Assembly (NCBI RefSeq): GCF_014334335.1
Contig: NZ_JACSEU010000001.1
Coordinates: 1,984,001 to 2,048,000 of the forward strand
From: Treponema sp. Marseille-Q3903
GTDB lineage: Bacteria > Spirochaetota > Spirochaetia > Treponematales > Treponemataceae
Direction: 5' to 3'
DNA: 64,000 nucleotides
How positions within the stretch are numbered: the stretch's first letter is position 1; each line of letters begins with the position of its first letter. This document shows positions 1 through 64,000 of this stretch, piece after piece. The notes under the pieces are model-generated. The model was given only the letters and a program-made list of their open reading frames with translations. It was not told where the DNA came from and did not search any database. The translations under genes and the position numbers were made by a program.

Positions 1-428
1 GATGTTGACTGTGGTCTACCCGGTTCAATTTTATCAGCAAGAAATAAAGCTTTTGTCAAATCGCACATTTTTTCAATTCCAGATGTGTGGTTCGCAACTG
101 CTTCAAGAATATCGTTATCTTTGATGCCGAATTTTTCTTTCATGACAACGGCGGCAGCTCTTCCATGCAATAGCGAAGGATTTTCAAGCTCCATCTGCGA
201 AATCGGATTTCCGTCGCGCTTTGCAATTCTTATCATCTCGTCATAAGGCAGATCTTTACACATATCGTGCCCGATTCCTGCAAGATAGCCCGCTCTATCA
301 TCTAATCCGCAAAGCCTGCAAATCTTCGCACACATTTCGGCAACGCGTTTTGAATGTTCATATCGCGATTTTTTTACTGACTTTTTTGTGTACTCTCTAA
401 TCTGCTCTGTCAGTTTTTCCCAATCCAT
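1..428 (-). CDS. yqeK: YqeK-like HD-domain hydrolase, 3' part cut by window edge
   Basis: Reading inward from the ATG at 428 gives an open frame to the window edge. It carries an HD-type phosphohydrolase signature: an early His in SKRVAEM, GIGHDMCKD with the paired His-Asp, and LADKIEPGR near the edge, which is the characteristic YqeK motif. YqeK proteins hydrolyse diadenosine tetraphosphate symmetrically (established for the family). The start overlaps the 3' end of nadD by about 32 bp, and nadD-yqeK pairing is common in Firmicutes and spirochaetes, so the genes are probably translationally coupled. The C-terminus lies outside the window. The family call is confident; the physiological substrate here is inferred. 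Confidence 0.85.
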   Translation of the reverse strand, partial: MDWEKLTEQIREYTKKSVKKSRYEHSKRVAEMCAKICRLCGLDDRAGYLAGIGHDMCKDLPYDEMIRIAKRDGNPISQMELENPSLLHGRAAAVVMKEKFGIKDNDILEAVANHTSGIEKMCDLTKALFLADKIEPGRPQST

Positions 429-1089
429 TGAATTTCCCTTCCGCTATTGTCCTTTCAATATACTCAAAAACCGAGCGTGGAACAAGATATTTGTAACTTC
501 TGCCAAATGATATGCGCGTGCGAATCTCTGTAGAAGAAACAGAGACCATAGGATATTTTATCATTGTATAATCGTAACCAAATTTATCTGCATCAAAATC
601 TGAAGCAAAATCAGAGTTGAAATGACCTATGGGCGTGTTTCGGCTCGACGTAGACTCTCTGCTTACCATATCTTGTCTGCGCGGCACAATGATAAAATCT
701 ACGAGTTTTGCAATACGCTCCGGCTTATTCCAATTGTGAAATTCTGCGGCAACTTCTTCGCCCATCAAAAAGCCGATTTTACCTTCAATCACATCTTTAT
801 ATTTTTCTGTGATAAATTCTATCGTGTCTACAGAATATGAAATTCCCTTCCTTGTTATTTCACAGTCTTCAACATCAAAATGTCCGTCGCCTTCAGAACG
901 GCAAAACAGGCGGACTTGTTCAAGGCGCTGTTCCGGTGAAAAACCGTCATTTATCTGTTTGTGAGGTGGAATAAATGTTGGCACAAACAAAACTTTATCG
1001 TAGCCAAGCTCTTTAATAGCAGTGTCGCCGAGCATTGCGTGTCCAATGTGAAGAGGATTAAAACTTCCGCCCAAAACAGCAATTTTCAT
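397..1089 (-). CDS. nadD: Nicotinate-nucleotide adenylyltransferase
   Basis: Catalyses ATP + nicotinate mononucleotide to deamido-NAD+ in cytoplasmic NAD synthesis. The 230-residue product begins with the nucleotidyltransferase signature GGSFNPLHIGHAML (family GGTFDPxHxGH) and has the C-terminal SVSSTEIR motif (family ISSTxIR) that binds phosphate. Its length is normal for NadD. It starts only 3 nt after the obgE stop and overlaps yqeK at its own 3' end, so it sits in an obgE-nadD-yqeK transcription unit. No separate ribosome binding site is obvious between obgE and nadD, which suggests coupling. Nothing looks damaged. Confidence 0.95.
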   Translation of the reverse strand: MKIAVLGGSFNPLHIGHAMLGDTAIKELGYDKVLFVPTFIPPHKQINDGFSPEQRLEQVRLFCRSEGDGHFDVEDCEITRKGISYSVDTIEFITEKYKDVIEGKIGFLMGEEVAAEFHNWNKPERIAKLVDFIIVPRRQDMVSRESTSSRNTPIGHFNSDFASDFDADKFGYDYTMIKYPMVSVSSTEIRTRISFGRSYKYLVPRSVFEYIERTIAEGKFNGLGKTDRAD

Positions 1090-1092
1090 TTT

Positions 1093-2199
1093 TTACTTTT
1101 CACTTCCCGGGTATTGAATATCGTCTTCTTCTGAAAAATATTTTGTATTCATAAAACTCGGTGTCGTTTTTTCATTTTTATCTTTATAATCAGAGTTCCT
1201 GTTTACAAGTTTTACGATATGTTCCCTTGCAGAGTTCATTCCAAATCCTGTCATCACAGAAACAGGAATTACATTTGTATTCGGCTCGGATTTTTTGATT
1301 TTTTCTACAACTTCCATCGTCCGCTCGTAAACGCCATCTTCGTCAATTTTGTTGCATAGCACAATCTTCGGCTTTTCCATGAGAGCGTCAGAAAAATTTG
1401 AAAGCTCATTGCAGAGAGTATCGTACGCTGTGAGATAATTTTCATCGCTACAGTCGATCATAAATATCAGACATGAAGTCCTTGTGATGTGTTTGAGGAA
1501 TGTATCGCCAAGACCAAGCCCTTCAGATGCACCTTCAATGATTCCCGGAATATCAGCGATTATGATATCGCTTTCGTCATCAATGCGCAGCACACCGAGG
1601 TTCGGAATTATCGTTGTAAACGGATACGGAGCAATCTTCGGGCGGGCATTTGTAAAGAAAGTAAGCAGAGATGATTTACCTGCGTTAGGAAACCCTACAA
1701 GTCCGACATCAGCCATGATAGAAAGTTCAAGTTTTAAAAAACGTTTTTCGCCGGGCTGACCGGGATTTGCCTGACGAGGAGCCTGATTTGTTGAAGTCTT
1801 AAAGTGTACATTTCCCCAGCCGCCTTTACCGCCTGTCAAAAAGATAAACCGCTCTTCGCCTTTCGCAGTTGAAAAATCGTAGATGATTTCTTCGGTTTCT
1901 GCATCGCGAATCGTAGTTCCGGGAGGGACAGCTATTATACAGTCTTCTCCGTCAGCGCCATAACGATTCCAACCTTGACCATCGCCGCCGTTTTGAGCTT
2001 TAAAACAGTGCTTGTGACGCAGTTTCGCCAAAGTACGAAGATTTCGTTTTACACAAAAAATTATATCGCCACCTTTTCCGCCATCTCCGCCGTTCGGTCC
2101 ACCATAAGGAATGTATTTTTCGCGGCGAAAAGCAACACATCCATTGCCGCCTTTACCGGAGCGAACTTCAATTATAGTTTCGTCAGCAAAACCTATCAT
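1093..2199 (-). CDS. obgE: Obg-family ribosome-assembly GTPase
   Basis: Essential GTPase of the 50S-assembly and stress pathway. The start chosen is the ATG at 2199 (protein begins MIGFADETIIEV) because GGGAGA lies about 6 nt upstream and Obg proteins start this way; upstream in-frame ATGs at 2211 and 2235 would add 4 to 12 residues with no family support. Glycine-rich Obg fold comes first (RSGKGGNGCVAFRREKY), then the G domain with GFPNAGKSS (G1), DIPG (G3), NKID (G4) and SVMTGFG (G5). After the G domain only a short acidic, Ser-rich tail remains, so the optional OCT domain is absent. First gene of the obgE-nadD-yqeK unit, separated from rpmA by a terminator and a structured leader. Confidence 0.95.
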   Translation of the reverse strand: MIGFADETIIEVRSGKGGNGCVAFRREKYIPYGGPNGGDGGKGGDIIFCVKRNLRTLAKLRHKHCFKAQNGGDGQGWNRYGADGEDCIIAVPPGTTIRDAETEEIIYDFSTAKGEERFIFLTGGKGGWGNVHFKTSTNQAPRQANPGQPGEKRFLKLELSIMADVGLVGFPNAGKSSLLTFFTNARPKIAPYPFTTIIPNLGVLRIDDESDIIIADIPGIIEGASEGLGLGDTFLKHITRTSCLIFMIDCSDENYLTAYDTLCNELSNFSDALMEKPKIVLCNKIDEDGVYERTMEVVEKIKKSEPNTNVIPVSVMTGFGMNSAREHIVKLVNRNSDYKDKNEKTTPSFMNTKYFSEEDDIQYPGSEK

Positions 2200-2283
2200 A
2201 TTTTCTCCCATAAAAACTTTTGCAGGAAATAGCAATTTCCGAAAAAGTTTTTAGCCGTGCGCAAGAGCGCACACGTTCAATAG

Positions 2284-2416
2284 TCGAGTTTGCAAAATAA
2301 AGCGTATCGTATTCATTTGATTTTTATCGAAACGACACGTATACACGTCTTCTGCAAACATCCAGGCAAACTCGAGATAAAAAGTATCGGCGATATTTCA
2401 GACGACACTTTTTATC
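2284..2416 (-). promoter_or_regulatory. Structured leader upstream of obgE
   Basis: On the minus strand a hairpin pairs GATAAAAAGT-x-TCG (2416 side) with CGA-x-ACTTTTTATC (from 2376), 13 of 14 pairs. It is followed at once by a longer-range pairing of CGAGTTTGC (about 2375-2367) with GCAAACTCG (about 2292-2284). A third small hairpin, GTGCGC-AAGA-GCGCAC, lies at 2257-2272 nearer obgE. No protein gene of convincing size is present; one frame could encode a 21-residue peptide ending near 2253. Read as a candidate structured 5' UTR. Function is unknown. Confidence 0.4.
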
Positions 2417-2456
2417 ACACCTCCTGCCCTAATCAAGAGTTGAAGGGCGTTTGTCT

Positions 2457-2618
2457 GTCAACAAAGTTTTGTTTGTCACAAAAGATTTGTCTGGCACAAA
2501 AACCTTGTCCGCCACCAAATTTTTATTTGCTAAAAAAAGTCCGGTCACTACAAAAGGTTTGGTTACCATAAAAAGTTTTTTTATCAAACAAAAATATTTT
2601 ATCAAAAAAAATGCCCGG
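2457..2618. repeat. Degenerate 18-bp tandem repeat, about 9 units
   Basis: Nine consecutive 18-bp units can be laid out by eye (2457, 2475, 2493, 2511 and so on). The consensus is close to RTCACAAAARNTTTGTYT, and several units contain an internal palindrome of the ACAAA-x-TTTGT kind. Translated on the plus strand this gives a six-residue periodicity, but no start or coding signal supports a gene. It lies between the rpmA terminator and the obgE leader. Similar degenerate arrays of other unit lengths occur near 11.1 kb and 56.0 kb. Confidence 0.7.
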
Positions 2619-2644
2619 CGATTTTATACAAAGTCGAACCGGGC
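2603..2644 (-). terminator. Intrinsic terminator after rpmA
   Basis: On the minus strand GCCCGG and CCGGGC (2644-2639 and 2618-2613) close a hairpin that runs straight into a T-rich stretch (A-rich on plus at 2603-2610). It lies about 27 nt past the rpmA stop, so it should end the rplU-rpmA transcript before obgE. Confidence 0.8.
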
Positions 2645-2670
2645 GTTTTTATTATCTGGCAAAAAGCAGA

Positions 2671-2925
2671 TTATTTTGCTGCTTCAATAGAAACGATTTT
2701 GTGATTGTTTCTTTTTCCAAAAACAACCTTTCCATCAGCCGTAGCAAACAAGCTGTCATCGCCACCTTTCATCACATTGTCACCAGGATAAAATTTTGTT
2801 CCACGCTGTCTGACAATGATAGAACCTGCAGTAACAGTTTCTCCAGCATATCTTTTTACACCCAAATTCTTCGGATTCGGATCTCGTCCGTTTTTAGCAC
2901 CAGATCCACCACGTGTTCTTCCCAT
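2671..2925 (-). CDS. rpmA: 50S ribosomal protein L27
   Basis: Structural protein of the large subunit near the peptidyl-transferase centre. The 84-residue product shows the L27 pattern, [19 protein letters not shown] near the N-terminus and [13 protein letters not shown] in the middle. The N-terminus starts directly with MGRTRGGS, with no cleavable extension. This fits the absence of a prp/ysxB protease gene between rplU and rpmA. The gap to rplU is 22 nt, and AAGGAG precedes the ATG. Co-transcribed with rplU and followed by a terminator. Confidence 0.97.
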
Positions 2926-2947
2926 AGTAATCTCCTTAAAAAATCAA

Positions 2948-3262
2948 TTATGCAAGTGTGACAGATTCAACACGCACTTTTGTGTAATGCTGTCTATGAC
3001 CAATCAAGCGATGGTAGTCTTTCTTCGATTTGTATTTGAAAACCAATACTTTTTTATCACGGAAAGAATCCTCTACAACTACAGTTACTTTTGCACCCTT
3101 AACATAAGGAGTACCAACACTGATTTTATCTCCGTCACTTACTAAAAGAACAGTATCAATGTCAATTTTTGTACCTTTTTCAGCATCAAGCTTGTCTACT
3201 GTAAGGACAACATCTTTTTCAGCTTTGTACTGTTTGCCCTTGAATTCAATAGTTGCGTACAT
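2948..3262 (-). CDS. rplU: 50S ribosomal protein L21
   Basis: Large-subunit protein that binds 23S rRNA. The 104-residue product begins MYATIEFKGKQYKAEKDV, a clear L21 start, and contains the C-terminal KYKSKKDYHRLIGHRQHYT motif. An AGAGG Shine-Dalgarno lies 7 nt before the ATG. First gene of the rplU-rpmA operon, with its own promoter about 155 bp upstream, which leaves a leader of about 150 nt. Such leaders are often used for ribosomal protein feedback, but I see no named motif. Confidence 0.97.
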   Translation of the reverse strand: MYATIEFKGKQYKAEKDVVLTVDKLDAEKGTKIDIDTVLLVSDGDKISVGTPYVKGAKVTVVVEDSFRDKKVLVFKYKSKKDYHRLIGHRQHYTKVRVESVTLA

Positions 3263-3416
3263 ATAATACCTCTATTAAAATAGTTCGTTTATCAACGCCA
3301 GATGCAGAGAAAACAGGAAACGAAATTCAATCTGCAAAAGACTAGCAAATAAACTGATTAATGATATAAAACGGGGATTAAATATCATTACACCTGAATT
3401 TAATTACGTAAGGAAG

Positions 3417-3445
3417 ATAATATCAAAAATGAGTTTTTTGTGCAA
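3417..3445 (-). promoter_or_regulatory. Sigma-70-type promoter for rplU-rpmA
   Basis: On the minus strand TTGCAC (3445-3440), a 17-nt spacer and TATTAT (3422-3417). This predicts a start near 3410 and a leader of about 150 nt before rplU. Confidence 0.6.
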
Positions 3446-3478
3446 TAGCAACCAAACTTTCCCGTTAAATAAAAAAAA

Positions 3479-3581
3479 GCCGGCAACGTCACTCGCTAAA
3501 GCTCGCTCCCAAGCCGAACGGGGGAGGAACCTAAAACGACCCACTTGTGGCTCGTTTTTTAACGGTTCTCCAGTCGTCGGC
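3479..3581 (-). ncRNA. 5S-like structured element, copy 1
   Basis: On the minus strand a 103-nt segment is closed by GCCGaCGAC and GTTGcCGGC (8 of 9 pairs), directly followed by a T-run. One arm pairs GGAGAACC with GGTTcCTCC (one bulge) and carries a strong inner hairpin AAAACGA-xxx-TCGTTTT. The second arm includes CTCCC/GGGAG around CCGTTCGG. The ends resemble the 5S gene (GCCGG...TTGCCGGC plus T-run), but the middle does not. It could be a decayed 5S copy that kept a three-armed fold, a terminator-like element, or a small RNA. No expression evidence is available. Confidence 0.45.
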
Positions 3582-3776
3582 TTCTACTAACCTACGCTTA
3601 CGCTACCAAGTTTTTGACGCTCGTAAACTCGCTAAAACTCGCGCAGAAGAGCTATCCTTATTCGGCGTCGCCTCACGACGCGAGGCTTTGCCTCGCTCAC
3701 AAAAGTTTGACTGCTCTTCAGCTATAGACAAAACAACACAGTCATTTTTTTGGAAAATCAGAGTTAAATAAAAAAA

Positions 3777-3879
3777 GCCGGCAACGTCACTCGCTAAAGC
3801 TCGCTCCCAAGCCGAACGGGGGAGGAACCTAAAACGACCCACTTGTGGCTCGTTTTTTAACGGTTCTCCAGTCGTCGGC
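3777..3879 (-). ncRNA. 5S-like structured element, copy 2
   Basis: Same 103 nt as the element at 3479-3581 as far as I can read, with the same closing stem, two arms and trailing T-run. Because the two copies do not differ, they give no covariation support for the fold; they only show a recent duplication or homogenisation. Confidence 0.45.
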
Positions 3880-4111
3880 TTCTACTAGCCCGCAGAAGAG
3901 CTATCCGGGTTCGGCTTCTACTAACCTACGCTTACGCTACCAAGTTTTTGACGCTCGTAAACTCGCTAAAGCTCGCGCAGAAGAGCTATCCTTATTCGGC
4001 GTCGCCTCACGACGCGAGGCTTTGCCTCGCTCACAAGAGTTTGACTGCTCTTCAGCTATAGACAAAACAACACAGTCATTTTTTTTGAAAATCAGAGTTA
4101 AATAAAAAAAA

Positions 4112-4221
4112 GCCGGCAACTATCTACTTTCCCGCTAAAGAGCAGTATCATCGACGTAAGAGAGCTTGACTTCCGTGTTCGGAATGGGAACGGGTATTGC
4201 CTCTCCACTATGGTCACCGGC
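4112..4221 (-). rRNA. rrf: 5S ribosomal RNA
   Basis: The 110-nt minus-strand segment starts GCCGGTGACC, ends GTTGCCGGC and contains the conserved CCGAACACGGAAGTCAAGC block of loop B/C. Helix I pairs perfectly at the ends, and a T-run follows immediately, so the 5S helix plus T-run may itself serve as the operon terminator. About 90 nt separate it from the 23S gene. Confidence 0.95.
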
Positions 4222-4312
4222 ATTTATAAACAAAATAAAAAACTAAGAGTAAGTCTGTTCTAGGACAGAGCACACGGAACGGAAAAAACTTTAAGTAAAA
4301 GGAAATGAAAAT

Positions 4313-9056
<4,744 letters not shown>

Positions 9057-9350
9057 TATTTCTAAGTCCCGAAGGACTAAGATTTTCCATAAATCGTTCA
9101 ATCACAGCTTTATTTTTGCTGAAATTGATTTTCAATTCTTAATTCGTGAACCGAATTAAGCGGTATGTTTTTTATTCAATTGAAACACTTAAAACAAATT
9201 ATATGTCAATTGTTTCCTTCCCTGAACTGTCAAAGAATCTTTTGGATTTTCGTCCAAATCTCAGGCTTTTATTGTAAAACCTGCGAAAAAATATCATTTT
9301 ACTGCTATTTTGTGCCGCCCAAAAGATGTGGTTTTGTGACGGTGAAGATG

Positions 9351-9379
9351 AATATACATCTGAATTAAAAAAGTGTCAA
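9351..9379 (-). promoter_or_regulatory. rRNA operon promoter
   Basis: Minus strand: TTGACA (9379-9374), 17-nt spacer, TATATT (9356-9351). This leaves a leader of about 290 nt before 16S. A second TTGACA/TATAAT-like cluster lies nearer 16S at about 9198-9209, but its spacing is poor. The 9057-9350 stretch is otherwise A+T-rich leader with no gene. Confidence 0.7.
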
Positions 9380-9392
9380 CATAATTTTTAAT

Positions 9393-10100
9393 TTATTTTT
9401 CTTTTTTTTCTACTTTTTTTCCCTTTTTTTTGTGCGCAGGCGAAAAAAAATTTGATATTTTTGATATTTTATAAATAATCGTTGCAAACAACACGATTAT
9501 TGCCGCGTAATCTATAAAAAAAAGGAAGTATCCTGATTCAAAATCTAAAAAGAAAAACTCTTGCTGCAATATGAGATAACGCCATACTCCGCGTTTTATA
9601 AAAGCATAGATTCCGTACAGACATGACAGCGCAAGTATAATTTTTGCGGCAACTGAAACAGTTTTGCTAAAACTTCGTTTTGAAAGGTGTCTTATGATGG
9701 TGTTCACATGAAGCCCGATGTGAAATGACATAAACATAAAATACCAGTGGGAGCTCAATAAATGCGCAATTCTGGCAAATCCGAGACCGCTTTTTATTTT
9801 CAAAAATAAAAAAACATAATTTGAAAGAACTATTCCGCTAATCATCAAAAATATTGAGCAAATCAAGATGCCGCAGTTTATGATTGACTGCATTGCTCTG
9901 TAACAATTGTAGCTTCCGCAAAAAACAGCCGCATACCATTTTCTGTTTAAGATGATGTGAATACCCCAAAGCACAAACAAAGATATGCCGAGAATTTCGT
10001 GCACGATATCTGCAGGAAATAAATATGCGCCGCCCATCAGAAAAATCGAAACGAGAGTCATTGAGATGTCAATTGACATGCGTATTTTGCCGCTCTTCAT
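9393..10100 (-). CDS. DUF4405-type membrane cytochrome-like protein
   Basis: A 235-residue protein with about five to six hydrophobic segments and paired membrane histidines in the DUF4405 style (VHEILG, WGIHIIL, IAHLLSSHW, FHIGLH). Related proteins are small b-type cytochromes linked to extracytoplasmic flavin and flavodoxin electron transfer (established association for the family; assignment here is from pattern only). The C-terminus is a lysine-rich cytoplasmic tail. It lies downstream of an exported flavodoxin and a broken monooxygenase on the same strand, which supports a membrane electron-transfer role. I am confident it is a membrane protein and moderately confident of the family. Heme binding is inferred. 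Confidence 0.65.
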   Translation of the reverse strand: MKSGKIRMSIDISMTLVSIFLMGGAYLFPADIVHEILGISLFVLWGIHIILNRKWYAAVFCGSYNCYRAMQSIINCGILICSIFLMISGIVLSNYVFLFLKIKSGLGFARIAHLLSSHWYFMFMSFHIGLHVNTIIRHLSKRSFSKTVSVAAKIILALSCLYGIYAFIKRGVWRYLILQQEFFFLDFESGYFLFFIDYAAIIVLFATIIYKISKISNFFSPAHKKKGKKVEKKEK

Positions 10101-10127
10101 TTTGCCTTTTTTATATTATATTTTGTT

Positions 10128-10398
10128 TTATTCCCGAATGAAGTTTTTGTCTTGTTCCGGGATTTTGTCATCTGAATAAAAACGCTCAATTTTCATATGA
10201 AGGTTATATTTTTCTCGCAGTTCAGCAATTTTTTTCATCATAGGAGAAGAGTGATGAATGTCTATCGCATTTTGATCTTCCCATGAATCTATTAAGAGCA
10301 CGGTTTCCTGGTCTCCATAAAACGGCACAAAATATTCGTAACGAAGATTTCCTTTTTCAGTTTGTGCCTGTGTAACTAAGATTTACAGTAATACTCAT
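10128..10398 (-). pseudogene. Broken quinol/antibiotic-biosynthesis monooxygenase (ABM fold)
   Basis: The gene begins at an ATG at 10398 that overlaps the flavodoxin stop as TAATG, and reads MSITVNLSYTGTN before a stop. In another frame the remainder resumes as TEKGNLRYEYFVPF and runs on through ETVLLIDSWEDQNAIDIHH and a normal C-terminus. In intact ABM/YgiN-type proteins these two parts are joined by roughly 20-25 residues, so an internal deletion has removed that piece and shifted the frame. An in-frame GTG at 10328 could only give a 66-residue fragment. Most likely non-functional. Confidence 0.75.
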
Positions 10399-10928
10399 TA
10401 TTTCAAAAGTTTTTCTATATTTTTTTTCATATCGGCAGCTTTGGTTCTTGTAAAGTCAGCACCGCCTTTATAGCTGCAACCTTGAGCAATTTTTGCAAGC
10501 TCTGAACCGCTTTTTCCGAGTCTGCTCCCACCGCTCGTACAAAATGTCATAAGTGTTTTCCCATTCCAATCCTGACTTTCTACAAATGTGTAGACAATTT
10601 TCGGTGCGTACGACCACCAGATTGGATAGCATAAGATAACAGTATCGTAATCGCTTATATCGATTTTGTTTTGCATTGCAGGTCGACTCTTCGGATCTCT
10701 GCATTCTATTGTTGTGAGTGATTTTTTGTCGTGCCAGTTTAAATCTTCGGCTGTATATTTATGAACAGGTTCTATCTCGAAAATATCTGCATCGATTTCT
10801 TCAGCCAATGTTTTTGCCATCTTTTGAGTTGTCCCTGTTGCGCTGAAATAAACAACAGCAGTCTTTGCAAATGTAGCTGTCATTGCCATAGATGATAATA
10901 AAATTGTCAATAATGTCTTTTTCATCAC
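10398..10928 (-). CDS. Exported flavodoxin
   Basis: A 176-residue protein with an N-terminal signal peptide (MMKKTLLTILLSS to TFA) followed by a flavodoxin fold. VVYFSATGTTQKMA is the FMN phosphate loop, ILCYPIWWSYAPK holds the aromatic residue over the isoalloxazine ring, and FCTSGGSRLGKSG is the third FMN loop. The export signal places it in the periplasm, where it could pass electrons to or from the DUF4405 protein downstream (inference). Translationally coupled to the broken monooxygenase by TAATG. A cleaved rather than lipid-anchored signal is likely because no lipobox Cys is seen. Confidence 0.85.
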   Translation of the reverse strand: MMKKTLLTILLSSMAMTATFAKTAVVYFSATGTTQKMAKTLAEEIDADIFEIEPVHKYTAEDLNWHDKKSLTTIECRDPKSRPAMQNKIDISDYDTVILCYPIWWSYAPKIVYTFVESQDWNGKTLMTFCTSGGSRLGKSGSELAKIAQGCSYKGGADFTRTKAADMKKNIEKLLK

Positions 10929-11312
10929 GCCTCCATCAAATTGTCATCGTTATGTTTTAATTTCTGATTTTACACGCGGTTTTAATCACGCATATCTGAA
11001 TCTCTGTCATTTGTGAATTATATTTGATTTTTTACTTTTTTTTCAACATTTTTATCGAATGGGCGCAGTGTTGTAGACTTTTGCGTGGGTTTGCACAGTG
11101 TTGTAAACTTTTATGCGGTTTTGTGCAGACTTGTGCAACTTTGAAGGAGTTGCGCCCTTTACGCAGCTTTGCGGCGTGGCATTTCCTTATATCAAGCCAA
11201 TACAACAATCGCATTCAACTGAGTTTAAATTCGCAAAATAAAATGATAGTATAAAGTCACACGCTGATATTTTCAGATTAAGAAAATATTGCACCCTAGA
11301 GGTATGACAAAA
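10929..11312. other. Intergenic region before fhs
   Basis: No convincing gene. It holds the divergent upstream regions of the flavodoxin operon (minus) and fhs (plus), a degenerate repeat at about 11055-11165, and an inverted repeat ATATTTTC-N7-GAAAATAT at 11267-11289 just before fhs that could be an operator or leader hairpin. A weak TATAAA-like -10 lies near 11250, with no clear -35. Confidence 0.5.
11055..11165. repeat. Degenerate repeat of about 30 bp, 2-3 copies
   Basis: On the plus strand the pattern GCRCAGTGTTGTARACTTTT, then a short GCG-TTTG part, appears at about 11056 and 11086 and in a weaker third form near 11118 (GTGCAGACTTGTGCAACTTT). On the minus strand this appears as a repeated peptide-like KSLQHCA, but there is no coding support. 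Confidence 0.55.
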
Positions 11313-12989
11313 ATGACTGATATCGAAATTGCTCAGAAAAATGTTATGATTCCTATCACAGATGTTGCCGCAAAAATTGGAATTGATGCTGAAAACCTTG
11401 AACTCTACGGATTTTATAAAGCAAAAATTTCTTTTAAGGAACTGAAGGTTTTGCAGGAAAAAGCAGATAAAAATCCCGGAAAACTTATCCTTGTGACGGC
11501 TGTAACGCCTACCTCAGCTGGAGAAGGAAAATCGACTGTTTCTATAAGCCTTGCCGATGGTCTGAATAAAATCGGAAAAAAAACTGTCGTTGCACTGAGA
11601 GAACCTTCGCTCGGACCTTGCTTTGGCGTAAAAGGCGGCGCATGTGGCGGTGGTTACGCTCAAATTGTGCCAATGGAAGACATCAATCTTCATTTTACAG
11701 GCGACATTCACGCAATCTCTATTGCAAACAACTTGATCGCAGCGTTGATAGACAATCACATTCAACAGGGAAATGAGTTGAACATCGACCCAAGAACGAT
11801 TTCGTGGAAAAGATGTATAGATTTGAATGACAGGGAGCTGCGAAACATAATAGTCGGGCTAGGAGGACGTATGCAGGGCGTCCCTCGTGAAGATCATTTT
11901 ACAATCGCTGTCGCTTCTGAAATTATGGCTATCGTCTGCCTTTCTAAAACAATTCCTGAATTGAAAGAACGAATCAGCAGGATTGTGATTGCACAAAACT
12001 ATAACAAAGAGAATGTCACGTTCGGAGAGCTAAAATGCACAGGCGCTATAGCTGCGATTTTAAAAGATGTTATAAAACCGAACATCGTTCAAACTCTTGA
12101 AAAAAATCCTGCATTTGTTCACGGAGGTCCTTTTGCAAACATTGCGCACGGATGCAACAGTGTAAACGCAACTATCTGTGCACTTGCCACAGGAGATTAC
12201 ACCGTCACCGAAGCAGGATTCGCCGCCGACCTCGGCGCTGAAAAATTCTTTGATATAAAATGCCGTTCCGCCGGGCTAAAACCTGACGTAGTTGTAATTG
12301 TCGCAACTATAAGAGCGCTTAAAATGCACGGCGGCGTCGCAAAAGCAGACTTGAACAAATCTGATTGTTCAGCTCTCGAAAAGGGTTTTTCAAATCTTAA
12401 AACACACATTGAGAATATCGCAAAGTTTGGACTTCCTGCCGTCGTAGCTGTCAACAAATTTGCCACAGATTCAGATGAAGAAATTAAACTCCTCGAATCT
12501 CTGTGCGAAAAAGCCGGCACAAAAGCAGTTTTGTCTCAAGGTTGGGAAAAAGGTGGTGATGGTACAATTGAGTTGGCACGTGAAGTTGCAAAAATCGTAG
12601 AAAGCAAAGGCGCATGCTACCACCCTATTTATGAACTTGAATTGCCTCTTACTGAAAAAATAAAGAAGATTGCAAAAGAGATTTACCGTGCTTCGGATGT
12701 CGATTTTTCATCAGATGCGCTAAAGAAACTAAAAGCATTTGAAGAAGACGGATATGGTAAGCTTCCAGTCTGCATTGCAAAGACACAAAATTCAATCAGC
12801 CATGACCCAAAACTCACCGGTTCGCCATCCGACTTCACATTCCCTGTTCGAGATGTTCAGCTGTACGCAGGAGCGGGCTTTGTCGTCGCTTTTGCAGGAG
12901 ACATAATGACAATGCCGGGATTACCGAAAGCCCCTGCCGCACTTAATATTGATGTTGATGACGACGGTGTTATCTCAGGGTTGTTTTAA
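11313..12989 (+). CDS. fhs: Formate--tetrahydrofolate ligase
   Basis: Makes 10-formyl-THF from formate, ATP and THF, feeding purine and fMet-tRNA synthesis or acetogenic one-carbon flow. The start at 11313 (MTDIEIAQKNV) gives 558 residues, the usual family length; an upstream ATG at 11304 and the extended frame from 11289 lack support. Motifs include TPTSAGEGKSTVSISLADGL (ATP-binding loop), REPSLGPCFGVKGGACGGG (substrate region) and EAGFAADLGAEKF. AGAGG lies about 10 nt upstream. It stands alone between divergent and convergent neighbours. The same one-carbon pool would supply fmt at 61.4 kb. Confidence 0.97.
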   Translation: MTDIEIAQKNVMIPITDVAAKIGIDAENLELYGFYKAKISFKELKVLQEKADKNPGKLILVTAVTPTSAGEGKSTVSISLADGLNKIGKKTVVALREPSLGPCFGVKGGACGGGYAQIVPMEDINLHFTGDIHAISIANNLIAALIDNHIQQGNELNIDPRTISWKRCIDLNDRELRNIIVGLGGRMQGVPREDHFTIAVASEIMAIVCLSKTIPELKERISRIVIAQNYNKENVTFGELKCTGAIAAILKDVIKPNIVQTLEKNPAFVHGGPFANIAHGCNSVNATICALATGDYTVTEAGFAADLGAEKFFDIKCRSAGLKPDVVVIVATIRALKMHGGVAKADLNKSDCSALEKGFSNLKTHIENIAKFGLPAVVAVNKFATDSDEEIKLLESLCEKAGTKAVLSQGWEKGGDGTIELAREVAKIVESKGACYHPIYELELPLTEKIKKIAKEIYRASDVDFSSDALKKLKAFEEDGYGKLPVCIAKTQNSISHDPKLTGSPSDFTFPVRDVQLYAGAGFVVAFAGDIMTMPGLPKAPAALNIDVDDDGVISGLF

Positions 12990-13019
12990 TTCAGATTTTG
13001 ATATCTGTGACTTACATCA

Positions 13020-14327
13020 TCAACTGTTTTTCAGTTCGTTGATTTGAGCTTGAAGCTGCAACGTCTTCCTGTTTTGCCTTAAAACCCTCTGTGCCAAAAG
13101 TTTTGAAAGGAATATTCCATAATGAGGATTTTTTCTGATCAAATTGACGAATGAAACCTTCGGTATGCGAATCAATTTACCTTCGTCGGCAGACATAATT
13201 GTTGCAGAGCGGCGATCGTTCAACAAGAACGCCATTTCACCGATAAAAATATCATCTGGCGTGAGAACCGAAATGAGTTTTCCGTTTGCATAAACTCCGT
13301 ATCTTCCAGACACTATAAAGAAAAGATCTGTCGAAGGCTCATTCTGGCTGCAAACAATTTCGTGTTTTTTATATATGATTGTTTTGAACGGAATCATGAT
13401 GCCCGGAACATTGTTTGATTTATTCTTGATATTATTGATATCAAAACTGACTTCATTTCCTTTATCGTTGTAGCGAAGAGCTGAAACAAGTTCTTTTGAC
13501 AAAGCGATTCCCCTTCCATGTGCTTCGGTAACTCCCGGCTTATAAGATGCAATCTGAGCTTTCCAGTCAAATCCATCGCCTTCATCAGTGATTTTAAAAG
13601 TCGATTTTTCATGCCCGATTAAATAATCGATTTTTATTTTTTTATTTATATTTTCAGGAAGATTTCGCTTTTCATTTATCAAGTCTATTATATCGCCGCC
13701 GCTTAAAAGAAAGTCGGTTTTATCTTTGTAAGAAATTCCGCAATTCCCATGTTCAAGCGCATTCGTAAGAAGCTCCATCAAAGTTGCAAGAAGAGCATAA
13801 CGTGTATTTTCGTCTATACGGTTTGAGCAGTAAAGATAATTTACAAGAAAACTTGCATAAAGCCTGATATCTAGAATGTCATTGTCACATATAAAGCTTC
13901 CGATTTCTTCGCTGCCCATTCTGCCCTGCATTCCACGGTTAAACAAAAACTGCTGATTGCTCCACAAAACTCGTAAAAGCCTGTCAAAATTCTGTTTAAA
14001 ACCGGAAACAGTTTCTACAATCAAGATGTTTGGGTTTTTGCGGTTTGAAATTTCTTCAACTTCACGACCGTTTTTTGCGATTGCGATAATTCCGCCATTA
14101 TGAAGCCAAGGGTCAGCATCGATTGCGGAAAGAATTCTGTCACAATCAATATCAGGCGAAGCAAAATCAAGCACTTTGATTTCCGGAAGTTCATAATCTA
14201 TAAGGCTCAAAGCTTCATCTGTATCAGGGCAAAAAATAGCATCAAGCGATTTTGAATATTTGAGCGAGCTTTCTTTTACAACTTCAAGAATTTCCGGATT
14301 AGTCGAAGTAACTAAAACTTTTTTCAT
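13020..14327 (-). CDS. Receiver-like / anti-sigma-type ATPase / cyclic-nucleotide-binding regulator
   Basis: A 435-residue soluble protein with three domains. Residues 1-120 look like a response-regulator receiver (VLVTSTNPEILEVV, candidate phospho-Asp in VLDF). The middle is an HATPase_c domain of the anti-sigma-kinase kind, with an N-box ELLTNALEHGN, G1 DEGDGFDW and a glycine-rich EAHGRGIAL. The last 130 residues form a cyclic-nucleotide-binding barrel with SGRYGVYANGKLI and IGEMAFLLNDRRSATI. No His phosphoacceptor domain or DNA-binding domain is present. It may phosphorylate or sequester a partner in response to a nucleotide, but no partner gene is adjacent. tRNA-Arg lies immediately upstream. 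The domain calls are fairly sure; the pathway is unknown. Confidence 0.75.
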   Translation of the reverse strand: MKKVLVTSTNPEILEVVKESSLKYSKSLDAIFCPDTDEALSLIDYELPEIKVLDFASPDIDCDRILSAIDADPWLHNGGIIAIAKNGREVEEISNRKNPNILIVETVSGFKQNFDRLLRVLWSNQQFLFNRGMQGRMGSEEIGSFICDNDILDIRLYASFLVNYLYCSNRIDENTRYALLATLMELLTNALEHGNCGISYKDKTDFLLSGGDIIDLINEKRNLPENINKKIKIDYLIGHEKSTFKITDEGDGFDWKAQIASYKPGVTEAHGRGIALSKELVSALRYNDKGNEVSFDINNIKNKSNNVPGIMIPFKTIIYKKHEIVCSQNEPSTDLFFIVSGRYGVYANGKLISVLTPDDIFIGEMAFLLNDRRSATIMSADEGKLIRIPKVSFVNLIRKNPHYGIFLSKLLAQRVLRQNRKTLQLQAQINELKNS

Positions 14328-14355
14328 AGATTCCTCTTTATTTTGACATATTTTA

Positions 14356-14429
14356 TGATTCAGATGCGATTTGAACGCACGACCTTCCGCTTAGGAGGCG
14401 GATGCTCTATCCAGCTGAGCTACTGAATC
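14356..14429 (-). tRNA. tRNA-Arg, anticodon CCT
   Basis: A complete cloverleaf: acceptor GATTCAG/CTGAATC, D arm GCTC/GAGC, anticodon arm TCCGC/GCGGA around CTCCTAA (anticodon CCT, reads AGG), and T arm GTGCG-TTCAAAT-CGCAT. CCA is not encoded. It is the last member of a 168-bp series: its 5' end lies exactly 168 bp after the 5' end of the last tRNA-like repeat. Confidence 0.95.
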
Positions 14430-15269
14430 TAATTATAAAAATAATGTCGCATCTGAATCATAAACTTCCAGCTTTCAGATGCGATTTGAACGCACACCTT
14501 CCGGTTAGGTTATACGATAGCAAATGCGTTAAAAAACTTTCGCAGAAAGTTTTAGCATTTACGAGTCCAGTGCTCTATCCAGCTGAGCTACTGAATCTAA
14601 TTATAAAAATAATGTCGCATCTGAATCATAAACTTCCAACTTTCAGATGCGATTTGAACGCACACCTTCCGGTTAGGTTATACGATAGCAAATGCGTTAA
14701 AAAACTTTCGCAGAAAGTTTTAGCATTTACGAGTCCAGTGCTCTATCCAGCTGAGCTACTGAATCTAATTATAAAAATAATGTCGCATCTGAATCATAAA
14801 CTTCCAACTTTCAGATGCGATTTGAACGCACACCTTCCGGTTAGGTTATACGATAGCAAATGCGTTAAAAAACTTTCGCAGAAAGTTTTAGCATTTACGA
14901 GTCCAGTGCTCTATCCAGCTGAGCTACTGAATCTAATTATAAAAATAATGTCGCATCTGAATCATAAACTTCCAACTTTCAGATGCGATTTGAACGCACA
15001 CCTTCTGGTTAGGTTATACGATAGCAAATGCGTTAAAAAACTTTCGCAGAAAGTTTTAGCATTTACGAGTCCAGTGCTCTATCCAGCTGAGCTACTGAAT
15101 CTAATTATAAAAATAATGTCGCATCTGAATCATAAGCTTCCAGCTTTCAGATGCGATTTGAACGCACACCTTCTGGTTAGGTTATACGATAGCAAATGCG
15201 TTAAAAAACTTTCGCAGAAAGTTTTAGCATTTACGAGTCCAGTGCTCTATCCAGCTGAGCTACTGAATC
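14430..15269 (-). repeat. Array of five 168-bp tRNA-like repeats
   Basis: Five units have 5' ends at 15269, 15101, 14933, 14765 and 14597, then the true tRNA-Arg starts at 14429. In each unit the first 126 nt (15144-15269, 14976-15101, 14808-14933, 14640-14765, 14472-14597) copy the tRNA-Arg acceptor 5' strand, D arm and T arm. The anticodon arm is replaced by about 70 nt. That insert is a 4-bp stem (CTGG with CCGG or CCAG) enclosing a long hairpin built from GTAAATGC/GCATTTGC and AAAACTTTC-TGC-GAAAGTTTT. The acceptor 3' strand reads CTGAAAG, so two of seven pairs are lost. The 42-nt remainder contains TTCAGATGCG, which pairs perfectly with CGCATCTGAA and so competes with the T and acceptor strands. 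The plus-strand open frame across the array is a by-product of the 168-bp (56-codon) period. Confidence 0.9.
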
Positions 15270-15285
15270 TGATTTACTTTGCAGC

Positions 15286-16122
15286 TTAGAATATGTAATA
15301 CTGTCTTGGTTTTGCGAGTCCTGCAAACCCGGCTTTTACAGTATCAATATTCTCTATCACCTTAGTATAATGACAAAGGTACATTTTTTTTCGTATTTCA
15401 GCGGGAAATGAACACAATTCTTCGTAAGAAGCGTGAACGCCGCGTGAATATCCCGAAATATCACAATCGTGAAAAATTGTCTCAATATTATATTTTTCAA
15501 GGAGGAATTTCAACTGCGGTTCATTGAACTGTGTATCTGCCGTGAATAAAATCCTATCATCGATAATCACACCATAAGACAGCATAGAGTCTCGCAACGA
15601 ATTTTTATGCGTTGTAACATGCCTCGTCCTAAACAATTTTAAATTTATTGAACCGACATTCGCTTCATGCATTTCAAAAGGCTTTTTCCGAATCTGTTTG
15701 ATCGGCAACTGATTGAAATAATCATCGAGCGTCATCTTACCTTCTTCAGAATATTGAATGCCGCCTCGCAGAGATTCATTCCAGAGCAACTTTTTAAGCT
15801 TATCCGTGATAACCAGATTTATCTTACGCCTTGCAATATATTTTCCGACAAGAGCCATCTCCTCTGCCCCACCGATATGGTCTGCATGAGGATGTGTAAA
15901 CAAAACATTTTCTATATCTTTTATATCTGTATTACACCATTTTTCCATCACGTAAGAGCAAAGCGTTCCGCAGTCAATAAGAAGATGGTCTTTGCCTTTT
16001 GCAATAAAAAGATTCGTCTGGAACACGTCTTTTTCAAAAGCATTGCCTGTCCCAATAAAAAATAGAGAAAGTTCACCGTTCGTTGTAAATTCAAGATTTG
16101 AATTAAATGGTTTAATTGTCAT
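15286..16122 (-). CDS. Metallo-beta-lactamase-fold hydrolase
   Basis: The ATG at 16122 (MTIKPFNSNLEF) is preferred because the longer frame from 16170 runs into the upstream HAD gene; no ribosome site is clear for either. The protein has the zinc motif THPHADHIGG, a downstream His in RTRHVTTH, an Asp in LFTADTQF and a late His in FHDCD, the order seen in MBL hydrolases of the RNase Z / PhnP-like group. The substrate is not predictable; phosphodiesterase or RNA-processing activity are both possible. It lies 11 nt after the HAD phosphatase gene and ends 17 nt before the tRNA-like array, so the array may be co-transcribed with it. Confidence 0.8.
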   Translation of the reverse strand: MTIKPFNSNLEFTTNGELSLFFIGTGNAFEKDVFQTNLFIAKGKDHLLIDCGTLCSYVMEKWCNTDIKDIENVLFTHPHADHIGGAEEMALVGKYIARRKINLVITDKLKKLLWNESLRGGIQYSEEGKMTLDDYFNQLPIKQIRKKPFEMHEANVGSINLKLFRTRHVTTHKNSLRDSMLSYGVIIDDRILFTADTQFNEPQLKFLLEKYNIETIFHDCDISGYSRGVHASYEELCSFPAEIRKKMYLCHYTKVIENIDTVKAGFAGLAKPRQYYIF

Positions 16123-16132
16123 TTGGACGCTA

Positions 16133-16780
16133 TTATAGCACATTTTGAGATAGTTGGTACACTTCTTCAACTCCGTTTAAAACAATTCCGCCCATCCCGA
16201 GTTCCAAAGGCACTGCGATATCGATATCGTAACGGTCACCAACGGCAAGGCAGTCTTCTGCCTTTTCGCAAAGAATTTTTAAAGCTTCCATGAACGGCTC
16301 AACGGCAGGTTTCGACTTAAAACATGTATCTAACCCTACAATTTTTGGAAAAAAATCAGAGATGCCGATCGCTTGAAGAGTTTTTCTCGCCGGAAAAACA
16401 GGATTATTTGTTACAGCTATAAGTTTAAAATGTTGATTTAAGATTTTCATTTCATCGATAAGTTTTTTATCAACGCTTAAAAAGTCTGACGGTTCCAGTA
16501 GCTTTCGACGCCATTCTACGCTTTGTTCGATTGGAACGCCGAATGCAAGCAAAGTGTTTCCAAGGCTGATTTTGCTCCCGCCATGCTCCTCAGCAAATTT
16601 TTGTCTATAATCTGCAACCATCTTTCGCGCTTGAGAGGCAGTAATTCCACGAAGTTTTGCAAATTGACGAACTTGGCAATCTACTTGCTCGAACGCATAA
16701 GCGTCATTTGTATATAAAGTTGAATCAATATCAAAAATAATCGCTTTTAGGTTTTGCGGGATTTTATAAATTTTCATCAT
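16133..16780 (-). CDS. HAD-family phosphatase
   Basis: A 215-residue haloacid-dehalogenase-type hydrolase with motif I DIDSTLY, motif II VTNNP, a motif III Lys in FKSKP and motif IV GDRYDIDI. The cap is of the helical C1 kind, and the overall pattern is that of pyrimidine 5'-nucleotidase / phosphoglycolate-phosphatase relatives. The substrate is not predictable from sequence. AAAGG lies just before two adjacent ATGs. It precedes the MBL gene by 11 nt, so the two probably form one unit. Confidence 0.8.
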   Translation of the reverse strand: MMKIYKIPQNLKAIIFDIDSTLYTNDAYAFEQVDCQVRQFAKLRGITASQARKMVADYRQKFAEEHGGSKISLGNTLLAFGVPIEQSVEWRRKLLEPSDFLSVDKKLIDEMKILNQHFKLIAVTNNPVFPARKTLQAIGISDFFPKIVGLDTCFKSKPAVEPFMEALKILCEKAEDCLAVGDRYDIDIAVPLELGMGGIVLNGVEEVYQLSQNVL

Positions 16781-16830
16781 TTGCCTTTGAAATCAATTTA
16801 TTTTTGCAGCCTGTATTTGCAGTCATTATA

Positions 16831-17925
16831 TCACATTCCCTTTACTATGTGTGCTGCAGCTTCGGGAATGTCTTTATAAACGCCAAGCCCTTTGAAGGCG
16901 ACGCATGCATCGCCCAAGAGCTCGCAGTGTGAAAACGGATGAAAAATCTTCATGTTCAATCTTTCTGACTTTTCTTCTAAAAGAAGGACGTCGTTTGTCT
17001 GCCCGCCGGTGACTGCCATTTGTGAAGGAAACTCTATTTTGTTATCTAAAGCGGCTTTTCGTAAAATATCTATTCCGTCTGCAACAGCTTCAAGCCGCTG
17101 CTCATCAGTCATCAAACTGCTATCAGGAATTAAGACGGACGCATTCCAAAGCCCCGTAATAACAGAAGGGAGAGTGCGAATTTTGTCTCCTTTTATGGTT
17201 TTATCAGAACAAAAATTTAAACCTTCAGAGCTTCCGCAGCGATCGCAAAGTTTTCCGGGCCGGAGAGTATTCGTGCCTATCAGTGCAGCGATAAAATCCG
17301 GACCGCATGAAAATACGCTGCAAACGGACAAAAAAGACAAGCTGCCTTCAGACACTTCTCTCGCTTCTTTTATAAAAGACTGATTTAATTGCCCACAATT
17401 TAAACAAGTTTTTACAAAAGGCGGCAACTTTTTGTAATCTATTTTACAAGCTTTACATTGCTTTTGATTCCAATATGCAGACAAAAACCGTTCTTCCGGC
17501 AAAATTGTAACTTCTTTCCCTGTCAAAACATAAATCAAATATTCAGGGCCGGAAAAAATCTTTCGGGCTTTTTTGTATTCGTGTGGAAAATTATTTTTAA
17601 AAGTTATCAACTTTGGTAAAAAAATAGAGCCATCTGATGCAGGAGGTAACGATGGAGAATTTCGTTCATTCCAACGAAAAGTGAATCCAAAATCCGTGAC
17701 AAGAGTTGGACCATTTCCTGAAACGGCAACGCCGATTATTTTTGCTTTCGCATCAAAAGATTTTACAGCTTTTAACAGCGCCGAATACCAAGAGCAAGCT
17801 ACAAATCTGTCATGAGGATTTTCAATTGGAACGGAACAAAAAGAAACGACTTCACCTTCAGCAGTGATTAAACCTGCTTTAAGCGAAGTCGTCCCGATGT
17901 CTACACTCAGAACAACATCATTCAT
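16831..17925 (-). CDS. FGGY-type carbohydrate kinase, short form
   Basis: A 364-residue protein with the kinase N-terminus VDIGTTSLKAGLI, an internal SSEGLNFC region and a C-terminal ATP site including AVTGGQTNDVLLL. Classical FGGY kinases are about 480-520 residues, so this one is shortened, mainly between the two halves. Two CxxC pairs (CKAC about 20 residues before CLNC) could bind zinc, though one pair lies where other members have non-metal residues. It probably phosphorylates a sugar or polyol; which one is unknown. It starts inside the prs stop (ATGA overlap) and is coupled to prs. A 27-nt piece of this gene (17106-17132) recurs at 33843-33869. Confidence 0.75.
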   Translation of the reverse strand: MNDVVLSVDIGTTSLKAGLITAEGEVVSFCSVPIENPHDRFVACSWYSALLKAVKSFDAKAKIIGVAVSGNGPTLVTDFGFTFRWNERNSPSLPPASDGSIFLPKLITFKNNFPHEYKKARKIFSGPEYLIYVLTGKEVTILPEERFLSAYWNQKQCKACKIDYKKLPPFVKTCLNCGQLNQSFIKEAREVSEGSLSFLSVCSVFSCGPDFIAALIGTNTLRPGKLCDRCGSSEGLNFCSDKTIKGDKIRTLPSVITGLWNASVLIPDSSLMTDEQRLEAVADGIDILRKAALDNKIEFPSQMAVTGGQTNDVLLLEEKSERLNMKIFHPFSHCELLGDACVAFKGLGVYKDIPEAAAHIVKGM

Positions 17926-19208
17926 TCTTTTTTAGAATCTTCTTTTTTTTCTTCGCAGGAAACAGGATTGCTGTTTTGTTTTACAACTTTTTCAATGATA
18001 TTTCTGTTGTCGAGCAATTCGCTCAGCGACTGATTATAGTGAGTGCGTGTGATCACGTTAGCAAAAAGTCCGCTTACGTCGGTGTTTATAAACCATTCGC
18101 GGCTTAAAAGATTTTCGTGATAAACAGCATTCGTACCGATAATTCTGTAGAACAGACCTTTTTTATACGCTTCATCAAAATCTTTAATTGCGTCCCCAGT
18201 AAACAAAGGAAGAGAGATAGCGCAGATGACTTTTGTAGCACCCTGCTCTTTTAAAAAGCTCATCGCTTTTAGAAGTGTTCCACCAGTTCCAAGCATATCG
18301 TCTGCAAGGAAAGCGACTTTGCCTTTTACATCACCTAAAAGTTTTACCGATTTTATATTAGTTGAATGGGCGTCTTGAGTTACAATAGAGTAATCGCGCT
18401 CTTTGTAAATCATCGCAAGAGGAAGCTTAAGCCCTGACGCATAAAATTTATTGCGGTCAATAGCACCAGTATCTGGAGAAACGATTACAAGATCGTCTTT
18501 TTTACCTGTAAGGTCAACAATTTTACTCAGTTCACGTATAATCTGGTAACTTGCATGAAGGTTATCGAGATTGCAATGCGAAAATGCGTTAGGAATTTCA
18601 CGAGAATGTAAATCGAGAGTGATTATTCTTGAAACGCCTTGCATTTCGTATATGTGCCCAAGCAGGCTAGCTGTGAGACCTTCGCGTCCCTTTCGTTTGT
18701 GCTGGCGAGCATAAGGATATGCAGGAACAACAAGAGTGATTTTTCCAGCCCCTGCCATTCGCACGGCATCGATAGTCACAAGGAGCGACATAACATGGTC
18801 GTTTACTGACATTTTTACTTTGTTTGCGCCGCCGTTCAATGAAAGAACTTCGTGGTTTTCGATATCCTGAAAAATGTAAACGTCTTTTCCACGGATTGTT
18901 TCTAAAAGTTCGGTCTTTACCTCACCGTTAGCAAAATAAGTGAACCGTGCATTTACTTTAAACACAGGCGGTCTGTACTTATCTGTAGCACCTCTTATAC
19001 AAAGATCGCTAGTCTGCAAATCATTCTGCAAATTAATTCTCTGTACAAGCTCTTCTTTAGTCAGCTCATAACGTTTTGATATAACATCGTTTTTCAAAGT
19101 GAAGCGGTGTTTATACATGTGTTTAAGGTGCGTTATGACTTCATTGGCGAAAGCTTCGCCACCAGGACACGCAACAATCGCAAGACTTGTTGGTTCGGTA
19201 TAAGGCAT
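17922..19208 (-). CDS. prs: Ribose-phosphate pyrophosphokinase, long form
   Basis: Makes PRPP from ribose 5-phosphate and ATP for nucleotide, His and NAD synthesis. The 428-residue protein has RFTYFANGEVKTEL (nucleotide part), VVPAYPYARQHKRKGREG (flexible loop region), ITLDLHSREI and the PRPP-binding VAFLADDMLGTGGTLLKA. It is about 110 residues longer than the usual 315-residue enzyme, with additions at both ends, including a Lys/Glu-rich tail; this long type is usual in treponemes to my knowledge. It overlaps the FGGY kinase start by 4 bp. A promoter lies 35 bp upstream and AGAGG 6 nt before the ATG. Confidence 0.93.
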   Translation of the reverse strand: MPYTEPTSLAIVACPGGEAFANEVITHLKHMYKHRFTLKNDVISKRYELTKEELVQRINLQNDLQTSDLCIRGATDKYRPPVFKVNARFTYFANGEVKTELLETIRGKDVYIFQDIENHEVLSLNGGANKVKMSVNDHVMSLLVTIDAVRMAGAGKITLVVPAYPYARQHKRKGREGLTASLLGHIYEMQGVSRIITLDLHSREIPNAFSHCNLDNLHASYQIIRELSKIVDLTGKKDDLVIVSPDTGAIDRNKFYASGLKLPLAMIYKERDYSIVTQDAHSTNIKSVKLLGDVKGKVAFLADDMLGTGGTLLKAMSFLKEQGATKVICAISLPLFTGDAIKDFDEAYKKGLFYRIIGTNAVYHENLLSREWFINTDVSGLFANVITRTHYNQSLSELLDNRNIIEKVVKQNSNPVSCEEKKEDSKKE

Positions 19209-19242
19209 ATTTGACCTCTTTTATAGTGGGATTTGTTTTTTC

Positions 19243-19271
19243 ACAATACCACATTTAGCGTTTTATTTCAA
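19243..19271 (-). promoter_or_regulatory. Promoter for prs and FGGY kinase
   Basis: Minus strand: TTGAAA (19271-19266), 17-nt spacer, TATTGT (19248-19243). The predicted start near 19236 gives a leader of under 30 nt with an AGAGG ribosome site. Confidence 0.6.
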
Positions 19272-19362
19272 TGTTCTCAAAAAAATAACACACATGTGTA
19301 CAATCTTCATAAAAATCATTATTCTTTACTTTATGAATTACATATACAACAACAAAGAAGAG

Positions 19363-20565
19363 ATGAATAAATTATTAGACCGCTTTTCACGCTACGTAAA
19401 AATTTGGTCCGAAAGCGATGAAAAAGCTGCCGATGCAGGGAAAATCCCATCTACAGAACAGCAATGGGATTTTGCAAAAATTCTTGTAAAAGAACTGCGC
19501 AACCTCGGAACAAGAAACGTCTACCTTACAGACTATTGCTATGTCGTCGCAAAAATCGATTCAAACATAACAGCCCCTGAAGAAAGAGCAAAATATCCGT
19601 CTATTTTATTGATGGCGCACATGGACACTGTCGATGAAGTCACAGGAAAAAATGTAAAACCTGTGATTTCAGTCCTCTCCGATAAAGAATCTCCGACAGG
19701 TCAGGCTGATACAATAATCAAAAGCGATGGAAGCACTCTACTTGGAGCAGATGATAAAGCAGGCATTTCTGCAATCATGGCGGCAGTTGAATATCTTATG
19801 AACAATTATGAAAATCCGAAACTTAAACACGGTCCGATTGAAATCATGTTTTCACCTGATGAAGAAACAGGGCACGGAATGGACAAAGTTCCTCTCAACA
19901 TCATAAGTTCAAAATATGCTTACACAGTTGACGGTGGAGATGAAGGTGAAATGGAAACCGAATGTTTTAACGCTTGGGCTTGTTCAGTAAAATTCACAGG
20001 AAAGGCGTGTCACACGGGAAGCGCAAAAAAAGACAAAATGATAAACGCCGTTTTGCTGGCAGGAAACTTTGTCAACAAACTACCACGTGACATGGCTCCA
20101 GAAACTACAGAAAATTACGAAGGATTCATAGCTCCGATGGAAATTTCAGGGACGATTGAGTCTTCGGAAGTTTCGCTGTTGCTACGTTCTTTTTACGATG
20201 ACGAAATCGAAAAAGAAAAGAAAATCATAAAAGCCGCTGCTGACGAAGTCTGCAAAGAATTCGGAGGAAGCGTAGAAGTTTCTTTTAAGCAGCAGTATCT
20301 CAACATGAAAAACAAGATGGATCAACACCCACAAGTCGTTGAACGCCTTGAAAAAGCGTACGAAGCTTCCGGTGTAAAAATCATTCATCAGCCTATCCGC
20401 GGAGGAACCGATGGCTCTCGCCTTACAGAGATGGGCATTCCAACTCCAAATATTTTTACAGGCGCACACGAATTCCATTCAAGAAATGAATGGTGTTCTC
20501 TAAACCAAATGTCAAAAGCTGCCGATGTTGTAATTAACCTGCTGACTCAGTCTCCGCAGAATTAA
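19363..20565 (+). CDS. pepT: Peptidase T (tripeptide aminopeptidase)
   Basis: M20-family cytosolic zinc exopeptidase that releases the N-terminal residue of tripeptides. The ATG at 19363 (MNKLLDRFSRYVKIW) matches the family start and gives 400 residues; an ATG at 19333 would add 10 residues. Zinc-site motifs are LLMAHMDTVDE (His, Asp), LLGADDKAGISAIM, SPDEETGHG (catalytic Glu) and a C-terminal HEFHSRNEW. GRGGTDGSRL-like RGGTDGSRL is also present. It stands divergent from prs and is followed 19 nt later by murA on the same strand. Confidence 0.92.
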   Translation: MNKLLDRFSRYVKIWSESDEKAADAGKIPSTEQQWDFAKILVKELRNLGTRNVYLTDYCYVVAKIDSNITAPEERAKYPSILLMAHMDTVDEVTGKNVKPVISVLSDKESPTGQADTIIKSDGSTLLGADDKAGISAIMAAVEYLMNNYENPKLKHGPIEIMFSPDEETGHGMDKVPLNIISSKYAYTVDGGDEGEMETECFNAWACSVKFTGKACHTGSAKKDKMINAVLLAGNFVNKLPRDMAPETTENYEGFIAPMEISGTIESSEVSLLLRSFYDDEIEKEKKIIKAAADEVCKEFGGSVEVSFKQQYLNMKNKMDQHPQVVERLEKAYEASGVKIIHQPIRGGTDGSRLTEMGIPTPNIFTGAHEFHSRNEWCSLNQMSKAADVVINLLTQSPQN

Positions 20566-20584
20566 TTTATTACAGGACATATAT

Positions 20585-21868
20585 ATGCACGAGTATGTAA
20601 TTGACGGTGGATATCCGATTCAGGGAAAAATTACAGCTAGCGGAAACAAAAACGCAGCGCTTCCGTGTCTCACAGCGGCTTTGCTGACAGAAGAGCCTGT
20701 CGTTCTTCACAACATCCCGGAGATTCAGGATACAAACGTGATGATTGAAATTCTGAAATCTATCGGTGCAAAAGTTGAAAAACTCAGCAAAAATAACTGG
20801 AAGATTCAGTGCAAAAATATTAAAACTTCAGAGCTTCCCGGAGAACTTACAAAAAAAGTTCGAGGTTCAATCGTGTTTGCAGGTCCGCTTCTTGCACGTA
20901 CAGGAAAATGCGAGATGATGCCTCCTGGAGGAGATGTAATCGGTCGACGCCGTTTGGACACTCATTTTCTCGCTCTCGAACAGTTTGGGGCACAAATCAC
21001 CGTAAACGGACATTTTAATTTTTCAGCAAATAAACTTGTAGGCGCAGACATTTTTTTAGACGAAGCATCTGTTACCGCAACAGAAAATGCAGTGATGGTC
21101 GCAGCACTTGCTGAAGGCACAACTATCATCAAAAATGCAGCGAGCGAACCACATATTCAAGACTTATGCAACATGATTGTCTCTATGGGTGGAAAAATCT
21201 CCGGAATTGGAAGCAATATCCTTAAAATTGAAGGCGTAGAAAAACTCCATGGAACTGAATTTACGATCGGTCCTGACTACATAGAAATCGGTTCATACAT
21301 AGGGATGGCGGCAGCAACTAAAGGTCAAATCACAATCAAAGGAATTCGCCCGGAAGAAATGCGTCCGTTAAAATACAGTTTTGCAAAGCTTGGAATTTCA
21401 TGGAGAATAAACGGCGATGAACTTACAGTTCCAAATACGCAAACTCTAAAAGTAAATGCAGACTTGGGAAACGCAATCCCAAAAATCGATGATATGCCTT
21501 GGCCGGGATTTCCTGCTGACTTGACATCGATTATGACAGTAGTTGCGACTCAAGTTGACGGGACTGTTTTGATTTTTGAAAAAATGTTTGAAAGCCGAAT
21601 GTTTTTCGTCGATAAGCTAATTTCAATGGGAGCGAAGATTACGCTGTGTGATCCACACCGTGCAGTTGTATGCGGTCCTAGTATGCTACACGGCGACCAT
21701 CTTGTTTCGCCGGATATCCGTGCCGGTATGGCGATGGTGATTGCAGCGATGTGCGCTCACGGAAAGAGCAGAATCAGCAACGTCTATCAGATTGAACGAG
21801 GATACGAAGACCTTGTCGGCCGATTGAAAAAACTCGGCGCACATATTGAAAAAGTTGAAGCTGAATAA
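20585..21868 (+). CDS. murA: UDP-N-acetylglucosamine 1-carboxyvinyltransferase, Cys-to-Asp type
   Basis: First committed step of peptidoglycan synthesis (transfer of enolpyruvate to UDP-GlcNAc). The 427-residue protein keeps Lys22 in SGNKNAALP and the Arg/Asp core (IRPEEMRPL, DDMPWPGFPADLTS). In the active-site loop the usual PGGCxIG is PGGDVIG, so the fosfomycin-target cysteine is Asp117. This substitution is known to make MurA insensitive to fosfomycin in mycobacteria, chlamydiae and some spirochaetes. It probably forms an operon with pepT. Downstream DNA is a rearrangement junction. Confidence 0.96.
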   Translation: MHEYVIDGGYPIQGKITASGNKNAALPCLTAALLTEEPVVLHNIPEIQDTNVMIEILKSIGAKVEKLSKNNWKIQCKNIKTSELPGELTKKVRGSIVFAGPLLARTGKCEMMPPGGDVIGRRRLDTHFLALEQFGAQITVNGHFNFSANKLVGADIFLDEASVTATENAVMVAALAEGTTIIKNAASEPHIQDLCNMIVSMGGKISGIGSNILKIEGVEKLHGTEFTIGPDYIEIGSYIGMAAATKGQITIKGIRPEEMRPLKYSFAKLGISWRINGDELTVPNTQTLKVNADLGNAIPKIDDMPWPGFPADLTSIMTVVATQVDGTVLIFEKMFESRMFFVDKLISMGAKITLCDPHRAVVCGPSMLHGDHLVSPDIRAGMAMVIAAMCAHGKSRISNVYQIERGYEDLVGRLKKLGAHIEKVEAE

Positions 21869-21893
21869 AAAGCGAATTGAGATGCCTGATGGA

Positions 21894-21994
21894 TTTCCGT
21901 TTACTACTTCAGGCTTTGTCCACAGTGAGCCAGAGTCTTCCGGCATATCTCCCCAGATGAATTTACCGTTTTCATCAATGCACTGGATGTTTGT
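21894..21994 (-). pseudogene. 101-bp fragment of the propeller lipoprotein gene
   Basis: This stretch equals 22813-22913 of the 440-residue lipoprotein gene with one mismatch, and has no start or stop of its own. It lies between murA and the truncated lipoprotein gene at 21975 and marks the left edge of the duplication. A 16-nt filler at 21995-22010 joins it to the true repeat. Confidence 0.85.
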
Positions 21995-22610
21995 AAGTCT
22001 GAAAATCTGATGTGAGATAGTATGTACCCGGTTCCAACGAGTTTACAGGAATAATTACATAGTTTGATTTTACAGAAGCAAGCCATTTAGCAGATAACGA
22101 GTTTCGTATTATTACTTGATAAACAACATTATCAGCTTTTACAGAATCCCATGATATTTGAATTTCATTTGTATTTATAAGACTTTTACCGGAAAGCACG
22201 CTATTACCTTCAGAATCGGAAAAGTTTGTTACAACCGGTTTGCTGTCTAATCTAAAGTGAGGGACAATAATTTTATATGTATCGTCGATAATGTTTGATT
22301 TAACTTTAATTTCATAATTATCGTTATCGATTCCATTCATACCACCTTTATAGCATTGAATATTATTATCAAATTCCAAAATCAGGGATACTCCTGATGA
22401 GCTTTTAACCGAAACAACTGCACAATTTACTGACTGCCCTGATTCATTTTCCAGATAAACATTAAATTCAATATTTTTATTATATTCAGAAGTAATTTTT
22501 ACCCTTGCATTAAGATGAGAGTCATTTCCTGAATTTTGAATATTTTTGCAGGAGCTTAATAAAATCAAGCTTACCAGCATCGAATAAAGTATTTTTTTTA
22601 CATTCCGCAT
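21975..22610 (-). CDS. Small lipoprotein, copy A, altered C-terminus
   Basis: A 211-residue predicted lipoprotein with a signal peptide ending in the lipobox LLSSC (SLILLSSC). It is nearly the same as the 233-residue protein at 28958-29659 up to GTYYLT. There the sequence switches to SDFQTYKHPVH, encoded by filler plus the propeller-gene fragment, so the natural last 33 residues are missing. The body looks like an immunoglobulin-like or Fn3-like beta domain (NEIQISWDSV, VYQVIIRNS, SLEPGTYYL). Last gene of the copy-A operon. Whether the shortened form works is unknown. Confidence 0.75.
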   Translation of the reverse strand: MRNVKKILYSMLVSLILLSSCKNIQNSGNDSHLNARVKITSEYNKNIEFNVYLENESGQSVNCAVVSVKSSSGVSLILEFDNNIQCYKGGMNGIDNDNYEIKVKSNIIDDTYKIIVPHFRLDSKPVVTNFSDSEGNSVLSGKSLINTNEIQISWDSVKADNVVYQVIIRNSLSAKWLASVKSNYVIIPVNSLEPGTYYLTSDFQTYKHPVH

Positions 22611-22628
22611 AAATACATGCCTTGCCGT

Positions 22629-23951
22629 TTACGGTCTTATAGCAACAAGTTCACTGGTAAGAGTTTCCTGATCAAAATTAAAATAGATAAACATATCATC
22701 ATAAACGGCATTTTTATCCATCCCCAGGCTCTTTACCGAATAATCTACACCGAGTATTTCTCCGGTCTCTGCATCATAAACCCTCAGGCTGTCCCATACT
22801 ACGACGAGGCATTTTCCGTTTACTACTTCAGGCTTTGTCCACAGTGAGCCAGAGTCTTCCGGCAGATCTCCCCAGATGAATTTACCGTTTTCATCAATGC
22901 ACTGGATGTTTGTGATGAATTCCTCGGGAATTCCTGACATTTCTGAAGACAGATAACCTGCAGTATTTGTAAAATAGAATTTTTTATTCCACCAGGTTAT
23001 TCCTACGCTGTAAATTGATGCACCAACACTCATCTGTTTTTTCATTTCTTCCAGAGAAAAAGTCTGCTCCCATAAAGCTTTACCGGTTGAAATGTCGTAA
23101 CACCCCTGACTGGGGTCTTCCAGTATGTATAATCTGTCATCTACAATATACATGTTCACAAATCCATAACCGAAAAGTTTATATGTCTTTTTTTCCCATC
23201 TGAGTGTATTAGCTCTTGTATCGTAGGCGCCCATAATGCTGGCATCATATTTTTCAAACTGATTGAAGGTTATGAAATAAATGACGCCATCCTTTGCCAC
23301 AGGGGTCATCATTACAGACTGGTCGTCATACCTGTTCTGCCAGACAAGCGCAGGTTTAACATACTGGGTCTCCGGCGCACCCTCTGAAAAGTCAACTGAC
23401 GATAAATCTAACTTTATGATTCCGGGGTTTTCCGTGTTATGAGGATTATAATCAGGAGAATTAGGCCAGTATAGCGAGTCATCAACCAGAATCCAGTTAT
23501 CAGCCCTTATATATGTCCGGTTTTTCTCAATGTCATTTTCAAAATATGTTATGGTTGTTGTCTTTAAGCCTGTTGCATCATCATAGCAGTCAATGCAGCC
23601 TATATTTTTTATTAAAATATAATTTTTTCCGTTTCTTGTAATTAAGACCGGATAACATGAAAATGTTCTCTGTACAGGAGTGCTCCACAGGCGTTCTCCA
23701 TATTTTAAATCTATTTTTGAATAAAATATCCCTTTATTTTTTCCCGGGCGTTTGTATTCAAAAATGTAATAATACCTTCCGTACTGCTGTCCATATTCAG
23801 AACTAGAATGCGCTGTTGTATGTAATGTCCAGACCTTGTCCTGTTCATAGGCAGGCAGCTGCCTTTTCTTTTTTACTTCTTTAGAAAAATTAAATCTGCA
23901 TGACAAGGTCATCATTATCAGAGGTATGATGATTAAAGTTTTTACTTTCAT
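22629..23951 (-). CDS. PQQ-like beta-propeller lipoprotein, copy A
   Basis: A 440-residue lipoprotein: signal peptide MKVKTLIIIPLIMMT, lipobox LSC, then repeated beta-propeller blades with alternating WxxP and YDxxTG patterns (SCYPVLIT, CYDISTGKALWEQ, VYDAETGEILG). Such propellers act as scaffolds or sensors on the outer surface or in the periplasm; no catalytic residues can be named. It differs from copy B at only about two residues (A for T in the STGKALW region, F for L near the end). Third gene of the operon after the lipoprotein and lipase genes. Confidence 0.75.
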   Translation of the reverse strand: MKVKTLIIIPLIMMTLSCRFNFSKEVKKKRQLPAYEQDKVWTLHTTAHSSSEYGQQYGRYYYIFEYKRPGKNKGIFYSKIDLKYGERLWSTPVQRTFSCYPVLITRNGKNYILIKNIGCIDCYDDATGLKTTTITYFENDIEKNRTYIRADNWILVDDSLYWPNSPDYNPHNTENPGIIKLDLSSVDFSEGAPETQYVKPALVWQNRYDDQSVMMTPVAKDGVIYFITFNQFEKYDASIMGAYDTRANTLRWEKKTYKLFGYGFVNMYIVDDRLYILEDPSQGCYDISTGKALWEQTFSLEEMKKQMSVGASIYSVGITWWNKKFYFTNTAGYLSSEMSGIPEEFITNIQCIDENGKFIWGDLPEDSGSLWTKPEVVNGKCLVVVWDSLRVYDAETGEILGVDYSVKSLGMDKNAVYDDMFIYFNFDQETLTSELVAIRP

Positions 23952-24008
23952 AAGAAGTCTCCTTTACGGCAGCTGCCTGTAGTGCATTATGCAGGCGGCC
24001 GGTTTTAA

Positions 24009-25355
24009 TTATTTTTTTATGACACCGGCTTCCTTGAGCATAGGAAAGACAACATCATTGAATGTTTCCTCGCAATTAATATCCCTGTGGTTCTTATAGA
24101 TTTCAACATACCCTTTTGGCTTTTTCCCCAATACGTTTGAGTGAACTTCTTCATATTTCCCTGTAGCAGGATTATAAAACTGTTTCGGAAAAAACTGATT
24201 CTCTTTTGCTACAAGACCATCATTCTCTGCTGACCCTTTCAGTTCATTCAGTTCTCCGTCAACATTACAAAACCAGTCTCTTGCGGTACAGCAATCCCTG
24301 TATGCATTATAGTGTCCGGTCAGAAATCCGAACGCTAAATATGTTCTGACATGATTTAATATCTGGGCAGTTTCAAATACGTTTGAGGCTGTTTTACAGT
24401 AAGAACGTATTATCTGTTCTTTATCGCTGGCAAGGCTTAAAGTATTGCTGTTGGTTCCAACAATATAGCCGACAGGTAATTTTCCTGAAAATTTAGGATT
24501 ATCTTTATATGCCGTATATGTAGTGTATACCGGTTCTTCATGAGTCACCCACCACCACCAGCACCAGCTTACTCTTTCCCATCTTGTGTATTTCCGTGTA
24601 CCTGTTTGTTTTTTATATGTAACAGAAGTGGTATCTGAAACATTTTCCCTAATGAAAGCAGAACCGGGAACCATATCATATATTTCAGCAATTACCGGAT
24701 AACTTGCAGAATTCCAGCCTTGTTTTATATAGCTGTTTGCAAATCCCGGATAGATATAATCAATCTTATCTACAATATCCCCGGCAGAACTGATTCCGAT
24801 TTTATTCATTACATATTTTTCAATGAGTGTAGTTACTATTGTGATTTTAGCAACTCCATGAATTCCGTTCAGCCAGATATTTCCGTCTTCGGTTGCTTTT
24901 GCTTTTAAAGTACTGAAATTATTTTCCAAAGCTTTCAGTCCCTTATCAATACCGGAAATTGTAATTACAGCTCTTAATCTTTCATAATTTGCTCTTGCTT
25001 CCTCTCTCTCCTGCAAAGTCAAATATGGATCATTTATTCTTCGCTCAAGCATTGCGGCGTATGCAAGCACTCTGATTCCTCCCTGACTATGTCCGACTAT
25101 GGCATAACGGTCTGTATGTCCTTTTTCTATGTCATCCTGAATTACATAATCTATTTCACTATTTACCCTGACCTTAAGGGATTCTTTATGCTCTGAAGAA
25201 GGAATGGCATCAAAACTGAATCCGCTGAATTCACGGTAATTTTTATCTGATAATCCGGAAACTTTATTACCTATTCCCGGGGCAGCCACAGATATACTAC
25301 TGCTGCTGAAGCAGAAGGCAGCAATCAATAAACTATAAACATTTCTTTTTGTCAT
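24009..25355 (-). CDS. Exported lipase/esterase-like alpha/beta hydrolase, copy A
   Basis: A 448-residue protein with a cleavable signal peptide (MTKRNVYSLL to SVAA) and a nucleophile elbow VGHSQGG at Ser90, the lipase GxSxG form with following Gly. Asp and His partners lie later (candidates in DGLVAKENQ and the C-terminal part) but cannot be fixed by eye. An unusual Trp cluster, WCWWWW, lies at residues 264-269 between two threonine- and tyrosine-rich stretches and may be a surface loop or lid. Cys pairs (DCCTARDWFC) suggest disulfides outside the cytoplasm. Identical at protein level to the copy at 31058. The substrate could be lipid or a bulky ester; no closer call is possible. Confidence 0.75.
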   Translation of the reverse strand: MTKRNVYSLLIAAFCFSSSSISVAAPGIGNKVSGLSDKNYREFSGFSFDAIPSSEHKESLKVRVNSEIDYVIQDDIEKGHTDRYAIVGHSQGGIRVLAYAAMLERRINDPYLTLQEREEARANYERLRAVITISGIDKGLKALENNFSTLKAKATEDGNIWLNGIHGVAKITIVTTLIEKYVMNKIGISSAGDIVDKIDYIYPGFANSYIKQGWNSASYPVIAEIYDMVPGSAFIRENVSDTTSVTYKKQTGTRKYTRWERVSWCWWWWVTHEEPVYTTYTAYKDNPKFSGKLPVGYIVGTNSNTLSLASDKEQIIRSYCKTASNVFETAQILNHVRTYLAFGFLTGHYNAYRDCCTARDWFCNVDGELNELKGSAENDGLVAKENQFFPKQFYNPATGKYEEVHSNVLGKKPKGYVEIYKNHRDINCEETFNDVVFPMLKEAGVIKK

Positions 25356-25368
25356 TTAGCGTTTCCTC

Positions 25369-26346
25369 CTAAAAATTTCCTAAGAGCTTAAATACAGAAT
25401 CTTCTGTTTTATTAACTTCGACATCTTCATAAACTTCTACAATTGTCTCAATACAACTCAGGTCCCCGGGGTCTCCAAATTTAACTGACGGTTCTTCAAA
25501 GATATTTCCGTTTTCTTTCATTTTATTGAAATCTTCTTCTGAAATTTCAGGAATATCATCAATAGTTTTAAAATATTCTGTATCTTCAGGAATTCCTTCG
25601 ATTCTTTTTTCATAATCTGTAACAATTTTTGTAATCATTCCGACTTTGACATATTCATCACCACATTTCTGGTATACATATTCGGCTGAAGTTGTAACTG
25701 TCGCTCCGTCATTTTTAACAGCAACGGTTTCCATTTCTGTAAGTACGTCTGCTGCAGAGTCAAACGAAACCCGTGTAGATATTCTTTTTTCGAATTCAGA
25801 TGTGAATAATTCATTCGGAAGCGACAGGGTAAGGCTTGAATTCTTTTTATCTTCTGTGATATCAAAATTAAGTCTTGTTGCCTCTTTCTTTATGGAATCC
25901 AGATTTACTTTTCCAAAACCTAATCCATATCCCATAAATGCTAAATCATCTGGAGCTGCTTCAAGTGGAATTCTCTGCTGAATCTCATTGGAAGCGCTGT
26001 CAAACATAATCATTTCCTTATCATTAGAAATAACGGATCTGAAACGTCCGTCAGGGCTTTGATTAAGCATGTCTAATCTTACATACTGTTCATCATTAAT
26101 TAATTTAGCAGCTAAATGGTATTGCGATGTTAGGGTCAGGGAAGTGTCTCTGCGGCTGTTCATACTGTATACACTGACTTTCGCTTCGAATGCGTTTATT
26201 GTATCAGAGGTATCATTCCAGCTTACGGAAATTTCTTTATCAGAAACTAATTGCCTTTCAGGAGAAATTGAATTTCCTGTATTGCAGCCTGAAAAAAAAA
26301 TTGCAGTACCGGTAATTATAAACCATGTTAAAATAATCTTTTTCAT
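25369..26346 (-). CDS. Lipoprotein, first gene of operon copy A
   Basis: A 325-residue lipoprotein with signal MKKIILTWFIITG and lipobox FSGC. The start is the ATG at 26346; the TTG codon before it is less likely. The body is mixed alpha/beta, with a YHLAAKLINDEQYVRLDMLN region reminiscent of the LolA/LolB-like outer-membrane lipoprotein folds, but this is only a resemblance. A run of nine A (plus strand, 26292-26300) encodes the I-F-F part of the lipobox region; copy B has eight and is frameshifted. It heads the lipoprotein-lipase-propeller-lipoprotein operon and is divergent from the LuxR-type gene. Confidence 0.75.
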   Translation of the reverse strand: MKKIILTWFIITGTAIFFSGCNTGNSISPERQLVSDKEISVSWNDTSDTINAFEAKVSVYSMNSRRDTSLTLTSQYHLAAKLINDEQYVRLDMLNQSPDGRFRSVISNDKEMIMFDSASNEIQQRIPLEAAPDDLAFMGYGLGFGKVNLDSIKKEATRLNFDITEDKKNSSLTLSLPNELFTSEFEKRISTRVSFDSAADVLTEMETVAVKNDGATVTTSAEYVYQKCGDEYVKVGMITKIVTDYEKRIEGIPEDTEYFKTIDDIPEISEEDFNKMKENGNIFEEPSVKFGDPGDLSCIETIVEVYEDVEVNKTEDSVFKLLGNF

Positions 26347-26414
26347 CAATAACCCTCTCTCTTACAGATTTATGTACCCTGCAATAATTCTATATCACGA
26401 TTAGAGAAAATAAA

Positions 26415-26452
26415 GTCATAAAAAGGTCATATTCGGGTATAAAAAAGTCATA
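26415..26452. promoter_or_regulatory. Three phased GTCATA direct repeats between divergent genes
   Basis: RGTCATA occurs at 26415, 26426 and 26447, that is at spacings of 11 and 21 bp, close to one and two helical turns. On the minus strand the upstream-most one overlaps a GACTTT -35 that lies 17 nt before TATAGA, the likely promoter of the lipoprotein-lipase operon. This is the arrangement expected for a dimeric activator such as the adjacent LuxR-type protein. It is conserved in copy B at about 33464-33501. Confidence 0.55.
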
Positions 26453-26471
26453 TTTCAAAGAGAATATTTGT

Positions 26472-26500
26472 TTGACACTATCAGTCCGTCAGTATATGAT
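26472..26500 (+). promoter_or_regulatory. Promoter for the membrane LuxR-type gene
   Basis: TTGACA (26472-26477), 17-nt spacer, TATGAT (26495-26500), 15 nt before the ATG at 26516. Copy B has TTGATA at the -35. Confidence 0.65.
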
Positions 26501-26515
26501 TTAATTACAGATTAA

Positions 26516-27256
26516 ATGTCATTAAATTTATATTCAAAAAATAATAAGAAGAAAATACAGTTTTTTTGTATTGCCGCTATTTTTCTATTATTACTCTCTA
26601 ACTGCTTTGAGTTAGTAAAGCTGTTCTCAGATGATATCACCGTAAATTCTTATATATGTATAAGCGGCATCATAATAAATTCAGTTTCGTGCATTATATT
26701 CAGCCTGCTGATAATTGTGCCTGCACGGTTCGGCCTGCTTGCCATTGTCTCTATTACTTACGGACTCTGGTTACTGTATGTTGATTCATCCGGTGTAATT
26801 CCGGTCTTCTTATTCTATTTATCTTATGTAATTTTAAGGCTTAGGGGCTTTTATATACGAAATAAACTTTTCAAAATTATTATAACTGTTTTGTTTTTAA
26901 TTTTTATTCTTATTATCCCAATAAAACAGGGAATACGGATATATGTACAGGTGCTGCTTCAGGACTTTATTTTTATTTTCTGTCTGATGCTTGAAACTTT
27001 TCTGCTGAATATAACTTCCGGCAATTCAGGAGAAGAGAAGATTTTAAGATTATCTTCTTTTGATGGTATTACTCACAGGGATTATGAATGGTTAAAAATG
27101 ATATTAAATAATGAAAAATATGCTGCCATTGCGGTAGAATATCATTTATCCGAAGGCTCAATAAAAAACAGGCTTAAGGTTATATATGACATACTGGAAG
27201 TCGGAGATAAAACCGGTTTTATAAACAAATACCATAATTATACGATTCTGTATTAA
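26516..27256 (+). CDS. Membrane-anchored LuxR-type transcription regulator
   Basis: A 246-residue protein: about six hydrophobic segments in residues 15-165, then a cytoplasmic helix-turn-helix of the LuxR/GerE kind (about residues 184-240). The domain reads as GITHRDYEWLKMIL, then AIAVEYHLSEGSIKNRLKVIY and an EVGDKTGFI end, matching the GLTxRExEVL...eIAxxLxiSexTVKxxL...KLgVxxR pattern. No separate receiver is visible, so the membrane part probably senses a signal directly (inference). Divergent from the lipoprotein-lipase operon, with phased operators between. The copy at 33564 is frameshifted and truncated, so this is the only intact regulator. Confidence 0.75.
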   Translation: MSLNLYSKNNKKKIQFFCIAAIFLLLLSNCFELVKLFSDDITVNSYICISGIIINSVSCIIFSLLIIVPARFGLLAIVSITYGLWLLYVDSSGVIPVFLFYLSYVILRLRGFYIRNKLFKIIITVLFLIFILIIPIKQGIRIYVQVLLQDFIFIFCLMLETFLLNITSGNSGEEKILRLSSFDGITHRDYEWLKMILNNEKYAAIAVEYHLSEGSIKNRLKVIYDILEVGDKTGFINKYHNYTILY

Positions 27257-27306
27257 ATTTTATTTAGGATTCGATGCAGGCGGATGAGTAACTGCCTGTT
27301 GCTCTG

Positions 27307-28956
27307 TCAATACCTGTATAAGTAAATATTCCCACTTAATGCAGTTCCATTTACTGTTATACACCCAGAATTATTGGAAATACCAAAATTACTTATAGAG
27401 TAAGGTAATATTTTACAATATTCTCTGCACGGAAGCTTCTTCAAACTTACATTTTTCAAAAAATATTCATTAGTAACCGGATCTTTTTTATTTTCATTGA
27501 AAAAGGAATTAATATTTTGATTTAATAATATTTTTGAAAATTCTATGAATAGACTGTCAGTATTTTTATTGAAATAATTTCCGATACAATCCCATCCTGT
27601 CTGTTTAGTATCAGTCATGGACTTTAAAAAACTAATTCCCCCCTGATCTATAAAATCAATTCCGTCATTTTCATAACCGATTCCACCTGCTTTTTCAAAT
27701 AACCAGTATAAAAACAGACATACAGCTCCTCTCTGACCGACACTATCATTTCTTCCTAAATAATCATTTTTACAAAATGAATAATAACTTGAATTTTCGA
27801 GATAAAAATTTATGAAATTTATATCTCCTCCAGAGCTTCCATAACCGCATAATAATTCTGTAAGATGACTCCAGCCTTCGTCCAGAAATAATTCTTCTTG
27901 CACAATGTCATTGTCGCCTTTTGAAAGGGATTTCCAGGTTTTTTGCGAGAAATTAACAGCATGTGCAAATTCATGAGAAACAGTGGCAATAATTGATTCT
28001 ATCGAGTAGTTTCTATTTTCACTATCAGGAAAAGCTACATAGATAATATCCATTTCATTACTATATGGATTATATGCGCTGCTAGTTTTCTCACTAATGT
28101 TTCTAAAGAAATCTTTTGAATTAAAAAAGCCAACAGCCTTATTTTCTTCGTTTATTGTTTTTGAAAAAAGGATTGTTAATTTACCATTTGAATCTATATC
28201 TGCGCATTCTCCCCAAAGTTCTTTAACGCGCCTCATTACAAAATTTTCCAAAGGCATAATAATTTTATCAATGTCATCGTGATTAACATTTGCAATGCCT
28301 TTTGGAATCCAGACAGAAAATTCATTACCATCATAATATTTTTCTGCAATTATTTTATGTGGAGAATTTAGAGTTTCATTTGTATTTATGACATAAAATT
28401 CTCTAGATTGATAACCAGATTCTATATTTCGTGCAGATTTTATTTTATTAATCTGTAAATTCATCAGATTATTTTTTAAATATATATCCCTGTTAAATTC
28501 AGTATCATTTTTATTGTTTTTTTCTGAATTAAATTCAAGAAAAGAAGAATCCATTTTACCATTCAGGCTGAAAATGCCAAACGATTCATTTTTATCGATA
28601 TTGAAATTAAACGGCAAATGTGTAATCAAACTTATATTTTTATAATTTTGATTTGCCTGCACTTCTATACATACAGAAGATGTTTTTTTTGCTTTATTGT
28701 CTTTTAATGTTATAGTATGGCTTCCTTCAGAAAGACTTCTTGTAAAATGGTATCCTTCTCCAATCTTTCCGTCAATTGATGAATACCAGATTAAATTTCT
28801 ATCTTTTACATTACAGGAAAAAACAATTTCCGTATCCGTATAATAAATCCAGTTTTGTTTTGGTGATTTTATTTCAATTTCATAATATTCAGGAAGATTA
28901 TTATTACAACTGAAAAACAAGAATATCAAAAATAAAATATAGATTATTCGTTTCAT
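27307..28956 (-). CDS. Zinc metallopeptidase lipoprotein
   Basis: A 549-residue lipoprotein (signal MKRIIYILFLIF, lipobox FFSC) with an N-terminal Ig-like region of about 100 residues and a gluzincin-type site HEFAH at residues 328-332. A downstream LDEGWSHLTE gives a candidate third zinc ligand; this pattern recalls the M30 hyicolysin family. A secreted, cell-anchored protease is likely. It starts 1 nt from the stop of the small lipoprotein gene (copy B) and is the fifth gene of that operon. No second copy exists in the window. The end faces the LuxR-type gene convergently, 50 bp away. Confidence 0.75.
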   Translation of the reverse strand: MKRIIYILFLIFLFFSCNNNLPEYYEIEIKSPKQNWIYYTDTEIVFSCNVKDRNLIWYSSIDGKIGEGYHFTRSLSEGSHTITLKDNKAKKTSSVCIEVQANQNYKNISLITHLPFNFNIDKNESFGIFSLNGKMDSSFLEFNSEKNNKNDTEFNRDIYLKNNLMNLQINKIKSARNIESGYQSREFYVINTNETLNSPHKIIAEKYYDGNEFSVWIPKGIANVNHDDIDKIIMPLENFVMRRVKELWGECADIDSNGKLTILFSKTINEENKAVGFFNSKDFFRNISEKTSSAYNPYSNEMDIIYVAFPDSENRNYSIESIIATVSHEFAHAVNFSQKTWKSLSKGDNDIVQEELFLDEGWSHLTELLCGYGSSGGDINFINFYLENSSYYSFCKNDYLGRNDSVGQRGAVCLFLYWLFEKAGGIGYENDGIDFIDQGGISFLKSMTDTKQTGWDCIGNYFNKNTDSLFIEFSKILLNQNINSFFNENKKDPVTNEYFLKNVSLKKLPCREYCKILPYSISNFGISNNSGCITVNGTALSGNIYLYRY

Positions 28957-28957
28957 T

Positions 28958-29659
28958 TTATTCTATACAGAAACTTATCGATGCACTGGAACAATTGCTT
29001 ACAGAATAATAATTATACGTTTCAAACAGAACATCCCCATATATATTCTGGGCATTAATTGTGAGATAGTATGTACCCGGTTCCAACGAGTTTACAGGAA
29101 TAATTACATAGTTTGATTTTACAGAAGCAAGCCATTTAGCAGATAACGAGTTTCGTATTATTACTTGATAAACAACATTATCAGCTTTTACAGAATCCCA
29201 TGATATTTGAATTTCATTTGTATTTATAAGACTTTTACCGGAAAGCACGTTATTACCTTCAGAATCGGAAAAGTTTGTTACAACCGGTTTGCTGTCTAAT
29301 CTAAAGTGAGGGACAATAATTTTATATGTATCGCCGATGATGTTTGATTTAACTTTAATTTCATAATTATCGTTATCGATTCCATTCATACTACCTTTAT
29401 AGCATTGAATATTATTATCAAATTCCAAAATCAGGGATACTCCTGATGAGCTTTTAACCGAAACGACTGCACAATTTACTGACTGCCCTGATTCATTTTC
29501 CAGATAAACATTAAATTCAATATTTTTATTATATTCAGAAGTAATTTTTACCCTTGCATTAAGATGAGAGTCATTTTCTGAATTTTGAATATTTTTACAG
29601 GAGCTTAATAAAATCAAGCTTACCAGCATCGAATAAAGTATTTTTTTTACATTCAGCAT
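28958..29659 (-). CDS. Small lipoprotein, copy B, full length
   Basis: The 233-residue complete version of the lipoprotein truncated at 21975. Signal peptide with SLILLSSC lipobox, Ig/Fn3-like body, and the native C-terminus NIYGDVLFETYNYYSVSNC with extra cysteines. Fourth gene of the copy-B operon, coupled to the metallopeptidase gene (1-nt gap). Function unknown; an adhesion or substrate-presenting role is possible. Confidence 0.75.
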   Translation of the reverse strand: MLNVKKILYSMLVSLILLSSCKNIQNSENDSHLNARVKITSEYNKNIEFNVYLENESGQSVNCAVVSVKSSSGVSLILEFDNNIQCYKGSMNGIDNDNYEIKVKSNIIGDTYKIIVPHFRLDSKPVVTNFSDSEGNNVLSGKSLINTNEIQISWDSVKADNVVYQVIIRNSLSAKWLASVKSNYVIIPVNSLEPGTYYLTINAQNIYGDVLFETYNYYSVSNCSSASISFCIE

Positions 29660-29677
29660 AAATACCTGCCTTGCCTT

Positions 29678-31000
29678 TTACGGTCTTATAGCAACAAGTT
29701 CACTGGTAAGAGTTTCCTGATCAAGATTAAAATAGATAAACATATCGTCATAAACGGCATTTTTATCCATCCCCAGGCTCTTTACCGAATAATCTACACC
29801 GAGTATTTCTCCGGTCTCTGCATCATAAACCCTCAGGCTGTCCCATACTACGACGAGGCATTTTCCGTTTACTACTTCAGGCTTTGTCCACAGTGAGCCG
29901 GAGTCTTCCGGCAGATCTCCCCAGATGAATTTACCGTTTTCATCAATGCACTGGATGTTTGTGATGAATTCCTCGGGAATTCCTGACATTTCTGAAGACA
30001 GATAACCTGCAGTATTTGTAAAATAGAATTTTTTATTCCACCAGGTTATTCCTACGCTGTAAATTGAAGCACCAACACTCATCTGTTTTTTCATTTCTTC
30101 CAGAGAAAAAGTCTGCTCCCATAAAGTTTTACCGGTTGAAATGTCGTAACACCCCTGACTTGGGTCTTCCAGTATGTATAATCTGTCATCTACAATATAC
30201 ATGTTCACAAATCCATAACCGAAAAGTTTATATGTCTTTTTTTCCCATCTGAGTGTATTAGCTCTTGTATCGTAGGCGCCCATAATGCTGGCATCATATT
30301 TTTCAAACTGATTGAAGGTTATGAAATAAATGACGCCATCCTTTGCCACAGGGGTCATCATTACAGACTGGTCGTCATACCTGTTCTGCCAGACAAGCGC
30401 AGGTTTAACATACTGGGTCTCCGGCGCACCCTCTGAAAAGTCAACTGACGATAAATCTAACTTTATGATTCCGGGGTTTTCCGTGTTATGAGGATTATAA
30501 TCAGGAGAATTAGGCCAGTATAGCGAGTCATCAACCAGAATCCAGTTATCAGCCCTTATATATGTCCGGTTTTTCTCAATGTCATTTTCAAAATATGTTA
30601 TGGTTGTTGTCTTTAAGCCTGTTGCATCATCATAGCAGTCAATGCAGCCTATATTTTTTATTAAAATATAATTTTTTCCGTTTCTTGTAATTAAGACCGG
30701 ATAACATGAAAATGTTCTCTGTACAGGAGTGCTCCACAGGCGTTCTCCATATTTTAAATCTATTTTTGAATAAAATATCCCTTTATTTTTTCCCGGGCGT
30801 TTGTATTCAAAAATGTAATAATACCTTCCGTACTGCTGTCCATATTCAGAACTAGAATGCGCTGTTGTATGTAATGTCCAGACCTTGTCCTGTTCATAGG
30901 CAGGCAGCTGCCTTTTCTTTTTTACTTCTTTAGAAAAATTAAATCTGCATGACAAGGTCATCATTATCAGAGGTATGATGATTAAAGTTTTTACTTTCAT
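29678..31000 (-). CDS. PQQ-like beta-propeller lipoprotein, copy B
   Basis: The 440-residue twin of the protein at 22629-23951. It keeps the LSC lipobox and all blades. The differences seen are Thr in STGKTLW and Leu in YFNLDQE. Both copies are intact, so gene dosage rather than divergence may be the present effect of the duplication. It lies 18 nt upstream of the small lipoprotein gene and 57 nt after the lipase gene. Confidence 0.75.
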   Translation of the reverse strand: MKVKTLIIIPLIMMTLSCRFNFSKEVKKKRQLPAYEQDKVWTLHTTAHSSSEYGQQYGRYYYIFEYKRPGKNKGIFYSKIDLKYGERLWSTPVQRTFSCYPVLITRNGKNYILIKNIGCIDCYDDATGLKTTTITYFENDIEKNRTYIRADNWILVDDSLYWPNSPDYNPHNTENPGIIKLDLSSVDFSEGAPETQYVKPALVWQNRYDDQSVMMTPVAKDGVIYFITFNQFEKYDASIMGAYDTRANTLRWEKKTYKLFGYGFVNMYIVDDRLYILEDPSQGCYDISTGKTLWEQTFSLEEMKKQMSVGASIYSVGITWWNKKFYFTNTAGYLSSEMSGIPEEFITNIQCIDENGKFIWGDLPEDSGSLWTKPEVVNGKCLVVVWDSLRVYDAETGEILGVDYSVKSLGMDKNAVYDDMFIYFNLDQETLTSELVAIRP

Positions 31001-31057
31001 AAGAAGTCTCCTTTACGGCAGCTGCCTGTAGTGCATTATGCAGGCGGCCGGTTTTAA

Positions 31058-32404
31058 TTATTTTTTTATGACACCGGCTTCCTTGAGCATAGGAAAGACA
31101 ACATCATTGAATGTTTCCTCGCAATTAATATCCCTGTGGTTCTTATAGATTTCAACATACCCTTTTGGCTTTTTCCCCAATACGTTTGAGTGAACTTCTT
31201 CATATTTCCCTGTAGCAGGATTATAAAACTGTTTCGGAAAAAACTGATTCTCTTTTGCTACAAGACCATCATTCTCTGCTGACCCTTTCAGTTCATTCAG
31301 TTCTCCGTCAACATTACAAAACCAGTCTCTTGCGGTACAGCAATCCCTGTATGCATTATAGTGTCCGGTCAGAAATCCGAACGCTAAATATGTTCTGACA
31401 TGATTTAATATCTGGGCAGTTTCAAATACGTTTGAGGCTGTTTTACAGTAAGAACGTATTATCTGTTCTTTATCGCTGGCAAGGCTTAAAGTATTGCTGT
31501 TGGTTCCAACAATATAGCCGACAGGTAATTTTCCTGAAAATTTAGGATTATCTTTATATGCCGTATATGTAGTGTATACCGGTTCTTCATGAGTCACCCA
31601 CCACCACCAGCACCAGCTTACTCTTTCCCATCTTGTGTATTTCCGTGTACCTGTTTGTTTTTTATATGTAACAGAAGTGGTATCTGAAACATTTTCCCTA
31701 ATGAAAGCAGAACCGGGAACCATATCATATATTTCAGCAATTACCGGATAACTTGCAGAATTCCAGCCTTGTTTTATATAGCTGTTTGCAAATCCCGGAT
31801 AGATATAATCAATCTTATCTACAATATCCCCGGCAGAACTGATTCCGATTTTATTCATTACATATTTTTCAATGAGTGTAGTTACTATTGTGATTTTAGC
31901 AACTCCATGAATTCCGTTCAGCCAGATATTTCCGTCTTCGGTTGCTTTTGCTTTTAAAGTACTGAAATTATTTTCCAAAGCTTTCAGTCCCTTATCAATA
32001 CCGGAAATTGTAATTACAGCTCTTAATCTTTCATAATTTGCTCTTGCTTCCTCTCTCTCCTGCAAAGTCAAATATGGATCATTTATTCTTCGCTCAAGCA
32101 TTGCGGCGTATGCAAGCACTCTGATTCCTCCCTGACTATGTCCGACTATGGCATAACGGTCTGTATGTCCTTTTTCTATGTCATCCTGAATTACATAATC
32201 TATTTCACTATTTACCCTGACCTTAAGGGATTCTTTATGCTCTGAAGAAGGAATGGCATCAAAACTGAATCCGCTGAATTCACGGTAATTTTTATCTGAT
32301 AATCCGGAAACTTTATTACCTATTCCCGGGGCAGCCACAGATATACTACTGCTGCTGAAGCAGAAGGCAGCAATCAATAAACTATAAACATTTCTTTTTG
32401 TCAT
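31058..32404 (-). CDS. Exported lipase/esterase-like hydrolase, copy B
   Basis: Same 448-residue protein as at 24009-25355, including the signal peptide, GHSQGG at Ser90 and the Trp cluster at 264-269. I see no amino-acid difference. AGGAGG lies 6-7 nt upstream of the ATG, so it can be translated on its own even though the preceding lipoprotein gene is frameshifted in this copy. Confidence 0.75.
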   Translation of the reverse strand: MTKRNVYSLLIAAFCFSSSSISVAAPGIGNKVSGLSDKNYREFSGFSFDAIPSSEHKESLKVRVNSEIDYVIQDDIEKGHTDRYAIVGHSQGGIRVLAYAAMLERRINDPYLTLQEREEARANYERLRAVITISGIDKGLKALENNFSTLKAKATEDGNIWLNGIHGVAKITIVTTLIEKYVMNKIGISSAGDIVDKIDYIYPGFANSYIKQGWNSASYPVIAEIYDMVPGSAFIRENVSDTTSVTYKKQTGTRKYTRWERVSWCWWWWVTHEEPVYTTYTAYKDNPKFSGKLPVGYIVGTNSNTLSLASDKEQIIRSYCKTASNVFETAQILNHVRTYLAFGFLTGHYNAYRDCCTARDWFCNVDGELNELKGSAENDGLVAKENQFFPKQFYNPATGKYEEVHSNVLGKKPKGYVEIYKNHRDINCEETFNDVVFPMLKEAGVIKK

Positions 32405-32417
32405 TTAGCGTTTCCTC

Positions 32418-33394
32418 CTAAAAATTTCCTAAGAGCTTAAATACAGAATCTTCTGTTTTATTAACTTCGACATCTTCATAAACTTCTACAATTGTCTCAA
32501 TACAACTCAGGTCCCCGGGGTCTCCAAATTTAACTGACGGTTCTTCAAAGATATTTCCGTTTTCTTTCATTTTATTGAAATCTTCTTCTGAAATTTCAGG
32601 AATATCATCAATAGTTTTAAAATATTCTGTATCTTCAGGAATTCCTTCGATTCTTTTTTCATAATCTGTAACAATTTTTGTAATCATTCCGACTTTGACA
32701 TATTCATCACCACATTTCTGGTATACATATTCGGCTGAAGTTGTAACTGTCGCTCCGTCATTTTTAACAGCAACGGTTTCCATTTCTGTAAGTACGTCTG
32801 CTGCAGAGTCAAACGAAACCCGTGTAGATATTCTTTTTTCGAATTCAGATGTGAATAATTCATTCGGAAGCGACAGGGTAAGGCTTGAATTCTTTTTATC
32901 TTCTGTGATATCAAAATTAAGTCTTGTTGCCTCTTTCTTTATGGAATCCAGATTTACTTTTCCAAAACCTAATCCATATCCCATAAATGCTAAATCATCT
33001 GGAGCTGCTTCAAGTGGAATTCTCTGCTGAATCTCATTGGAAGCGCTGTCAAACATAATCATTTCCTTATCATTAGAAATAACGGATCTGAAACGTCCAT
33101 CAGGGCTTTGATTAAGCATGTCTAATCTTACATACTGTTCATCATTAATTAATTTAGCAGCTAAATGGTATTGCGATGTTAGGTTCAGGGAAGTGTCTCT
33201 GCGGCTGTTCATACTGTATACACTGACTTTCGCTTCGAATGCGTTTATTGTATCAGAGGTATCATTCCAGCTTACGGAAATTTCTTTATCAGAAACTAAT
33301 TGCCTTTCAGGAGAAATTGAATTTCCTGTATTGCAGCCTGAAAAAAAATTGCAGTACCGGTAATTATAAACCATGTTAAAATAATCTTTTTCAT
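32418..33394 (-). pseudogene. Lipoprotein gene copy B, frameshifted in the signal peptide
   Basis: Corresponds to 25369-26346. The run of A on the plus strand near 33341-33348 has eight bases instead of nine. From the ATG at 33394 the frame reads through the signal core, then changes to FFQAA and loses the FSGC lipobox. Downstream the original frame is intact for the remaining 300 codons but lacks a start with a signal peptide. This may be a decayed copy or the off state of a slippage-prone tract. Confidence 0.8.
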
Positions 33395-33519
33395 CAATAA
33401 CCCTCTCTCTTACAGATTTATGTACCCTGCAATAATTCTATATCACGATTAGAGAAAATAAAGTCATAAAAAGGTCATATTCGGGTAAAAAAAAGTCATA
33501 TTTCAAAGAGAATATTTGT

Positions 33520-33548
33520 TTGATACGCTCAGGCTGGCAGTATATGAT
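33520..33548 (+). promoter_or_regulatory. Promoter of the broken LuxR-type copy
   Basis: TTGATA (33520-33525), 17-nt spacer, TATGAT (33543-33548). The spacer differs from copy A (CGCTCAGGCTGG in place of CTATCAGTCCGT), one of the few clustered differences between the copies. Confidence 0.5.
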
Positions 33549-33563
33549 TCAATTACAGATAAA

Positions 33564-33849
33564 ATGTCATTAAATTTATATTCAAAAAATAATAAAAAGA
33601 AATGCAGTTTTTTTGTATTGTCGCTATTTTTCTATTATTACTCTCTAACTGCTTTGAGCTAGTAAGGCTGTTCTCAGATGATATCACTATAAATTCTTAT
33701 ACATGTATAAGTGGCATCATAATAAATTCAGCTTCGTGCATTATATTCAGCCTGCTGATAATTATTCCTGCTCGTTTTGGACTGCTTGCACTTGTCTCTG
33801 TTACTTACGGACTCTGGTTACTGTATGTTGATTCATCCGGTGTAATTCC
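33564..33849 (+). pseudogene. LuxR-type regulator gene copy B, frameshifted and truncated
   Basis: Starts as in copy A at the ATG 33564, loses one base near 33600 (AAGAAATGCAG against AAGAAAATACAG) and goes out of frame. It ends at 33849, before the last half of the membrane region and the whole DNA-binding domain. It cannot make a regulator, so copy B of the operon would depend on the intact protein from 26516. Confidence 0.85.
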
Positions 33850-33861
33850 TGATAGCAGTTT

Positions 33862-34025
33862 GATGACTGTTTCGGAGGCGAAATAATAAGTCTTGCAATG
33901 GACACAAACATGAAAGAAGAGCTTTGTATTTCTGCTCTGAATGCAGCCTTCGAGATGAGAAAGCCGCATTCAGGAGTGATAATTCACAGTGATGCCGGAA
34001 GCCGGTACACAAGTGAGGCATGTAG
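33862..34025 (+). mobile_element. IS3-family transposase fragment
   Basis: In one frame the DNA reads DDCFGGEIISLAMDTNM and then GVIIHSDAGSRYTSEA, the integrase-core region of IS3-type OrfB around the second catalytic Asp. Both ends of the element, OrfA and the third catalytic Glu are missing, so it is dead debris. It abuts the truncated LuxR copy and a mobilisation-like fragment. Confidence 0.85.
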
Positions 34026-34312
34026 TAGTAGGAGAGTTGAAGACAAAATCAAGTAAAAATATTTTCAGGAAATTAAACGAGTATTTTAAGAATTTGCAGG
34101 ATAAACAAGAGGAGATTATGAAGAAACATAATTCATTATCAGTTGAATATGATGAATTGGAACATCTGAAAAACAATATGAATGAGTATATGGGGAGAAA
34201 TAAAACTAAAAAGGAAAAGGAATCGGTGATTGGTTCAATTAAGAAACATCGGAGTGAAGAAAGAGAAATATCTAAAGAAAAGAATAAAATATCGAAAGAA
34301 GCTGAAAGATAG
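34022..34312 (+). pseudogene. C-terminal fragment, possibly of a mobilisation protein
   Basis: About 95 residues of charged coiled-coil sequence (GELKTKSSKNIFRKLNEYF, then EEIMKKHNSLSVEYDELEH and repeated Lys/Glu runs) without a proper start; the open frame begins only inside the IS remnant. Relaxases and plasmid-recombination proteins often end in such coiled coils, so a lost relaxase is possible, but I do not recognise it firmly. A terminator follows. Confidence 0.4.
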
Positions 34313-34319
34313 GTCTATT

Positions 34320-34355
34320 GTCGGTGTGGCCTTAGGACTGCACCGGCTCTTTTTA
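34320..34355 (+). terminator. Intrinsic terminator after the mobilisation-like fragment
   Basis: GTCGGTGTGG pairs with CTGCACCGGC (34320-34347, with G-T pairs) and is followed by TCTTTTT. It begins 8 nt after the stop at 34312. Confidence 0.65.
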
Positions 34356-34510
34356 TTTGGGGGATATGTTTAAGAGTTTTGTTTTATTGAGCCTTTGGTA
34401 GATAAAAATTTAAAACACAAGAGTAGGATTATATAAAAATAGGGAAATAGGCAAACTATGAGAGGACACAGGAAGTTGAAATATACTTAAATTTTATTGG
34501 TAAGTTTGAA

Positions 34511-34627
34511 ATGCCGAAAAAAGAGCCTGTAAAAGAAGAACTTGAGGAATTGGAAAAACTAAGGAAAAAGAGAGAAAAGAAGCGGGAGTACAATTATAGG
34601 TATATGAGGAAGCTAAAAGAAAGGTGA
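34511..34627 (+). CDS. Small basic protein, 38 residues, possible remnant
   Basis: Short frame from ATG 34511: MPKKEPVKEELEELEKLR followed by a Lys/Arg-rich end (YRYMRKLKER). No clear ribosome site; TTGGTAAGTTTGAA precedes it. Highly charged, helical, 15 acidic or basic residues in the middle. It could be a mobilisation accessory protein or a fragment. The 34356-34510 stretch before it shows no gene. Confidence 0.3.
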   Translation: MPKKEPVKEELEELEKLRKKREKKREYNYRYMRKLKER

Positions 34628-34648
34628 GAGAATAATTTATAAAAGCTC

Positions 34649-34677
34649 TTGACAAAATAACAGATAAAAGATATTTT
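34649..34677 (+). promoter_or_regulatory. Promoter of the TetR-ABC operon
   Basis: TTGACA (34649-34654), 17-nt spacer, TATTTT (34672-34677), 46 nt before the tetR-type ATG. The operator lies just downstream. Confidence 0.65.
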
Positions 34678-34683
34678 AAAAAA

Positions 34684-34700
34684 AACCGAACGGTCGGAAT
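34684..34700 (+). promoter_or_regulatory. Probable TetR-family operator
   Basis: Partly palindromic ACCGAACGGTCGGAAT right after the -10 box, with CCGA and TCGG arms 4 bp apart (34686-34697). Its place over the transcription start is typical for autorepression by a TetR-type protein. Confidence 0.5.
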
Positions 34701-34722
34701 TTAATAAAAAGGTGTATCAGCT

Positions 34723-35412
34723 ATGGCGAAAGAATATAATGCAAAGGCTACCATTGAGGCTATTTTATCCGCATCAGCGAAGCTGTTTTTACAAATGGGA
34801 TTCGATAAGACCAGCATGATGGATATTGCAACAGCTGCCGGAATATCCAAGGGGGCTATTTATCATCATTTTAAATCGAAGGATGAAATTATCAAATCTG
34901 TTATGGAGAAGCAGGAACAAAGTGTAAAGGGTACAATAGAAAACTTTATGGAAGAGACCCGGTTTTTGAGTGGAAAAGAACAGTTGCAACTTATTTTGGA
35001 GAAAAATATCGAGAATCAGGAAGCACATTATTTAGATGATGCAATGAGTGTACGCATGAAAAGTGCAGAGTTTGTCCTATCCTACATGCAATCTTGTGTC
35101 AATAAGGATTCTAACTTTGTTTCAAAAATTATTAAGAGAGGAATACAAGATGGCTCTATCGTTACAGATTTTCCGGATGAATGTGCGGAAGTTTTTATGC
35201 TATTGCTCAATGTGTGGTGTGATCCGGCTGTTTTTGATTGTGATGGTGAGAAGTTATCCTCGAGACTCGGATTTTTACAATATATGATGAAGTCGATAGG
35301 CATCGATGTATTCAGTGATGAACTTATTGAAAAATCGTTGGAGCTATTGCAAAAATTATATCCAAAGGAGGATAAGACCGATGAATCATCATTTCATTAT
35401 AGAAACAAATAA
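34723..35412 (+). CDS. TetR-family transcription repressor
   Basis: A 229-residue protein with an N-terminal TetR helix-turn-helix (AILSASAKLFLQMGF, then MDIATAAGISKGAIYHHF and KSKDEII) and a helical ligand-binding C-terminal part. AAAGG lies about 9 nt upstream. First gene of a four-gene operon with an ABC exporter. It likely represses its own operon through the CCGA-N4-TCGG site until an effector binds (inference). Protein style and ribosome sites resemble those of Firmicutes, and the operon sits in mobile-element debris, so recent acquisition is likely. Confidence 0.85.
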   Translation: MAKEYNAKATIEAILSASAKLFLQMGFDKTSMMDIATAAGISKGAIYHHFKSKDEIIKSVMEKQEQSVKGTIENFMEETRFLSGKEQLQLILEKNIENQEAHYLDDAMSVRMKSAEFVLSYMQSCVNKDSNFVSKIIKRGIQDGSIVTDFPDECAEVFMLLLNVWCDPAVFDCDGEKLSSRLGFLQYMMKSIGIDVFSDELIEKSLELLQKLYPKEDKTDESSFHYRNK

Positions 35413-36124
35413 CCTGACAAAAACTTTTGGCGGTAAGGAAGTAATTAAAGCTTGTAATATGCATGTAGAAAAAGGTACGATTTATGGTTTTTTAGGTGCG
35501 AACGGAGCGGGGAAAACAACGGTATTCAAACTTCTCTCAGGACTTCTTACACCGACTATGGGAAAATTACAAATGTTTGGAATAGATAATCTTTCAACAC
35601 CGAGTGATATGTTATCACAGATTGGTACTTTGATAGAAACTCCCATTTTTTATGAACATTTGTCGGCAGCAGAAAATTTGCATATGCATCTTGCCTACAT
35701 GGGCAAGGAAGGTGGGAATGTAGAGGATGTCTTGTCAAAAGTCGGATTAAAGGATATTGGTGTTCAGCCGGTATCTACTTTTTCCTTGGGGATGCGTCAG
35801 CGTTTAGCGATTGCAAGAGCAATTATCCATAAACCACAACTATTGATTCTGGATGAGCCGATTAACGGACTGGATCCTATGGGAATTAAGGAAATGAGGG
35901 ACTTATTTTTGTACCTTGCAAAAACAGAGGGTATGACATTACTGATTTCCAGTCATATTTTGACAGAAATAGAGCATATTGCGGATACAATAGGGGTTAT
36001 TGTCAACGGAACGATAGTGAGAGAGGTCTCGATGGATAAGGTGAAGGTAGAGTATCCATCAGGTCTGGAAGAGTATTTTATGGATATTATGATAGGGAGA
36101 AAAGAAAATGAAAACGCTGATTAG
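35384..36124 (+). CDS. ABC transporter ATP-binding protein
   Basis: A 246-residue ATPase from the ATG at 35384, with GGAGG about 9 nt before it; the longer frame upstream lies in the TetR gene. Motifs: Walker A GANGAGKTT, Q-loop region IGTLIETP, signature FSLGMRQR, Walker B LLILDEP, switch His in SSHI. The group is the BcrA/lantibiotic-immunity type that pairs with ABC-2 permeases and commonly gives resistance to peptide antibiotics. It overlaps tetR by 29 bp and the permease gene by 17 bp. Confidence 0.88.
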   Translation, partial: NHHFIIETNNLTKTFGGKEVIKACNMHVEKGTIYGFLGANGAGKTTVFKLLSGLLTPTMGKLQMFGIDNLSTPSDMLSQIGTLIETPIFYEHLSAAENLHMHLAYMGKEGGNVEDVLSKVGLKDIGVQPVSTFSLGMRQRLAIARAIIHKPQLLILDEPINGLDPMGIKEMRDLFLYLAKTEGMTLLISSHILTEIEHIADTIGVIVNGTIVREVSMDKVKVEYPSGLEEYFMDIMIGRKENENAD

Positions 36125-36818
36125 ATTGGAATTAAAAAAGAATAACATCAACACTTATATCTTAGCGGATATTATCATAGCGATTACGATGATTGGTTTC
36201 CTTTTTCTTTTTGCATATGCCCCTTTGATAGAGCCGGATGATAAAGACATGGCAATTTTTGCAGGATATGATAATCTTATTTCTCTATTTTGTGTTTTTA
36301 ACATGGCAGTATTTTGTGTGATGTCTGCAGTGATGTATTGCAGGTTTGTTATTGAAGATTATTCGGGTAAGCGACCTATTTTACTTTTTTCCTATCCGGT
36401 AAGTCGAAAAAAGGTTGTGTTATCCAAACTTTTGATTGTGTGTGGATTTACGATTATATCAATGGTTGTCTGTAACTTTATTGTTTTTTTGATATTCGGT
36501 ATCACTGAAAATTTCATTCATCTTGTAGGAAACAACTTTACAGTTTCTATTATCTTGAACATTGTTGAAAATACCATATTGATGTCAGCGATAGCTGCAA
36601 CTATCGGAGTGATAGCAGTAGGAATCGGATTTATCAAAAAATCAGTGCCGACAACTATTATTTCTGCAGTTTTCCTTGCTTCGTTAATGTGTAATATTGT
36701 GGTAAATGCAAACCCTAATCGAGCAGCGATGTATGTGTTAGCAGCGGCAATGGTAATGATTGGTATCTTGTGTTCGATATTTTTGATGAAAAAAATAAAT
36801 AAGATGGAGGTTTTATAA
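36108..36818 (+). CDS. ABC-2-type permease
   Basis: A 236-residue integral membrane protein with six hydrophobic segments (LADIIIAITMIGFLFLF, FIVFLIFGI, AAAMVMIGILCSIFL and others) and the conserved YSGKRPILLFSYPVSRKKV-type loop seen in BcrB-like permeases. It pairs with the ATPase encoded just upstream to form the exporter. Its stop overlaps the next start as TAATG. Confidence 0.82.
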   Translation: MKTLIRLELKKNNINTYILADIIIAITMIGFLFLFAYAPLIEPDDKDMAIFAGYDNLISLFCVFNMAVFCVMSAVMYCRFVIEDYSGKRPILLFSYPVSRKKVVLSKLLIVCGFTIISMVVCNFIVFLIFGITENFIHLVGNNFTVSIILNIVENTILMSAIAATIGVIAVGIGFIKKSVPTTIISAVFLASLMCNIVVNANPNRAAMYVLAAAMVMIGILCSIFLMKKINKMEVL

Positions 36819-37030
36819 TGGAACAAAAAATAGAAGAAACAGTGGACAATTTTCTTGATGGAATGGCATCAGAATTGTATTTGGGAAGTGTATTGTTTGG
36901 ATTGTTGCTAATCCTTGTTGGAGCAGTGTTGTTATTCAAAAAAAGAAATTCAAACAATAACAAATTTGTTTGTTATGCTTGTATAGTAATAGGATTTCTC
37001 GCTATTGTAAGTGGACTGATGCAGATGTAA
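36818..37030 (+). CDS. Small two-helix membrane protein of the ABC operon
   Basis: A 70-residue protein with a polar N-terminus (MEQKIEETVDNFLDG), two hydrophobic helices and a basic turn KKRNSNNNK between them. Its start overlaps the permease stop. No family is recognised. It may be an accessory subunit or immunity peptide for the transporter. Confidence 0.6.
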   Translation: MEQKIEETVDNFLDGMASELYLGSVLFGLLLILVGAVLLFKKRNSNNNKFVCYACIVIGFLAIVSGLMQM

Positions 37031-37211
37031 TCCGCTGAAAAAGGGGTTATTGAATGCGTATCGGCTCTACATGAGACCAGACTATTTGCGCTACAAGACA
37101 GGATAAAAGTATGTATATCAAAAATCGAAATTCCTATGCTTACAGTACGAGAAAATACTGAGAGAAGACGAATGCTGAAAACAAAAAAGAATGTAAATTT
37201 TTAATATGCTT

Positions 37212-37364
37212 ATGGCAGATATAAGAAAGATACGGATTGATCAAAATAAATGCGTCGGTTGCAGAAAATGTATAAAAATTTGCCATAAGCATGCGCCGGT
37301 TTACGTACCGCAAAATGGAATACTGGAAATCAACGGTCACAAGTCCCTTGCAAGCATAATGTAA
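37212..37364 (+). CDS. Truncated 4Fe-4S ferredoxin-like peptide
   Basis: A 50-residue frame from ATG 37212 contains one cluster motif CVGCRKCIKIC, then the ordinary follow-on GILEINGH, and stops at a TAA where real two-cluster ferredoxin or ferredoxin-nitroreductase proteins would continue. It ends next to the left copy of the OLD-gene 5' end, so it is probably a fragment cut by the rearrangement there. The 37031-37211 stretch before it shows no gene. Confidence 0.5.
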   Translation: MADIRKIRIDQNKCVGCRKCIKICHKHAPVYVPQNGILEINGHKSLASIM

Positions 37365-37365
37365 A

Positions 37366-37468
37366 ATCATGGTATAATAAACACATGATTGAAGTTGCAA
37401 CAAAAGTAAAAATCCCGTTTCTCTGGGGAAAATCTGTTTTTAGAAAATCAAACTGGTCAAATATAAAT
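37366..37468 (+). repeat. Truncated duplicate of the promoter and first 28 codons of the OLD gene
   Basis: About 103 bp matching 38443-38545 with roughly seven mismatches. It includes the TATAAT -10 box, the ATG (37385) and the MIEVATKVKIPFLWGK start, then breaks off in INP-CYYY at 37469. The inserted DNA between the two copies is 1,077 bp per period and carries the glycoside hydrolase gene. Confidence 0.9.
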
Positions 37469-37486
37469 CCGTGCTATTATTACCGT

Positions 37487-38383
37487 ATGATTCGCAAACC
37501 GTTTTATTTTCTTACTGTTTTTATGCTGATTTTTTCTACGCTCGGCATACATGCTCAAACGCCGAAAATCCATTCTCCGCTGTACGGAATAACGCTTGAT
37601 GCACTTTCAGCGTCTTCGATAAGCAAAATCATCGATGCCGTAAAGGCACTGCCCGTAAAACCGACAGCCCGAGTTGTCATCGACGCCGGCGCAAACCATG
37701 AGGATTTAGCTCCGCTTCTGGCGAAGCTTCACGAAGTTTCTTACATTTTGCTTTGCCCGTGCGATTCATTCGACATGAAACTTTATGAAACCGTCGAATC
37801 CTATACGGCGCGCTTTGCGGACTGCGTCGAACACCTTGCGCCTTATACCGATATTTGGGAAGTCGGAAATGAAATTAACGGTGAAGGGTGGCTCGGAGGA
37901 ACGGATGAGCTGACAGGACGGAAAGCTTATGCGGCATGGAAGTATGTGCACGAGCGCGGCTTTACTGCTGCACTTACAGCCTATATGTTTAAGCCCGGCA
38001 GCCAAAGCATGACGATGGAAGAATGGCTTGAAAAGTTTATCCCCTCCGATATGAAAAACGCTCTCGATTACGTATTGGTCAGTTATTACGACAAAGACAA
38101 CGAAGGCTTGCACGAAGATTGGGACGATATGTTTGACAATTTATATAAGATGTTCCCGAATTCGCTTTTGGGATTCGGCGAATGCGGCTTTGCAAATCCG
38201 CACAGCATCGGCAGGTCTTTTAATGCGCAGGCTGACGCTTATTACCGCATGAAGCCGTACAACGACCGGTACATCGGCGGTTATTTTTGGTGGTACTGGC
38301 AGGAAGATTGCGTTCCGCACAAGAAAAACCCGCGCTGGCAAAAAATCGCCGATAATTTTTTATGGATGAAAGAGAATTATTAA
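37487..38383 (+). CDS. Exported glycoside hydrolase, clan A-like
   Basis: From ATG 37487 a 298-residue protein with signal peptide (MIRKPFYFLTVFMLIF to HAQ). The TIM-barrel hallmarks are an acid/base Glu129 after Asn in EVGNEINGEGW and a nucleophile candidate Glu232 in LGFGECGFA, with aromatic sugar-site residues in YFWWYWQED. This fits clan GH-A retaining enzymes, but the exact family cannot be told. Codons are richer in G+C than in flanking genes, and the gene lies between two copies of the OLD-gene 5' end, which points to acquired DNA. The in-frame upstream extension from 37385 is the copied OLD start and may give a fusion transcript. Confidence 0.7.
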   Translation: MIRKPFYFLTVFMLIFSTLGIHAQTPKIHSPLYGITLDALSASSISKIIDAVKALPVKPTARVVIDAGANHEDLAPLLAKLHEVSYILLCPCDSFDMKLYETVESYTARFADCVEHLAPYTDIWEVGNEINGEGWLGGTDELTGRKAYAAWKYVHERGFTAALTAYMFKPGSQSMTMEEWLEKFIPSDMKNALDYVLVSYYDKDNEGLHEDWDDMFDNLYKMFPNSLLGFGECGFANPHSIGRSFNAQADAYYRMKPYNDRYIGGYFWWYWQEDCVPHKKNPRWQKIADNFLWMKENY

Positions 38384-38452
38384 AGATATGAGCATATAGA
38401 ATGAGATTGAGGAAGTCTTTCCGTGAGTGCCTGTAATGAAAAGTCATGATAT

Positions 38453-38458
38453 AATAAG
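38453..38458 (+). promoter_or_regulatory. Extended -10 box for the OLD gene, predicts leaderless mRNA
   Basis: TGA-TATAAT (TATAAT at about 38452-38458), then AAGCGC and the ATG. There is no clear -35 and no Shine-Dalgarno. The duplicate at 37385 has the same layout (TGG-TATAAT-N6-ATG). Confidence 0.5.
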
Positions 38459-38461
38459 CGC

Positions 38462-39994
38462 ATGATTGAAGTTGCGACAAAAGTAAAAATCCCGTTCCTT
38501 TGGGGAAAATCTGTTTTTAGAAAATCAAACTGGTCAAATATAAATCTGATAGTGGGACCGAACGGTTCGGGTAAAACTATTCTAGCCTCGAGCCTCGCAG
38601 AACAATTTAAATCTGCAGGCTACAGAGTTCGTTTTTTAAAAGCCGACAGACAGTACAACAATCAGATAGTGATTTTACGAAACAGCGAAAAAATCCGCGA
38701 AAAAATTGAAAAAGTTCTTTCGAGCATGTTCGCAAAATCTATAAAAATGATAGAGAACATCGACAAAACGATGATTCCGATAGTCGAGAACAAAGCTTGG
38801 AACGTTGAATACACTCTTGAAGACGCCGAATGCCACGGGCTTCGAGAAATAATAAGCCTCCTTGTGACACTTTACGATTCAGATTCAGATGACTGCCTTT
38901 TTATAGATGAACCTGAACTTCACCTTCACCCTCAATTTGAGACTTTTTTTATGAACGAGATAAAAAAACAAGTTTTACACACAAGCAGACGAATGTTTTT
39001 TTTGATATCTCACAGCCCATACTTTATAGACTTGAGAACTCCTGAAGATTTAATCGGAGTTGTATGCTGTCACGTAAACAAAGTCCCGACGAGCATCGAA
39101 GAGCTTTCAGAAGATGATGACGCATTGTTCCGCAGGTTTTTACCGAGATTCAACACATATCACAAACAGTTTTTCTTTTCAGACAACCAGATTTTCGTAG
39201 AAGGATACACAGACCAGCAGATGTTTTCGTATCTACTTGGCTATATAGAAGATGAGTACAGCGCAGCCGGAACCGGAATCATAGATGTTGGTGGAAAAGA
39301 CGAACTCGGGGTTTTCTGCAAAGTGTGCTCGCTGATAGGGACGAACGGACGAATTATAACAGATTTAGATTCCCTTTTCAGCGGAAAGTTGAGAGATGTC
39401 TTTTGCAAAGATCAACGAGTCGTAGGCTGGCTTGAAAAACAAAAAGAAAAACAGGAAAGTTTTTACAGACAGATTTTCAGCCAGAAGGAAATCGCACAGG
39501 AAATCACCCTTGAAAAACTGATATACAGACTTGAACGTTATCTTGTGAACATCGGACAAGAATTGCCGGAGTATGACAAAAACTGTTCGGCAAAACTTCA
39601 AACTTTTTTTGAAAAACTATATCTTTTACAAGAAAAGCACGAAAATGCAGAAAATGTAGACACATACAAAACAGTTCTTCTTCAAGGAGTGAATACAGCC
39701 GGAGATGAACTTTCAAAATATTTATCTAAGGTAACTGCAAAAACACTTCCATTGATAAAAAACCTCGCCACATTCATACTTGCCGCCGCAGAAGCCGCAA
39801 ACGTTTACATTCTTCCGAGAGGCTGCATAGAGCACTACTATTCGCAGACAAAATTATTATACATGCCAGTCTCAGGAAAAGACAAATTGTTCAGATATGA
39901 ACTCGACTTTATACAATCGGCGCACCGAAAATCTGTACGAAAGAATTATAGAGAGCTGATTGAGCTTTTGGAACGAATCACAAATAAATCTTAA
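38462..39994 (+). CDS. OLD-family ATPase with TOPRIM nuclease domain
   Basis: A 510-residue protein: AAA ATPase with Walker A GPNGSGKT (residues 32-39), Walker B CLFIDEPELHLHP, a helicase-like SHSPYF, then a TOPRIM region with VEGYTDQQMF and IITDLDSLF. OLD proteins act as DNA nucleases, and some are defence systems (P2 Old, Gabija GajA). A stand-alone gene with no UvrD-like partner fits class 1 OLD. The -10 box lies 6 nt before the ATG without a ribosome site, so the mRNA should be leaderless. Its 5' end is duplicated at 37366. Confidence 0.75.
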   Translation: MIEVATKVKIPFLWGKSVFRKSNWSNINLIVGPNGSGKTILASSLAEQFKSAGYRVRFLKADRQYNNQIVILRNSEKIREKIEKVLSSMFAKSIKMIENIDKTMIPIVENKAWNVEYTLEDAECHGLREIISLLVTLYDSDSDDCLFIDEPELHLHPQFETFFMNEIKKQVLHTSRRMFFLISHSPYFIDLRTPEDLIGVVCCHVNKVPTSIEELSEDDDALFRRFLPRFNTYHKQFFFSDNQIFVEGYTDQQMFSYLLGYIEDEYSAAGTGIIDVGGKDELGVFCKVCSLIGTNGRIITDLDSLFSGKLRDVFCKDQRVVGWLEKQKEKQESFYRQIFSQKEIAQEITLEKLIYRLERYLVNIGQELPEYDKNCSAKLQTFFEKLYLLQEKHENAENVDTYKTVLLQGVNTAGDELSKYLSKVTAKTLPLIKNLATFILAAAEAANVYILPRGCIEHYYSQTKLLYMPVSGKDKLFRYELDFIQSAHRKSVRKNYRELIELLERITNKS

Positions 39995-40050
39995 TTGTCT
40001 CATTCAGCTGTTTTGCAACTCTTCCTTTTCTGCTCATAAATTCTCTATTC

Positions 40051-40079
40051 TTGAAACTCGCAAGTTTATACTTTATAAT
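40051..40079 (+). promoter_or_regulatory. Promoter for parC-like gene
   Basis: TTGAAA (40051-40056), 17-nt spacer, TATAAT (40074-40079). Predicted start near 40086, about 50 nt before the ATG. Confidence 0.7.
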
Positions 40080-40093
40080 TGTAAAGGGTATTT

Positions 40094-40122
40094 GACAGAT
40101 TCGGAACATTCTGTCTTTTTTT
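40094..40122 (+). terminator. Terminator-like hairpin in the parC-like leader
   Basis: GACAGA-ttcggaacat-TCTGTC followed by seven T (40116-40122), sitting between the promoter and the ribosome site GGGGAA. It is positioned as an attenuator or as a 5' stabilising stem; it could also end read-through from the OLD gene. Confidence 0.6.
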
Positions 40123-40135
40123 GGGGAAATTCTAA

Positions 40136-42058
40136 ATGGCTTATGTAAAAAATCTATTTGATTCTAACTTTATTCAGTATGCGAGTTACGTAATTCGTGA
40201 TCGTGCAATTCCTGAAATCACTGACGGTTTAAAACCTGTTCAACGGAGAATAATCCATACACTCATAAAAACTGATGACGGACGTTTTACAAAAGTTGCA
40301 AACGTTTGCGGAAAAGTTATGGCATATCACCCTCACGGGGACGCCTCTATTTACGCTGCTCTTGTAAATCTTGCAAATAAAGAGCTTTTCATAGATAAGC
40401 AGGGAAACTTCGGAAACTTGTACACAGGAGACGGAGCGTCTGCCCCTCGTTACATTGAATGCAGGCTTCGTTCTATCACACGCGATATATTAAATACAAA
40501 TCCGAGAATCACAAAATATGTCGACACTTATGACGGCAGAGATGTCGAACCTGTTTTTTTCCAGGCAAAACTGCCTTTAGTTTTGATACTCGGAGCCGAA
40601 GGTATTGCGGTCGGCATGAGCACGTACATTTTAAGCCACAATATCCACGAAGTAATCGAAGCAGAAAAAAAGTGCCTGCGTGGCGAAAAATTTAAGCTTT
40701 ACCCTGACTTTTCAACAGGCGGACTTATAGATGTCAGCGACTATCAGGATGGGCTTGGAAAAATCGTCGCTCGAGCGAAGATGGACACGAGCGATGATAA
40801 AAAAATCGTCATCACAGAGCTGCCTTACGGTTCAACTACAGAAAGTTTGTGCGATTCGATTGAAAAAGCCGTAAAAAACGGAAAAATCAAGGCTTCTTCA
40901 ATTCAGGACTACACTTCAGACAAAGTAAATATAGAAATTAAACTTCAGCGCGGTGTTTACACAAAAGACGTTGTAGACGCCCTTTACGCATTTACTGAAT
41001 GCGAAAAAACAATTTACTGCAATCTGCTTGTAATAAAAGACAACATGCCTGTTCAGATGACATGCACGCAAGTTATTGAACATCATTCAAAACAGCTTGT
41101 AGGAATACTCAAACGAGAGCTCGAAATTGAAAAAGAAGATTTGATGGAAAAACTCCATCTTCGCACACTTGAAAGAATATTTGTCGAAGAACGTATCTAC
41201 AAAAAAATCGAAACACAAAAGACAGAAGAAGGCGTAAATAAAGCTGTAAAAGACGGATTTAAGCCGTTTAAGGCCGAACTGATTCGTGAAATCAATGATG
41301 ACGACATTGATCATCTTTTGAGAATCCCAATCAGAAGAATTTCTCTCTACGATATCAGCAAAAACAAGCAAGAAGTGACCGCAATCAACAATCGAATCAA
41401 AGAGATAAACAGGCTGCTAAAACACCTTGTAGATTATGCTATCGGCTGGCTCGAAGCGATTGAAAAAAAACTCAACACGGAATATATAAAGCGCCGCACA
41501 AAGATTGCGAATATCGATGCAGTTGATGTAAAGGCTGTGACAAAACGCGACCAAGCTCTAAAATACGACGAAAAAACAGGATATCTTGGAATCGGGGTTT
41601 CAGGCGGTGCGGAACTGTTCAAAGTCACCCCTTTTGACAAAATCCTCTATGTCCGAAAAAGCGGAATCTATTCAGTTTCCGAGACACCTGACAAACTGTT
41701 CGTAGGCCCCGAAATGCGTTACTGCGGATTTGCCGATAAGGAAAGCCTAAATAAAGTACTGTTCACAATCCTATACCGCGACCCTGAAACTAAGTTTGTA
41801 TACATCAAACGGTGCAAGATTCTTGCATACATAATGAATCGCGACTACTTTTTTGCACCTGAAGGGATGGAAGTTCTCCACATCGATACACGTAAGACTT
41901 TCTTATTCCAGTTGAACTACGTAAAAAAAGCACGCGTAAAAATCTTAAAAGAAGTTTTCAAGGCAGGCGATTTTGAAGAAAAATCTCTAAAAGCAAGAGG
42001 CGTTCGCATATCTGCAAAAGAAGTTCAAACAGTCGATATTCAGCAAAATAAAGATTGA
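40136..42058 (+). CDS. parC: Type IIA topoisomerase A subunit, ParC/GyrA paralogue
   Basis: A 640-residue DNA-cleaving subunit: N-terminal DGLKPVQRRI, winged-helix HPHGDASIYAAL, and active-site Tyr106 in GASAPRYIECRL. It is shorter than GyrA (about 800), with only a small C-terminal beta region, which suits a topoisomerase IV-type subunit. The two quinolone-contact positions equivalent to GyrA Ser83 and Asp87 are both Ala (70 and 74), which favours natural quinolone insensitivity. No partner B subunit is adjacent in the window. It is followed by yigZ 55 bp later on the same strand. Confidence 0.88.
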   Translation: MAYVKNLFDSNFIQYASYVIRDRAIPEITDGLKPVQRRIIHTLIKTDDGRFTKVANVCGKVMAYHPHGDASIYAALVNLANKELFIDKQGNFGNLYTGDGASAPRYIECRLRSITRDILNTNPRITKYVDTYDGRDVEPVFFQAKLPLVLILGAEGIAVGMSTYILSHNIHEVIEAEKKCLRGEKFKLYPDFSTGGLIDVSDYQDGLGKIVARAKMDTSDDKKIVITELPYGSTTESLCDSIEKAVKNGKIKASSIQDYTSDKVNIEIKLQRGVYTKDVVDALYAFTECEKTIYCNLLVIKDNMPVQMTCTQVIEHHSKQLVGILKRELEIEKEDLMEKLHLRTLERIFVEERIYKKIETQKTEEGVNKAVKDGFKPFKAELIREINDDDIDHLLRIPIRRISLYDISKNKQEVTAINNRIKEINRLLKHLVDYAIGWLEAIEKKLNTEYIKRRTKIANIDAVDVKAVTKRDQALKYDEKTGYLGIGVSGGAELFKVTPFDKILYVRKSGIYSVSETPDKLFVGPEMRYCGFADKESLNKVLFTILYRDPETKFVYIKRCKILAYIMNRDYFFAPEGMEVLHIDTRKTFLFQLNYVKKARVKILKEVFKAGDFEEKSLKARGVRISAKEVQTVDIQQNKD

Positions 42059-42113
42059 CCAACAGAAAAATAATGCTTGGCAAAAAAACAATTAAAGTAG
42101 CGAGTATTGTTTG

Positions 42114-42710
42114 ATGGATATTCTTACAAAACAAATTCAATCTGAAGAAAAAATAAAAGGCTCTCTATTTCTCTCGGAACTTTTTCCGTGCGGCACTCAA
42201 GCCGATGCGCGAGAAATAATAAAATCACAAAAAATTAAATATCCGGATGCGTCGCACGTAGTCCACGCTTTTATAATCGGACAAAACGGTGAAGTGATGG
42301 GAATGAGCGACGATGGGGAACCTTCAGGCACGGCGGGCAGACCTGTTCTCGACATATTGAAAGGCAGAAAATGCACAAACACGTTGCTCTCTGTTACACG
42401 ATGGTTCGGAGGAACGCTGCTTGGAACAGGGGGACTTGTAAAAGCATATTCGGGAGGAGCAAAAAAAGTTATTCAGACGGCAGACGAACAAAACGCCTTT
42501 GAAGAACTCGTGGAAAAACTTCAGTTTTGCTTTTCAACAGATTATTCTCTCTACAAGGCTATTAAAATTGCGCTTGAACAGTTCCATATCTACAATCTTG
42601 CGGAAGATTTTATGACTGACATTTTGATAAAAGGCGAAATCCGCAAAGACGAATTCCTCATCCTTGCGGAAAAATTGAAAGATATGTCGAATGGAAAGAT
42701 AAAACTTTAG
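42114..42710 (+). CDS. yigZ: YigZ/IMPACT-family protein
   Basis: A 198-residue protein starting at ATG 42114 (the TTG just before is not needed). The N-terminal IMPACT motif reads MGMSDDGEPSGTAGRP followed by VTRWFGGTLLGTGGLVKAYS, and a ferredoxin-like C-terminal domain follows. The family is conserved in bacteria and linked to translation or tRNA-related quality control; the biochemical function is not settled. There is no strong ribosome site. It may be co-transcribed with parC. Confidence 0.88.
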   Translation: MDILTKQIQSEEKIKGSLFLSELFPCGTQADAREIIKSQKIKYPDASHVVHAFIIGQNGEVMGMSDDGEPSGTAGRPVLDILKGRKCTNTLLSVTRWFGGTLLGTGGLVKAYSGGAKKVIQTADEQNAFEELVEKLQFCFSTDYSLYKAIKIALEQFHIYNLAEDFMTDILIKGEIRKDEFLILAEKLKDMSNGKIKL

Positions 42711-42777
42711 GTAGCAAAAACAAAAGTCACGATGGCAGTCTGCCGAAACGAGCGGGCTCAACGTGTTTCAGCTTTTT

Positions 42778-43422
42778 TTACAAATATTCTTTCAATTCTT
42801 CAAGCGTAGAGGAAATCCTCCAGCACATTTTTTTTATCGCTTCATCAGGCTGAATTTTGTCAGGCACCATGATTGTTTTTAACCCAGCCGAAAAAGCGCT
42901 TTTGATACCATTATAGCTGTCTTCAACCGCAGTGCATTCTTCTGGTTCAAGTCCAATCATTTTACATGCGCGCAAATAAATTTCCGGGTCCGGTTTGCTG
43001 TGCTCAACGAGGTCTCCAGTTATTCTGATTTTAAAAAAATCAATCAGTCCAACAGCAGTCAACTGTCTTTCCACAGAAGCCCCACGAGTAGAAGACGCAA
43101 GCGCAATTTTGTATTTCGGCGAAAGGTATTCGAGGATCTCCCTCGCATAATACATCAGAGGAATGCCGCGCTCCTTTTCAATCTGATGAAAAAAAACAGA
43201 AGTGCGTTCAAGAAATTTTTCTGAGTCAAAGTTTTCACCGTAAAAGTTTTTTAGAATTCTGACCGTATCGTTGAGATTAGAGCCACGGCATTTATTGATC
43301 TGTTCCTCTGTGACAGTTATACCGAATTCAATAGCCGCTTTACGCCATGTCTTGTCGGAGATTGATTCCGTATCAAGAATAACGCCGTCCATATCAAAAA
43401 TAATTCCTTTCAATTTATTCAT
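42778..43422 (-). CDS. HAD hydrolase, beta-phosphoglucomutase-like
   Basis: A 214-residue HAD protein with motif I FDMDGVILDTE, motif II ASSTRGA, motif III Lys in HSKPDPEIYL and motif IV VEDSYNGIKSA. The Asp+2 (DMDG) and C1 cap group it with beta-phosphoglucomutase and sugar-phosphate phosphatases; which reaction it performs is not decided by sequence. It lies alone, convergent with yigZ and divergent from the esterase gene. Confidence 0.82.
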   Translation of the reverse strand: MNKLKGIIFDMDGVILDTESISDKTWRKAAIEFGITVTEEQINKCRGSNLNDTVRILKNFYGENFDSEKFLERTSVFFHQIEKERGIPLMYYAREILEYLSPKYKIALASSTRGASVERQLTAVGLIDFFKIRITGDLVEHSKPDPEIYLRACKMIGLEPEECTAVEDSYNGIKSAFSAGLKTIMVPDKIQPDEAIKKMCWRISSTLEELKEYL

Positions 43423-43517
43423 AATTAAATAGATATCACACTTTTTGATTTTTTTATATACAAAATCATTTTTTCATGCGGTGTTTTTTTATCTTTTATT
43501 GTGGTATATTTTGCAGC

Positions 43518-44411
43518 ATGAAGCGAATGTTTTTTTTATTTTTTTTGACTTTTGCAGTTGCGTTTGCGCTATATGCTCAGGATAAAACAATTTATCTGTG
43601 GCGAAATGTAAAAGGAATGGAGAAAGAGTATTCGGTTATGTTTATGCACAAAGCTCTCAACTCAGATGCACGTGCAGATGCAAAAGTTCCAGTCGTGATT
43701 GTATGCCCCGGCGGAAGTTATCATCATCTTGGGCTGTACAACGAAGGATATTGTTCATCAAAATGGTTTAGCGAAAACGGAATAACCGCTTTTACTCTCA
43801 AATACAGGACCAACGAAAGCCTATATAATCATCCGGCGCAGCTTGAAGATGTTCAAAGAGCGATTCAGATTATCCGTGAAAATGCTGACGAATTTGGAGT
43901 CGATAAAAACAAACTTGGTGTAATCGGATATTCTGCAGGAGGTCACCTTGCGGCGATGAGTGGAGCATTTGCAGAAACTCACAACGAACTCGAAAAAATC
44001 GGAATTAAAACTGATGTAAGCCTCAGACCTGATTATATCATGGCAATCTATCCTGTAGTTTCGATGCAAGACGATATTGCACACCGTTGGTCAAGAAACA
44101 GTTTGCTCGGATACGGCAAAAAAAAACAGACTCAAAAGCGAAAAGATGAGTTTTCTATTGAACTCAATATTCCTGACAATATGCCACCGTCTTACATAGT
44201 AGTCTGCGAAGATGACCACGTAGTTATCCCAGAAAACGCAAAACGCCTGTATGCAGCGTGCAAATCAAAAAACATTCAAAACTGCCGCCTCGCAGTTTAT
44301 CCATGGGGCAAGCACGGATTTGGAATGCTCAACAACGACTTTATGAAAGAATTCCACTGGAACGATGCTCTCAAAGACTGGCTGATCGAAATCAATGTTT
44401 TAGAAAAGTAA
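43518..44411 (+). CDS. Exported acetyl/feruloyl esterase-like hydrolase
   Basis: From ATG 43518 a 297-residue protein with signal peptide (MKRMFFLFFLTFAVAF to YAQ), oxyanion loop CPGGSYHHLG, nucleophile GYSAGGH, and late Asp (CEDDHVV) and His (GKHGFGM). This pattern is that of alpha/beta-hydrolase esterases acting on plant cell-wall sugars (BD-FAE / acetyl-xylan group). It fits a fibre-using gut treponeme, as does the glycoside hydrolase at 37.5 kb. An extended -10 (TGG-TATATT at 43505) lies 7 nt before the ATG with no ribosome site, so a leaderless mRNA is expected. Confidence 0.8.
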   Translation: MKRMFFLFFLTFAVAFALYAQDKTIYLWRNVKGMEKEYSVMFMHKALNSDARADAKVPVVIVCPGGSYHHLGLYNEGYCSSKWFSENGITAFTLKYRTNESLYNHPAQLEDVQRAIQIIRENADEFGVDKNKLGVIGYSAGGHLAAMSGAFAETHNELEKIGIKTDVSLRPDYIMAIYPVVSMQDDIAHRWSRNSLLGYGKKKQTQKRKDEFSIELNIPDNMPPSYIVVCEDDHVVIPENAKRLYAACKSKNIQNCRLAVYPWGKHGFGMLNNDFMKEFHWNDALKDWLIEINVLEK

Positions 44412-44486
44412 TTGAGATATTATGCCAAAATCGTTTTTATTTGTTTCAACTGCGGCATTTTTGATATTTTTACACATCATATTGTG

Positions 44487-46886
44487 CTATTTTATCCCAA
44501 GTGCGATTTCCAAAACTTCATGGACATCGCTGACCGGTATAAACTTAATTCCAGCTTTTACGTGTTCAGGAATTTCTGTCAAATCACGTTCATTAGCCTT
44601 TGGAATAATGATTGTCTTTATATTGTTTCTCCTTGCAGCGACAGTCTTTTCTCGCAACCCACCGATCGGCAAAACCTGCCCTGTTAAAGAGAGCTCGCCT
44701 GTCATTGCAAGATGAGCTTTGATTTTTTTACCGGTAAACAACGATACAAAAGTTGTAGCCATTGTGATTCCGGCGCTTGGACCGTCTTTTGGAGTTGAAC
44801 CTTCAGGGATGTGAAGATGAACGATGTTTTCATCAAACCACTTTGATTTTTTTTTGCCGTTATCAAGGGCAAACTTACGAGACCAGTTGAAAGCGATCTG
44901 ACTAGATTCTTTCATCACGTCTCCCATCTGACCTGTGAGGACAAGTCCGCCTTTTCCTGCAAAGTGAGTCGATTCAATTAAAAGAGTGTCGCCTCCCATG
45001 CTCGTCCATGCAAGTCCGATTGCAGTTCCCGGCACTTTTGCTTCTTTTAGTTGGCTCTCATCAAAATCGGGTTTTCCAAGATACTTAAAAAGATCTTGAG
45101 AATCTACAGTAATCAATATTTTTGAATAGTCTTTATCACCATCAGACGGCTTTGACTCGTTATCTGTCAGCATTTCAGTTACTATTTTGCGGTGAATCTT
45201 GTCTACCATTTTTTCGTAATTGCGAACGCCGGCTTCTCTCGCGTATTCTTCTGCAATTTCAAGAAGCGCATTTTTTGTGTATTTCACCTGATTTTTCTTC
45301 AAACCGTTTTTTTTCAAGTTTTTTGGAATAATATATTTTTTTGCAATTTCGATTTTTTCCTGATCAATGTAGCCGCTCAGATGAATGATTTCGGCTCGGT
45401 CGAGTAAAGGAGCTGGAATGGAATCTAGCGAGTTTGCTGTCAAAATAAAAAATACATTTGAAACATCAAACGGTAAATCAAGATAGTTGTCCCGGAATGA
45501 AACATTTTGTTCAGGGTCAAGGACTTCGAGCAATGCAGAAGCAGGGTCTCCATTGTGGCTGGAACCCATCTTGTCTACCTCGTCTATCATAAAAACAGGA
45601 GTGTTGCTCTTTGTGATTTTCAATCCTTGAATTATCTTCCCCGGCATTGCCCCAATGTAAGTTCGCCTGTGACCTTTTATTTCAGCTTCATCTCTCATGC
45701 CTCCCACAGAAAATCTGTAAAAAGGCTTGTTCATCGCATTTGCAATAGAACGACCGACAGACGTTTTTCCAACACCAGGAGGCCCTACTAAGAGCAGAAT
45801 TGAACCTTTGCTGTCGCCTTTCATCTTTCTGACTGCAAGATATTCGATGATTCGTTTTTTGACATCATCAAGCCCATAGTGATCATCTTCAAGAACTTTT
45901 TTTGCACGAGCAAGCTCGTAATTATCTATGGCAGGCTCTTTCCATGGCAACTGAGTTACGAGCTCCAGAAAATTGCGCGTTCCAATATACTCAGAAGAAT
46001 TCGGATCCATCAGATTAAATTTTTCAAGTTCGCTGTAAACTGTTTCTTTTATTTCTCCTTCAAAATTAAACGAATCAATCTTCTTTTTATATTTAAGATA
46101 ATCAGTATCATTTCCATCGGGAGTTTCGCCGAGTTCTTCCTGAATAGCTTTCATTTCTTCGCGGAGAAAATATTCACGTTGATTCTTTTCGATTTTTTCA
46201 TTCAGCTCGTTCTGAATCTTTTTTTGGACACGCAAAAGTTCCTGTTCCTTTTTGATATAGACAAGCACTTGCTCCATTCGCTGGCGAACGTTTGTAGTCT
46301 CCAAAATCTTCTGCTGTTCTGATTTATCTATATTCAAAATTGAAGCAATAAAATCTGCGATTTTTCCGGGATTATCGATATTGACCATGTTTAGCCGCAT
46401 CTCTTCGCTGAACAACGGATTATTTTCGCTGATTTCTTTCATCTCGCTTATCAGAGCACGGGTGAGCGCTTTTACTTCAAAAGTCGACGCTTCATCATCA
46501 TCAAGATAATCGACAGCTACAGCCATCGGTGAAGAATTGTGAAGCGATTTTCTGATTCTAAATCTTTTCACAGTAGATATGAAAAGGTTTACTCCGCCAT
46601 CAGGAAGATTGACCTTTTTTATTATATGAGCGACAGTTCCAACTTTGTACAAGTCTTTGACAGTCAGATTTTCAGAATCATTTTTTGCCATAACGATTCC
46701 GACAAACCCGTCTTTCCCGTATGCTTCTTCCGCAACATGCACATCGTCATTTGAACTTATCATCAGCGGCGTAAAAATTCCGGGAAATATCGGACGCCCT
46801 TGCAAAGGGATAATCGTGAGTTTATTTGGCAAAATCTGTTCTGCCGGTATTATTGAGTTTTCTTTATTTTCGTTAGTATCGTTCAT
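44487..46886 (-). CDS. lon: ATP-dependent protease Lon
   Basis: A 799-residue LonA: N-terminal substrate domain (LTIIPLQGRPIFPGIF), coiled coil, AAA module with GPPGVGKTSVG, Walker B VFMIDEVDKMG, sensor region, and C-terminal Ser-Lys protease with PKDGPSAGITM and a Lys in the following KIKAHLAMTGE stretch. It degrades damaged and regulatory proteins. A -35/-10 pair (TTGCCG/TATATT) ends 7 nt before the ATG and no ribosome site is visible. Convergent with the esterase gene, 75 bp apart. Confidence 0.96.
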   Translation of the reverse strand: MNDTNENKENSIIPAEQILPNKLTIIPLQGRPIFPGIFTPLMISSNDDVHVAEEAYGKDGFVGIVMAKNDSENLTVKDLYKVGTVAHIIKKVNLPDGGVNLFISTVKRFRIRKSLHNSSPMAVAVDYLDDDEASTFEVKALTRALISEMKEISENNPLFSEEMRLNMVNIDNPGKIADFIASILNIDKSEQQKILETTNVRQRMEQVLVYIKKEQELLRVQKKIQNELNEKIEKNQREYFLREEMKAIQEELGETPDGNDTDYLKYKKKIDSFNFEGEIKETVYSELEKFNLMDPNSSEYIGTRNFLELVTQLPWKEPAIDNYELARAKKVLEDDHYGLDDVKKRIIEYLAVRKMKGDSKGSILLLVGPPGVGKTSVGRSIANAMNKPFYRFSVGGMRDEAEIKGHRRTYIGAMPGKIIQGLKITKSNTPVFMIDEVDKMGSSHNGDPASALLEVLDPEQNVSFRDNYLDLPFDVSNVFFILTANSLDSIPAPLLDRAEIIHLSGYIDQEKIEIAKKYIIPKNLKKNGLKKNQVKYTKNALLEIAEEYAREAGVRNYEKMVDKIHRKIVTEMLTDNESKPSDGDKDYSKILITVDSQDLFKYLGKPDFDESQLKEAKVPGTAIGLAWTSMGGDTLLIESTHFAGKGGLVLTGQMGDVMKESSQIAFNWSRKFALDNGKKKSKWFDENIVHLHIPEGSTPKDGPSAGITMATTFVSLFTGKKIKAHLAMTGELSLTGQVLPIGGLREKTVAARRNNIKTIIIPKANERDLTEIPEHVKAGIKFIPVSDVHEVLEIALGIK

Positions 46887-46893
46887 ACAATTA

Positions 46894-46923
46894 AATATAA
46901 CAACAAAAGCGGGAAAACGGCAA
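46894..46923 (-). promoter_or_regulatory. Promoter of lon, predicts leaderless mRNA
   Basis: Minus strand TTGCCG (46923-46918), 18-nt spacer, TATATT (46899-46894), then TAATTGT and the ATG at 46886. Confidence 0.5.
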
Positions 46924-46938
46924 ATATTTAGAATCGCG

Positions 46939-46973
46939 AAAAAAAATACCTTCGAATTGCTTCAAAGGTATTT
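46939..46973 (-). terminator. Intrinsic terminator after the PspC operon
   Basis: Minus strand AAATACCTT and AAGGTATTT (46973-46965 and 46952-46944) enclose a 12-nt loop and are followed by T residues. The 46974-47093 stretch before it is A+T-rich with short GCGC/TTCAGCG and AATTTCCGTG repeats but no gene. Confidence 0.7.
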
Positions 46974-47093
46974 CGGCATTTTTTTATGAAATTAAACGGA
47001 TTTTAGACTTGCGCTTCGGCAATTTCAGCGCGGGTTCAGCTGGTTCAGCGCAATTTATTTAGCAACGTAATTTCCGTGTAATTTCCGTGCAAT

Positions 47094-47444
47094 TTATTTA
47101 TCGAAGTATTTATCAAAATCTTCGTCCGAATGCATTTTTTTGTCGTTTTTTTTGTTTGTTCTGCTGCGGCTTCCAGATGATTTTGATTCATTTCCCGAAT
47201 ATCGATTCGCTCTCTTAAGTTTATCGATTTCTTCATCGCTCGCATTTTCAAAATCCTGTGCATCAGAATAAGGCATTACAACACATGCGATGATGTATGC
47301 AATAACACCAAGTCCATTGATGCAGGCAACAATCACCGCAACAATACGAACAATAGTTGCATCAATATTGAAATATTCAGCGATACCGCCGCATACTCCA
47401 TCAATCATTTTATTTTTTCTAGATTTGCATAAACGTTTAGCCAT
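47094..47444 (-). CDS. PspC-domain membrane protein
   Basis: A 116-residue protein from ATG 47444, with AGGAG 7 nt upstream. The PspC pattern KNKMIDGVCGGIAEYF is followed by one long hydrophobic helix (VAVIVACINGLGVIAYIIA) and a charged Ser/Lys-rich tail. PspC proteins act in envelope-stress responses. It follows a HAAS/DUF4097 protein and PadR in one minus-strand unit, the usual bacterial context. Confidence 0.85.
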   Translation of the reverse strand: MAKRLCKSRKNKMIDGVCGGIAEYFNIDATIVRIVAVIVACINGLGVIAYIIACVVMPYSDAQDFENASDEEIDKLKRANRYSGNESKSSGSRSRTNKKNDKKMHSDEDFDKYFDK

Positions 47445-47454
47445 TTTCACACTC

Positions 47455-48381
47455 CTATTTATTAAACCCTATTTTTACAGTTCCCATTCCAACATTTACA
47501 GAAAAATGATTTTCTCTTTCAGGCTGACTGATTTTCTGGGCAAAACCACTTCTTTTCTCTCCATCGAATTTAAAATCGCCAAGCCCAATTTTTGCATCAA
47601 ACGAGTAATCGGAAGCTTTTCCATCAAGTTTTAAGTTGATACTTCCCATCCCGCAGTCAATATTTGAAACACCTTTTATAGTTCCTTTGAATTTCAAGCT
47701 GCCCATTCCACATCTAAAATTGACCTTTCCGCCATATAGATTGGAAAGAACCACGCAGCCCGCCCCAACATCGATGTTTGCATACTTACTTTTCAAAACG
47801 ATGTCTTTTGCAGTAAAATTCCCAGCCCCCACAGAAAGCCTCACGCGTTCCAAGTCTGCATCAGATGGAATTGTCACTAAAATTCTCGGGACAATTCTAA
47901 ACCTCCTCTGATGGTTCCAAAAATTCAAGTTCAAGCGGCGTGTATTGCTGATAGTTAAAATACCATCTCCACTTAAATAGCAGTTCATAAAATCTTTTGA
48001 AATACCGCGCGTCTCAACAGCAAAGACATCACCCGGAATTGCAACGACATCGGCTGCACCAAAATTCATAAAAAGGCTGTTGACATTGTCTTTTGGAAAT
48101 TCAAAATAAAGCGATTCAAAACCTTCGTAATCATAATCATCTTTATCTTGATTTTCAGATTGCTCTGAGTTCTCTGTTTTATTCTTTACAAGTGCATTCG
48201 CAAACTTTTCACTTATTGTCTTTGCAAGTTCCGCAGGCTGCCCAAGCTCCCGAATAACTTTTTCATCATCATTCGCTTCTTCAAAATAATCTGAATAATA
48301 CTGAATCGCTTCCGCCTGTTCATCGGCGCTCAGTGCAAGCAGATTTTTTTTAAGCTCGCTCAAATATTCTTCCCTATTCAT
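47455..48381 (-). CDS. HAAS (DUF1700) plus DUF4097 beta-repeat protein
   Basis: From ATG 48381 (GGAG 6 nt upstream) a 308-residue protein. Residues 1-70 form a HAAS-type helical domain (NREEYLSELKKNLLALS, ELGQPAELAKTI), which binds PadR-like regulators in related systems. The rest is a DUF4097 beta-helix with repeated GxGxxxAKDIVL / GCGMGSIN patterns, similar to secreted or membrane-associated shape-sensing proteins. No transmembrane segment is clear. It lies between padR and pspC, and the 5' region overlaps no other gene when this start is used. Confidence 0.78.
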   Translation of the reverse strand: MNREEYLSELKKNLLALSADEQAEAIQYYSDYFEEANDDEKVIRELGQPAELAKTISEKFANALVKNKTENSEQSENQDKDDYDYEGFESLYFEFPKDNVNSLFMNFGAADVVAIPGDVFAVETRGISKDFMNCYLSGDGILTISNTRRLNLNFWNHQRRFRIVPRILVTIPSDADLERVRLSVGAGNFTAKDIVLKSKYANIDVGAGCVVLSNLYGGKVNFRCGMGSLKFKGTIKGVSNIDCGMGSINLKLDGKASDYSFDAKIGLGDFKFDGEKRSGFAQKISQPERENHFSVNVGMGTVKIGFNK

Positions 48382-48400
48382 CATAATCTCCAAAAATCGC

Positions 48401-48724
48401 TTAATTTTTATTTGAATTGACTCCCATAAGAATTTTGTCAATTTCCTTTCTAAAAGTACACCACTCTCTTCTGTATTTATCAAGCAGAATCATTCCATTT
48501 GAAGTGATTTTATAATACCTTCTGTTTCGCCCTTGAAACTCCATATCGTAAGTTTCAAGATAACCGTCTTTCTGAAGGCGACGCAAAACAGGGTAAAGCG
48601 TACTTTCCGACACATCCATAACTTCTCGGACATCCTGCGTTATTTTATAACCGTAAGTCCCTTCTATACTCACTACAGAAAGAACGACGGCATCTAACAA
48701 TGCAGAACCCGCAGTAAACATCAT
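48401..48724 (-). CDS. PadR-family transcription regulator
   Basis: A 107-residue winged-helix protein: LLDAVVLSVVSIEGTYGYKI, VSESTLYPVLRRLQKDGYLE, GRNRRYYKITSNG. This is the small PadR type without a long effector domain. AGGAGG-like GGAGG lies 5 nt before the ATG pair. It heads the padR-HAAS-pspC operon and probably represses it. A strong promoter lies 45 bp upstream and contains an A+T-rich inverted repeat that could be its operator. Confidence 0.85.
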   Translation of the reverse strand: MMFTAGSALLDAVVLSVVSIEGTYGYKITQDVREVMDVSESTLYPVLRRLQKDGYLETYDMEFQGRNRRYYKITSNGMILLDKYRREWCTFRKEIDKILMGVNSNKN

Positions 48725-48768
48725 TTAAGCCTCCATATCTTCTTCACAATAATATTATTTACATCAAC

Positions 48769-48797
48769 ATATTATATATAAAATAGTATTATGTCAA
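48769..48797 (-). promoter_or_regulatory. Promoter of the padR operon
   Basis: Minus strand TTGACA (48797-48792), 17-nt spacer, TAATAT (48774-48769). ATACTATTTTATATATAATAT in and next to the spacer is nearly palindromic. Confidence 0.7.
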
Positions 48798-48818
48798 TTA
48801 AAATATTGTTTTAAAATA

Positions 48819-48853
48819 AAAAAATATCCCGTAAATTAAACAGGATATTTTTT
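48819..48853 (-). terminator. Terminator after oadB
   Basis: Minus strand AAAAATATCC and GGATATTTTT pair across a 13-nt loop and run into T residues. It lies about 80 nt after the oadB stop. The symmetric A/T ends could make it work in both directions. Confidence 0.7.
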
Positions 48854-48934
48854 ATAAAACCGGAATATGCTTCGACGAGATTTTATTTCATAGAACCTCG
48901 CCAAATTTTGCAATGTTTCGATAAATTTTAAGCG

Positions 48935-50383
48935 CTACATTCCGTATGTAGAGATGAAAACTCCTGCTGCAATCGCAGTTCCGATTACTCCAGAAACATT
49001 TGGACCCATCGCGTGCATCAAAAGGAAGTTCGAAGGATCTTCAGACATTCCTACTTTATTTGAAACGCGGGCTGCCATCGGAACGGCAGAAACTCCGGCA
49101 GAACCGATGAGCGGATTTATCTTTTCTTTGAGGAAAAGGTTCATGATTTTTGCCATGATTAAACCGCCCATTGTTGCGATTGAAAATGCAACTAAGCCAA
49201 GCAGAATAATGCCGAGCGAGTTCAAATTCATAATTTTTTCAGGAGTCATCTGAGAGCCTACTCCAAGTGACAAAAGAATAGAAACAATATTCATCATTTC
49301 GTTTTCAAGTGTCTTAGAAAGACGCTGCACTACTCCGACTTCTTTTATAAAGTTTCCGAATGCAAGCATACCGATTAAAGGAGCTGCAGGCGGAAGCAAG
49401 AGAATTGTAACAACAAGCAATACTAACGGGAACAACACTTTTTCAGTTTTAGATACAGGTCTGAGCTGGCTCATTTTAATTCTGCGTTCTTTTTGAGAAG
49501 TCAAAAGCTTCATTATCGGCGGCTGAATCATCGGTACAAGAGCCATATATGAATACGCAGCAACAGCAATCACTGCCATCATCTCTGGAGCTAGTTTTCC
49601 AGATACGTATATGGAAGTAGGACCGTCTGCACCACCTATGATGGCGATCGCACAAGCTTGCTTCATGTTGTAGTCAATACCCGGGATAAAATTCATCAAT
49701 GCAACACCGAACAAAGTTGCAAATACTCCAAGCTGAGCAGCACCACCGAGCAATGCAGTCTTAGGATTTGCGATAAGTGGACCGAAGTCTGTCATAGCTC
49801 CAATTCCCATAAATATCAGCATTGGGAAGAATTCGTTTCCAACACCGGCAGAATATATTATATGAAGCATTCCGTCAGGACCATCTCCCATGCCGGCTCC
49901 AGGAATATTTACAAGGATTGTACCAAATCCAATCGGAATAAGAAGAAGTGGTTCAAATCCTTTTGCGGCTCCAAGGTAAACGATGAGAAAACCGATTGCG
50001 AGCATCAACAACCGCTGCCAACCTGGAACTGGATGAGCTGAAAGTTCTCTAGCTGTTTTTAAAGATTGTTCAGCTTTGATTATTTCCATCTGCTCTCGAA
50101 GCTCTTTTTCTTCTCGAACTTCTTCAGGAGATGGATTGTGAATCATCTTATAGATGCCGGTATTTTTTGCTACATTAGTAAAAAAACTCATGACATCTAT
50201 ATTTCTTATACCTTCAGAACCCTTGATAATTGTAGAACCGGCAGACTTTGCTCTTCTGCCGTTGTACGTTTTTGAAGCGCCACAACCTGCAAAAGAAAGA
50301 ACCGCAGCGATTGCTATCACGGCAAACGAAATCTTAAGAGCTTTGTTTACGCTCTTTTTATTGTTATTCAATTCTGTTTCCAT
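48935..50383 (-). CDS. oadB: Oxaloacetate decarboxylase, beta subunit (Na+ pump), with N-terminal extension
   Basis: A 482-residue membrane subunit that couples decarboxylation of the carboxybiotin carrier to Na+ export. The core from about residue 120 matches OadB/GcdB ([55 protein letters not shown]). Before it lie about 100 residues with a hydrophobic segment ending in LSFAGC, which looks like a lipobox, and a charged helical part. Whether that end is lipidated is unclear. It is the last gene of oadG-oadA-oadB, with 7 nt between oadA and oadB. Confidence 0.93.
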
Positions 50384-50390
50384 TTTTCAC

Positions 50391-52475
50391 CTACTGAATT
50401 TCTGCCAAAGTTGAGCCTTGAGCTATCTGAGAGCCTGTAGCAGCAACAAAATGAACTTTTCCGGCAGCACCGGCTTTGATTTCCAGCTCCATTTTCATTG
50501 ATTCAATGATAATGATTGTCGTATCAGGTTGAACTGAAGCACCTTCAGAAACTGCGTATTTTAACAATGTGCCCGCAACTGGAGCCGAAACTGCTTTACC
50601 TTTTCCGCTTGCAACAGGAGAAGCTGACGGAGCGGCAGCAGGAGCCGGTTTTGGAGCAGGCGCAACAGGAGCAGCCTGAACGACAGTTCCGCCGAGGTTA
50701 GCCAATGTTTGACCTGCTTGTATTTGAGCTCCCGGCTGTACGGCAAATGAAATTTTTCCATCAGCTGGAGCTTTTACTTCAAGTTCCATTTTCATTGATT
50801 CAATGATGATAACTGTGTCGCCTTTGTGAACTTGAGCACCTTCTGCAACAACATGTTTAAGCATCGTTCCGGCAACTGGAGCTTTGATTGCTTCCCCGCC
50901 TGATACAGAAACTGTAGTTGAAGGTTGAGCAATTGCAACAGGAGAAGAACCGGCAGCACCGAATGTTACGTTGTAGTTATTTCCGTTTACGTTGACGCTC
51001 ATGCTGTCGCCGGCAGGACCTGTAGTTACGTTGTAAGCAGTACCGTTTACAGTGATTGTATAAGAACCGCCTTTGTTTTCCTTTGCAGGAGCGGCTTCTT
51101 TTTTAGCAAAAGTTGCAGCAGCATCTACCGGACCGTTTGCACGGCTTGCAAAGAATTTTGGAGCAACGTTAGGGAACATAGCATAAGTGAGGACATCTTC
51201 ATCTGTTCCGTTACCGCCGTTCTTCTTTGATTCTTCAACCATTTTGTCCCATTCTGGAGCAATTTCATCAGCCGGACGACAAGTCACAACTTCTTTCATG
51301 CCGTTCTGTTCAAGAGCTTTTTTAACGAGTTCCTGATTAGGTTCAGCCGGTAATTTTCCGAATCTTCCGACAAGAAGATTTCTGAAGTCCTGTGTCATAA
51401 CTTTGTAAGGTCCCATCAGAACGTTCATAACAGCCTGAGTTCCGACAATCTGTGATGTTGGAGTTACAAGAGGAACATATCCGATATCTTTGTGCACACG
51501 CGGGAGCTCTGCGAGAACTTCGTCCATCTTGTCTCCTGCGTTCTGCTGTTTTAGCTGTGATTCGAGGTTTGAAAGCATTCCTCCAGGCACCTGAGAAAGG
51601 AGAATACGTGTATCGGCACCGAGGAATTTAGATTCAAGTGAAGAATAGTGAGTACGAATCTCTCTGAAATATGCAGCGAGTTCAAGCAAAGCCTTTGTGT
51701 CAAGCCCTGTATCCAAGTCTGTACCTTTCAACATTTCAACAACTGTTTCAGTAGGTGAATGCGATGTTCCCATAGACATAGACGAAATTGCAGTATCGAG
51801 CCAATCAGCTCCGGCTTCAGCACCTTTCAACAAAGTTGCAACAGAGAGACCTGTCGTAGCGTGAGAGTGAATCTCAACAGGAAGGTCAACTTTTGCTTTT
51901 ATTGCTTTTACCAAATCGTAAGCAGCGTAAGGTTTGAGCAATCCCGACATATCTTTTATACAGATTGAATCAGCTCCAAATTCAGCATAAGTTTTTGCAA
52001 GTTCTGCATATTTTTCAATTGTGTGATACGGAGTAACAGCGTAAGAAATAGCCATCTGTACGTGTTTTCCGGTTTTTTTTGCAGCTTTTGAAGCGCATTC
52101 CATATTGCGAGGATCGTTACATGCATCAAAAATACGAAAACAGTCGATACCGTTTTTAGCAGCAGCTTCAACAAATTTTCTTACAACGTCATCAGCATAG
52201 TGACGGTAGCCTAGCAAGTTCTGTGCACGAAGCAACATCATAATTTTTGAGTTAGGCATTGCCGCATGAAGCTTGCGAAGTCTTTCCCACGGATCTTCGT
52301 TCAAAAATCTGATACACGAGTCATAAGTCGCTCCGCCCCATCCTTCTACAAATTTATAACCGATTTTATCGAGCATAGGAGCTGCAGGAAGCATATCCGC
52401 AGTAGTCATACGTGTTGCGAGAAGACTCTGATGAGCATCTCTGATAACAAGTTCAGTAATTCCAACTTTAGCCAT
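50391..52475 (-). CDS. oadA: Oxaloacetate decarboxylase, alpha subunit, with two biotinyl domains
   Basis: Carboxyltransferase subunit of 694 residues: HMG-CoA-lyase-like barrel (VIRDAHQSLLATRM, FRIFDACND, EIHSHATTG), a helical conserved carboxylase region (PGGMLSNLESQL), then not one but two biotin carrier domains. Biotin Lys are in ESMKMELEV (Lys562) and ESMKMELEI (Lys661), joined by an Ala/Pro linker. Both copies look intact. Usual OadA has one biotinyl domain. It lies 17 nt after oadG and 7 nt before oadB. Confidence 0.95.
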   Translation of the reverse strand: MAKVGITELVIRDAHQSLLATRMTTADMLPAAPMLDKIGYKFVEGWGGATYDSCIRFLNEDPWERLRKLHAAMPNSKIMMLLRAQNLLGYRHYADDVVRKFVEAAAKNGIDCFRIFDACNDPRNMECASKAAKKTGKHVQMAISYAVTPYHTIEKYAELAKTYAEFGADSICIKDMSGLLKPYAAYDLVKAIKAKVDLPVEIHSHATTGLSVATLLKGAEAGADWLDTAISSMSMGTSHSPTETVVEMLKGTDLDTGLDTKALLELAAYFREIRTHYSSLESKFLGADTRILLSQVPGGMLSNLESQLKQQNAGDKMDEVLAELPRVHKDIGYVPLVTPTSQIVGTQAVMNVLMGPYKVMTQDFRNLLVGRFGKLPAEPNQELVKKALEQNGMKEVVTCRPADEIAPEWDKMVEESKKNGGNGTDEDVLTYAMFPNVAPKFFASRANGPVDAAATFAKKEAAPAKENKGGSYTITVNGTAYNVTTGPAGDSMSVNVNGNNYNVTFGAAGSSPVAIAQPSTTVSVSGGEAIKAPVAGTMLKHVVAEGAQVHKGDTVIIIESMKMELEVKAPADGKISFAVQPGAQIQAGQTLANLGGTVVQAAPVAPAPKPAPAAAPSASPVASGKGKAVSAPVAGTLLKYAVSEGASVQPDTTIIIIESMKMELEIKAGAAGKVHFVAATGSQIAQGSTLAEIQ

Positions 52476-52492
52476 ATTATATTCCCCTTAAA

Positions 52493-52744
52493 TTACGAGT
52501 TTAATGCCTTGTCATGCACGGCAGCTGCGATTACAGCAACTATTGAACCATCATTTCCAGCACTTGAGACTGGAGCCGAAGCCACCGGTGTGTCTTTTGA
52601 TTCTTCTTTATCAAGTTTAAATGCGTGTACAAAAATTTTAAGCAAATTCATACAGCAGATAAGAATGATGATAAAACCAAATACAACACCCATACCTAGC
52701 AATGTCAGAAGTCCACTCTGACCAAGCATTTCCGTAATTGTCAT
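52493..52744 (-). CDS. oadG: Oxaloacetate decarboxylase, gamma subunit
   Basis: An 83-residue single-span membrane protein: hydrophobic helix LLTLLGMGVVFGFIIILIC followed by a polar and Ala-rich tail, as in OadG, which anchors and stabilises the complex. It is first in the operon; a GAGGA ribosome site lies about 7 nt upstream. Confidence 0.85.
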   Translation of the reverse strand: MTITEMLGQSGLLTLLGMGVVFGFIIILICCMNLLKIFVHAFKLDKEESKDTPVASAPVSSAGNDGSIVAVIAAAVHDKALNS

Positions 52745-52772
52745 TTTTTATCCTCAAAAAAAATATTCCAAA

Positions 52773-52796
52773 AAAATCGGCATTTCCGCCGATTTT
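52773..52796 (-). promoter_or_regulatory. Terminator-like hairpin at the 5' end of the oad transcript
   Basis: Minus strand AAAATCGGC-ggaaat-GCCGATTTT followed by further T. It begins only about 3 nt after the predicted start, so it could be a stabilising 5' stem, or a very early attenuator. Confidence 0.6.
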
Positions 52797-52805
52797 AATA
52801 ATTTG

Positions 52806-52834
52806 ATTATATATAAACATTTTTTTTTATTCAA
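52806..52834 (-). promoter_or_regulatory. Promoter of oadGAB
   Basis: Minus strand TTGAAT (52834-52829), 17-nt spacer, TATAAT (52811-52806). Confidence 0.7.
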
Positions 52835-53060
52835 TTCACTTTTGCCGATGTCAAACAAATAGCCGTTTCCTATCAGACTTTTTCCGACACTTTTTTCATT
52901 CTATCTTCAAGCACACGTTTCCCTCATACGATTTCGGTTCTCTTTCAGTTTTCATTGTGTTTTGCTGAAAATCGTTTCAATCCATACGCTCCTATTTACC
53001 TTTTATTTGAAAAAAATATTTGATATAATAATTTTACGAAAATGTCATAAAAGGTTACGT

Positions 53061-53759
53061 ATGTATATAAAAGATTTCATTTTATTCGGATTGCTGCTTG
53101 CAATCATAGGATTATATATTTTTGCATGCATAAAAAAGAATGCATCGATAGAAAAGCTAACTTCAGTGCTTTTAATTCCTTTTTGCAGTTTTCTATGCAT
53201 TTCGATATTGGTCAATTATCTTCCTGATTCTTTTCATATAATAATCATTTCCGTCTTTGCGCTTTTATTTTCATCTGCGGCGGCTTTCTTTTTTATATTT
53301 GAAAAAACTGATGACAATAAAGCGTTTATCTATCGGCTGATTGGAATAGTTTCATTCACAATCTGTATATTATTCTGGCTCAATCTATATTCGACTATTT
53401 TCTATATATACAAAGTGCCAGAATGGCTGAACATATCAGCTGCATTTTTTTACTTTGTGACTGCAATAGCAATATGCGTTTTATGCGGAAAACAAAAGAT
53501 TTCTTATTATGCAATTTTTATTGTGATTTACATGACTGCGCTTTCGCTGAACCACTTTGTTTTTGTAGCGCTGTTCCTTGAACATTCCATCAGGACAGTT
53601 CCGCTAGCAGCAGGCTCCTTGTGCACAATTTCATTTGTGATTCTAGAATATATAAAATACACAAAAAAAGAATATAAAATAAGCAGAAAAATAGAATTCG
53701 TAATCCTCGCGGCTTCTCAATTTTTGATAGCCGGCTCAAACATCCTGATGATAAAATAA
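53061..53759 (+). CDS. Multi-span membrane protein of unknown function
   Basis: From ATG 53061 (AAAGG 7 nt upstream) a 232-residue protein with about seven or eight hydrophobic segments, basic loops (KKNASIEKL, KYTKKEYKISRK) and no enzymatic motif. The layout resembles the 7-helix sensory N-terminal module of some histidine kinases and diguanylate cyclases, but no output domain follows. Extended -10 TGA-TATAAT at about 53022. Not recognised. Convergent with dapB; 52835-53060 before it holds only the divergent promoters. Confidence 0.55.
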   Translation: MYIKDFILFGLLLAIIGLYIFACIKKNASIEKLTSVLLIPFCSFLCISILVNYLPDSFHIIIISVFALLFSSAAAFFFIFEKTDDNKAFIYRLIGIVSFTICILFWLNLYSTIFYIYKVPEWLNISAAFFYFVTAIAICVLCGKQKISYYAIFIVIYMTALSLNHFVFVALFLEHSIRTVPLAAGSLCTISFVILEYIKYTKKEYKISRKIEFVILAASQFLIAGSNILMIK

Positions 53760-53823
53760 TCAAAAAAAATATTTGAATAATTCTCGCTGCCTGATAATGC
53801 TAGATTTTTAGTTTGCACTTTTT

Positions 53824-54606
53824 TTAATTAAAAAGATCGTCCCACCCGTAGAGATTTCCTTTAGAGAGTTTTCCTGTTTTTAACGATGATGACAACTTTA
53901 CAAGCGATTCTACAGCTCCGACTGCAAAACCTTCTCGGCTTCGTGCCGTGTGCGTAAGTTCAATTGTGTCAGCCGTCCCGTCAAAAAAAACTTTATGAGT
54001 TCCGGGAACATTGCCGCAGCGTGTTGAACTTACATGAAGCTGATTTTGAGAAGGACGCTGATGAAAAGAATCTGTCACAATTTCCGATTTTTCAGAATAA
54101 GAAAGCTGAATGCGCCGTGCGATTTCCAATGCAGTTCCCGAAGGGCTGTCCGCCTTTTGATTGTGATGCATTTCCCATGTCGCCACATCGTAGTCTTTGT
54201 AATCATGCATGATTCTCGCTGCTTCTTCTACGATTTTATAAAACATATTTACACCGATAGAAAAGTTTCCGGCAGTCATCACGGTTCCGCCTACAGATTT
54301 TGCGTATTCAGCGATTTCTTTGTATCTGTCATTCCAACCTGTCGTTCCTACGACGAGCGGCAATTGAAGAGGAAGAATAGCTTTTATATTTTCTATCACG
54401 GAAGACGGGTGAGTAAATTCAATCACACCTTCTGCTCCGCTCGACTTTACACTTCTGGCAACAGCGCCTGAATCATTTTCAGAAACTTTTACGGAAGCGT
54501 CTTGAGCATAAACATCGATCGTTGCGACAACTTCGTGACCGGCTCGTTTTGCACACTGTTCAATCATGTGCCCCATTTTTCCGTATCCGACAAGTGCGAT
54601 TTTCAT
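53824..54606 (-). CDS. dapB: 4-Hydroxy-tetrahydrodipicolinate reductase
   Basis: NAD(P)H-dependent step of the lysine/diaminopimelate pathway. The 260-residue product has the Rossmann start LVGYGKMGHMIEQ, VVGTTGWN, GNFSIGVNMF, the catalytic-site EMHHNQKADSPSGTA and C-terminal HTARSREGFAVGA. AAAGGAG lies 6 nt upstream, in the 11-nt gap after lysC. Co-transcribed with aspartokinase, the first step of the same pathway. Confidence 0.97.
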   Translation of the reverse strand: MKIALVGYGKMGHMIEQCAKRAGHEVVATIDVYAQDASVKVSENDSGAVARSVKSSGAEGVIEFTHPSSVIENIKAILPLQLPLVVGTTGWNDRYKEIAEYAKSVGGTVMTAGNFSIGVNMFYKIVEEAARIMHDYKDYDVATWEMHHNQKADSPSGTALEIARRIQLSYSEKSEIVTDSFHQRPSQNQLHVSSTRCGNVPGTHKVFFDGTADTIELTHTARSREGFAVGAVESLVKLSSSLKTGKLSKGNLYGWDDLFN

Positions 54607-54617
54607 TGCAAACTCCT

Positions 54618-55946
54618 TTAGTTAAAATAAGCAGCGTGGAGAATCTGCACGGTTTTTTCCGCTTCATCATCGTCTACAATCATGCTGATGTTGACTTTGC
54701 TTGCCCCTTGAGAAATCATCTGAACGTTGATTCCTTCGTCTGCGAGTGCATCAAAACCGCTTGCCAAAATTGCAGAGCTGTGGGCTGCGTCGCATATAAT
54801 TGTGACAATTGCTTTGCACTTGCGGACTGCAACCTGACTTGCCTGCTCCAAATCTAAAATCAATCCAGCCGGTAAATCATTTTTTGAATTAACTGTGAGC
54901 GAGACAGAGACTTCTGAAGTTGCAATCACATCTATAGAAATATTCCATTTTAAGAAGTTGTTGAAAATATGTGCGAGAAAACCTGCCGCACCGAGCATAC
55001 GAGAGCTGACAATGTCTATCAGCGTTATATGTTTTACAGTTGTGATTGCACAAACAGGAGGAACTTTTCCAGTGTGCTTTTCAACTATGATAGTTCCGGG
55101 ACTTTTTATGTTGTAAGAATTTTTTACTCTAACCGGGGTCCCAACTTTACGAACCGGCAACATAGAGCGAGGATGAAGCACTTGTGCCCCAAATATAGCG
55201 AGTTCCTGAGCCTCTTCATAAGTCACTTCGGGCACCGGTTTTGCATCTTTTACAACGCGCGGATCTGTCGTCATAATTCCGTCGACGTCTTTCCATGTCT
55301 GAACTTCTTCAGCCCGCATTGCGGCCCCTATCATAGTTGCAGTTAAATCAGAACCGCCTCGTCCGAGTGTCGTGATATTTCCCTTAATGTCTTTTGCAAT
55401 AAACCCTGTCACAATTGGAATTTCGTTATCTTGACCGTTTTTGTAAGCATTCAAATGATGTGGAATATTGTCCCAAACTTCGTCCAAGAGTTCTGCCGCC
55501 ATAAAGTTGCTGTCAGATTTTATTCCGATATCCCACGCATCATAGAATTTTGCAGGGATTCCTTGAGACTCGAGATAAGCAGCCATCATCCTTACAGACA
55601 TTCTTTCGCCGAATGAAACAAGATAGTCGCGAGAACGTTTACTGACTTCTTTAAGCATTGAGATTCCTGTGAGAAGCTGTTTTAATTCGACAAGGAGAGC
55701 TTGAATGGTATCGATTTTGATGCCGAGTTCTCCGGCAGTTTCTTCGTGAAGTTTTGCAACTCCTCCAACATCTACAACAGATTCAACAGCTTTATCGGCT
55801 GCTTCAAGAAGATGATCAGTTGTGTCGCCCATTGCAGACAAAACAACAACAGGACGTTTATCCTGATACGCTTGGATAATAGAAGCAACGTGTTTGATTC
55901 TTTCAGCGTTTGCGACACTTGAGCCGCCGAATTTCATTACAATCAT
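54618..55946 (-). CDS. lysC: Aspartokinase
   Basis: Phosphorylates aspartate, first step to lysine, methionine and threonine. The 442-residue protein has KFGGSSVANAERI, VSFGERMSVRM, LGRGGSDLTATMIG and WKDVDGIMTTDPR, then two ACT regulatory domains (ISIDVIATSEVSVSL, GINVQMISQGASKVN). TATAAT lies 6 nt before the ATG at 55946, with no ribosome site, so a leaderless mRNA is predicted; MKFGGSS from 55937 is an alternative start. Confidence 0.96.
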   Translation of the reverse strand: MIVMKFGGSSVANAERIKHVASIIQAYQDKRPVVVLSAMGDTTDHLLEAADKAVESVVDVGGVAKLHEETAGELGIKIDTIQALLVELKQLLTGISMLKEVSKRSRDYLVSFGERMSVRMMAAYLESQGIPAKFYDAWDIGIKSDSNFMAAELLDEVWDNIPHHLNAYKNGQDNEIPIVTGFIAKDIKGNITTLGRGGSDLTATMIGAAMRAEEVQTWKDVDGIMTTDPRVVKDAKPVPEVTYEEAQELAIFGAQVLHPRSMLPVRKVGTPVRVKNSYNIKSPGTIIVEKHTGKVPPVCAITTVKHITLIDIVSSRMLGAAGFLAHIFNNFLKWNISIDVIATSEVSVSLTVNSKNDLPAGLILDLEQASQVAVRKCKAIVTIICDAAHSSAILASGFDALADEGINVQMISQGASKVNISMIVDDDEAEKTVQILHAAYFN

Positions 55947-56014
55947 AAGATGATTATAATGATTTGCAATGCCCGATGGAAGTATCAGGCATGTACAAAG
56001 GATATTCCATTCGC

Positions 56015-56082
56015 CACCGGTGGAAGTTTGTCACCGGTGAAATTTTGTCGCCTGTGAAAGTTTATCATCTGTGGAACAAAAC
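56015..56082. repeat. 17-bp tandem repeat, four units
   Basis: Units at 56015, 56032, 56049 and 56066: CACCGGTGGAAGTTTGT, CACCGGTGAAATTTTGT, CGCCTGTGAAAGTTTAT and CATCTGTGGAACAAAAC. The first two contain the perfect palindrome CACCGGTG. The last two units lie in the 3' end of the RNB gene, so repeat growth appears to have started from, or into, coding sequence. Confidence 0.7.
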
Positions 56083-57963
56083 TTTTTGATTTGGGATATC
56101 TACATCTGACACTTTAAGTTCAATCTTATCGTTTAGATTCACATCATCACAATTTTTAATTGTCGCCTGCATGTCGATAGAAGGGATTAAAAACAACGCA
56201 TCTGTTCCCCTCTTATCTATGCAGTAGCCGTCAAAAACATTGTCGGGATTTTGTAAAAGATAAATCAGCTTCCAGTGTGTTTCGCTGAATCTGCTAGCTT
56301 TGCGAGCCGCAACGGACGCTTCATCGCCGGCAGAAACTTTTTCAAGCATTTCGTCTTTTGTCATAAGGCGGTGACCGGCCAGAAAAGCGCGCAACTGTTC
56401 GTGAGCAATCAAGTCTCCATAGCGGCGCAACGGGGATGTCACCTGACTATAAAACGAAACTCCAAGCCCTGCATGAGGAGCTGGAGTGATACCAACCGAG
56501 CGGCGGCGCATGCATTTCACTCGTGCAAATTGACCTGCCCAGCCGCCGGGAAGATTGTCAGGAAATTCAGGAGATTCCTGACTGACATACGGAAAAGGGA
56601 TCTGATTTTTAAAGGCAAAACACGCTGCACCTTCGCCTGCAAGAATCATGAGTTCCGCAACCATATCGTTAGAGCTGTATTTTACATCTTCTTGAACTGT
56701 GACTTTTTTTGTCTCGCGGTTTACTGTTATTGAAACTTCGGGCATCTGAATAGTCACTGCTCCTGCCTTTTCTCGGCGCTCTTTATTTTTTTCAGCAATT
56801 TCAAAAAAAGGCTTTAACTCAGAACTTTCTTTATTTTCTTCAGCATTTTTGTAAGTAAGCCTTTTGACGTTGATTTTAGTTTTGAAAACGGCACAATCTT
56901 CTATCTGGCTTTCATCATCTAGTTTAATTCTAAAAGATAACGCACGGCATGCTGTCTTTAAGCCAAGAGCATAATCTTCAAGGCAACTTTCGGAGAGCAT
57001 TCTGGAAGTGCCTTCAGGAATATACAAAGTCGTACCGCGATTTCTCGCTGCAATATCTATTTTAGAATCAGGAGCAACTGAGGAAGCAGGGTCTGCGATG
57101 TGAACCCAAAGATATTCTCCGTCAAAAGCAACTGCATCATCAGGGTCTGCAGAATCTTCACTGTCGATTGCATAAGCCGTTCCGGGAACTTCGAGGCGTT
57201 CTTCTTCTGGCATAGAGCCAAGCTGCTCTTTTGCCGAGTCAAAGCTGAACCCAAATCGTGTAGGATACGGATTTTTTGTGATATCCCAGATTCCCGTATC
57301 TATAAGAAGTTTATGAGCTTTCTCTATCGTCAAAGAGATTCCCGCTTCTTGCATCACTTTGCATTTATCTGTCTTGCAAAGAGCAAAAGCTTCAACTTCA
57401 CCCATGTATTTTGCATCGTCAGGAAGGTCGAGTTTTTTATTTTTCAACCGTGTTATAAATGCGGAGTGAATTTCCGCTTCGTGTTCTTTTTCGTAGTTTT
57501 TTTTATTTATTGCATCGATTTCAGATTGTGTTCGCGGCGTAAAAATAATTTTGCCGTTTTTAAATTCTTCGGCATTTAAGACAAAATGAGAGTTGCTTAA
57601 TACAGCCGAATAAAATGCCCAGCTTGAATCTGCATCAAAACTTCCGCGTGCATATTCAGCGAGTTCGCAGATTGACAATGGCGCAGTCGCCGTAGATATG
57701 TCACTCTGCAAAAGTTCGTAAGTTTCGTCTATCTGATTTTGAAGTTCACTGTCTGAAAAATCAAGCACAGTTTCCAAAGAAGAACACGGTCCTTGGTGAA
57801 GGAGGACGACATCTTTTTCGCGGACTTTTTGCTCTCCGTAAACTGCTTTTTTCCCTGTGGAAGTTGCGCTCTGCGTGCAGAATTTTATGATATATTTTTC
57901 ACCGTCACGGTCGGCAATGACTGCTGCCTGACTTTTGTAAAGTACAACTGCTAATTTATTCAT
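56065..57963 (-). CDS. RNB-domain exoribonuclease (RNase II/R family)
   Basis: A 632-residue protein with the RNB catalytic block IDSEDSADPDDAVAF (clustered Asp residues), then LYIPEGTSRMLSES, TSPLRRYGDLIAHEQ and a C-terminal S1-like beta part (IELKVSDVDIPNQKV). It probably degrades RNA 3' to 5'. The N-terminal 200 residues differ from E. coli RNase R. An extended -10 (TGA-TAAAAT) lies 6 nt before the ATG, with no ribosome site. The stop lies inside a 17-bp repeat. Confidence 0.88.
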   Translation of the reverse strand: MNKLAVVLYKSQAAVIADRDGEKYIIKFCTQSATSTGKKAVYGEQKVREKDVVLLHQGPCSSLETVLDFSDSELQNQIDETYELLQSDISTATAPLSICELAEYARGSFDADSSWAFYSAVLSNSHFVLNAEEFKNGKIIFTPRTQSEIDAINKKNYEKEHEAEIHSAFITRLKNKKLDLPDDAKYMGEVEAFALCKTDKCKVMQEAGISLTIEKAHKLLIDTGIWDITKNPYPTRFGFSFDSAKEQLGSMPEEERLEVPGTAYAIDSEDSADPDDAVAFDGEYLWVHIADPASSVAPDSKIDIAARNRGTTLYIPEGTSRMLSESCLEDYALGLKTACRALSFRIKLDDESQIEDCAVFKTKINVKRLTYKNAEENKESSELKPFFEIAEKNKERREKAGAVTIQMPEVSITVNRETKKVTVQEDVKYSSNDMVAELMILAGEGAACFAFKNQIPFPYVSQESPEFPDNLPGGWAGQFARVKCMRRRSVGITPAPHAGLGVSFYSQVTSPLRRYGDLIAHEQLRAFLAGHRLMTKDEMLEKVSAGDEASVAARKASRFSETHWKLIYLLQNPDNVFDGYCIDKRGTDALFLIPSIDMQATIKNCDDVNLNDKIELKVSDVDIPNQKVLFHR

Positions 57964-57969
57964 TTTGCC

Positions 57970-57975
57970 ATTTTA
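57970..57975 (-). promoter_or_regulatory. Extended -10 box of the RNB gene
   Basis: Minus strand TGA-TAAAAT (TAAAAT 57975-57970), then GGCAAA and the ATG at 57963. The -35 region reads AAGACA at a 17-nt spacing. Confidence 0.45.
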
Positions 57976-58086
57976 TCAGAGATTTTAAGATTTGTCTTTG
58001 GGGCGATGTCGGCATGCCGGAAATCAGCGCAACGGAGACTTCGTTTTGTTCAATATCTGAAATCTACATCTGCAGAACAGATTCAT

Positions 58087-58115
58087 TTGTATAAAACTCG
58101 TTAATTTGATAAACT
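58087..58115 (+). promoter_or_regulatory. Promoter of hisAIE-hisD, predicts leaderless mRNA
   Basis: TTGTAT (58087-58092), 17-nt spacer, TGA-TAAACT (-10 at 58110-58115), then CTCTTCT and the ATG at 58123. No ribosome site. Confidence 0.45.
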
Positions 58116-58122
58116 CTCTTCT

Positions 58123-59418
58123 ATGGTAATATCTTCTATTGACTTAAAAAACGGACATGTCGTTCAACTCAAAAACGGAAAAGAACTTGTACTTCAGCGA
58201 GATGACGCTGATGATTTAATCAGTAAGTTCGACATGTATGGAGAAGTTGCAATAATTGACCTTGATGCAGCTCTCGGAAACGTCGATTCAAAAGGAAATA
58301 CTGTAAACACTGAGCTCCTAAAGTCTCTTTTACACAAAGGAAATGTTCGCACAGGCGGTGGAATAAGAACGGTAAAACGAGCGCGAGAGCTCATAAGTCT
58401 TGGAGCGGAAAAAGTTATAATCGGTTCAAGCGCATGGAAAACAGAGCCAAAGCCGGGCGAATCTGTGATAAATGAAGATTTTTTAAATGAACTTGAAACT
58501 GCAATTGGAAAAGACAGAATAATTATTTCCGTTGACTCTATAAACGGGAAAATTGCGGTAAAAGGCTGGACACAAATTGTCGACATCTCTCTTGTTGAAG
58601 GCGCAAAACAAGCCGAAAAATTCTGTTCAGAGCTTCTTTTTACTTGCGTTGAAAGAGAAGGCTGCATGCAGGGAACCGACATCGATTACGTTCGTCAGCT
58701 TCGAGATGCAGTCAAATGCCGTGTAGTCGTTGCCGGCGGAGTTTCCTCTGTAGAAGAAATCAAGCAGCTCGAAAAAATGAACTGCGACGTCCAGCTTGGA
58801 ATGGCTCTCTATACAGATAAAGTGGACTTGAAAGATTCATTTATCGCATGTCTTGATTTTGAAAAAATGCCTTTAATTCCGGTGATTGCGCAGAGCGTAA
58901 ACGGTGAAGTTTTGATGCAGGGATTTGCAAATGAACAAGCCGTTCGGAAATCTTTTGACTGCGGAAAGTTGACGTTTTGGAGCCGTTCACGAAATGAGAT
59001 TTGGACAAAAGGTGAAACAAGCAAAAACTTTCTCAACATCGTAAGGATGAGAGTTGACTGCGACCGCGATTGTATCCTTGCGACAGTTATTCCTGACGGT
59101 CCTTCATGTCACACAGGAAGTTGGACGTGCTTTACGACAGCTCCCGACGAAAAATCAAGCATGGGCAGATTGTACAACATCATCGCCGACAGATTTAAAA
59201 ATCCAAAACCCGGCAGTTACACAGCAACTTTAGATGCAAAACGCGTGCGTGAAAAAATAGAAGAAGAAGCGGAAGAGCTTTGTGAAGCAGAAGGAAAAAA
59301 TGAAGTTATATGGGAAGCAGCCGATTTAATGTACTTTGTAAACGTCCTGATGTATAAAGAAGGCGTAACATGGAAAGATGTCTACGACGAACTTGACCGC
59401 AGGCACAAGGAACATTAA
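58123..59418 (+). CDS. HisA-HisI-HisE fusion, three histidine-pathway enzymes in one chain
   Basis: A 431-residue protein. Residues 1-240 are a HisA-type barrel (IDLKNGHVVQL with Asp7, SVDSINGKIAVKGW with Asp138, VVAGGVSSVEEI). Residues 247-338 are HisI, PR-AMP cyclohydrolase (LMQGFANEQAV, VDCDRDC metal site, PSCHTGSWTCF). Residues 345-431 are HisE, PR-ATP pyrophosphatase (KIEEEAEELCEA, WEAADLMYFVNVLM). The HisA part lacks the usual T-x-I-x-x-DGT loop, with CVEREGCMQG in its place. HisI-HisE fusion is common; joining HisA in front is unusual. hisD follows 40 bp later. Confidence 0.88.
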   Translation: MVISSIDLKNGHVVQLKNGKELVLQRDDADDLISKFDMYGEVAIIDLDAALGNVDSKGNTVNTELLKSLLHKGNVRTGGGIRTVKRARELISLGAEKVIIGSSAWKTEPKPGESVINEDFLNELETAIGKDRIIISVDSINGKIAVKGWTQIVDISLVEGAKQAEKFCSELLFTCVEREGCMQGTDIDYVRQLRDAVKCRVVVAGGVSSVEEIKQLEKMNCDVQLGMALYTDKVDLKDSFIACLDFEKMPLIPVIAQSVNGEVLMQGFANEQAVRKSFDCGKLTFWSRSRNEIWTKGETSKNFLNIVRMRVDCDRDCILATVIPDGPSCHTGSWTCFTTAPDEKSSMGRLYNIIADRFKNPKPGSYTATLDAKRVREKIEEEAEELCEAEGKNEVIWEAADLMYFVNVLMYKEGVTWKDVYDELDRRHKEH

Positions 59419-59458
59419 AAATACAAAAACAATAATTCAATAAAAGAACGGAGATAAA

Positions 59459-60826
59459 ATGATAAAGATACAAAATATAAATGATGTTGAAGAAGATTTT
59501 TTTAAGCCCCGCGCTTTTGAAGATTCTAATGAAGTTGTGATGTCGGTTCTTGAAGAAGTTCAAAAAAGAGGAGATGCCGCACTTCGACTTTATGGACAGA
59601 AATTTGACGTAGCTGTTCCTGCACAATTTGAAGTTCCGCAGGCTGAATTAAAAGCTGCCGCAGAAAAACTCAAAATAGAAAAACGAGATGTTTACGACGC
59701 TATCGTCTATTCCCACGATTTGGCATTGCGTTTTGCAAACTTGCAGCGCAAATCATTTAAAGATTTTGAAGAAGAACTTGCGCCCGGTCTTATCACAGGT
59801 CAGAGGATAATTCCAGTAGATACGGCAGGATGTTATGTTCCAGCAGGACGGTTCCCTCTTGTTTCAACCGTTATCATGACAGTAACTCCGGCAGTTGCCG
59901 CAGGAGTAAAAAATGTAATCATCTGTACACCGCCTCGCGTTCACCCCGATGATGCAGTTGAAGCCGGAAAAACAGGAAGCGGAATATCTGGAAAAGCTTT
60001 CGTCGGAGGAAAACCTTATGCCGATGAAGGAATAATGGCTGCAGCATACATCTGCAAAGTCAATCACCTTTATGCGGTAGGCGGCGCACAAGGAATTGCA
60101 GCTATGGCTTACGGCACGGAAAGCATTCCTCAGGCAGACGTAATAGTCGGACCTGGAAATAAATTTGTAGCAGCAGCAAAACGCGCCGTATTTGGCACAG
60201 TTGGAATCGATATGGTAGCAGGACCTACAGAAGTATTGATCATCGCAGACAAATCAGCAAATCCTGAATGGGTTGCAGCCGATTTACTTGCACAGGCAGA
60301 GCATGACACTGTTGCACAGCCGATACTCGTGACAGACAGCGTAGAGCTCGCTGACAAAGTCAGAGAAGCAATTGAAGCTCAGCTTGAAACCCTCACAACA
60401 AAAGCGATCGCTCGCAAAAGCATAGACAACTGCGGACGCATCATAATAGTAAACAATATTGAAAATGCTGTGGAAGTTGCAAACAGAAAAGCACCTGAAC
60501 ATCTTGAAATCGCAATGGAAAAATCAGAGCTTCGGGACAAAATCGAAAGCGAATTGCACAATTATGGCTCTCTTTTCATAGGACATTATTCTGCAGAAGT
60601 CTTTGGAGATTACGCAGCAGGACTGAATCACACTCTTCCAACATCAGGAACGGCAAAATACACAGGCGGTTTGAGCGTGCGGATGTTCTTAAAAACTGTT
60701 ACAACACTTCGTGCCGAAAACGGAAAGGCGGGAATGCTAAAAAGCGCAGCAGCCGCATCTTATCTGGGAGATTGCGAAGGTCTTTCAGGTCATGCGCGTG
60801 CCGCTAGAATTAGGATAGAAAAATGA
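59459..60826 (+). CDS. hisD: Histidinol dehydrogenase
   Basis: Last two oxidations of histidine synthesis. The 455-residue protein contains PVDTAGCYVPAGRFPLVS, YAVGGAQGIAAMAYG, VGPGNKFVAAAKR, AGPTEVLIIAD, LAQAEHDTVAQ (zinc and catalytic His-Glu), GHYSAEVFGDYAAGLNHTLPT. A roughly 20-residue insertion after CTPPRVHPDD (EAGKTGSGISG) is not general. GGAG lies 5 nt before the ATG. The stop overlaps the def start (ATGA). Confidence 0.97.
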   Translation: MIKIQNINDVEEDFFKPRAFEDSNEVVMSVLEEVQKRGDAALRLYGQKFDVAVPAQFEVPQAELKAAAEKLKIEKRDVYDAIVYSHDLALRFANLQRKSFKDFEEELAPGLITGQRIIPVDTAGCYVPAGRFPLVSTVIMTVTPAVAAGVKNVIICTPPRVHPDDAVEAGKTGSGISGKAFVGGKPYADEGIMAAAYICKVNHLYAVGGAQGIAAMAYGTESIPQADVIVGPGNKFVAAAKRAVFGTVGIDMVAGPTEVLIIADKSANPEWVAADLLAQAEHDTVAQPILVTDSVELADKVREAIEAQLETLTTKAIARKSIDNCGRIIIVNNIENAVEVANRKAPEHLEIAMEKSELRDKIESELHNYGSLFIGHYSAEVFGDYAAGLNHTLPTSGTAKYTGGLSVRMFLKTVTTLRAENGKAGMLKSAAAASYLGDCEGLSGHARAARIRIEK

Positions 60827-61395
60827 TTTTAAAAATAATAAAACTTGGTGAAGATATTTTGAGAGAAAAAGCCGAGCCCGTCTCGGAAATCAATGACGAA
60901 ATTCGCAAGCTTGCGGACGACATGTTCGAAACAATGCTCGATGCAGATGGAGTTGGACTTGCCTGCCCTCAAGTCGGAAAAAAACTCAGGATGTTCGTTA
61001 TCATTGCAGACGACGACGTTCGCCGAGTTTTTATCAATCCTCAGATTATCAAAACTTCTGAACAAGTTTGCGACTACGAAGAAGGCTGCCTGAGTATTCC
61101 TCAAGTTTATGAAACGATAACTCGGCCACAAAAAGTGACAATTCAAGCTTTCAACGAAAAAGGTCGTCCGTTTACGCTTGATGCCGACGGTTTTCTTGCA
61201 CGCATAATTCAGCATGAATACGATCACCTTGAAGGAATTATGTATATTGACCGCGGTGACAAAAAATTCGCGGAAAAAACTATTGAACAGTTCAAAAAGC
61301 GTGCAGAACGCGCCGCAGAAAAATCAAAATTAAAAGAAGCAAAAGCAAGAAAAATCGCTGCAAAAATTGCGGCAAAGGAAGCAAAAAATAAATAA
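60823..61395 (+). CDS. def: Peptide deformylase
   Basis: Removes the formyl group from nascent proteins. The 190-residue protein has the three metal/active-site motifs GVGLACPQ (usually GVGLAAPQ), EGCLSIP and HEYDH. The last 40 residues are an Ala/Lys-rich helix. It overlaps hisD by 4 bp and touches fmt with no gap (stop at 61395, start at 61396), the usual def-fmt pairing. Confidence 0.97.
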   Translation: MILKIIKLGEDILREKAEPVSEINDEIRKLADDMFETMLDADGVGLACPQVGKKLRMFVIIADDDVRRVFINPQIIKTSEQVCDYEEGCLSIPQVYETITRPQKVTIQAFNEKGRPFTLDADGFLARIIQHEYDHLEGIMYIDRGDKKFAEKTIEQFKKRAERAAEKSKLKEAKARKIAAKIAAKEAKNK

Positions 61396-62412
61396 ATGAA
61401 AGTGTTGTTTGCAGGAAGTCCGGCCGCAGCCCGCATTACATTGCAATATCTCTACGAAAAACAATCAGAATACGATTTTAGTATCGTAGGCGTTCTTTCA
61501 AATCCTCCGACGGCAAAAGGACGCCATAAAACTTTAACCCCGACTCCTGTTGCCGAATTTGCTGAAGAAAAAAATATACCGGTTATCACTCCTGAACACC
61601 TTGACGAATCTGCACGCAACGCAATTCAGCCGCTTGGAGCAGATTTTTTAATCAGCTTTGCTTATGGTCATATTTTCGGGCCGAAATTTCTTGAAATGTT
61701 TTCACTCGGAGGGATAAATCTACACCCTTCCCTTTTACCAAAATACAGAGGCTGCACGCCGGTAACAGCAGCGATATTAAACCGAGATAAACAGACCGCC
61801 GTTACCGTCCAGACTCTTAGCCTAAAAATGGACGAAGGAAATATCCTCGCTCAAACATTGGTGCCTCTGTGCGGGACGGAAACAGGCGAATCGCTTTTGA
61901 ATTACTGCGCATCAGAAGGCGCCAAATTAATCTGCGAAGTTATAAAAGAAACTTGTAAAGAAAAAAAATTGCCTTTGGGAAAAGTCCAGCACGGAGAGCC
62001 GTCCTACACCGGAATTATCACAAAGGAAGATTGCAAAATCAACTGGACAGAATCTGCACAAGTGATCGAAGCAAAAATCAGAGCATTTTATCCCGAACCT
62101 GCATGCTGGTGCGTTTATGATGGACAACCGCTCAAGATACTCGCTGCAAAGGCAATTTCAACAGACACGATGTCCTGCTCGTCAGATACAACGACCCCAT
62201 CAGACTTGTCAAACTCGTCGGGCTCACAAATTGCGGCAAACAATGCAGTTGCAGGAACTGTTTTAAACTACGAAAAAACGACCGGAATAAACATCAAAAC
62301 AGGCGACGGCGTTCTGTGCGTTCAGCAATTACAAAAACAAGGAAAAAATAAGATGGATTATAAAGACTTTATCAACGGTGCACGCGATTTTATCGGCACT
62401 GTTTTACAATAA
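61396..62412 (+). CDS. fmt: Methionyl-tRNA formyltransferase
   Basis: Formylates initiator Met-tRNA using 10-formyl-THF. The 338-residue protein has VLFAGSPAAARITL, the catalytic region NLHPSLLPKYRGCTPV and QTLSLKMDEGNILAQ. A Ser/Thr-rich low-complexity stretch of about 25 residues (near 250-280) interrupts the C-terminal OB-like domain and is not usual for the family. It follows def without a gap. Confidence 0.96.
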   Translation: MKVLFAGSPAAARITLQYLYEKQSEYDFSIVGVLSNPPTAKGRHKTLTPTPVAEFAEEKNIPVITPEHLDESARNAIQPLGADFLISFAYGHIFGPKFLEMFSLGGINLHPSLLPKYRGCTPVTAAILNRDKQTAVTVQTLSLKMDEGNILAQTLVPLCGTETGESLLNYCASEGAKLICEVIKETCKEKKLPLGKVQHGEPSYTGIITKEDCKINWTESAQVIEAKIRAFYPEPACWCVYDGQPLKILAAKAISTDTMSCSSDTTTPSDLSNSSGSQIAANNAVAGTVLNYEKTTGINIKTGDGVLCVQQLQKQGKNKMDYKDFINGARDFIGTVLQ

Positions 62413-62430
62413 ACACTCTGGAGAAAAAAA

Positions 62431-63444
62431 ATGAAAAAAATCAACTTAAAATTCAGTTTTAAAGATACTTATGAAAAGCTTCAGTCAAATGTATGGGGAA
62501 TTCTCGCATTTTATGTTTCAGCTTTGATAATCATGGCGGCAATAGCTTTTACGGTGTATTTTGTGAATATAAAAAAGCCTGAAAAAGTGCTTGTTCCAAA
62601 CGTTCAAGGCAAAAAGCTTGAAGACGCTCTCATCGAAATGCAGGTAAAAGAGCTCTATCCAAAAATCAACATGCGTTATTCTGACACTCCGGGTGATGAA
62701 GGCACAATTCTTGAACAATCTCCGAAAGCCGGCGCAATTGTAAAAGGTTACAGCAGAGTTTCTCTTGTCGTAAGCCGCGGCGTAATTGTAGATAAAATTG
62801 ATGAATACATAGGAATGAACATCGACGAGCTCAAGCTGAAACTTCAGACACTGTTCGCCGGTCAGACTCGCCCTCTGATTGTTCTGGCAGAACCTCAATA
62901 TAAGCCCGATGCTTCTGAAGCCGGCACGATTATTGAACAGGATCCTCCTGCAGGCACAAGCATCTCAGAACCTGTCACTGTAACTTTAATTGTAAGCCGT
63001 GGGCCAAATTACGACAACACAAAAGTCCCTAATCTCATCGGACAGAGCGTAAACGATTTGCTCCAGACAATCACGAGGAGCAAACTCGTATTTGACATCA
63101 CAGCGCATAAATCCGACGATTCAGAAAAACCCGGCACAGTTGTGAGCCAGCAGCAGTTTGACTCTGAATATGTGCCAAACTATACAAGAATCAGCGTAGA
63201 AATGGCGATGCCGTCTAAACCAATTGAAGACAACATCTACGGAATCTTGACGGAAACTCTTGCAAATTATCCGTATCCTGTTCCGATGAAACTAGAAGCA
63301 GTCCCTTACGAAGGCGAATCTTATACGATTTTAAGCTTCAACCATCCGGGTGGAAATCTCACAATTCCTTACGCAGTGCCAAAAGGAACAACGCTTGTTC
63401 TCTCAGTCGTAGATAAAGTTGTCGCAAAAACGACAGTAAACTGA
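62431..63444 (+). CDS. PASTA-repeat membrane protein
   Basis: A 337-residue protein: short cytoplasmic N-terminus, one transmembrane helix (GILAFYVSALIIMAAIAF), then three PASTA domains in the periplasm (VLVPNVQGKKLEDAL; DEYIGMNIDELKLKLQ; VPNLIGQSVNDLLQT, each with a later GTIxEQxPxAG) and a C-terminal part of about 90 residues. PASTA domains bind peptidoglycan stem peptides or beta-lactams and usually sit on PBPs or kinases; here neither is attached. GGAG lies 9 nt upstream. In the def-fmt cluster. Confidence 0.85.
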   Translation: MKKINLKFSFKDTYEKLQSNVWGILAFYVSALIIMAAIAFTVYFVNIKKPEKVLVPNVQGKKLEDALIEMQVKELYPKINMRYSDTPGDEGTILEQSPKAGAIVKGYSRVSLVVSRGVIVDKIDEYIGMNIDELKLKLQTLFAGQTRPLIVLAEPQYKPDASEAGTIIEQDPPAGTSISEPVTVTLIVSRGPNYDNTKVPNLIGQSVNDLLQTITRSKLVFDITAHKSDDSEKPGTVVSQQQFDSEYVPNYTRISVEMAMPSKPIEDNIYGILTETLANYPYPVPMKLEAVPYEGESYTILSFNHPGGNLTIPYAVPKGTTLVLSVVDKVVAKTTVN

Positions 63445-63473
63445 TATTAAAAACGAAGTTAAGCAGGTAGATT

Positions 63474-64000
63474 ATGAACCAGCCGTTGATTTGTATGACG
63501 CTTACAGGACGCACTCTTGAAGAAGATGTAAATCTTGTAAAAAAATATGAAAAACAAGTTGATATCGTTGAGCTCCGCGTAGATTGCCTTTCTGAAGACG
63601 AACAGTTTTATGCAAGACGATTCCCGACAATGATACAGCTGCCTTGTATTTTGACTATCAGGCGCGATATTGATGGCGGTAAATTTACGGGTGGAGAATT
63701 TTCAAGAACAAACCTTTTTGCCCGTGCCCTTGCTTTTGCAAATGAAGACAAATCTCGAAACTTTGCATTTGTAGATTTTGAAGACGACTATCATATCCCA
63801 AGCATTCAGGATACGGCGATGGCGTTCGGAATAAAAATAATCAGAAGTACACATGTGATGAATCCTGTTGAAGTGAATATCAAAGGCAGATATGAAAAAA
63901 TGCGCAAAACAGGATATGAAATTCCAAAGATTGCGTTTACACCTCGTTCGCTCGATGATGTTACAAGCCTCTTTTCGCAATCTAGAGAAATAACTGATTA
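63474..64000 (+). CDS. aroD: Type I 3-dehydroquinate dehydratase, partial
   Basis: From ATG 63474 (AGG 5 nt upstream) the frame runs open to the window edge, 175 codons. ICMTLTGRTLEEDV, VELRVDCLS, ILTIRRDIDGGKF and the catalytic His in IRSTHVMN, then Lys in PKIAFTPRS, match class I dehydroquinase (Schiff-base mechanism). The end lies outside the window; in some spirochaetes it is fused to shikimate dehydrogenase, which cannot be judged here. Confidence 0.9.
   Translation, partial: MNQPLICMTLTGRTLEEDVNLVKKYEKQVDIVELRVDCLSEDEQFYARRFPTMIQLPCILTIRRDIDGGKFTGGEFSRTNLFARALAFANEDKSRNFAFVDFEDDYHIPSIQDTAMAFGIKIIRSTHVMNPVEVNIKGRYEKMRKTGYEIPKIAFTPRSLDDVTSLFSQSREITD

Follow-up and report, generated by a model that had tools for sequence, protein, structure and literature searches.

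Rickettsia palindromic elements interrupt genes, the double-hairpin or repetitive hairpin elements of mitochondrial DNA have spread through the genome with no known transposase, and the attC sites of integrons carry the complementary core sites RYYYAAC and GTTRRRY. REP sequences with their RAYT (Y1) transposases are described as dispersed short palindromes that are imperfect, having a mismatch inside and a conserved 5′ tag, and the Rickettsia elements are mentioned alongside them (PMC3733652). The hairpin described here, which we call P3, was found in an array of tRNA-like units in Treponema sp. Marseille-Q3903. It shares with REP sequences the form of a dispersed imperfect palindrome, an internal mismatch, a short 5′ tag (GTA) and a frequent position downstream of genes. 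It differs in that the tag is mostly followed by A (GTAA) and does not read GTAG in the P3 sequences listed, in its longer and variable inner stem, and in the copies of the target 3′ end that go with it.

Like the Rickettsia elements, P3 is a small palindromic element inserted inside genes; unlike them, it was found only in spirochaetes in an exact-pattern search of named genomes, combines a variable sequence with conserved pairing, and occurs in tandem arrays with copies of the target 3′ end. With the mitochondrial elements it has in common that hairpins have spread through a genome with no known transposase, whereas P3 is bacterial, has a conserved U/UUAAC loop and is accompanied by inverted and direct copies of its target. 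An attC site resembles P3 in its folded strand, conserved motifs, extrahelical bases and highly variable end, but the TTAAC of P3 is unpaired opposite a single base and not paired with GTT. What is novel is the P3 family, which at several places comes with copies of the ends of its targets. Its pairing is kept, by selection or by the mode of movement, while the letters change, and it lies at gene ends together with direct and inverted duplicates of these; this points to an unrecognised mobile system in Treponema of guts and rumens.

The array before tRNA-Arg(CCT)

The window, i.e. the whole stretch of DNA that was analysed, comprises 64,000 nucleotides. Five tandem units of 168 bp lie on its minus strand at 14431-15270, upstream, in the sense of transcription, of tRNA-Arg(CCT), which keeps the exact 168-nt spacing of the array. 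The earlier note had described five exact-period units with the true tRNA on the same spacing, and this was confirmed by TRF (period 168, match 99%), ARAGORN and Rfam. The features of the locus are as follows.

13020-14327, minus strand: gene for a protein with HATPase_c_2 and cNMP-binding domains; follows the tRNA directly on the downstream side; syntenic in relatives (Pfam; synteny)
14352-14369, minus strand: 3′ terminus of the true tRNA with its trailer, counterpart of the inverted copies (sequence)
14356-14429, minus strand: true tRNA-Arg(CCT) (ARAGORN; Rfam tRNA model, 68.1 bits)
14431-14598, minus strand: unit 5, adjoining the true tRNA (period and sequence comparison)
14447-14464, minus strand: antisense copy of the true tRNA 3′ end and trailer in unit 5 (sequence)
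14516-14562, minus strand: P3 hairpin of unit 5 (model R2, 63.5 bits)
14599-14766, minus strand: unit 4 (period and sequence comparison)
14684-14730, minus strand: P3 hairpin of unit 4 (model R2, 63.5 bits)
14767-14934, minus strand: unit 3 (period and sequence comparison)
14852-14898, minus strand: P3 hairpin of unit 3 (model R2, 63.5 bits)
14935-15102, minus strand: unit 2 (period and sequence comparison)
15020-15066, minus strand: P3 hairpin of unit 2 (model R2, 63.5 bits)
15103-15270, minus strand: unit 1, first in transcription order, probable pseudo-copy of tRNA-Arg with P3 insert (period and sequence comparison)
15188-15234, minus strand: P3 hairpin of unit 1 (model R2, 63.5 bits)
14615-14632, 14783-14800, 14951-14968 and 15119-15136 (the last 17/18), minus strand: equivalent antisense copies in the other units (sequence)
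15286-16170, minus strand: metallo-beta-lactamase-fold gene, directly upstream of the array, syntenic in relatives (Pfam; tblastn synteny)

Each unit begins with the 5′ part of the tRNA including the D arm. The inserted P3 hairpin comes next, then the 3′ side of the anticodon arm and the T arm with some of the acceptor strand behind it, and the unit closes with the true tRNA's 3′ end and trailer copied in inverted orientation. This copy matches at 18 of 18 positions in four units and at 17 of 18 in one. The 64-kb window holds a single case of an exact inverted pair of at least 17 nt with arms within about 200 nt, and this is the pair starting at 14353 and 14447. Only 3 of 168 positions vary among the five units. 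The change between CCAG (two units) and CCGG (three units), to which the earlier note had drawn attention as keeping the stem paired, is real; being just one of these three positions and a single substitution, it does not amount to covariation, and the proposed CTGG/CCRG pairing was not common to other genomes in a comparison of 17 unit types. A 295-codon open frame runs through the array on the plus strand (14402-15289), as expected of an artefact where the period of 168 is a multiple of three. The metallo-beta-lactamase-fold gene at 15286-16170 matches the Pfam family Anti-Pycsar_Apyc1 with 112.8 bits (cut-off 50).

In relatives, tRNA-Arg lies between the same two flanking genes according to tblastn synteny. 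Related units in other treponemes, which the earlier note had looked to for support, do exist: of 196 genomes searched in the genus, at least 12 have them at the tRNA-Arg locus. One relative (L022) has both flanking genes, with the tRNA after the upstream gene and no unit, and thus represents a fully flanked empty site. Three others (L020, L023, L036) have the upstream gene and no unit between it and the tRNA, while in L024 a decayed 3′ half of a unit remains. The tRNA-Arg locus, the one place compared, hence has the empty site that is looked for in mobile palindromic repeats. With empty (L022) and remnant (L024) sites among the relatives, the arrays were gained, lost or both.

Structure and distribution of the P3 hairpin

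The P3 insert consists of two paired stretches that are separated by a conserved asymmetric internal loop (U/UUAAC), and its inner stem is flanked by an A-run and a T-run. The hairpin of about 17 pairs in the earlier note is consequently real, albeit as two stretches split by a loop instead of one continuous helix. In 28 P3 sequences taken by hand, the outer helix was paired in 100% of cells and the whole structure in 97.8%, a share that 0 of 500 shuffles attained. Compensatory changes were strong, with double-sided changes in 77 cells compared to 16.3 in shuffles (0/500), while slid pairing registers were only 29-62% paired. In two of the 28, a letter at the end is wrong (the first in one, the last in the other); both lie outside the paired columns, so that the pair counts stand, whereas the seemingly invariant end letters of the alignment are not reliable.

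A second, model-fitted alignment of 85 distinct rows, which by its construction leans towards the structure, had 97.2% of cells paired, a value reached by 0 of 500 shuffles, and 228 double changes compared to 46.4 in shuffles; one of five measures, further pair types, was matched by 31 of 500 shuffles. G-U pairs made up 5 of 1216 paired cells in this alignment, and the model to which it was fitted had few G-U pairs itself. P3 is a genuinely conserved structure. Such strong structural conservation would also fit a role as RNA or in protein binding.

A search of the genus with one unit returned sister arrays as well as matches to the insert alone. The conserved-letter pattern of P3 was present in 37 of the 196 genomes and its reversed control in none. 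The covariance model R1 had matches in 77 of the 196 genomes, with up to 29 in one (29 being the number scored); R1 was built with mis-registered pairs, and what these counts reflect is conservation of sequence together with pairs that are in part wrong. With the corrected model R2, the P3 copies of the window score 63.5 bits, compared to 54.3 with R1, from which the genome counts stem. Using an exact pattern on named genomes, we obtained 36 stretches, two of which share one record and among which some genomes recur; 33 were from Treponema and 3 from Spirochaetales or Spirochaetaceae. The source genome has three further good P3 copies besides the array. P3 is thus dispersed, palindromic and located at unrelated sites, as are small mobile palindromic repeats in the broad sense. 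It also occurs outside tRNAs, which does not agree with the proposal in the earlier note that the insert is a replacement anticodon arm.

The exact long-stem pattern was found in 0 viral contigs and the short-stem pattern in three. The array unit had no match in annotated phage or plasmid collections, and a phage or plasmid origin of the unit was rejected on these grounds. A description of the P3 repeat was not found in open PMC text. For human microbiomes, PMC8040213 reports candidate structured RNAs by the thousands, including some from Treponema and 250 that are palindromic, and an unnamed earlier record of P3 among these candidates is possible.

P3 sites and copies of gene ends

P3 was located after gdhA, GGGtGRT and flagellin genes and at yebC (genes identified by Pfam in one representative each), and before start codons. 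Its orientation is mixed, as it lies with the gene at gdhA and GGGtGRT and against it at flagellin and yebC. At tRNA-Glu, P3 runs against the tRNA strand in L019 (ARAGORN) and, by resemblance, in L057 and L174, with P3 copies of opposite orientation nearby, and along the strand in L182. The mixed orientation, together with the small number of wobble pairs, hints at pairing within DNA rather than RNA, and for this reason we favour folded DNA as the form that would be recognised. From genome to genome, P3 is found again at the same genes, and a conserved function at these genes could be another reason for this.

Two kinds of places can be told apart. At type A places, a second hairpin with a UAAA-like loop often precedes P3, and at some genes (gdhA, GGGtGRT and others) a copy of the 3′ end of the neighbouring gene follows it. 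Type B places have a shorter P3 and another hairpin, often just before the ribosome-binding site and start codon. In type B elements (L162-L170, L153, L154), the stem of the second hairpin varies between copies; these elements often end CTTACACAGGAG before a start codon or, in the other orientation, give a stop codon.

We compared 28 type A and 13 type B rows, hand-chosen from R2 matches; duplicates, tRNA arrays, matches lacking a left flank and a small number of other rows were left out. In 15 of the 28 type A rows and in 1 of the 13 type B rows, a direct copy of the gene end outscored all of its 20 shuffles (10 and 0, respectively, at a strict cut). Going by resemblance, eight of the 15 are at gdhA and five at GGGtGRT. 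As 13 of the 15 rows thus belong to two genes, the evidence that target copying is general comes from few genes, to which tRNA-Arg, tRNA-Glu and 5S can be added. On inspection by eye, the flagellin array and several loci of gdhA and GGGtGRT showed inverted pieces of the gene end. In the systematic test of the same 28 and 13 rows, the inverted copy did not stand out in most, and the case for it therefore rests on the window, the tRNA units and some loci read by eye.

Two further cases were found in the source genome, the first of them in the window.

3472-4110, minus strand: tandem pair of copies downstream of 5S rRNA, both of which contain a P3-like hairpin and repeat the 3′ end of 5S (repeats, sequence)
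3527-3568 and 3825-3866, plus strand: P3-like hairpins in the 5S repeats (R2 28.7 bits, E 0.0019, a weak match)

The 5S-downstream repeats (region 3464-4120) are about 298-334 bp long and contain a 13-nt inverted piece of 5S that is 92% complementary. The other case, at L182 2008-2700 (G000:C1, ~875 kb), is a weaker array. Six P3-like hairpins come after tRNA-Glu(CTC), with a second hairpin in front of every one of them. The 3′ end of the tRNA recurs twice among these hairpins and once more, decayed, at the end.

Origin of the array and candidates for movement

We consider it likely that the array consists of pseudogene copies of tRNA-Arg(CCU) that carry a small palindromic, probably mobile element and were amplified in tandem. 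This reading is backed by the dispersal of P3, the conservation of its pairing, its presence at unrelated genes and in both orientations, and the empty locus in a relative. P3 would have inserted in the anticodon loop of a tRNA-Arg(CCU) gene and disabled this gene copy, and the one disrupted copy would have become five by unequal recombination, as suggested by the 3 variable positions in 168. To judge from its distribution, P3 is most likely mobile, presumably as a small non-autonomous element recognised as a folded DNA strand. A further step may leave, at several targets, one direct and one inverted copy of the target 3′ end. The units are probably passengers, transcribed together with the upstream gene and the true tRNA, and play no tRNA-like part themselves.

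The direct copy of the target 3′ end and the inverted piece that occur with P3 at several targets are left unexplained by this main reading. They might indicate, and here we are tentative, that P3 is a new class of spirochaete hairpin mobile DNA that picks up the end of the gene it targets, as a direct copy of the 3′ end and an inverted one of part of it. The inverted copy would then be a possible guide or primer for an enzyme, and arrays at tRNA, 5S rRNA and housekeeping genes would arise through serial events.

It is rather unlikely that P3 is instead an RNA or DNA element that selection keeps at gene ends, such as a terminator, a 3′ end stabiliser or a protein-binding site, which spread by recombination and of which the array supplies several before tRNA-Arg. 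The strong covariation, the A-run and T-run beside the inner stem, the repeated presence at the same gene ends, and the T-arm/antisense hairpin with its following T-rich stretch all suit such an element. The mixed orientation (with gdhA and GGGtGRT, against flagellin and yebC) does not, nor does the presence of P3 inside pseudo-tRNA copies and before start codons. In addition, a simple consensus scan of 14200-15600 for a G+C-rich stem followed by a T run gave 0 terminator-like sites, compared to 0.9 expected in shuffles, so that the terminator-like tail read in the earlier note was not borne out.

That the units are functional tRNA-like RNAs, acting as a decoy, a mimic or a switch between tRNA fold and hairpin, we regard as improbable. 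They pass the Rfam tRNA model with 30.1-33.3 bits (gathering 29), compared to 68.1 for the true tRNA, and in those of the window the T stem is intact and 5 of 7 acceptor pairs remain. Of the further findings that accord with the earlier note, the hairpin of CGCATCTGAA and TTCAGATGCG, 16 nt apart, is present in the units, a unit plus its tail folds more stably than shuffles (z -4.18, 0/200), and an inverted piece of the T arm of at least 8 nt follows the unit in 12 of 17 unit types. The tRNA-like fold itself is not kept. ARAGORN called the true tRNA in the region and none of the five units. A functional tRNA has a 7-bp acceptor stem and an intact anticodon loop, whereas the window units lack two of the seven acceptor pairs and have an interrupted loop. 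Among 17 distinct unit types from 12 genomes, the number of acceptor pairs ranged from 0 to 6 and was never 7, and the T stem was complete in 7 types (the window's included) and had fewer than five pairs in 10. The search expression behind this count required the D arm and the 5′ T strand and left out units that did not fit, and D-arm conservation among the types is hence by construction. In G136, G111 and G003, a unit follows the true tRNA and is without an acceptor 5′ strand of its own. As computed without tertiary contacts or modifications, the tRNA-like fold of a window unit with P3 has -21.6 kcal/mol compared to -33.5 for the best fold, i.e. about 12 kcal/mol worse, while the true tRNA cloverleaf (-24.0) is within 0.6 kcal/mol of its best fold (-24.6). 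The tRNA fold around P3 is not what is kept; the pairing of P3 is. Arrays of tRNA-like units that pass a tRNA model can thus be repeat debris, which matters for the annotation of tRNAs and small RNAs.

Sites at tRNA genes and at the 3′ ends of other genes, and copies of these ends further downstream, are also what repeated integration of a larger integrative element with the tRNA as attachment site, later deleted to its ends, would leave. We hold this to be very improbable, given that the units lie upstream of the true tRNA here, that P3 itself sits inside the anticodon loop, and that no integrase was recognised by eye among the 40 largest clusters of 419 open reading frames from 119 partly redundant loci. 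A Y-RNA-like (YrlA) identity with binding by Ro protein, another idea of the earlier note, can practically be dismissed: the YrlA matches (Rfam RF02553; best 36.2 bits, E 1.2e-4, in the relative L110, and up to 23.7 bits in the window) are far under the gathering score of 69 and combine the T arm of one unit with the D arm of its neighbour, in an order that any tandem array of tRNA copies would provide, and a Ro-dependent system is refuted by TROVE/Ro being found in 0 of 196 genomes, with the control genome Deinobacterium positive.

Returning to P3 as a mobile element, we searched for an enzyme that might move it. Y1_Tnp was present in 28 of 77 genomes with P3 and 33 of 119 others (P 0.21), RVT_1 in 25 and 30 (P 0.33), and the integron integrase, over its cut-off in 57 of 196 genomes, in 21 and 36 (P 0.75); none of the three was associated with P3. 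The source genome has no match to Y1_Tnp (PF01797) or RVT_1 at E 0.001. R2 at E 0.01 gave 0 P3 matches in 12 loci around longer Y1 (RAYT-like) genes, chosen out of about 100 Y1 matches listed. P3 thereby also differs from REP/RAYT (PMC3733652), and both RAYT/Y1 and reverse transcriptase were rejected as movers on these data. The source genome encodes a full integron integrase at G000:C1:681914-682861 (487 bits, cut-off 265). None of its 15 P3 matches (E up to 5) is within 100 kb of this gene, and an attC identity was rejected on this, the unpaired TTAAC and the missing association. As no candidate enzyme tracks P3, the mechanism of spread is inferred from distribution. The recurrent frames beside P3 in the neighbour survey were host genes and, at four places (L037, L040, L053 and L201), a PD-(D/E)XK (Rpn-like) gene, tested against Pfam PDDEXK_2 in L037; leaving these genes aside, no transposase recurring beside P3 was recognised. 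We judge the position of the Rpn-like genes to be due to chance, since such genes are presumably common in these Treponema genomes.
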